IMG/VR virus record: IMGVR_UViG_3300008267_006907
Coordinates: 1-25,492 of that record
Reading direction: 5' to 3' (one strand)
Source of the DNA: a virus
Length of the DNA stretch: 25,492 nt
Shown here piece by piece: positions 1-25,492 of this stretch (position 1 is the stretch's first letter; the number at the start of each line of letters is the position of its first letter). Under the pieces are notes generated by a model. That model ran no database searches, had not been told where the DNA came from, and saw only the letters and a list, made by a program, of their open reading frames with translations. A program made the position numbers and the translations under genes.

Positions 1-4
1 AACT

Positions 5-811
5 ATGGACTTGAACCTGATCAAAAGCAAGCTGACCTCGATGCAACAGCGAGGAAACAGCAACAGCAAAGATCTCTCGCAGCTCATTTGGAAGCCTAGC
101 GTAGGGAAGCATTCGGTAAGGATTGTGCCGTCTGCCTACAACAAATCCAATCCATTTAGAGAGATGTTCTTTCATTACGGTATCGGAAAGAGAACAATGA
201 TCTCTCTAGTAAACTTCGGAGAGAAAGATCCGATTGTAGAATTCGCAGAGCAGTTGAGAAAGACTAGCGACAAAGAGAACTGGGCTATGGCCAAGAAACT
301 ATCACCTAAGATGAGGGTATTTGTACCTGTTGTCGTAAGAGGTGAAGAAGACAAGGGCGTTCGTTTATGGGAATTCGGTAAGCAGATCTACATGGAATTG
401 CTTGCTATTGCAGAAGACGAAGATGTAGGCGATTACACAGATCCAGTAGAAGGACGTGATCTCACTATTGAGACTACTGATCCAGCTACTAACGGTACTG
501 GCTACAACCAATCTAAGGTACGTGTACGTACTAAAGTCACTCCACTGTCTACAGACTCTACACAAGTACAGGCCTGGTTGACTACTCAACCCGACCCCAA
601 CACTCTCTTCAAGAAGTATGCATACGACGAAATGAAGACTGCATTACTAGAGTGGTTAAATCCAGGAGAAGAAACAGAAGCTACAGAAGAAGCTCCTGCT
701 AAAACTCCAGCCGCTGAACCTACTAAGACCGGTTATAGCTTGAATGCTAAACCCAAGGTAGATATCGACAAAGCATTTGACGATTTGTTTAGCGACGATT
801 CAGAAGGTTAA
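5..811 (+). CDS. gp32-like single-stranded DNA-binding protein
   Basis: This 268-aa protein resembles the T4 gp32 family, which coats single-stranded DNA at the phage replication fork and recruits recombination proteins. The N-terminus is basic (LIKSKLTSMQQRG), followed by a core with conserved-looking blocks (WKPSVGKHSVRIVPS, FFHYGIGKRTMISL). From about residue 220 the protein becomes a low-complexity Glu/Ala/Pro/Thr region and ends in an acidic tail (DDLFSDDSEG), the usual protein-interaction tail of this family. T4 gp32 is 301 aa, so the size fits. No gp32-type His/Cys3 zinc site is apparent. It directly precedes the UvsX-like gene, a classic pairing. The ATG lies only 4 bases into the window, so the upstream region and any earlier start cannot be seen. 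Confidence 0.8.
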   Translation: MDLNLIKSKLTSMQQRGNSNSKDLSQLIWKPSVGKHSVRIVPSAYNKSNPFREMFFHYGIGKRTMISLVNFGEKDPIVEFAEQLRKTSDKENWAMAKKLSPKMRVFVPVVVRGEEDKGVRLWEFGKQIYMELLAIAEDEDVGDYTDPVEGRDLTIETTDPATNGTGYNQSKVRVRTKVTPLSTDSTQVQAWLTTQPDPNTLFKKYAYDEMKTALLEWLNPGEETEATEEAPAKTPAAEPTKTGYSLNAKPKVDIDKAFDDLFSDDSEG

Positions 812-831
812 TTAACACACTAAAACACGTT

Positions 832-1911
832 ATGGCGAAAGCAAAAGAAAGTTTAAACGCAGCACTATCCGGTGCAATCAACTCAAAATTTAACCTAGAT
901 GGATTCAAGAAGTCTAAGAACTTATCTTCTTCTCCGGTTAAATTTAAAGAGCAGACCTGGATACCACTCTCAGAAGCTTTCCAAGACACCCTTAGCGTAC
1001 CTGGAATTCCGATTGGCCACATAACACTCTTACGTGGTCATTCGGATACAGGTAAAACTACCGCTTTGTTAGAAGCAGCTGTAATGGCTCAAAAGATGGG
1101 CATACTACCTATCTTAATCATAACAGAGATGAAATGGTCTTGGGAGCATGCTAAACAGATGGGATTCCAATTCGAAGAAGTAGCAGATCCTACTACAGGT
1201 GAGATTATTGACTATAAAGGATTCTTCCTCTATGTAGATAGAGAGAAGATGAATACTATCGAAGACGTAGCAGCATTTGTAGCTGATATACTAGATGAGC
1301 AGAAGAGAGGTTCGTTACCTTACGAGCTATGCTTCTTCTGGGATTCAGTAGGATCAGTACCCTGTAAAATGTCGGTAGAGAAAGCTTCTAATAACAATGA
1401 ATGGAATGCAGGAGCTATGTCAACACAGTTCGGTAATTTCATTAACCAAAAGTTTCCATTATCGAGAAAAGTAAATCAACCGTATACAAATACTTTCGTT
1501 GCAATCAACAAGGTATGGGTATTAAAGCCTGGATCTCCAATGGAGCAACCTAAGCTAAAAAACAAAGGTGGAGATACGATGTTCTTCGATGCTTCGATGG
1601 TAATTACATTTGGTAATGTCGCCAACTCAGGCACTAATAAGATCAAGGCTACTAAAGGAGGGAAAACAGTACAGTTTGCTAAGCGTACAAAACTATCATG
1701 TGATAAAAATCACGTTACAGGAGTAGAGACAGAAGGTAAACTTATTATGACTGCACATGGATTTATTCATGATGATAAGAAAGCTATCGACAAGTATAAA
1801 AAGGATCATGCCAGTGAATGGCTGCAGACCTTAGGTACTACCGATTTCGATTTAGTAGAAGAAGCAGCAGACGATAGCAAAGATATTTTTGATGCATCTG
1901 AGACAGAATAA
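832..1911 (+). CDS. uvsX: UvsX/RecA-like recombinase
   Basis: This 359-aa RecA-fold ATPase would form filaments on single-stranded DNA and drive strand exchange, recombination-dependent replication and repair. The Walker A motif is GHSDTGKTT (about residues 69-77), preceded by PGIPIGHITLLRG, the usual RecA/UvsX lead-in. A Walker B-like hydrophobic strand ending in Asp is at LCFFWDSVGS (about 167-176). A glutamine/asparagine-rich stretch with FVAINKVW follows, typical of the UvsX core. The C-terminus is acidic (DLVEEAADDSKDIFDASETE), as in UvsX. Its length is close to that of T4 UvsX (391 aa). It lies 20 bases downstream of the gp32-like gene and is followed by a recognisable promoter, so the two probably form one unit. 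No SD sequence precedes the ATG, only the A-rich leader usual here. Confidence 0.88.
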   Translation: MAKAKESLNAALSGAINSKFNLDGFKKSKNLSSSPVKFKEQTWIPLSEAFQDTLSVPGIPIGHITLLRGHSDTGKTTALLEAAVMAQKMGILPILIITEMKWSWEHAKQMGFQFEEVADPTTGEIIDYKGFFLYVDREKMNTIEDVAAFVADILDEQKRGSLPYELCFFWDSVGSVPCKMSVEKASNNNEWNAGAMSTQFGNFINQKFPLSRKVNQPYTNTFVAINKVWVLKPGSPMEQPKLKNKGGDTMFFDASMVITFGNVANSGTNKIKATKGGKTVQFAKRTKLSCDKNHVTGVETEGKLIMTAHGFIHDDKKAIDKYKKDHASEWLQTLGTTDFDLVEEAADDSKDIFDASETE

Positions 1912-1912
1912 G

Positions 1913-1943
1913 TTGGTTCGTATCTAGAAAGTAACTATCTTTA
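1913..1943 (+). promoter_or_regulatory. Bacteroidota-type promoter, TTG-N20-TATCTTTA, upstream of denV
   Basis: TTG at 1913-1915, exactly 20 bases, then TATCTTTA at 1936-1943. This matches the Bacteroidota primary-sigma pattern (TTG near -33, TAnnTTTG near -7). The denV ATG lies 11 bases downstream. The same geometry recurs before at least eight other genes in the window. Confidence 0.72.
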
Positions 1944-1954
1944 TAAAAAAAGTT

Positions 1955-2344
1955 ATGACTAGAATTAATGCCGGAATTCCACCTGCCGATCTTACGGGTA
2001 AACATTTGATTGCTGAACACAGAGAGATCAAACGCATACCTAACGTAGTAGCTAAAGGAAGATACAATCTCAAGACTGCACCCAAAGAGTTTACTCTAGG
2101 TACAGGACACGTTTCGTTCTTCTATACAAGACTTGGATATCTCAAACGAAGATACCAAGAACTCCATAATGAATGTAAACGGCGAGGTTATAATGTACAG
2201 AACTACGAAGATTGCTGGGATAATATACCGCCCGAACTAATGGGCGATTACACTCCCACGCCAGAGGCTATTAACCTTGTATCCGAACGAATCAAAGACA
2301 GACTAGCTAATCCAATAGCTAAACAGAAAAAACAAACCACGTGA
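1955..2344 (+). CDS. denV: DenV-like pyrimidine dimer DNA glycosylase (T4 endonuclease V family)
   Basis: This 129-aa protein aligns along its length with T4 endonuclease V (138 aa), which cuts the glycosidic bond at cyclobutane pyrimidine dimers and then nicks the abasic site. The MTRIN start is shared; after Met removal the Thr2 amine is the family nucleophile. HLIAEHREIKRIP matches the T4 HLMAEYRELPR segment, and Glu24 corresponds to catalytic Glu23 of T4 with a one-residue insertion. LGTGHVSFFYTRLGYLKRR and MGDYTPTPEAI also match. It is the first gene after a promoter and overlaps the next gene by four bases (GTGA), so it is co-translated with the FEN nuclease. Presence of denV suggests exposure to sunlight, but that is an inference. 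Confidence 0.92.
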   Translation: MTRINAGIPPADLTGKHLIAEHREIKRIPNVVAKGRYNLKTAPKEFTLGTGHVSFFYTRLGYLKRRYQELHNECKRRGYNVQNYEDCWDNIPPELMGDYTPTPEAINLVSERIKDRLANPIAKQKKQTT

Positions 2345-3360
2345 ATAAAGACTTTAAAGCAATTTTAGATAGCCTCAAAGAATCCAAACAAGAGACCCTG
2401 ACTAGAAATAGCAGGGTCCTTCTTATTGATTCGCTCAATACTTTTCTCCGGAGCTTTGTTATGATCAATCATATCAACCCGCAAGGCAATCATATCGGAG
2501 GATTGACAGGATTCTTGAAATCAGTAGGCTTCGCAATCCGGCATATCAAGCCCACTCGGGTTATTTTTGTATTTGATGGACATGGAGGATCTACTAACAA
2601 GCGATATCTCTATCCTGAATATAAAGCCAATAGAAAGATCAATAAAATATCAAATTGGGAAGGATTTGAAACACAACAAGACGAATCAGAAGCTATCACT
2701 AATCAAATAGTGCGTCTGATTGATTATCTCAAGTGTCTCCCTGTTGATTTGATAAGCATAGATAAGATTGAAGCTGATGATGTGATAGGGTATATGACAG
2801 GGAAATTAGAGGGTACAGTTCACATTATGTCATCTGATAAAGATTATCTGCAGTTAGTATCGGATAAAGTAACGGTATACTCACCTACTAAGAAGAAATT
2901 TTATACTCCAAAGCTAATAAAAGAAGAGTTTGGATTACCGCCCTGTAATTTTCTCATACAGAAAGTCTTACTTGGAGATCAATCAGATAACGTACCCGGT
3001 GTAAAAGGATTAGGTATAAAGACACTACTAAAACTCTACCCAGAGCTATCCGGAGCAGATAGAATAACGCTAGAAGAGGTACTAGAAAAAGCAGAGACAG
3101 CTGGACCTAAGTATGATAAGATTACGAACTATAAACACCAGCTTCTAATCAATAGACAGCTCATGGATTTAGAAACTCCTAACATCCCGGAAGAGAATAT
3201 TGAGAGGATTATGGAACTAATCGATAACCCTAACTCTACTCTCGATAAAGCTACCTTCCTTGGATACTATAATGAAGACTATCTACAGAATAGCATACCA
3301 AACGTAGCAGTTTGGATTTACGATACATTCGACTACCTTAGACATTTTAGAGTAAAGTAG
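2341..3360 (+). CDS. 5'-3' exonuclease / RNase H of the FEN family
   Basis: This 339-aa protein is a flap endonuclease/RNase H like T4 Rnh, which would remove RNA primers and flaps during lagging-strand synthesis. Conserved features in order: VLLIDSLNTFLRS (first metal-binding Asp, about residue 30), VIFVFDGHGGSTNKRYLYPEYKANR (the FDG acid and the basic helical arch, about 75-100), IEADDVIGY (about 143-151), MSSDKDYLQLV (about 159-169), and GDQSDNVPGVKGLGIKT, the helix-hairpin-helix of the H3TH region. All metal-binding acidic blocks look intact. Translation starts at GTG 2341, which overlaps the denV stop by four bases. A downstream ATG was not preferred because the GTGA overlap fits the local style. 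T4 Rnh is 305 aa. Confidence 0.87.
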   Translation: MNKDFKAILDSLKESKQETLTRNSRVLLIDSLNTFLRSFVMINHINPQGNHIGGLTGFLKSVGFAIRHIKPTRVIFVFDGHGGSTNKRYLYPEYKANRKINKISNWEGFETQQDESEAITNQIVRLIDYLKCLPVDLISIDKIEADDVIGYMTGKLEGTVHIMSSDKDYLQLVSDKVTVYSPTKKKFYTPKLIKEEFGLPPCNFLIQKVLLGDQSDNVPGVKGLGIKTLLKLYPELSGADRITLEEVLEKAETAGPKYDKITNYKHQLLINRQLMDLETPNIPEENIERIMELIDNPNSTLDKATFLGYYNEDYLQNSIPNVAVWIYDTFDYLRHFRVK

Positions 3361-3391
3361 TTGGCGAATTGAATTAAAACAGTTAAATTAG
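3361..3391 (+). promoter_or_regulatory. Promoter TTG-N20-TAAATTAG before the DnaB-like helicase
   Basis: TTG at 3361-3363, 20 bases, then TAAATTAG at 3384-3391. It begins directly after the FEN stop codon, and the helicase ATG is 5 bases past the -7 element, so the transcript would have almost no leader. Confidence 0.6.
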
Positions 3392-3396
3392 GTTAT

Positions 3397-4767
3397 ATGA
3401 CAACATTGAATAAGTTATCGGCGTATGGTGTAGGCTTCCAGATCAAGGTACTGACCTCGCTACTGAAGCATAAAGAGTTTCTACAGAATATAAACGACGT
3501 ATTAGAGCCAGAATCTTTTGATAGTCCAGCTCACAAGTGGATTGTAGAGGAGATTCTACGCTACTACAAGAAATATCACACGACACCTTCCCTAGATTCA
3601 CTACAGGCAGAAGTCAAGAAGATATCTAACGAAGTATTGAAGGTATCAGTTATTGAGCAGTTAAAAGAAGCTTACAAAGCAGTTAATGATGATAGAGAGT
3701 ATGTAGAGCAGGAGTTCTCGACTTTCTGTAAGAATCAGCAGCTAAAGAACGCTCTATTCAGTTCAGTAGACTTGCTACAATCAGGACAGTATGATAGTAT
3801 TAGAGCTATTATCGATCAAGCCCTAAAGTCAGGTCAAGATAAGAATATCGGACACGAATATCTAAAAGACATTGAAGCTCGATTTAGAGAAGAAGATAGA
3901 TCGCCTGTACCTACAGGTTGGGAGACTATCGATCAAGCCCTAGCTGGTGGATTAGGATCAGGTGACTTTGGAATTATATTCGGTAACCCAGGTGGCGGTA
4001 AGTCGTGGTGTTTGGTAGCGATGGGTGCTATTGCAGTTAAGCTAGGGTACAACGTTATACACTACACCTTAGAGTTATCTGAATCCTATGTAGGTAAGAG
4101 ATACGATGCTTGCTTGACAGGAATACCAGTAGATAAACTAAATCAGCATAGAGCTGAGGTAGAGAAAGCTATTACAGCCCTACCCGGTTCATTAATTGTA
4201 AAGGAATACTCTCCAGGCCGTGCTTCTATAAATACCATCGAAACCCACGTCCAGAAGTGTAAAGATCTAGGCGTTACACCTGACCTTATTATTATCGACT
4301 ACGTTGATCTTCTGAAGTCTAAGAGAAGTGCTAAAGAAAAGAAAGAAGAGATTGATGATGTCTATACTGCTACTAAAGGTCTAGCCCGTGATTTAAAAAT
4401 ACCTATCTGGACGGTTTCGCAGGTAAATCGTGCAGGTGCTAAAGATGATATCATTGAAGGAGATAAAGCAGCAGGATCTTACGATAAGATGATGATTGCA
4501 GACTTTGCTATGTCGTTATCGCGTAAGAGAGAGGATAAGGTTAGAGGTACAGGTAGATTCCATATCATGAAGAATAGATACGGAATGGACGGTATGTCGT
4601 TTGAAGCTAAAGTAGATACTTCATCAGGTAAGATTGAGATAAGTAGTAGTGAATTAGACGAATCTACACTACCGCCTCCCTCTTCGACAACAGGCTCATT
4701 CGGAGTGTTTAATCAGAACGAAAGAGATATGCTGAGTAAAAAGTTTTATGAATTGGGGGGAATTTAA
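3397..4767 (+). CDS. DnaB-like replicative DNA helicase (T4 gp41 type)
   Basis: This 456-aa protein is a hexameric 5'-3' helicase of the DnaB/gp41 type that would unwind the fork and interact with primase. The N-terminal 150 residues form the helical DnaB-N-like domain (FDSPAHKWIVEEILRYYKKY). A linker ends at PVPTGWETIDQALAGGLGSGDFGIIFG, the standard opening of the RecA-like C-domain. Walker A is GNPGGGKSW (about residues 196-204), and Walker B is LIIIDYVDLL. A later Gln/Arg-containing block (IWTVSQVNRAGAKDD) fits the DnaB DNA-binding and sensor region. Length matches gp41 (475 aa) and DnaB (471 aa). No separate primase gene is visible here. It is followed by a small unknown gene rather than a terminator. 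Confidence 0.88.
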   Translation: MTTLNKLSAYGVGFQIKVLTSLLKHKEFLQNINDVLEPESFDSPAHKWIVEEILRYYKKYHTTPSLDSLQAEVKKISNEVLKVSVIEQLKEAYKAVNDDREYVEQEFSTFCKNQQLKNALFSSVDLLQSGQYDSIRAIIDQALKSGQDKNIGHEYLKDIEARFREEDRSPVPTGWETIDQALAGGLGSGDFGIIFGNPGGGKSWCLVAMGAIAVKLGYNVIHYTLELSESYVGKRYDACLTGIPVDKLNQHRAEVEKAITALPGSLIVKEYSPGRASINTIETHVQKCKDLGVTPDLIIIDYVDLLKSKRSAKEKKEEIDDVYTATKGLARDLKIPIWTVSQVNRAGAKDDIIEGDKAAGSYDKMMIADFAMSLSRKREDKVRGTGRFHIMKNRYGMDGMSFEAKVDTSSGKIEISSSELDESTLPPPSSTTGSFGVFNQNERDMLSKKFYELGGI

Positions 4768-4802
4768 GTGTTTTTCACCATATTTATTAAAAATACGCAG
4801 CC

Positions 4803-5060
4803 ATGGCAAGAAGCATACTACAACCTCAAACTGATTTCGCACCCGGATTTGTAGGCTCCCTCGGACTTACAAGAGAGCGTGATCCGCAACAAAGCATTCC
4901 TAGTGATGTAAGAGTTAATATGGGAAATGAAACACGTGGTGGAGCAGGAGCTACTAATTTAGTTAAGCAAGCTACTTCGCCAACTAATGCATCTGTGCTT
5001 TCCGGTTCTCCAAAGCCAAAGAAGTATGCAGATACGATCACACAGCTGACGAGAAAGTAA
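4803..5060 (+). CDS. Small protein of unknown function
   Basis: I do not recognise this 85-aa product. It is polar, rich in Gly, Ser, Thr, Asn and Pro, with no membrane segment and no cysteines. Predicted disorder is likely (NMGNETRGGAGATNLVKQ, SPKPKKYADTITQLTRK), and the C-terminus is basic. It sits alone between the helicase and the RNR gene. The 35-base upstream gap is AT-rich, with a TATTTATT box at 4781-4788 but no correctly spaced TTG. Codon use resembles its neighbours, and a minus-strand ORF over the same region has no supporting context. A small structural or virion accessory protein is possible but not shown. Confidence 0.6.
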   Translation: MARSILQPQTDFAPGFVGSLGLTRERDPQQSIPSDVRVNMGNETRGGAGATNLVKQATSPTNASVLSGSPKPKKYADTITQLTRK

Positions 5061-5088
5061 TCTAACCTTTATTTTTACATTTTACCGA

Positions 5089-5106
5089 GATCTGAAAAAT
5101 CAGGTC
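5089..5106 (+). other. Intergenic RNA hairpin upstream of nrdJ
   Basis: GATCTGA (5089-5095), loop AAAA, TCAGGTC (5100-5106) form a 7-bp stem with one G-U pair. No T-run follows, so it is not an ordinary intrinsic terminator. It lies 46 bases before the RNR start and could be a leader structure or an mRNA processing or stability element. Confidence 0.45.
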
Positions 5107-5151
5107 CGTATAAACTATTCTTATAACTTTTAAAAACAGAACACAAAACCT

Positions 5152-7002
5152 ATGGATGTTTCCCAAAGCATTTTAAGCGACATTACAGTGTACATGAAGT
5201 ACGCAAGATTTAACAAAGAACTCGGAAGAAGAGAGACCTGGGATGAAATCGTGACCAGGAACAAAGAAATGCATTTGAGAAAGTATCCGCAGCTAGCTCA
5301 AGAGATTGAGCAGGCCTATACTCTAGTCTACGACAAAAAAGTATTGCCTTCGATGAGATCTTTGCAGTTCGGCGGTGCACCAGTAGAATTAAATAATGCA
5401 CGTATCTATAACTGCTCCTATCTACCTATTGACGATTACAGATCATTTGCAGAAGCAATGTTCTTATTACTATCAGGATGCGGTGTTGGTTTTTCAGTAC
5501 AGCGTCATCATGTAGATCAATTACCTGAGATTAAAGTGCCTACTAAGACTAAACGTTTCTTGGTTGGAGATAGTATTGAAGGATGGGCTGATGCAGTAAG
5601 AGCTCTATGTAAGTCGTACTTTACAGGCGGTGCATTACCTAAATTCGATTTTAGAGATATTCGACCAAAAGGAGCTCTACTTATTACATCAGGCGGTAAA
5701 GCACCTGGACCTGATCCTTTGAAAGAATGTCTGCATCAGATTCAAAGAGTATTCGAAAAGAAGCAAACAGGAGATAAACTGTCTTCATTAGAGTGTCATG
5801 ATATTGTCTGCTACTTAGCCGATGCAGTATTATCAGGAGGTATTCGTAGAGCAGCACTCATATCGTTATTCAATATCGACGACGAAGATATGCTGACGTG
5901 TAAGTTCGGTAATTGGTGGGAGCAAAACCCGCAAAGAGGTCGTGCTAATAACTCAGCCGTTATCCTGCGTCATAAGATTACTAAAGAGGATTTTGATACA
6001 TTGTGGTTAAAGATTAAGATGAGCGGTTCAGGAGAGCCTGGTCTATACTTCTCCAATGATAAAGATTGGGGAACTAATCCTTGCTGCGAGATTGCTTTAC
6101 GTCCATACCAGTTCTGTAACTTATGCGAGGTGAATGTATCTAATATCGAAGATCAAGAAGATCTGAATGCAAGAGTAAGAGCAGCTGCTTTGATCGGAAC
6201 ACTACAAGCCGGATATACTGATTTCCATTATCTCCGTGATGTATGGAAGAAGACAACAGAGAAAGAAGCTTTACTCGGTGTAGGTATGACAGGCATCGGA
6301 TCAGGTGCATATACAAAATGTAATCTAAAAGAAGCAGCTGAAGCAGCTAAGCAAGTCAACGAAGCTATTGCAGCACAGATTGGTATTAATAAAGCAGCTC
6401 GTGTTACCACAGTTAAACCATCCGGTACATCCTCACTTGTCTTGGGTACATCATCAGGCATACATGCTTGGCACAATGATTACTATATCCGTAGAATTAG
6501 AGTAGGTAAGAATGAAGCTATCTACAATCACCTTCTAATCAATCATCCAGAACTTGTAGAAGATGATTTCTTCAAACCAACAATCCAGGCTGTTATATCA
6601 GTACCTCAGGCAGCACCTCAAGGATCTATACTCAGAACAGAATCTGCTTTAGAGCTACTAGAAAGAGTTAAGAAGTTTAACGTAGAGTGGGTGAGAGCAG
6701 GGCATAGAAAAGGACAGAACACTAACAACGTATCTGCAACAGTTTCTATCAAAGATCATGAATGGGAAGAAGTAGGAGAGTGGATGTGGAAGTATAAAGA
6801 GACTTTTAATGGACTATCCGTATTACCGTTCTCGGATCATACATATGTCCAAGCGCCCTTTACAGATTGTACTCAGGAAGAATACAACGAACTAGTACAA
6901 CACCTACATAACATTGATCTAAGCAAGGTAGTTGAATTTGAAGACAATACAGATCTATCAGATCAGGTAGCTTGTGCCGGTGGAGTTTGTGAGGTGGTTT
7001 AA
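5152..7002 (+). CDS. nrdJ: Adenosylcobalamin-dependent class II ribonucleotide reductase
   Basis: This 616-aa enzyme would reduce ribonucleotides to deoxyribonucleotides for phage DNA synthesis using a B12-generated thiyl radical, so no oxygen and no second subunit are required. Visible hallmarks: NCSYLP with the first redox Cys (C88), the LLLSGCGVGFSVQ loop (about 106-116), NPCCEI with the radical Cys C311 and Glu313, then C322 in FCNLCEVN. The 11-residue C311-C322 spacing equals that of C408-C419 in the Lactobacillus enzyme. TVKPSGTSSLVLGTSSGIH forms the phosphate-binding site. The C-terminal CAGGVC pair (C608, C613) matches the mobile disulfide-relay tail. It is shorter than the 739-aa Lactobacillus monomer, so some inserts are missing. 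It depends on host cobalamin. Its stop overlaps the next ATG by one base. Confidence 0.9.
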   Translation: MDVSQSILSDITVYMKYARFNKELGRRETWDEIVTRNKEMHLRKYPQLAQEIEQAYTLVYDKKVLPSMRSLQFGGAPVELNNARIYNCSYLPIDDYRSFAEAMFLLLSGCGVGFSVQRHHVDQLPEIKVPTKTKRFLVGDSIEGWADAVRALCKSYFTGGALPKFDFRDIRPKGALLITSGGKAPGPDPLKECLHQIQRVFEKKQTGDKLSSLECHDIVCYLADAVLSGGIRRAALISLFNIDDEDMLTCKFGNWWEQNPQRGRANNSAVILRHKITKEDFDTLWLKIKMSGSGEPGLYFSNDKDWGTNPCCEIALRPYQFCNLCEVNVSNIEDQEDLNARVRAAALIGTLQAGYTDFHYLRDVWKKTTEKEALLGVGMTGIGSGAYTKCNLKEAAEAAKQVNEAIAAQIGINKAARVTTVKPSGTSSLVLGTSSGIHAWHNDYYIRRIRVGKNEAIYNHLLINHPELVEDDFFKPTIQAVISVPQAAPQGSILRTESALELLERVKKFNVEWVRAGHRKGQNTNNVSATVSIKDHEWEEVGEWMWKYKETFNGLSVLPFSDHTYVQAPFTDCTQEEYNELVQHLHNIDLSKVVEFEDNTDLSDQVACAGGVCEVV

Positions 7003-7175
7003 TGAATAAAGAAAAACCTATAGCAGGAATAGATTACTACCTAGAAAACGATAGAGTCGTTTTTACAGAAAAGTACCATAAGGAGAGGGGACAATGTTGC
7101 GGTAATGGATGCAGACATTGTCCCTATACTCCCAAACATAAAAAAGGCAATAAAGAGTTGGAAGTTAAGAAGTAA
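7002..7175 (+). CDS. DUF5522-like cysteine-cluster miniprotein
   Basis: This 57-aa ORF begins at the ATG overlapping the nrdJ stop by one base (TAATG). It carries a tight cysteine cluster, GQCCGNGCRHCPY (about residues 30-42), the signature I associate with the DUF5522 family of short Bacteroidota proteins. The N-terminus (IDYYLENDRVVFTEKYHKERG) also fits that family, and the C-terminus is lysine-rich. Four closely spaced cysteines suggest a metal or Fe-S site, but no function is established to my knowledge. Translational coupling to the class II RNR suggests a link with RNR or redox chemistry; that is an inference. The family in a Bacteroidota-type phage suggests capture from a host. Confidence 0.75.
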   Translation: MNKEKPIAGIDYYLENDRVVFTEKYHKERGQCCGNGCRHCPYTPKHKKGNKELEVKK

Positions 7176-7188
7176 GTTCGTATCTTTA
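7158..7188 (+). promoter_or_regulatory. Promoter TTG-N20-TATCTTTA inside the 3' end of the DUF5522 gene
   Basis: TTG at 7158-7160, 20 bases, TATCTTTA at 7181-7188, with the extended block GTTCGTATCTTTA that is nearly repeated before the phosphoesterase gene (24810-24822). The next ATG is at 7205. Confidence 0.72.
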
Positions 7189-7204
7189 TAGCAAATAACA
7201 GGTT

Positions 7205-7663
7205 ATGATTATACACGACAAAGAGTTTGTTCTGGATAAACTAGCTCACCTACCCAAACTCAAGTACAATAAATTTCAATGGTGGAGAAGCTACGGACTG
7301 CTTGAAGAGCTGCATCACTACCGACCTCTTATCGAGCGTATACGTAACGGAGATTTCGATCCCTCTCCCTATTTCTGGATGGCTCAGTTAGCTATTCACG
7401 AAATGAATGAAAAGATTGCTAAGGTAAAGTGTCCTGAGAAGCGAAGAGAGATTCAAAGCCTGCACATGGAGAAGTATAGAAGACTCCAGGTAGATTACGA
7501 AAAAGATGAAGCTGCTAAACTGGCCGAGATGAGAAAGTCTTTTCAGATGTGGTTTAAGAAAACTAGAGAGGAGTTAGAAGAAATAATGCAAGATTTCGTT
7601 GGAGATCTGGAAGAATTATATTATTATTTAGAAAACCAAAAACAACCGTTATGCCAGAATTAA
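7205..7663 (+). CDS. Unknown protein, probably helical / coiled coil
   Basis: I do not recognise this 152-aa protein. The N-terminal third is aromatic and His/Trp-rich (FQWWRSYGLLEELHHYRPLIERIRNGDFDPSPYFWMAQL). From about residue 65 it is strongly charged and helical with heptad-like Leu/Met/Ile spacing (IAKVKCPEKRREIQSLHMEKYRRLQVDYEKDEAAKLAEM), suggesting a coiled coil. There is no signal peptide or membrane segment. It follows its own promoter and overlaps the next gene by 13 bases, so it heads an operon that leads into the modification cluster. A structural or DNA-metabolism accessory role are both open. Confidence 0.72.
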   Translation: MIIHDKEFVLDKLAHLPKLKYNKFQWWRSYGLLEELHHYRPLIERIRNGDFDPSPYFWMAQLAIHEMNEKIAKVKCPEKRREIQSLHMEKYRRLQVDYEKDEAAKLAEMRKSFQMWFKKTREELEEIMQDFVGDLEELYYYLENQKQPLCQN

Positions 7664-7929
7664 TGTCGCTCTACGATTACTTGGGTAGAGCAGCCGGCGC
7701 TAAATTAGGTGCCGAAGTAGCTATTTTCGCTAAAGCAGCTAGAGCAGTAGTAGGTACTCGAGAAGTGTCGAATAAAAAATACTCCGGACCTGTTAACCTT
7801 TACGAGAAGTCTCTCTTAGAATCATTCTTTAATGATAAAAAGCATGCAGATGTTATCGATGAAGATAAGCAGTTGTATGCTCAAAAGCTTCTTAAGAAAC
7901 ATGCAAACTTTTTACCTAAATCAATATAA
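7651..7929 (+). CDS. Small unknown protein
   Basis: I do not recognise this 92-aa protein. The N-terminal half is Ala/Gly-rich and probably helical (YLGRAAGAKLGAEVAIFAKAARAVVG). The C-terminal half is basic and polar (NDKKHADVIDEDKQLYAQKLLKKHANFLPKSI). It has no cysteines and no clear membrane span. The start is ATG 7651 inside the end of the previous gene in another frame, so translation is probably coupled. It ends 15 bases before queC and is likely in the same transcript. No function can be assigned. Confidence 0.65.
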   Translation: MPELMSLYDYLGRAAGAKLGAEVAIFAKAARAVVGTREVSNKKYSGPVNLYEKSLLESFFNDKKHADVIDEDKQLYAQKLLKKHANFLPKSI

Positions 7930-7944
7930 TAAACTTAAGTTATT

Positions 7945-8838
7945 ATGAATAAAAAACAAGCCGTACTATCGCTCAGTGGAGGTATGGATTCCTCTACGCT
8001 ACTCTTACACCTTCTAGCAAATGACTACGAAGTTACCGCATTATCTTTTGACTACGGTCAGAAGCATAGAGTTGAACTAGAGAGAGCAAAGTCGCTAGTA
8101 GAGTATATTAACTCAAATAAAGCAGGTGTGGATATCGAAGCAACTACCGATTTTAGAACAACTAAAAGCCACTCTAAAGTAAGACATCAAATTATTACCC
8201 TCGATGGATTATCTCAGTTACTCAACTCCTCTTTAGTAGAAGGAGGTAACGATGTACCTGAAGGGCACTACGAACAGGATAACATGAAAGACACTGTTGT
8301 ACCTAACCGTAACAAAATCTTCTCATCTATCATCCAAGCCGTTGCACTATCTCTTGCAAATAAGCAAGCAGGAGATGACTGCACAATAAATCCAGAGGTG
8401 TATATCGCATTAGGCATTCATGCTGGTGATCACGCTATCTACCCAGACTGTAGACAGGAGTTTAGAGATGCTGATTACAGTGCATTCTTAATAGGGAACT
8501 GGGGTGCTGAAAATGTAACTTTTTATACGCCGTATCTTAATGCAGATAAGTTCGGTATTTTACAAGACGGACAGGAGTGCTGTGAAGTTTTAGGTCTTAG
8601 TTTTGAAGAAGTATATAGCCGTACTAATACGAGCTACAAACCTATTAAGCTTCAAACACCAGCAGGGCCTCGCTGGTTCTCTGATTATAAATCAGCTGCA
8701 TCTGTAGAACGTATTGAAGCTTTCGTCAAACTAGGTCGACCTGATCCTGTAAGATATGCTGATGAGATGGGACCTGTGAATTGGGAGACAGCTAAAGCAC
8801 ACGTAGAAAAAGTATTACTTGAACACGCAACCAAATAA
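7945..8838 (+). CDS. queC: QueC-like 7-cyano-7-deazaguanine (preQ0) synthase lacking the zinc cysteines
   Basis: QueC turns 7-carboxy-7-deazaguanine into preQ0 using ATP and ammonia. This 297-aa protein has the PP-loop SGGMDSS (residues 11-17), FDYGQKHRVE (35-44), TVVPNRN (117-123, usual FVPGRN) and GIHAGDHAIYPDCRQEF (157-173). The C-terminal part keeps the family frame (FVKLGRPDPVRYA), but all four zinc-ligand cysteines of E. coli QueC are missing. The usual TCY is TSY (S230), and the CGxCxxC knuckle is replaced by RWFSDYKSAAS (243-253). It is longer than typical QueC (about 220-240 aa) because of inserts near 60-115. It heads the queC-dpdA-queF-formyltransferase run with gaps of 5 bases or less. 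This is probably a phage subfamily rather than decay, as the rest is intact. Confidence 0.87.
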   Translation: MNKKQAVLSLSGGMDSSTLLLHLLANDYEVTALSFDYGQKHRVELERAKSLVEYINSNKAGVDIEATTDFRTTKSHSKVRHQIITLDGLSQLLNSSLVEGGNDVPEGHYEQDNMKDTVVPNRNKIFSSIIQAVALSLANKQAGDDCTINPEVYIALGIHAGDHAIYPDCRQEFRDADYSAFLIGNWGAENVTFYTPYLNADKFGILQDGQECCEVLGLSFEEVYSRTNTSYKPIKLQTPAGPRWFSDYKSAASVERIEAFVKLGRPDPVRYADEMGPVNWETAKAHVEKVLLEHATK

Positions 8839-8843
8839 ATAAT

Positions 8844-9629
8844 ATGATAAGAATTTCACACGAAATACCTAAACAGCTATTTCCGTATCACGATCTGATC
8901 TCAGACTACCCCTATGTTTTAGGACATCTCCTAAATAAGGATAAGGAGTATACAGAGTTCTATAAACAGAGGTTAGAAAAAGCACCTTTCTCTATTCTAG
9001 ATAATTCTGCATTTGAGTTAGGAGAGTCTATACCGATGGAAGAGCTTTACGAGTTAGGAAAAGAATTCAATCCTACACATTTAGTACTCCCCGATAGAGT
9101 TAATGACTACAAGCAGACGATGGAGAATGCTGTGAAGTACCTCTCTGATTACAAAGTAGATGGGCAGCAGTATATTGGAGTATGCCAAGGAGAGACTTTT
9201 GATCAAATTGCAGATTGTATAGACTTCTATACAGACAAAGATGTTGATATTATTGCATTACCTTTTGACCTAGTACCTGATTCTGACTATTTGACAGTCA
9301 GGTTTAGATTCTTGAATTGGTGGTATGCGAATAGATTTACGTATAGAAGATCGGGTATCTATAAATTCCATCTACTTGGATGTCAGAACCCTGTCGAATT
9401 TCAGCTCTATAAGTATCATCAAGATCATATCGTACGCTATATTCACTCTCTGGATACTAGCTCACCAATCGTTAACGGATGGTCGGGTAATAGATTAGGA
9501 GAGAACGGATTAACTGTACCTAAGCCCAAAGATAAACTAGCTGATAATCTAGACATACAACTATCACCACAGCAAATAGACCTTATATTTCAAAACGTAA
9601 AAACCTTTAGATCATATGTCACAAAGTAG
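8844..9629 (+). CDS. dpdA: DpdA-like DNA-guanine transglycosylase
   Basis: DpdA is a relative of tRNA-guanine transglycosylase that swaps guanine in DNA for a 7-deazaguanine base. This 261-aa protein shows the family catalytic frame: ILDNSAFELGE with D53 as the first acid, HLVLPD (79-84), IGVCQGETFD (111-120), FHLLGCQNP (175-183) and IHSLDTSSP with D204 as the likely nucleophile. The TGT CxCxxC...H zinc site is absent, and the length is well below bacterial TGT (about 370 aa), which argues for a DNA-acting phage form rather than a tRNA enzyme. It lies between queC and queF and overlaps queF by 14 bases, which supports the assignment. Which DpdA subfamily it belongs to cannot be settled by eye. 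Confidence 0.85.
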   Translation: MIRISHEIPKQLFPYHDLISDYPYVLGHLLNKDKEYTEFYKQRLEKAPFSILDNSAFELGESIPMEELYELGKEFNPTHLVLPDRVNDYKQTMENAVKYLSDYKVDGQQYIGVCQGETFDQIADCIDFYTDKDVDIIALPFDLVPDSDYLTVRFRFLNWWYANRFTYRRSGIYKFHLLGCQNPVEFQLYKYHQDHIVRYIHSLDTSSPIVNGWSGNRLGENGLTVPKPKDKLADNLDIQLSPQQIDLIFQNVKTFRSYVTK

Positions 9630-10539
9630 TCTCATGAATGAAGCGGCTTCTAGGTCGCTAGGATCTGCAAACTCCTATGCAGTATATACGGATAAGTTTG
9701 ATCCATCGCAATTAAATCCTATGCCCCGTGCAGCAGCACGTCAAGACTGGGATATCACCGGTAATGAATTTGTAGGGTATGATGTATGGCATTGCCATGA
9801 AGCTACCTTTTTACTTAATAATGGATTGCCTGTAGCAGGTACTTTAAAGATTGTATGTCCAGCTTCGTCAGAGTTTATGGTAGAATCGAAGTCTTTTAAG
9901 TTATACCTCAATACATTCGATATGTGTAAAATGGGGGATACTTTAGTAGAAGCTATCGATAACTACGAATCTCAAGTTGCACACGATATTAGTAACTGTA
10001 TTGGTATGCCTACAGAGGTTAAGTTTTTCCAATCAGGAGAAGATAGAACAGCTGAAGGAGATCCTGCTACCGGATATGAAGATCTATTTAAGACTATTTC
10101 AACTAAGGAACTGGAAGGGATGGAAATCACAGACTATACTGGACAAGAAACTTATAGCGTAGTCGATGATTACGGTACATTACCAACTACTACTAGAGTC
10201 TTTACAAATGTACTAAGGTCGAGATGTAGGCACACTAAACAAAAAGATACCGGTACTGCTTATTTTGAGATTACTACAAAGAAAGGCAGAGTTAATCATA
10301 GAGAGCTTTTGAAGATGATTATTTCTCTGAGAGAAGTTAATGAGTTTCATGAATTCTGTGCAGAGAAGTTCTATACAGAGTTAATGAAGAATCCTTTGAT
10401 CGAAGAATGCTCGGTAATGCTACTCTATGCCCGGAGAGGATCTTTAGATATCTGCCCTGTAAGAGCTACTAAAGAGACGATGATACCTAAAGAGTTGAAA
10501 TCAAGATTTTATTACACCCGTAAAACCATGGGACAGTAA
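9616..10539 (+). CDS. queF: QueF-type NADPH-dependent preQ0 reductase
   Basis: QueF reduces the nitrile of preQ0 to the aminomethyl of preQ1. This 307-aa protein matches the long, two-domain QueF of E. coli (282 aa). It shows the ESKSFKLYLNTF motif (90-101) and the catalytic Cys in LRSRCRHTKQKDTG (C204) with the partner Asp seven residues later (D211), as C190/D197 in E. coli. It also has VNEFHEFCAE with H245/E246 (H229/E230) and a closing LLYARRGSLDICPVRA. All catalytic residues look intact. It overlaps dpdA by 14 bases, and its stop overlaps the next ATG by one base. In a phage it points to a preQ1-derived DNA base rather than preQ0. Confidence 0.92.
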   Translation: MSQSSLMNEAASRSLGSANSYAVYTDKFDPSQLNPMPRAAARQDWDITGNEFVGYDVWHCHEATFLLNNGLPVAGTLKIVCPASSEFMVESKSFKLYLNTFDMCKMGDTLVEAIDNYESQVAHDISNCIGMPTEVKFFQSGEDRTAEGDPATGYEDLFKTISTKELEGMEITDYTGQETYSVVDDYGTLPTTTRVFTNVLRSRCRHTKQKDTGTAYFEITTKKGRVNHRELLKMIISLREVNEFHEFCAEKFYTELMKNPLIEECSVMLLYARRGSLDICPVRATKETMIPKELKSRFYYTRKTMGQ

Positions 10540-11096
10540 TGAGAAAAGCAAACTGGACAGTATTCGTATCTCAGACTGGATCTGAGGTAATGAGCTTGGC
10601 TAAGGCACTCGATGTAGTGCCTAGCCTCCTTTTAACCAACAATCCAAGAAAGCTACGCGGAGATGTACAGGAGTTTTTAGAGGAGCATGGATGTGCAGTA
10701 GACTGTATACCTTTTAACCCTTTATTAGAACATTATCTCCGTGAAGATGTCTTAGACAGTAATATCATAACGCTTCATGGATATCTACGGATAATCCCAA
10801 GCGGATTCATTCTGAGATATAGTCCTCGAAAGATATACAATGGGCATCCTGGATTGATAACTGATTACCCGGAATTGAAAGGTAAAGATCCTCAGATCAG
10901 GGCCTGGGAGGGTGGATACGAGATAGTAGGGTCAGTAGTTCATGAAGTTACAGAAGGAGTAGACGAAGGAGAGGTATTGAGATTTTCAGCAGTACAGAAC
11001 ACCGCTAAGTCGCTAGACGACATGTATAATACGCTAAGAGAGACTTCTCTTGAAGCTTGGGTAGATTTTTTTACTAACAATTTGTTGGTAGATTGA
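10539..11096 (+). CDS. dpdN: PurN-like formyltransferase, candidate preQ1 formyltransferase (DpdN role)
   Basis: This 185-aa protein has the fold signature of 10-formyl-tetrahydrofolate-dependent formyltransferases such as PurN. LHGYLRIIPSGF (79-90) corresponds to the PurN LAGFMRIL block. IYNGHPGLI gives N101 and H103, equivalent to catalytic N106 and H108 of E. coli PurN. VGSVVHEVTEGVDEGEVL gives D142, equivalent to D144. The phosphoribosyl-binding P-loop-like N-terminus of PurN is not obvious, so the substrate is probably not GAR. Its ATG overlaps the queF stop, directly after the enzyme that makes an aminomethyl group. From memory, published work on phage 7-deazaguanines proposed a formyltransferase named DpdN that gives 7-(formylamino)methyl-7-deazaguanine. 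This gene fits that role by context; the activity is inferred. Confidence 0.78.
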   Translation: MRKANWTVFVSQTGSEVMSLAKALDVVPSLLLTNNPRKLRGDVQEFLEEHGCAVDCIPFNPLLEHYLREDVLDSNIITLHGYLRIIPSGFILRYSPRKIYNGHPGLITDYPELKGKDPQIRAWEGGYEIVGSVVHEVTEGVDEGEVLRFSAVQNTAKSLDDMYNTLRETSLEAWVDFFTNNLLVD

Positions 11097-11115
11097 AAGT
11101 AATTCACTATTTTTA
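11085..11115 (+). promoter_or_regulatory. Promoter TTG-N20-TATTTTTA at the end of the formyltransferase gene
   Basis: TTG at 11085-11087, 20 bases, TATTTTTA at 11108-11115. The kinase ATG is 4 bases further on, giving a predicted leaderless or near-leaderless mRNA. Confidence 0.65.
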
Positions 11116-11119
11116 ATTT

Positions 11120-11629
11120 ATGAAAATACTATTAGGAAGCCATGGCGTAGGCAAGAGCACGCTATTGAAAGCAGTACAGGAGAAGTATCCGGATTACTAT
11201 GTAACTGACGGATTCTCAAGACCTGTCTATAAGATTAGTAGAATGCTAGATTTCTCAGAGACTGAGAAGCAAGTTGTTATCAATGAGCTATCAGCCTGGG
11301 CTTATCAGAACTATCTAACGCATACGAATGTAATCTCTACTAGATCTATCATTGACTGTATTATCTATTCACAGATTCTACATCCGAAGATGGATTTGAC
11401 TGAGATGATACAGCTATTCGATAATACTAAAGATGTAGTGGAGTACTTCTTCTATATTCCTATTGAATTTGGATTTATCTACGATCCGGACAGACTTAAT
11501 GAAGAGTTGCAAAAGAAAGTAGATTTCTTCTTCCAAGATTTTATTAACACTCACGTACCTGCAGATAAGCTTATCACTATTACAGGGACTGTTGAAGAGA
11601 GATTAGAAACCATATCAAAATACCTATAA
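11120..11629 (+). CDS. P-loop NTPase, AAA/nucleoside-kinase-like
   Basis: This 169-aa protein starts with a strand and Walker A motif, MKILLGSHGVGKSTLL (GSHGVGKS, residues 7-14). The remainder is compatible with small nucleotide or NadR-type kinases: VISTRSIIDCIIYS (about 71-84) could be the DR-type region, and the C-terminus has a plausible base-binding or lid segment. The small size and lack of a strong Walker B suggest a kinase-like rather than a motor ATPase. It has its own promoter and lies between the formyltransferase and queD, so a role in handling a nucleotide or modified base is possible but unproven. Confidence 0.7.
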   Translation: MKILLGSHGVGKSTLLKAVQEKYPDYYVTDGFSRPVYKISRMLDFSETEKQVVINELSAWAYQNYLTHTNVISTRSIIDCIIYSQILHPKMDLTEMIQLFDNTKDVVEYFFYIPIEFGFIYDPDRLNEELQKKVDFFFQDFINTHVPADKLITITGTVEERLETISKYL

Positions 11630-11630
11630 T

Positions 11631-12089
11631 ATGTTTATGTCATGTAAACTGTTTGACGGATACAGTACAATATTCCGTCAGTGGCGTGCAGAAGGGACGC
11701 ATTGCAGATTTATTCACGGGTACGGAATATCTTTCCGAATCTGGTTTGAAGGTGAGTTAGATGAGAGGAATTGGGTATGGGATTTTGGAGGAATGAAAAG
11801 AGCTAAGGGTAAGATTGATGGAATGAATCCTAAAGAATGGATGGACTATATGTTCGACCATACCTGTTTAGTAGCGGAAGATGATCCAGGTATAGGCGGA
11901 TTCAAAACCATGGATCAGCTAGGAGTTATTCAGTTAAGGTTATTACCTGCTGTAGGTGCTGAACAGTTCGCAAAGTTTATCTACGATAAAGTAAATACTT
12001 TTGTAGTAGAAGAGACTGCAGGTCGAGTTAAAGTATCTAAAGTAGAGTTCTACGAAAATAACAAGAACAGCGCAATCTATATACCTTGA
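11631..12089 (+). CDS. queD: QueD-like 6-carboxytetrahydropterin synthase, variant metal site
   Basis: QueD makes 6-carboxytetrahydropterin from dihydroneopterin triphosphate, the second step to preQ0. This 152-aa protein fits the family: THCRFIHGYGISF (23-35) with C25 as the catalytic Cys (C27 in E. coli), LDERNWVWDFGGMK (43-56), FDHTCLV with D76/H77 (D70/H71), and a late VEFYEN carrying the conserved Glu. Of the three zinc His of E. coli QueD, only the first of HGH is kept (H29); the second is Tyr31, and the earlier AAH His is Phe15 in YSTIFRQW. I believe other HGY-type QueD relatives share this, so it may be a subfamily trait. Start ATG 11631; Met3 is an alternative start. It overlaps the next gene by four bases. 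Confidence 0.8.
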   Translation: MFMSCKLFDGYSTIFRQWRAEGTHCRFIHGYGISFRIWFEGELDERNWVWDFGGMKRAKGKIDGMNPKEWMDYMFDHTCLVAEDDPGIGGFKTMDQLGVIQLRLLPAVGAEQFAKFIYDKVNTFVVEETAGRVKVSKVEFYENNKNSAIYIP

Positions 12090-12487
12090 CAGAAAAAAAG
12101 AAACCAGACTTAGTAGTATGGGATGAGGAGCGTGGCTACTATCCAAGAGAGCTAACCTACGGAAGTAACCTAGGTGCTCCTGCCATTCAAATAGATGATG
12201 TAATGGGATGGAGGCATTCCAAGGTAGAAGATGTTAATAACCAGTTCAGAACACGTTATGAAGAGTTAAAAGCAGAAGCAGGAAAGCTTATTGACGAGTA
12301 TAACTGGAATGATCTTATATATACCAGAGTAGAGTATAGCTTTCAACCAGTAGTAGGTCACGTATATCACATGTATATGAGAGACAACGAAAGTTTGTTT
12401 CTTTCTATCATAGATCCACGACAATGGAAGATGAAGCACGTAGCAAGCTTCCGATTAGACTCAACAAATAAATGGATAAAACTATAA
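12086..12487 (+). CDS. DUF2452-like protein
   Basis: This 133-aa protein resembles the DUF2452 family, uncharacterised proteins found in bacteria including Bacteroidota. Matching blocks are YYPRELTYGSNLGAPAIQIDDVMGW (about 18-42), VYHMYMRDNESLFLSIIDPRQW (about 93-114) and a closing FRLDSTNKWIKL. The start appears to be TTG 12086, overlapping the queD stop by four bases (TTGA); no ATG is near the true N-terminus. It is soluble, with no membrane segment and no cysteines. Function is unknown; it is part of the queD-queE block and probably co-transcribed. Confidence 0.7.
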   Translation: MTEKKKPDLVVWDEERGYYPRELTYGSNLGAPAIQIDDVMGWRHSKVEDVNNQFRTRYEELKAEAGKLIDEYNWNDLIYTRVEYSFQPVVGHVYHMYMRDNESLFLSIIDPRQWKMKHVASFRLDSTNKWIKL

Positions 12488-12490
12488 ACT

Positions 12491-12949
12491 ATGTCATACA
12501 GCCGGTGGACAACATCAACATGGTACACATTCTGGTCAGCAGCAGGCCCTAACATGAATTTTAAATGGCCAACTAAAGAACTAAAAGATGCTCAAGTATT
12601 TGAGATCTGCGACTTCCGACCCTACAGCATCACATACGGTGAGCTGAAGGAGAAGGGTGGATTAGCAATCTTGAAAGAAGTAGAGGAGCACTACAGTAAG
12701 AGCTCTCCTACTGTAATCCTCAAAGGATTTAACGACGATGGCGAAGCTATCTACGAAGATACAATGACCGAACCAAAAAATATAACCAAGAGTGACTTAT
12801 CAGAGCTCGGCTACTACTTCCAGCAATTCATAGAAGATGTCGATCAGCATTTTGAGCTTGGGACTTTTTTGATATATGAGTGGTACTATCCAATCCGAAA
12901 TAAAATAAGTTGGACGTACGAAAAATTTATCCGATCTTTAAAGGATTAA
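12491..12949 (+). CDS. Unknown protein, aromatic-rich N-terminus
   Basis: I do not recognise this 152-aa protein. It opens with a Trp/Tyr/Phe-rich segment (SYSRWTTSTWYTFWSAAG) that is too polar for a clear membrane span. It then has an acidic-basic mixed body with FEICDFRPYSITYGELK and IYEDTMTEPKNITKSDLSELGYYFQQFIEDVD, and a C-terminal LIYEWYYPIRNKISWTYEKFIRSL. Start ATG 12491 lies three bases after the DUF2452 stop. It is tightly packed between coding genes with no promoter, so it belongs to the queD-queE transcript. Confidence 0.68.
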   Translation: MSYSRWTTSTWYTFWSAAGPNMNFKWPTKELKDAQVFEICDFRPYSITYGELKEKGGLAILKEVEEHYSKSSPTVILKGFNDDGEAIYEDTMTEPKNITKSDLSELGYYFQQFIEDVDQHFELGTFLIYEWYYPIRNKISWTYEKFIRSLKD

Positions 12950-12952
12950 GAA

Positions 12953-13183
12953 ATGACAGTTAAACAATTAATCGACATCCTAGATCGCCTAGATCCAGAC
13001 CTAGAAGTATTCACTAGAGGATATGAAGGGGGATACGAGTATGCTGAGCTGAAAGGAGCTCCTATTGACGTAGCACTAGATTACTATAACGACGACGAGT
13101 GGTGGTATGGTAGACATCAAGTTGTCGATCTGGTAACAGACAACAAAGAAAACTATAAAATTGTAAAAGGAATAATACTATGA
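12953..13183 (+). CDS. Small acidic unknown protein
   Basis: This 76-aa acidic protein opens with MTVKQLIDILDRLDPDLEVFTRGYEGGYEYAEL, a pattern common in small phage and bacterial proteins of unknown role. It contains DDEWWYGRHQVVDLV and ends in a hydrophobic IVKGIIL. It lies three bases after the previous stop, and its own TGA overlaps the queE ATG (ATGA), so queE translation is probably coupled to it. Confidence 0.7.
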   Translation: MTVKQLIDILDRLDPDLEVFTRGYEGGYEYAELKGAPIDVALDYYNDDEWWYGRHQVVDLVTDNKENYKIVKGIIL

Positions 13184-13656
13184 GTAAAATCGATACACAC
13201 AAGCTGCTAATCAGCTCGGATTTCTATTCGGTACAAGGAGAAGGAATCTCCTCAGGTGTACCGTCCTACTTCGTCCGCTTAGGCATATGTAACCTAACTT
13301 GCGGTATGAGTAGAGCATTCACTAACGCTTTAATGAAGGAAAAATCATTAGAGGATGGTGAAATATTTGAAGGTGACTTACACAAGGAAGGTAAAGCAAC
13401 ATGGACTTGTGATAGTACATCTCAATGGCTATGGAGAGGTGAAGATAAAGAATTTCAATATCTGATTGATCAATGGAAAGAACAAGGTATCTATGAAGAT
13501 ATTAAGAACGGTACTATCCATATTATTTGGACTGGTGGTGAACCTACAATTAAAGGACATCAGGAAGCTATTAGTAACTTCATTAAGTACTGGAAATTAA
13601 GTGATCCATCTATTAACAAAGTTATATCAGGTGGTTTATCACATAGATCAAATTAA
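13180..13656 (+). pseudogene. queE: queE N-terminal part (7-carboxy-7-deazaguanine synthase), frame broken
   Basis: QueE is a radical-SAM enzyme that contracts 6-carboxytetrahydropterin to 7-carboxy-7-deazaguanine. This 158-aa reading frame has the QueE start (DFYSVQGEGISSGVPSYFVRLG) and CNLTC (from about residue 37). After an unusually long insert of about 38 residues it has TWTCDS, which together supply the three cluster cysteines. It then has IHIIWTGGEPTIKGHQEAI, the family GGEP region. I believe phage QueE proteins with this long insert exist. After FIKYWKLSDPSINK the frame runs into a nonhomologous VISGGLSHRSN and stops at 13656. The ETNGT motif expected at this point is absent from every frame, so a small deletion has shifted the frame. 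Alternatives are a sequencing error or an unrecognised recoding signal. Confidence 0.82.
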
Positions 13657-13975
13657 CTGTTCACCAAAGCTATCTAACTCAGGTATGACTGAGAAACAAC
13701 GTATCAATCCAGACGCAATCAAGCGTATAATGGAACATTCCAATTACCAATTTAAATTTGTTATTTCAAATGAAGAAGATGTTAAAGAATTATTCCGTGA
13801 CTTTGTTGTACCATTTAGCATACCTCTTACCAAAGTCGTTTGTATGCCAGGACTAGATAGTCAAACTGATTTTCATGAGCGTACTCAATTCGTATTAGAG
13901 ATGGCTAAGAAGTATAAATTTAGAGGCTTAACAAGATTGCACATTTCGGCTTGGAATTTGACACTTAATGTGTAA
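13601..13975 (+). pseudogene. queE: queE C-terminal part in the +1 frame
   Basis: Reading resumes one frame over with YHIDQINCSPKLSNSGMTEKQ, the conserved QueE segment after ETNGT. It continues through FKFVISNEEDVKELF and KVVCMPGLDSQTDFHERTQFVLEMAKKY to the expected end, RLHISAWNLTLNV. Apart from the lost motif the C-terminus looks complete. The listed start is just the first in-frame ATG (13601); another ATG at 13685 is possible. Without the N-terminal cysteine cluster this fragment cannot be active alone. Its final codons (aca ctt aat gtg taa) encode the same TLNV-stop as the repeated ends downstream but with different synonymous codons. Confidence 0.78.
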
Positions 13976-14001
13976 TTAGCTTGGGATAAAACGCTGAACC
14001 G

Positions 14002-14027
14002 TACTATTTATTATAAATAATATAGTA
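14002..14027 (+). promoter_or_regulatory. Hairpin covering the HNH gene start
   Basis: TACTAT (14002-14007) pairs with ATAGTA (14022-14027), and TTATT (14008-14012) pairs with AATAA (14016-14020), giving an 11-bp AT-rich stem with one bulge. The stem includes the A of the HNH start codon. T4 homing-endonuclease genes are known to carry hairpins that block early translation; this one could act likewise. A weak promoter-like TTG at 13981 with 21-base spacing lies upstream. Confidence 0.5.
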
Positions 14028-14671
14028 TGAAAGGTAAAAGAGATGTCGATGCAGAAAACTACGTATGCACAGCTTGTGGTACAGCTTTTAAGAGTGAGAC
14101 AGTTAAGAACCATGAACATAAATTCTGTAGCGATGTTTGCAGAATTAGATATGGATTTAAAGATGAGATCTGTGCTGAATGTAAGATATCAATAAGCATT
14201 AGAAGGAATAAGATGCGAAATAACTACTTCTGCTCTAAGAAATGCTACCACAGCTGGCAAAGCGTTAATGTAAAACCACCGCAGACTGAGAATAGAAAGG
14301 CTAGAGCTAATAGTCCAGAAGCTATCGAAAAGAGAAAGAAAACGTGGGAAGTTAGCGGAAGATTATTTAACTTTAAGGATAACAAAGATTGGAAGCGATA
14401 CTATAAAAAGTGCGACGCTTTGACTAGGGCAATAAAAGCTGAAATGTTAAAAGAGTGGGATGGTTACGATTACTACGACGGTGAGTATATTAAGCCTTAT
14501 CTAGAGCTGAGTGTTCATCATAAAAACTATCCTACATTAGATCATAAGTACCCCAGAAGCAAAGCATTTCAGGATGGACTTACACCACACGAGATTACAG
14601 TAAAAGAGAACCTTGTCTGGACTAAAAGAACTAACAATAGTAAAAAAGGTAATAAAACATTAAACGTATAA
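14027..14671 (+). CDS. HNH homing endonuclease with zinc-finger N-terminus
   Basis: This 214-aa protein has an N-terminal pair of treble-clef-like zinc motifs (CTACGTAF...FCSDVC, about 14-38; CAECKIS...FCSKKC, about 50-72). A basic linker follows, then an HNH nuclease core, LSVHHKNYPTLDHKYP through NLVWTKRTNNSKKG (about 160-208), with the HH, DH and two Asn positions of the family. Such free-standing enzymes cut a specific site in a related phage lacking the gene and spread by gene conversion. It sits immediately after the broken queE, separated by a start-codon hairpin. Its last residues, NKTLNV, do not look HNH-like. They match the expected QueE C-terminus and are encoded by a 17-bp repeat found at two further gene ends. 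Confidence 0.86.
   Translation: MKGKRDVDAENYVCTACGTAFKSETVKNHEHKFCSDVCRIRYGFKDEICAECKISISIRRNKMRNNYFCSKKCYHSWQSVNVKPPQTENRKARANSPEAIEKRKKTWEVSGRLFNFKDNKDWKRYYKKCDALTRAIKAEMLKEWDGYDYYDGEYIKPYLELSVHHKNYPTLDHKYPRSKAFQDGLTPHEITVKENLVWTKRTNNSKKGNKTLNV
14655..14671 (+). repeat. 17-bp direct repeat, copy 1 (queE-3'-end-like), at the HNH gene end
   Basis: AAACATTAAACGTATAA. In the HNH frame it encodes the terminal TLNV-stop. Identical copies are at 14960-14976 and 15182-15198; a synonymous form ends queE at 13961-13975. The next ATG is one base downstream. Confidence 0.9.
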
Positions 14672-14672
14672 C

Positions 14673-14960
14673 ATGAAAACAGGAACATCAAGACTAATGG
14701 ATAACGTACTAAACAAAGACAACGAAATAAACAAATCAGGTAATTACAACGAAGAATGGATTATCGATTCTCAGCAAGAACATACCTTAACAGAAAAGAA
14801 CTTCACCGTCTGTAATACTTTCGTACCAGGACCTGATTATGTAGGTTGCTACGCTCTTGGAGGAAACGTTGGATTGAAGATCTACTTTGGAAAGAAACCA
14901 AAATGGCTACACAGGAAAATGATGAAATTATGTTTAGGATGGGAATGGATTGATAATTAA
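14673..14960 (+). CDS. Unknown 95-aa protein in the HNH patch
   Basis: I do not recognise this protein. The N-terminus is polar and Asn-rich (MKTGTSRLMDNVLNKDNEINKSGNYNEEW). The middle contains VCNTFVPGPDYVGCYALGGNVGLKIYFG, and the C-terminus is basic and aromatic (KKPKWLHRKMMKLCLGWEWIDN), a tail I associate loosely with small phage proteins. It starts one base after repeat copy 1, and its stop codon abuts repeat copy 2. The repeat is therefore outside the reading frame here, unlike in its neighbours. It may be a cassette carried with the HNH gene. Confidence 0.62.
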   Translation: MKTGTSRLMDNVLNKDNEINKSGNYNEEWIIDSQQEHTLTEKNFTVCNTFVPGPDYVGCYALGGNVGLKIYFGKKPKWLHRKMMKLCLGWEWIDN

Positions 14961-14976
14961 AACATTAAACGTATAA
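14960..14976 (+). repeat. 17-bp direct repeat, copy 2, after the 95-aa gene
   Basis: AAACATTAAACGTATAA, identical to copies 1 and 3. Its first base is the last base of the preceding stop codon, so it is essentially intergenic. The next ATG is at 14980. Confidence 0.9.
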
Positions 14977-14979
14977 GTT

Positions 14980-15198
14980 ATGAATATAGACAATAGATAC
15001 ATAATCAAGGGTATTGACATTACTAAAAGAGAAAACGGATATAGAGTATTTACTATCCCAACTCAACACTTTGAAATAACTAGTTTGGATGAATTAACCA
15101 ACGAGAGATTTGAACAAGAAATTAAGAGACAGGAGAAGTATGAAAAAGATAGTTCTGAATTGTTTAGATTATTTTACGAAGAAACATTAAACGTATAA
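14980..15198 (+). CDS. Unknown 72-aa protein ending in the repeat-coded TLNV
   Basis: I do not recognise this small charged protein (MNIDNRYIIKGIDITKRENGYRVFTIPTQHFEITSL and onward). It has an apparent beta-rich N-terminus and a helical, Glu/Lys-rich C-terminus. The last four residues, TLNV, come from repeat copy 3, so the true protein may have been extended or re-terminated by the repeat. It starts three bases after repeat copy 2. No membrane segment and no cysteines. Confidence 0.6.
   Translation: MNIDNRYIIKGIDITKRENGYRVFTIPTQHFEITSLDELTNERFEQEIKRQEKYEKDSSELFRLFYEETLNV
15182..15198 (+). repeat. 17-bp direct repeat, copy 3, at the end of the 72-aa gene
   Basis: AAACATTAAACGTATAA, in frame with the 72-aa ORF as TLNV-stop. 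The next ORF's ATG begins one base later at 15200. Confidence 0.9.
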
Positions 15199-15199
15199 T

Positions 15200-15370
15200 A
15201 TGAGATTATTCAAGATACTTGTAAGACGTAAATCAGGAGAGGACGCCGGATACAAGTACGCTATGTCAGATAATATACTAGAAGCAAAACGATTACTAAA
15301 ATATAATTTTGGATGGATAGGTAGTTTTGGTAGTTGGGATGAGATTGAATACATTAAAAAAGATATATAA
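15200..15370 (+). CDS. Unknown 56-aa protein
   Basis: This short ORF starts one base after repeat copy 3. Its product has a basic N-terminus (MRLFKILVRRKSGED), then YKYAMSDNILEAKRLL and a Gly/Phe/Trp-rich end (FGWIGSFGSWDEIEYI). It has no recognised family. Its start, tight spacing to both neighbours (1 base each side) and normal codon use support it as a real gene; a minus-strand ORF over the same bases is less plausible. Confidence 0.55.
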   Translation: MRLFKILVRRKSGEDAGYKYAMSDNILEAKRLLKYNFGWIGSFGSWDEIEYIKKDI

Positions 15371-15371
15371 C

Positions 15372-15467
15372 ATGGAACAAGTAGCAGGTATAGCAATCCT
15401 ATTCTTATTTGGAGTATGCATCTACGGATTAATAGACGTAGCAAGACAAATATCAAAACTCAAATAA
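15372..15467 (+). CDS. 31-aa single-span membrane peptide
   Basis: This tiny ORF encodes a hydrophobic helix (VAGIAILFLFGVCIYGLIDVA) followed by a short basic tail (RQISKLK). The predicted topology is N-out, C-in. It starts one base after the preceding stop and ends directly against the next ATG (TAAATG), which supports translation. Very small phage membrane peptides of this type are common and usually uncharacterised. Confidence 0.5.
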   Translation: MEQVAGIAILFLFGVCIYGLIDVARQISKLK

Positions 15468-15710
15468 ATGACACCAGAACAATTTGAAAGCTGGCACGTG
15501 GTAGCAGCCGATAAAGAATGCTTTGTACTAGCTACTGACCAAGTAGATTCAAGATGGTTCGAGCTCAGCTACTGCACACCCACCCAACGTCTACAGATCC
15601 TAAAAGCACACCAGCATCCGGTTGGAGGCAAGATAAGATCAACTATCTACGACGGCAAGTGTCCTGACATAGAAACATTCAAACACCTTTCAAAATTATT
15701 AGAGATATGA
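15468..15710 (+). CDS. Unknown 80-aa protein
   Basis: This soluble small protein (MTPEQFESWHVVAADKECFVLATDQVDSRWFELSYC and onward) has three cysteines that are not in a recognisable metal motif. It has a Trp/Phe core and a C-terminal helix (DIETFKHLSKLLEI). I do not recognise a family. The start abuts the stop of the 31-aa membrane peptide. It is followed by 39 bases of noncoding sequence with no clear signal. Confidence 0.6.
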   Translation: MTPEQFESWHVVAADKECFVLATDQVDSRWFELSYCTPTQRLQILKAHQHPVGGKIRSTIYDGKCPDIETFKHLSKLLEI

Positions 15711-15749
15711 CGGAATAATCCCTCCGAGCAGCTCAAAAGCACCTAACGA

Positions 15750-15965
15750 ATGACAATAGAACTAAGCCAAGAAACAATCTACACCGGAGCAGTACTTGTA
15801 TTGATGGCTATACAAATCTGGCAGCACTATAAGATTACTAAGCTAGAAACTCAAACATTTCAAATCTGGAATCAGATCAGTATCTTAGTAGCATCTATTA
15901 GCGGTAAGCTTTTAGACCTGGATAAAAAGATTGACGATAGAGTTGGAAAATCGACTAAAGATTAA
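15750..15965 (+). CDS. Small membrane-anchored protein with coiled-coil-like tail
   Basis: This 71-aa protein has one predicted N-terminal membrane helix (YTGAVLVLMAIQIW, about 11-24). An amphipathic helical segment follows (YKITKLETQTFQIWNQISILVASISGKLLDLDKKIDDRV). This anchor-plus-coil layout is seen in phage inner-membrane accessory proteins such as spanin or lysis-control components. No lysis genes are nearby, so no function is assigned. Its 3' end contains the folE promoter. Confidence 0.6.
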   Translation: MTIELSQETIYTGAVLVLMAIQIWQHYKITKLETQTFQIWNQISILVASISGKLLDLDKKIDDRVGKSTKD

Positions 15966-15973
15966 TATATTAT
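15943..15973 (+). promoter_or_regulatory. Promoter TTG-N20-TATATTAT before folE
   Basis: TTG at 15943-15945, 20 bases, TATATTAT at 15966-15973, ATG 4 bases later at 15978. The -7 element is less perfect than TATCTTTA, but the spacing is identical to other sites. Confidence 0.52.
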
Positions 15974-15977
15974 CGCT

Positions 15978-16691
15978 ATGAATAGAGACAAACACATAAA
16001 AATTGAAGACCTGGAATTAGCAGCTCCCGGTCATGCTAATGGCATTTCAACACAGCTCGCTGCTAAAGTAGACTACCATAAGATGGAAATCTCTCTAACT
16101 CCGGATGAGAAGTTTGCAATCATTGAAAAAGCTGCCGAGCATTTCGGTAATTTCTTAACTGCACTCGGAGTGGATTGGAGAAATGATCCTAATAGCTCGA
16201 ATACACCTCGCCGTGTTGCTAAAGCTTACGTAAATGATCTATGGAGAGGACGTTATGAATGTTTAGATTCTGTGATATCCTTCCCTTCTGACGGGTATAC
16301 AGGACTGGTATTCGAAGGTAATATCCCTGTCGTCTCCATGTGCTCACACCATCACCAGCAAATATCTGGCAGAGTACATATCGCTTATATTCCCACAGCG
16401 GAAGGTAGGGTGATTGGATTATCGAAGCTTAATCGTATTGTAGAGCATTTCGGTAGAAGAGGTGCAATTCAAGAGCAGTTAACCGTAGCTATTCACAATG
16501 CAGTAAATAAGATCTGTGAAGGTAATCAAGGTGTGGCTGTAATGATTGAAGCAGGTCATAGCTGTGTATCTTGTAGAGGAGTTAAGCATCAAGGTGCTAG
16601 TATGATTACCTCTAAGCTAACTGGTGCATTTATGGAAGAAGATGCTTGTAGGAATGAGTTTTACGAGTTTGTAAAAAATAGTAAGAAGTAA
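15978..16691 (+). CDS. folE: GTP cyclohydrolase I
   Basis: FolE converts GTP to dihydroneopterin triphosphate, the entry step to folates and to preQ0. This 237-aa protein has the complete catalytic set: NTPRRVAKAY (75-84), VVSMCSHHHQQISGRVHIAYIP (118-139) with zinc ligands C122 and H125, IGLSKLNRIVEHFGRR (146-161), and the third zinc ligand in EAGHSCVSCRGVKHQGA (C196). Length is typical (E. coli 222 aa) with a small N-terminal extension. Here it most likely feeds the phage 7-deazaguanine pathway together with QueD, QueE and QueC. It is separated from that cluster by the HNH patch, which may have been inserted between them. It has its own promoter and a predicted leaderless start. Confidence 0.94.
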   Translation: MNRDKHIKIEDLELAAPGHANGISTQLAAKVDYHKMEISLTPDEKFAIIEKAAEHFGNFLTALGVDWRNDPNSSNTPRRVAKAYVNDLWRGRYECLDSVISFPSDGYTGLVFEGNIPVVSMCSHHHQQISGRVHIAYIPTAEGRVIGLSKLNRIVEHFGRRGAIQEQLTVAIHNAVNKICEGNQGVAVMIEAGHSCVSCRGVKHQGASMITSKLTGAFMEEDACRNEFYEFVKNSKK

Positions 16692-16692
16692 T

Positions 16693-17034
16693 ATGAAGGA
16701 CTTCGATCCTAAGAAACCATCCCAGGGCCTAGGCGATAGTATTGCTAAGGTAACTCATGCTCTAGGGATTGATAAGCTTGCTGATAAAGTTGCTAAAGCT
16801 TTAGGAGAAGAAGATTGTGGATGTGATAAGAGAAGAGAATTACTTAATGAGTTAATTCCATACAAGAAACCTACCCCGGACACTACCTACTTCTATAAAG
16901 CCTTAACAGATATTCAGGCAAATAATGGAGTTGAGTATAAAGCAGAAGAGATTATCTTTATAGATGAAGACCATGCTCTATATCCAGAGCTTGAGAAACT
17001 AATTCAAGAAGGAAAACTAAAACAACAGCAATGA
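16693..17034 (+). CDS. Unknown protein with GxGDxIAKxTxxxGI / CGC motif
   Basis: This 113-aa protein starts one base after folE. The N-terminal half, GLGDSIAKVTHALGIDKLADKV through EEDCGCDKRRELLNELIPY (about 12-57), is a motif I associate with small phage proteins of unknown function, with a tight CGC pair. The C-terminal half is acidic and ends with a Lys/Gln-rich tail. The cysteine pair could bind metal, but there is no second pair. It overlaps the next ORF by four bases. Confidence 0.68.
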   Translation: MKDFDPKKPSQGLGDSIAKVTHALGIDKLADKVAKALGEEDCGCDKRRELLNELIPYKKPTPDTTYFYKALTDIQANNGVEYKAEEIIFIDEDHALYPELEKLIQEGKLKQQQ

Positions 17035-17285
17035 CCACAGCCATGCAAGATCTACTCGATTGGGTAGTAGAGTATACTAAAGCTTACGGTATGATGCCTA
17101 CAGACTGGGATGTTAAGCAAAAAGCTAAGCATCTACTTAAGAAAGAAAAGGATCAAATGTATGCTTGCTTTCAAAACGGGTTTATTGAAGGTATTAGCCA
17201 GCAGTCTAAGCTAGACCGCAAGTATATAGACTTTGAAGATTATTTCACCAAAATATTTAACAACAATGCAACCAAAGGAAAGTAA
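17031..17285 (+). CDS. Unknown 84-aa protein
   Basis: This small charged, mostly helical protein includes MQDLLDWVVEYTKAYGMMPTDWDVKQKAKHLLKKEKDQMYACFQNG and QSKLDRKYIDFEDYFTKIF. It begins with ATG overlapping the previous TGA (ATGA), a strong sign of coupling. It has no recognised family, no membrane segment and a single Cys. Confidence 0.65.
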   Translation: MTTAMQDLLDWVVEYTKAYGMMPTDWDVKQKAKHLLKKEKDQMYACFQNGFIEGISQQSKLDRKYIDFEDYFTKIFNNNATKGK

Positions 17286-17436
17286 ATCAAACAGACACTT
17301 TACTATCAGTATCCTTAAATCAGGAGTAAGAGTATTTGCCGGTATTATATTAGCAACAAGCGGAATAGCAGCACTGAAACTAGTAGGGGTATTACTAGTA
17401 GTAGCTGAAATCCTTGGAATAGCAGAAGAACTTTAA
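17266..17436 (+). CDS. Small hydrophobic membrane protein
   Basis: This ORF encodes a 56-aa product from ATG 17266: a basic head (MQPKESKSNRHFTISILKSGVR) and then a long hydrophobic stretch (VFAGIILATSGIAALKLVGVLLVVAEILGIA) with one or two membrane passes. The longer ATG at 17233 was not chosen because it would overlap the upstream gene by 53 bases, whereas 17266 gives a 20-base overlap. It could be a membrane accessory protein; function unknown. Confidence 0.55.
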   Translation: MQPKESKSNRHFTISILKSGVRVFAGIILATSGIAALKLVGVLLVVAEILGIAEEL

Positions 17437-17455
17437 TCACACTAAATTATAAGTA

Positions 17456-17989
17456 ATGCTTAATGCACATCAAATTATTGACGAAGGCTTATTGAAGCTA
17501 GAATACACTAAAGGCAAACCAGCTCAAGTCGGCTACGACCTATCCCTCAAAAGTGTTAACCAAGTAGGAGACCCAAATCACCTATACAATCTTACCAACA
17601 TAACAGACTATACTATTGGTAAAGTACTAAAAGGAGAGACGAAACTAACCACTTATACTCCTGTAGATAGAATCAATCTAGACGGCGTTAACGGATGGTT
17701 ACTCTACCCAGGAGTTTACGACCTAACCTTCAATGAAGGATGTAAAATACCTGCTAATAGGGTTGGCTTCATAAAGCAGCGCTCTTCCCTTTACCGTAAT
17801 GGTGCGATCATCAATAGCCCGGTATTTGATCCCGGCTTCGAAACTGAGTTTATGGGATCACTTATGTACCTACACAACACACTCTTTATTGAGCAAGATG
17901 CTCGAGTAGCTCAGATCTACTTCCATGAATGCGAACCCGCAGAGCTTTACAACGGCCAATGGCAGGGCGATAAACAAAGACAGGCATAA
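17456..17989 (+). CDS. dcd: dCTP deaminase / dUTPase-family protein
   Basis: This 177-aa protein belongs to the dUTPase/Dcd fold. QVGYDLSLKSVNQVG (about 22-36), the R-S-S-L nucleotide-binding motif in VGFIKQRSSLYRNGAIINSPVFDPGFETEF (about 102-131), and a beta-rich end with ARVAQIYFHECEPAELYNGQW all match. Dcd converts dCTP to dUTP; dUTPase hydrolyses dUTP; both feed dTMP synthesis. The DPGFETEFMGSL block is closer to Dcd (usually DPGWEG) but is altered, so the exact activity is uncertain. Length is near E. coli Dcd (193 aa). It is followed immediately by the polymerase promoter. Confidence 0.8.
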   Translation: MLNAHQIIDEGLLKLEYTKGKPAQVGYDLSLKSVNQVGDPNHLYNLTNITDYTIGKVLKGETKLTTYTPVDRINLDGVNGWLLYPGVYDLTFNEGCKIPANRVGFIKQRSSLYRNGAIINSPVFDPGFETEFMGSLMYLHNTLFIEQDARVAQIYFHECEPAELYNGQWQGDKQRQA

Positions 17990-17990
17990 G

Positions 17991-18021
17991 TTGCTAATCT
18001 GAAGAAGTGTTCATATCTTTA
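17991..18021 (+). promoter_or_regulatory. Promoter TTG-N20-TATCTTTA before polA
   Basis: TTG at 17991-17993, 20 bases, TATCTTTA at 18014-18021, ATG at 18026. The 4-base gap implies transcription starting at or next to the start codon. Confidence 0.72.
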
Positions 18022-18025
18022 TTTT

Positions 18026-20338
18026 ATGCAAGTATCTAAAAGTTATGTAACAGTCAACGATGTTGACACTCTTAAGCAGTTAGTAAACCATATCAAAGAA
18101 AGCGACCTTATTGCCTTCGATACAGAGACCGATAGCTTGAACCCCCGTAAGGCGAGAGTTATCGGTTTTTCTGTGTGCGGTAAAGTAGGCGAGAGTTATT
18201 ACATGCCTACGATGGAGTTTAAAGAAGATGAGCTACAATCTTTGCAGATCAATACTACTGACTGCCAAGTTCTAGCTCTGAAGGTAATCAAGATGCTAAT
18301 AGATAAGAAGCTTATCATGCATAATGCTTCCTACGATACTCAAGTAGTCAAGAACTTCTACGATGTAGATCTATTACCATCACTACATGCTGATACCATG
18401 CTACTAGTTCATACAGTAATGGAAGAAGGGGCATTTGGTATTGGAGGTTCACCTTTTGGATTGAAGCAAATAGCTCAGTTAGTTCAAAAAGAGATTGGAT
18501 TGGATGTAGAGAAAGAGGCTAACGAAGAGCAGATAGAATTAAAAGAGAGTATTAAACGGAATGGAGGTAGTACTACTAAGGATAACTTTGAGATCTATAA
18601 AGCTGATTTAGATATACTAGCTAAGTACGGTGCTGCAGATACGGATTTAACTCTCCGCATTTATAGTTACTTTGTAGACCAGCTAGAGAGAGAAGGCTTG
18701 ACTAGGTTCTACTTCGAAGATGAAGTAATGCCGGTATACAAGGAAGTTACTATACCGATGGAGAGTTATGGAGTTAAGCTTGACCTGGCTCTTATTGAAG
18801 ATACGAAGATTAAAATTGAAGCTGATCTAGCTAAGTATGCTAAGATGGTTAAAGACGCGTTACTGGCAGATAAGAGAGTGAGAAGCTGGATTATTGATAT
18901 GGCTACTAAAGTCTATCCTCCGTCTACTAAAGGTAGCTTTGCACAGGAGTTAGTACGTCAAGCAGGTATAGAATTACCTAAATCAGAGAAGACTGGTAAG
19001 TTTACTCTTAACAAAGCTACTGTATTATCATTACCGGAGAGCCCTACAAAGCAATATCTGGTAACTGGTGATATTAGCGTGTTATCTCCAGAAGAGATCG
19101 CAAAGGTGAGTCTACGTCTATGGAAGCAAGATAACGATGGAGACTTCTTTAATATTCAGTCTAAGGACCAGTTAGGTAAGATTGCATTCGAGGTTATGAG
19201 AATTAAACCTCTATCCTCTACGACAAAAGGTAAGCCGCAGTTTGACGATGACCTAATTGAATCTATTTCAGGTAAACATCCGTGGGCAGAGAATCTACGC
19301 ATCTATAATAAGCTTGTTAAAGTTAAATCTGCGTATGTAGATCGCTTTTATGAGAATCACGAAGACGGCCGATACTACTTCTATTTTAAGCAGCACGGTA
19401 CAGTATCGGGTAGATATGGATCGGATCTACAGCAGCTACCCAAGCCTAAAGAAGATGGAGAAGCTGCACCTATTATCGTACACTACAATAACTTAGTAAG
19501 AGCATTCCTTATCGCAGAAGAGGGCAGGATGTTGATCGACTGTGACTACGAGTCTTTGGAACCGCATTGCTTTGCTTCGGTATCTGGTGATGAAGGTCTA
19601 AGAGAGATCTTTAATAAGAATCATGACTTCTACTCCACTGTTGCTATTAAGACTGAAAAACTAGAAGGAGTAAGCCCGGATAAAAAAGCACCTAACTTTC
19701 TTAAAAAAGTAGATCCGGTGAAGCGTAATAAAGCTAAGGCTTACTCTTTAGGTATTGCCTACGGCATGGAAGCTTTTGCATTAGCTAAGACTTTAGATAT
19801 ACCGCAAAAAGATGCTGAAGTCCTCGTACAGGGTTACTTAGACGGATTTCCAGGTTTGAAAGCGTGGAGAGAGAATTCTAGAAAGTTTGTTAAGGAGAAT
19901 GGCTATATCAAAAATAAAGTAGGCCGTATCAGGCATTTACCTAAGGTAAGAGCTATCTACAGCAGAATGCAAGATAGACTCCTTGATTGGAAGTTCAGAA
20001 AAGAACTAGAAGGTCAATACGGTAAAGAGCAAGTTATGAATCTATACAGAGACTACCGTAACGGATTAAATAACTGCCTAAACTACCAACTCCAATCTCT
20101 AGCAGCGGCGGTTGTGAATAGAGCAGCTGTAGCTATTAATAGAGAACTAAAGAAGAGAGGTATTGACGGGATCGTTCAAGCGCAGGTGCATGACCAGTTA
20201 GTAATCAATGTACCGGAAAATACAGCAGAGGAATGCATGAAATTTGTTCAAGAACTCATGGAAACTACAACAATCCTTGAAGGAGTAACGCTAAAAGCAC
20301 CGCCTGCACTATCTAAAAACTTCCGGGATGGTCATTGA
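18026..20338 (+). CDS. polA: Family-A DNA polymerase with 3'-5' exonuclease
   Basis: This 770-aa replicative polymerase has an N-terminal 3'-5' proofreading domain: Exo I FDTETDSL with D32/E34, Exo II IMHNASYDTQ (97-106), Exo III YGAADTDLTL (201-210). The polymerase domain follows: TVSGRYGSDLQQLP (459-472), motif A IDCDYESLEPH with D507 and E512, motif B KRNKAKAYSLGIAYG with K571 and Y579, and motif C VHDQL with D723. There is no 5'-3' exonuclease domain; the separate FEN gene at 2341 can supply it. Two deviations stand out. The motif B position equal to Phe762 of E. coli Pol I is Leu575, and the usual HDE of motif C is HDQ. It has its own promoter and a predicted leaderless start. Confidence 0.95.
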   Translation: MQVSKSYVTVNDVDTLKQLVNHIKESDLIAFDTETDSLNPRKARVIGFSVCGKVGESYYMPTMEFKEDELQSLQINTTDCQVLALKVIKMLIDKKLIMHNASYDTQVVKNFYDVDLLPSLHADTMLLVHTVMEEGAFGIGGSPFGLKQIAQLVQKEIGLDVEKEANEEQIELKESIKRNGGSTTKDNFEIYKADLDILAKYGAADTDLTLRIYSYFVDQLEREGLTRFYFEDEVMPVYKEVTIPMESYGVKLDLALIEDTKIKIEADLAKYAKMVKDALLADKRVRSWIIDMATKVYPPSTKGSFAQELVRQAGIELPKSEKTGKFTLNKATVLSLPESPTKQYLVTGDISVLSPEEIAKVSLRLWKQDNDGDFFNIQSKDQLGKIAFEVMRIKPLSSTTKGKPQFDDDLIESISGKHPWAENLRIYNKLVKVKSAYVDRFYENHEDGRYYFYFKQHGTVSGRYGSDLQQLPKPKEDGEAAPIIVHYNNLVRAFLIAEEGRMLIDCDYESLEPHCFASVSGDEGLREIFNKNHDFYSTVAIKTEKLEGVSPDKKAPNFLKKVDPVKRNKAKAYSLGIAYGMEAFALAKTLDIPQKDAEVLVQGYLDGFPGLKAWRENSRKFVKENGYIKNKVGRIRHLPKVRAIYSRMQDRLLDWKFRKELEGQYGKEQVMNLYRDYRNGLNNCLNYQLQSLAAAVVNRAAVAINRELKKRGIDGIVQAQVHDQLVINVPENTAEECMKFVQELMETTTILEGVTLKAPPALSKNFRDGH

Positions 20339-20386
20339 TTTATAACATAGATATCCTATTTATTAGCAGATTAATTTTAGTACTGA

Positions 20387-20992
20387 ATGAATACTGAACT
20401 GTTAAAAGCATTAGGAGTTATCGTTGGCGGTATCGTAGCTACAATAACACCCTATATTGTAACTTGGATTAAAAAGAAGCTATATAGTGGAGAAGAAGCT
20501 AAATCTTTTCTACACAATACCGAGTATAGAGCTAAAATTAACGAAGTTCTTGTAGAAATTCGCACAATTGTAGGTGCGAATCGGGTAGCCATCGTAGAAT
20601 ACCACAATGGAAACGCAGCTATTAACGGTCTCCCCTTTAATTACGCATCAATGACTTACGAAAAAGATGACCTAACTACTCGTGAGATGATGATGGATTT
20701 TCAGAAAGTACCTATAAGTCCGACCTGCGAACTACTCTTAGATGTACATAATTCAGAACAAGGTTACGTTAGAGTAGCGTCAGACTATAAACATAAAGAT
20801 GTTGTAGAGTTTAATAAGTATTACGGAGTTGAGACAGCTTATATCTTTAGAATAGGCGATCATATTAAATACGGTACCCTTCAAGTTATGTGGATAAACG
20901 AAGATGTAACTCTAGAGCATGAAGAGCTTCAAGAGCTCCACTACAAGGTGATGTACGTTAATGAATTAATGAATAAAATGAAAAAGCACTAA
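20387..20992 (+). CDS. Membrane-anchored protein with GAF-like domain, unknown role
   Basis: This 201-aa protein begins with a membrane helix (LLKALGVIVGGIVATITPYIVTWI, about 5-28) and a basic stop-transfer (KKKL). The rest is soluble. AKINEVLVEIRTIVGANRVAIVEYHNGNAAINGLPFNYASMTYE (about 49-92), an internal segment with repeated Tyr, and YGTLQVMWINEDVTLEHEELQELHY near the end suggest a GAF/PAS-like sensory fold. It would lie on the cytoplasmic face. It follows polA by 48 bases, which include a weak promoter-like TTG-N19-TATTTATT (20335-20364). No ligand can be deduced. Confidence 0.6.
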   Translation: MNTELLKALGVIVGGIVATITPYIVTWIKKKLYSGEEAKSFLHNTEYRAKINEVLVEIRTIVGANRVAIVEYHNGNAAINGLPFNYASMTYEKDDLTTREMMMDFQKVPISPTCELLLDVHNSEQGYVRVASDYKHKDVVEFNKYYGVETAYIFRIGDHIKYGTLQVMWINEDVTLEHEELQELHYKVMYVNELMNKMKKH

Positions 20993-21059
20993 AAAGAGGT
21001 GTTTTGCTGAATCTAGATATATTTATATTAAATAAAGAGATACTTGACGGGTCTTAGTT

Positions 21060-21090
21060 TTGAAATCAATTATTTAACCGCTTACCTTAG
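21060..21090 (+). promoter_or_regulatory. Promoter TTG-N20-TACCTTAG before the hsp20 gene
   Basis: TTG at 21060-21062, 20 bases, TACCTTAG at 21083-21090. The ATG is 27 bases further on, so this transcript has a real leader, in contrast to most others here. The leader contains an AGGAGG. Confidence 0.58.
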
Positions 21091-21105
21091 GGGAGCATAA
21101 AACAC

Positions 21106-21111
21106 AGGAGG
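21106..21111 (+). promoter_or_regulatory. Strong Shine-Dalgarno AGGAGG before hsp20
   Basis: AGGAGG ends six bases before ATG 21118, an optimal consensus RBS. Most other genes here have A-rich leaders or none, so this is an exception and fixes the hsp20 start. Confidence 0.8.
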
Positions 21112-21117
21112 TTTAAC

Positions 21118-21528
21118 ATGACTTATCTAAAAGAATGGGCAATAGACCCTTTTGACATCGTTTGGAAAAACTTTATGAATTCCAATTCGAACTACAACAC
21201 AATCCAAGAGAAAATTAATTATCCCGTAGACATCTACGAAACAGAACAGGGGTTACGATTCGAACTCGCAGTCGTTGGACTAGACAAAGAAGATCTAGAC
21301 ATTCTAGTAGAAACCGACACATTACGCATCACTTACGACAGACAGGCAGAAAATTCAGAGCGTACCTACATTACTAAAGGTATTGCTCGCCGCTCTTTTG
21401 ATCTTGCATGGAAGATTGCATCTAAGTACGACCTTGCTAAACTATCAGCTAAGATGGATAAAGGTTTGCTTATTATAGATGTTCCATACGCTGAATCTAA
21501 AGCACCGAAGAAAATCGCAATTAAGTAG
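21118..21528 (+). CDS. Small heat-shock protein (Hsp20 / alpha-crystallin family)
   Basis: This 136-aa protein has an alpha-crystallin domain: INYPVDIYETEQGLRFELAVVGLDKEDLDILVETDTLRI (about 33-71), then ARRSFDLAWKI and the family signature AKMDKGLLIIDVPYAE near the end, equal to the usual A-x-x-x-x-G-x-L motif. Such proteins hold unfolding polypeptides and form oligomers. The N-terminal arm is short, and the C-terminal KKIAIK could be the I-x-I oligomerisation motif (IAI). It stands at the head of a chaperone group with groES and groEL, and has an unusually strong promoter-leader-SD arrangement. Confidence 0.88.
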   Translation: MTYLKEWAIDPFDIVWKNFMNSNSNYNTIQEKINYPVDIYETEQGLRFELAVVGLDKEDLDILVETDTLRITYDRQAENSERTYITKGIARRSFDLAWKIASKYDLAKLSAKMDKGLLIIDVPYAESKAPKKIAIK

Positions 21529-21568
21529 TTACGTGGAAAAAGACCTGTCAAAGTATCCACAATAAAAG

Positions 21569-21599
21569 TTGGAAGGTAATTAAAATCTAGTTATATTAA
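21569..21599 (+). promoter_or_regulatory. Promoter TTG-N20-TATATTAA before the 69-aa gene and groES-groEL
   Basis: TTG at 21569-21571, 20 bases, TATATTAA at 21592-21599, ATG at 21603 three bases later. It probably serves the 69-aa ORF, groES and groEL as one transcript. A weak GTGGA...TCCAC stem lies upstream (about 21533-21560). Confidence 0.52.
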
Positions 21600-21602
21600 C
21601 GT

Positions 21603-21812
21603 ATGTTTAAAAATCAGTTTTTAACTTTTCAAGACAAACTCTATATTGTCAAAAGAATACTCAAAGAAGAGTTTAATCCTAACGTACAAACCTGGAAAGA
21701 TCATCTCGGAGCAGATTTAGTTCTGCGCAAAGATGGACTACTCTACTTTGTAGAATCAGTACCTGATGTTGAAATCTTACCTGACGACGAATCATTAACC
21801 GAAGTAAAATAA
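21603..21812 (+). CDS. Unknown 69-aa protein preceding groES
   Basis: This small acidic protein (MFKNQFLTFQDKLYIVKRILKEEFNPNVQTWKDHLGADLVLRKDGLLYFVESVPDVEILPDDE...) has a mixed alpha/beta look and no recognised domain. It lies nine bases before groES and shares its promoter. Position suggests a chaperone-operon accessory, but nothing in the sequence proves it. Confidence 0.62.
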   Translation: MFKNQFLTFQDKLYIVKRILKEEFNPNVQTWKDHLGADLVLRKDGLLYFVESVPDVEILPDDESLTEVK

Positions 21813-21821
21813 AAAACAACT

Positions 21822-22112
21822 ATGTCATCCTTAACACCAATGAATGGGCATGTTATCTTAAAGCCCGTAGAAGAACAAGAACAACTAGCCGGTAACATTA
21901 TTATCCCGGATTTAGGAAAAGAAAAGCCTGAAGTAGGCGAAGTAATCGCTGTAAGCCCGACCTATAATTGGCATACAGGTACTAATCTAGAATCGCAACT
22001 TAACGTAGGCGATAAAGTCCTAATACCTAAGATGGGCAGTCAGCGTATCTCTGTAGGCAATGAAGACTATTTTATCACTAAAGAAACCGAAATTTTAGCA
22101 ATCTTAAACTAA
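21822..22112 (+). CDS. groES: GroES co-chaperonin
   Basis: This 96-aa protein is a GroES/Cpn10 subunit, the heptameric lid for GroEL. The N-terminal MNGHVILKPVEEQEQLAGNIIIPD carries the mobile loop (about 16-34), with the GNIIIPD hydrophobic contact for GroEL (usually GGIVLTG-like). The core EVGEVIAVSP, LNVGDKVLIPKMG and the closing TKETEILAIL match the family. Length is normal (E. coli 97 aa). Being encoded with its own GroEL suggests a dedicated phage chaperonin, perhaps for capsid or a large phage protein. It lies 7 bases before groEL. Confidence 0.9.
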   Translation: MSSLTPMNGHVILKPVEEQEQLAGNIIIPDLGKEKPEVGEVIAVSPTYNWHTGTNLESQLNVGDKVLIPKMGSQRISVGNEDYFITKETEILAILN

Positions 22113-22119
22113 ACAAACC

Positions 22120-23841
22120 ATGATACAGAACATTACAGGAACAGAACTCAAGAGTAAACTGCTGCAAGGCATCAAGCAATTGAATCAAGCAGTATCTTCA
22201 ACACTAGGTCCAGGCGGACGTACAGTATTGATTGAAGACCCCGTTAACGGAATTAAAGTAACTAAAGACGGTGTAACAGTAGCAAAAGCCTTTACCGAAG
22301 TTAAAGACGAGATCGAGAATATTGGCGCACAGTTAGTAAAGCAAGTCTCTATTAAATCTGCTAACGAAGCAGGAGACGGAACTACAACCTCTACTCTATT
22401 GACTACCGTGATGGTAGAAGAGGGATTGAAGCTTATCGACCAAGGATCTACTCCGGTAGAAGTTAAGAAGGGTATCGATAAAGCAGTTAGCTTGGTAGTA
22501 GAGGAGTTAAAGAAACAAGCTCAAGACATTACTACAGAAGATCAGATCAAACAAGTAGCTGCTATCTCAGGTAATAACGATGAAGAAGTAGGTAACTTGA
22601 TTGCTACTGCTATTGAAAAAGTTGGTAGAGAAGGTATTGTATCTATCGAAGAATCTAAGACTGGTGAAACAGAATTAGAGGTTGTAGAAGGTATGCAGTT
22701 TGATAGAGGTTATAAGTCTCCTTACTTTGTAACTAACAACAATACCATGCAAGCTGTTCTTGAAGATCCATATATTTTGATCTACGACGGTAGAATCTCT
22801 ACAGCTCAAGAGCTTATCCCAGTATTAAATAAGGTTAGCGCTGAAAATAAATCTCTGCTCCTAGTAGCTGAAGACTTCGGTGATGAAGCTCTTGCAACAC
22901 TTATCGTAAACAAGATGAGAGGTATTGTTAAAGCTTGTGCAGTTAAAGCACCAGATTTTGGTGAACGCAAGACCTTATTGCTTGAAGATCTCGCGGTTCT
23001 AACTGGAGGTCAAGTAATTAGTAAGGATAAGGGCTTAAAACTGGATAAACTAGGGGCAAATCAGTTAGACCCTTATTTAGGTAAGTGTAGAACGGTAACT
23101 GTAGAGAAAGAGAAGACGACAGTAATCGACGGTAAAGGAACTGAAGAAGCTATTACAGCTCGTACGCTCGAAATCAAAGATCAGATCGAAAGACCTGGAG
23201 TATCACCCTATGAAAAAGAAAAGCTTCAAGAAAGACTTGGTAAGTTGATCGGAGGTGTAGCTATTATCTCAGTAGGAGGTAACTCTGAAATTGAAATTAA
23301 AGAGAAGAAAGATAGAGTAGAAGATGCTCTATTTGCTACTAAAGCTGCTCTAGCAGAAGGTATTGTACCGGGCGGAGGTATTGCATTGATTAATGCTTTT
23401 AATCTCGCTGTAGCCAAGACCTCAGAGTGGTCTGATAACGAGAAGAAAGGCGTTAAAATTGTACATCAGGCCTGTTACGCACCATTCAAAAAGATCCTCT
23501 CTAATGCAGGTATGGAGAATTGGTATGAAATCTTACACAGAGTTTCACAATCCAAACTTAAGAATGCTACCTACGATGCAAAAGCTAGCGTAGTTGTTGA
23601 TCCATTCTCTTCTGGACTTCTAGATCCTGTAAAGGTAACTAGAGTAGCTCTAGAGAATGCTGCATCAGTGGCTGGTACCATTCTAACTACCATTCTTGTT
23701 GCAGCTGTAGCATTTGCATTCACAGCTTGTAATTCAGGTGCTAGCACAAACGCTACAACACCAGTGACTGATTCAACAACAGTTGATTCTTGCAAGACGA
23801 CTTGCGACTCTACCGTAGTTGCAGTTGACACCGCTAAGTAA
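22120..23841 (+). CDS. groEL: GroEL chaperonin with a lipoprotein-like C-terminal extension
   Basis: This 573-aa protein is a full GroEL subunit up to about residue 524: [20 protein letters not shown] (Asp52 equivalent), [11 protein letters not shown] (ATPase Asp87 equivalent), and [21 protein letters not shown] (Asp398 equivalent). It also has the equatorial end [15 protein letters not shown]. coli GroEL then ends with about 25 mostly Gly/Met residues. Here about 49 residues follow: [13 protein letters not shown], a hydrophobic helix with lipobox-like FTAC (C537), then a Ser/Thr/Asp-rich tail with two more Cys. That tail looks like a small exported Bacteroidota lipoprotein. The shared ILTT suggests a microhomology fusion. 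The extension is cytoplasmic unless the protein is exported, so its effect on folding or membrane association is unknown. Confidence 0.92.
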
Positions 23842-23849
23842 TTAGCGCT

Positions 23850-23959
23850 ATCGGAGTGGCGGAAGCGCGTTGGAGTACTTCAACCGATAGTCAAGACGTA
23901 GCCAGTTATGGCCGGTATAGGGAAACCGAACCGTAGAGGTGCAAGTCCTCTCTCCGATA
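23850..23959 (+). tRNA. tRNA-like RNA with intact acceptor and T arm but no clear anticodon arm
   Basis: ATCGGAG (23850-23856) pairs perfectly with CTCCGAT (23952-23958), followed by A as discriminator. AGAGG-TGCAAGT-CCTCT forms a T arm. The 5' half resembles a leucine tRNA (TGGCGGAA...CGCGTTGGA), and a GGGAAACC variable-arm-like segment is present. The D loop is shortened, however, and no 5-bp stem with a 7-base loop and U33 is found. The 110-base length exceeds a class II tRNA by about 25. It may be a damaged or inserted tRNA-Leu or a tRNA-like RNA with another role. No CCA is encoded. Confidence 0.5.
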
Positions 23960-23967
23960 CTTAAAAT

Positions 23968-24042
23968 CGCGGCGCAGGGAAATGGTAACCCGCTGGGCTC
24001 ATAATCCAGAGATAGCTGGTTCGATTCCAGCCGCCGCAACCA
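23968..24042 (+). tRNA. Initiator-type tRNA-Met (CAT)
   Basis: This is a complete 75-base tRNA ending in an encoded CCA (24040-24042). The anticodon loop is CTCATAA with CAT at 24000-24002. Three features mark it as initiator. The first acceptor pair is a C-A mismatch (C23968 with A24038), as in E. coli tRNA-fMet, where it permits formylation. Position 11 is purine with position 24 pyrimidine. The anticodon stem has G-rich pairs next to the loop (CTGGG/TCCAG, the last being G-U rather than G-C). The T arm is GCTGG-TTCGATT-CCAGC. tRNA-Ile2 also has CAT but lacks the C-A mismatch. Confidence 0.93.
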
Positions 24043-24052
24043 ATAAACAGTT

Positions 24053-24214
24053 ATGAAAAAGATCTTACGTGAACTAAAATTTTACTTCGAATACTATGTA
24101 GGGTACCACCTTTATAGTAAAAGCAGAGACTGGAGCAAGTATATGATTACGAAATATCCAGAGCAGTTTCCAAACGAAGTAAGATACTTAAAGCAAAAAG
24201 AAGAAGTTCTTTAA
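24053..24214 (+). CDS. Unknown 53-aa basic protein between tRNA-Met and tmRNA
   Basis: This ORF starts ten bases after the tRNA CCA with ATG and a Lys-rich N-terminus (MKKILRELKFYFEYYVGYHLYS). It continues with SRDWSKYMITKYPEQFPNEVRYLKQKEEVL. It is aromatic and strongly basic, with no membrane span. I recognise no family. Placement in a gap between RNA genes and clean stop-to-tmRNA spacing (5 bases) support it, but it is short. Confidence 0.5.
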   Translation: MKKILRELKFYFEYYVGYHLYSKSRDWSKYMITKYPEQFPNEVRYLKQKEEVL

Positions 24215-24219
24215 CATAT

Positions 24220-24536
24220 GGGGGATACCAGGTATTGACTCAACTGTACTAGGTAGTATTACATGCAGAGGTATGGTTCTAATCCTCTTTAATCACTGGA
24301 CAAACAAATAAACGACAACTCTGAATTATCAGATTGGACCTTCGACGACTTAATGTCTTTCGTAGGCGTATTGCGAGCCGTGGCAAACCGTTTTTCCTGT
24401 TTTCTCAAAATAGGATGGTGGAACTGCTGACTTAACCAGTCAGCCCCAATTACTGATCAGCTTGCAGATCTAAGCATGTGAGACGCTGATACTATTTCGT
24501 CTTTTGAACACGGGGGTTCGATTCCCCCATCCTCCA
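24220..24536 (+). ncRNA. ssrA: tmRNA (ssrA), phage-encoded
   Basis: tmRNA rescues stalled ribosomes by acting as alanyl-tRNA and then as a short mRNA. GGGGGAT (24220-24226) pairs with ATCCTCC (24529-24535) with G-U at the third pair, the G3-U70 alanine identity element, and A at 24536 as discriminator. The T arm is GGGGG-TTCGATT-CCCCC. The start (GGGGGATACCAGGTATTGAC) resembles Bacteroides tmRNA in the D-like region. A long pairing between CATGC (near 24270) and GCATG (near 24475) fits helix P2. A hairpin with TAA in its loop (about 24339-24366) resembles P5, where tags usually stop. No CCA is encoded, and T-runs follow. The tag is not recognisable (see findings). Confidence 0.85.
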
Positions 24537-24559
24537 CTTTTTTAACTTTTAATTTTACA

Positions 24560-24799
24560 ATGGAACAACAACAGCAAATGAGATTAAATATCTCACTCGA
24601 AAAAACTACCCCCCTGACATGCGATAATTGTCAGCATCAAGTCTTTCAAGAAGGAGTTATGCTACGCAAAGCTTCTAAATTTCTGACCGGTACTGCACAG
24701 GATGCACTCGTACCTATCCCAGTCTTTACTTGTACCAAATGCGGACATGTAAACTCTGAATTCTTACCAAAAGAATTGCAAGAACCTACAGTTGTTTAA
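24560..24799 (+). CDS. Zinc-ribbon protein, unknown function
   Basis: This 79-aa protein has two CxxC pairs: CDNCQHQVF (about 21-29) and FTCTKCGHVN (about 57-66), forming a typical zinc ribbon with a hydrophobic linker (MLRKASKFLTGTAQDALVPIPV). The C-terminus is acidic. Such small phage zinc ribbons may bind nucleic acid or proteins; no partner is evident. It starts 24 bases after the tmRNA 3' end. Its last bases overlap the following promoter. Confidence 0.72.
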   Translation: MEQQQQMRLNISLEKTTPLTCDNCQHQVFQEGVMLRKASKFLTGTAQDALVPIPVFTCTKCGHVNSEFLPKELQEPTVV

Positions 24800-24822
24800 T
24801 TGAGATAAAGTTCGTACCTTTA
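24792..24822 (+). promoter_or_regulatory. Promoter TTG-N20-TACCTTTA before the phosphoesterase gene
   Basis: TTG at 24792-24794, 20 bases, TACCTTTA at 24815-24822, ATG 4 bases later at 24827. The AAGTTCGTA block before the -7 element is also present at 7174-7182. Confidence 0.72.
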
Positions 24823-24826
24823 CTTT

Positions 24827-25492
24827 ATGAAAACAGTAGTACTAGGAGATATCCACGGACGTTCAGTCTGGAAGCAAATAACTGAGAAAGAAAATCCAGA
24901 TAAGGTTATCTTTATAGGCGACTACTTCGATTCATTTGATATTAGCGGGGTAGAACAGCTCCATAACTTTAAAGAGATTATTGAGTATAAGGAGAGTGGT
25001 AGTAGTGAAGTAGTCCTTCTGATCGGAAATCATGACTACCATTATATGCCAGGTATCGATGAAGACTACTCAGGATACCAGCATGCAATAGCTCCATCTA
25101 TTCAGCAAGTGCTTGAAGAGAATAAGAATCATCTTAGGATGGCTTATCAGATGGATGAATTTCTATTCTCACATGCGGGTGTTAGTAGTAAGTTTATGGA
25201 TAGTGTATTTGGTAAAGGTGATTGGAAAGTTGAGAACTTGGCTATCGACTTACACGAAATGTTCAAGTTCAAACCTAGATCATTTATGTTCGGGGTTGCT
25301 GTAAACCCTGACCAGTGGTACATAGATCCCTACGGAGATAATGAAGAGCAGTCGCCTATCTGGATCAGACCTAAATCTTTAATGAGAGCTAACCGCGATA
25401 CTCTACGCAAAGAAGTTATCCAGGTAGCTGGCCACACTCAAGTAAGAGAGGTTGATGTTAAAGGGCACGGTACTGGGAGTAGGTATTGGTTT
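24827..25492 (+). CDS. Calcineurin-like metallophosphoesterase, 3' end outside window
   Basis: From ATG 24827 the frame stays open for 222 codons to the window end. Motifs in order are VVLGDIHGR (metal-binding Asp-x-His), FIGDYFDSF (GDxxD), LLIGNHDYH (GNHD), LFSHAGVS and VAGHTQVR, the full PPP/calcineurin-like set. It would hydrolyse phosphate esters, for example phosphoproteins, nucleotides or RNA ends; the substrate is unknown. The most C-terminal residues are missing. It has its own promoter and a predicted leaderless start. Confidence 0.87.
   Translation, partial: MKTVVLGDIHGRSVWKQITEKENPDKVIFIGDYFDSFDISGVEQLHNFKEIIEYKESGSSEVVLLIGNHDYHYMPGIDEDYSGYQHAIAPSIQQVLEENKNHLRMAYQMDEFLFSHAGVSSKFMDSVFGKGDWKVENLAIDLHEMFKFKPRSFMFGVAVNPDQWYIDPYGDNEEQSPIWIRPKSLMRANRDTLRKEVIQVAGHTQVREVDVKGHGTGSRYWF

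Follow-up and report, generated by a model that had tools for sequence, protein, structure and literature searches.

Comparison of related phage sequences indicated that the last codons of the phage gene queE probably represent a landing place for homing endonucleases, at which cassettes of small genes have subsequently built up. The window analyzed, i.e., the whole stretch of 25,492 nucleotides of the IMG/VR virus record IMGVR_UViG_3300008267_006907, was compared with related loci, all of which are metagenomic sequences. As read from their alignment, these loci display a defined insertion point, recoded queE ends, displaced native ends, empty sites, a deletion scar and shuffling of small genes with breakpoints at the displaced ends. 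The encoded enzymes would cut the region of the native queE tail, recoding of the tail would protect the new allele, and repair at tail copies would build the arrays.

Structure of the queE locus in the window

Scanning of the whole window for the 17-mer AAACATTAAACGTATAA revealed three exact copies on the plus strand (14655-14671, 14960-14976 and 15182-15198), each followed by an ATG after 1–3 nt, which confirms the positions given in the original prediction. No further copies were found in the window, even at three mismatches (shuffle expectation at this threshold: mean 0.22). TLNV followed by a stop, as encoded by the 17-mer, forms the C-terminal end of the HNH frame (GNKTLNV) and of the 72-aa frame (ETLNV). 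A queE-like end had been noted after all three genes; TLNV is encoded by it in the two frames mentioned, but not in the 95-aa gene, where the first base of the copy at 14960 is the final base of the gene's TAA and no TLNV is added. The end of the window's queE reads NLTLNV in codons other than those of the 17-mer (AAT TTG ACA CTT AAT GTG TAA, 13955-13975), as had been noted before. An imperfect dyad within the 17-mer, TTAAACGTATAA, was discarded, since chance suffices to explain it according to a rough hand estimate. The following features were assigned to the locus:

13180..13656, plus strand: queE (7-carboxy-7-deazaguanine synthase), 5' part up to the frameshift (tblastn, alignment of relatives)
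13601..13975, plus strand: queE 3' part in the shifted frame, ending in ...RLHISAWNLTLNV-stop (frame and comparison with relatives)
13958..13975, plus strand: recoded queE tail A, TTG ACA CTT AAT GTG TAA, currently joined to queE
13976..14002, plus strand: ghost queE tail B, TTAGCTTGGGATAAAACGCTGAACCGT, reading AWDKTLNR, not translated with queE
14001..14029, plus strand: AT-rich inverted repeat around TATTTATTATAAATA, pairing with the HNH start codon
14027..14671, plus strand: HNH endonuclease, 214 aa (PHROG 1271 match)
14653..14671, plus strand: displaced native queE tail C1, from which the HNH gene takes its final codons and stop
14673..14960, plus strand: cassette gene o95, 95 aa (same cassette in locus L029)
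14958..14976, plus strand: displaced tail copy C2 (17-mer scan)
14980..15198, plus strand: cassette gene o72, 72 aa, ending in ETLNV via the tail copy
15182..15198, plus strand: displaced tail copy C3 (17-mer scan)
15200..15370, plus strand: o56, located directly behind queE's own tail in the endonuclease-free loci L081 and L100

Compared to locus L057, 77 bp are missing from the window's queE after position 13638, so that the ETNGT segment is lost and the frame is shifted; the gene is therefore split over the overlapping ORFs 13180-13656 and 13601-13975. This loss represents either real decay of the gene (pseudogene) or an assembly error. About 70 related queE loci were identified by tblastn; TIGR QueE matches obtained for the relative L064 were weak. 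The region had no blastn match among phage records, queE in isolates was found by protein only, at below 60% identity, and a bacterial genome scan yielded no queE relatives. Further deazaguanine-pathway genes of the window encode QueC (7945-8838) and a PTPS/QueD-like protein (11631-12089), and a FolE-like protein (15978-16691) was called by resemblance. Moreover, RecA-like, DnaB, ribonucleotide reductase and GroEL genes are encoded. The C-terminus of the GroEL-like chaperonin (22120-23841; Cpn60, 1.2e-62) enters an unusual stretch that is lipoprotein-signal-like and then continues as a Thr/Ser-rich tail.

The 17-mer represents the native end of queE

Relatives were collected in two samples. 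An exact 17-mer scan of viral contigs yielded 104 stretches; because the search word itself skews such a sample, a second one was chosen via the QueE protein alone, using patterns in its N-terminal half (73 unique loci). In most of the 104 stretches, the 17-mer is the queE end itself (...TGG AAT/GAT AAA ACA TTA AAC GTA TAA). Within the QueE-protein sample, AAACATTAAACGTATAA (23/73) and AAACATTAAATGTATAA (17/73) were the commonest queE ends, and in the pooled samples 87 of 113 non-redundant loci feature an end with at most two mismatches to the 17-mer. Codon entropies of the queE tail rank 11th to 118th of 180 and are unexceptional beside other conserved QueE residues. The 17-mer is therefore simply the native coding end, and constraint at the DNA level, which was considered for this tail, is not supported, codon conservation being ordinary within queE.

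The 17-mer is AT-rich, supplies stop codons and is mostly followed by an ATG after 1–3 nt, features that would also suit a translation-start, coupling or promoter element that was copied in front of genes and matches queE incidentally. Its distribution argues against such a function. None of the pooled queE loci contains a copy upstream of queE or, near queE, on the opposite strand. A search of 18 whole records, together about 2.3 Mb, with up to one mismatch placed 25 of 27 matches at the queE flank or in small-gene arrays, and since the remaining two, with one mismatch each, compare to one match of a reversed control pattern, the 17-mer is very unlikely to be a general start or promoter signal. 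Furthermore, displaced copies retain queE allele variants such as TAG, and flanking sequence identity breaks at the copies. Taken together, an element matching queE by coincidence has very little probability, and the shared translation-start or regulatory sequence offered as alternative in the original prediction is contradicted by whole-record counts and allele matching. In relatives without the HNH gene, the 17-mer was literally found to precede many genes, an observation named there as refuting, but the copies in question are queE ends or cassette junctions.

Element-free loci and the origin of the displaced tails

The HNH gene, o95 and o72 are absent from L081 and L100, where a single nucleotide separates the native tail of queE from a relative of o56. 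The window has the same 1-nt spacer between the third 17-mer and o56; HNH, o95 and o72 are inserted between queE and o56, each followed by a displaced tail. The expectation for endonuclease-free relatives is borne out by these loci: queE ends in aca-tta-aay-gta-taa, and o56 follows directly. Corresponding pairs were observed for other gene families. F38 is located directly behind queE with a TAG-ending tail in L111; the tail preceding it in L116 and L033 is a displaced copy that shares this TAG. The same match of queE-tail and displaced-tail context was found for F80 in L015 and L023. F28 is preceded by an identical 16-nt spacer in L048 and in L097, the latter representing the empty site. The displaced tail before F31 in L122 carries the AAT variant, as does the queE tail before F31 in L117 and L125; L117 is among the element-free sites compared with displaced tails. 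Since displaced copies carry the alleles of matching queE ends, they are former queE ends and not a look-alike repeated motif. Their left border is sharp, with A at position -1 in 64 of 68 and T at -2 in 48 of 68 copies and variable positions beyond, from which a displaced unit of 17–19 bp is deduced.

Endonucleases behind recoded queE tails

The HNH protein of the window comprises an N-terminal zinc-finger region and the C-terminal core LDHKYPRS..ENLVW..TNNSKKG. It matched the PHROG 1271 HNH endonuclease (1.3e-11), and weakly, below the cut-off, Pfam HNH_4 (0.03). A PDB sequence search gave no useful match, and the AlphaFold model is uninformative (mean pLDDT 37.7). A single-query scan with this protein retrieved no relatives; an alignment-based scan found them in L044 and G018 only. 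Another family is endonuclease-VII/HNH-like (L020 and L116; PHROG 1035, 3e-13 for L116). The protein of L133, with relatives in L113, L197 and L170, matched endonuclease and homing-endonuclease PHROGs; we take it to be Vsr-like from its YDFYLP..IEYNGLQHY motif. At the same place, L030 encodes a protein matching NUMOD3 (4.6e-15) and HNH_3 (9.4e-11), both over the Pfam cut-off.

The placed endonucleases, from the three unrelated families (9/9) plus the NUMOD3/HNH_3 protein of L030, are located directly behind a queE with recoded tail, and a displaced native tail is present at the endonuclease 3' end in all but L170, for which no displaced copy was found within two mismatches and which does not appear in the endonuclease-centred scans. 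In these scans, conducted for the three families with close homologues defined by 67% identity or more, all close homologues lie directly behind a recoded queE tail, and a displaced native tail abuts the 3' end of the gene. The endonuclease ORFs sit inside the 3' coding end of queE, at about the N/D-K codon border. Ends joined in frame to queE are recoded versions of TLNV or similar in all endonuclease-bearing loci, with the frameshift of the window's queE located upstream; tail A of the window differs from the native 17-mer by six mismatches. In the sample chosen by QueE protein only, loci with an endonuclease as first gene had a tail with at least four mismatches in 4/4 cases, versus 7/69 of the other loci (Fisher p = 3e-4).

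On a QueE tree built without the tail, the recoded state requires 15 changes, no fewer than in shuffles. Well supported branches necessitate at least five of these, so that recoding arose repeatedly. L134, L153 and L166 feature recoded or divergent tails without endonuclease or displaced copy, which may be due to ordinary drift. A group I intron is not indicated, as Rfam intron matches were absent from positions 13000-16000 and the endonuclease lies after the queE stop.

Recoded queE tails together with displaced native tails, in all close HNH relatives and in two further families, support the proposed entry of the HNH gene at the queE 3' end. Its predicted consequence, a restored queE, is seen in the intact genes of L113, L116, L133 and G018, but not in the window copy with its internal deletion; because the 77-bp deletion breaks the latter gene, restoration is limited to the intact relatives.

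Alternatively, ordinary homologous and illegitimate recombination during co-infection, using the tail as short shared sequence, would shuffle the genes at this place, and endonucleases would ride along without driving cassette movement. Many arrays without an endonuclease, cassettes in records lacking queE and the RecA-like protein encoded in the window fit this explanation. It accounts less well for three or four unrelated endonuclease families with one landing point and recoded tails, a convergence suggesting targeting, and for scars of past endonucleases in L122, L145 and L016, which now lack them. We regard recombination of this kind as the less likely explanation and prefer homing to the queE end.

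AT-rich TATTTATTATAAATA-like stretches were observed just before endonucleases of different families (window, L044, L116, L020, L030 and L192), and pairing with the start codon is possible in several cases; RNA folding of the inverted repeat before the HNH gene gave z = -1.65 for the window and -3.5 for L044. A T4-like late promoter, TATAAATA, at 14012 before the HNH gene was rejected, the window containing three matches versus 3.25 expected; by T4 spacing, its transcript would presumably begin at about the HNH ATG. Further GIY-YIG and HNH-type endonuclease-like genes were noticed downstream of queE and away from tail copies in L148, L009, L036, L153, L015 and L137. The interval between queE and folE or beyond is endonuclease-rich.

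Successive invasions, losses and scars

L044 and G018 likewise carry the ghost tail TTAGCTTGGGATAAAACGCTGAACCGT in their HNH elements. The functional queE tails differ among the window, L044 and G018 (NLTLNV, AYNQTLNV and DRVINV). Two successive tail replacements offer the simplest reading of this arrangement. Since the ghost tail lies between the functional tail and the HNH gene, the functional tail may have arrived independently of this HNH gene. The assumption that the HNH gene brought the recoded end has accordingly to be modified: the ghost tail points to nested invasions, and an origin of the present tail from this HNH element is not required.

In L122, a recoded tail and the last bases of an L116-type element are joined at a TAGAAAA repeat and the endonuclease is gone, by which this locus is recognizable as an endonuclease-deletion scar. 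L145 and L016 possess the NQVLNK tail of the L170 element, presumed to be Vsr-like, and lack the gene. Judged by their sequences, invasion, loss and scars are all represented among these loci.

Exchange of small-gene cassettes between tail copies

Nearly identical cassettes were detected in different phage contexts, often with unrelated DNA on either side. The cassette shared by L022 and L104 (173 bp) is 100% identical, with flanks at 0.32 and 0.37, and that of L015 and L023 (185 bp) is likewise 100% identical; further pairs reached 97% (L030/L104) and 92% (L122/L099) identity. The o95 cassette, lying between two tail copies in L029, shares 76% DNA identity with that of the window, and its flanks are unrelated. 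Relatives of o72 were not found among the loci of the exact 17-mer contig scan. In total, 41 families start right after a tail copy, and 17 of these occur behind at least two different upstream neighbours. These alignments show that phages exchange small genes as cassettes, the breakpoints coinciding with tail copies. Arrays are also present in records without detected queE, including records of 108, 66 and 61 kb. Tail cassettes beside a dUTPase-like or other unrelated upstream gene were found in records without queE match (L025, L056, L072, L078, L033 and L089); the gene before the arrays in L025, L056 and L078 is presumably dUTPase-like, judging from its GSGGFGSTG motif. As the records are fragments, queE possibly lies outside of them. 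The original prediction that later genes entered or duplicated at the same site is consequently amended to mobile cassettes, some of which reside in records without queE.

Units consisting of a gene and a 3' repeat, which all point the same way, pile up at a fixed site and are exchanged among phages, resemble the products of a site-specific recombinase moving integron-like cassettes; the queE tail would then be the attachment site, and the endonucleases mere cassettes. Among 14 large records, serine recombinases (PF00239) were absent, and a tyrosine recombinase (PF00589) was found in one, away from the array; moreover, a conservative recombinase would not predict recoded tails before endonucleases. 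This explanation is accordingly improbable. Homologous recombination is the likelier agent, given the near-absence of recombinases and the RecA-like protein encoded in the window.

Short repeats can confuse assemblies, and metagenome contigs misjoined at a 17-bp repeat would mimic cassette exchange. The same junctions were recovered across different samples (L006/L015/L074, L022/L060 and L062/L086/L094), and the arrays form coherent reading frames. Usual assembly word lengths exceed 17 bp, the length of the repeat. An assembly artefact is thus highly improbable, even more so than a copied start element.

Proposed mechanism

As comparison of the loci shows, the endonuclease gene enters the queE end ...W-(N/D)-K-T-L-N-V-stop roughly between the Asn/Asp and Lys codons; according to the preferred reading, homing to this end, the cut in the native sequence would be expected near GAT|AAAACATT. 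The inserted DNA starts with re-spelled last codons, by which QueE is completed and the split site altered, and carries the endonuclease along. The original tail of 17–19 nt is thereby pushed downstream of the inserted gene. Since displaced tails near the endonuclease stay intact, the target must extend upstream of the tail for self-protection. Further endonucleases may re-invade, leaving a ghost tail, or be deleted, leaving a recoded tail and a displaced native tail as scar. The exchange of cassettes may most simply be explained if molecules are joined at the short tails, be it when nearby breaks are repaired or when phages recombine in the ordinary way. Cassettes in queE-less records are not explained by a queE-centred model alone.

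As an extension of this model, the queE tail might act as the joining point of an integrase-free gene capture, in which repeated endonuclease-induced breaks, with repair stopping at any tail copy, would insert or delete whole small genes or pass them on between phages; homing endonucleases would thereby build arrays of cassettes with cargo genes. We propose this extension only tentatively and consider it somewhat doubtful.

Comparison with known systems

A published account of the phage queE system or its cassette arrays was not found in a literature search, from which subscription journals were largely beyond reach. The loci described here show convergence of unrelated endonuclease families on one codon-level phage site, each with a gene-mending recoded end. 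If the mechanism holds true, selfish endonucleases could cause phages to acquire and swap small genes, no integrase being required. Moreover, empty sites, scars and matched alleles form a natural series in which the cycle of invasion and loss of homing endonucleases can be followed.

The parallel to fungal mitochondria drawn in the original prediction is well founded, since mobile ORFs with replacement C-termini are documented for atp6 of Allomyces and for atp6, atp9, cox2 and nad3 of Glomus (PMC3630166). In both systems, an endonuclease ORF is located at the 3' end of a gene, a divergent, protein-equivalent end is fused in frame, and the native end, close to that of element-free relatives, is left downstream (PMC3630166). 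In contrast to the fungal elements, the queE system resides in phages and replaces only about six codons; furthermore, the queE site takes at least three unrelated endonuclease families as well as chains of small genes with copies of the old end.

Free-standing seg/mob homing endonucleases of T4-like phages (PMC2988022) and the endonuclease islands of ICP1-like phages (PMC10448857), as described in passages of these papers, likewise lie between phage genes and share turnover, loss and placement beside conserved genes with the queE elements. According to one such passage, the cutting sites of free-standing T4 enzymes are hundreds to thousands of bp away from the genes encoding them (PMC2988022), whereas the queE insertion lies in the last codons and recodes the gene end. 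Passages of the T4 and ICP1 papers matching the search terms contain no mention of recoded gene ends (PMC2988022, PMC10448857). SegB-driven amplification in phage T6 is comparable with regard to endonuclease-linked rearrangement and microhomology junctions, but represents tandem amplification of one unit under selection (PMC13096335), whereas queE arrays string together different genes.

With integron cassettes, the arrays have in common small genes, a repeat on the 3' side and stacking at a fixed site. They differ from integrons in that no integrase linked to them was found in the 14 large records, and in that the repeat, with a shared unit of 17–19 bp, is a piece of the coding end of a host gene, which is recoded by endonuclease elements.
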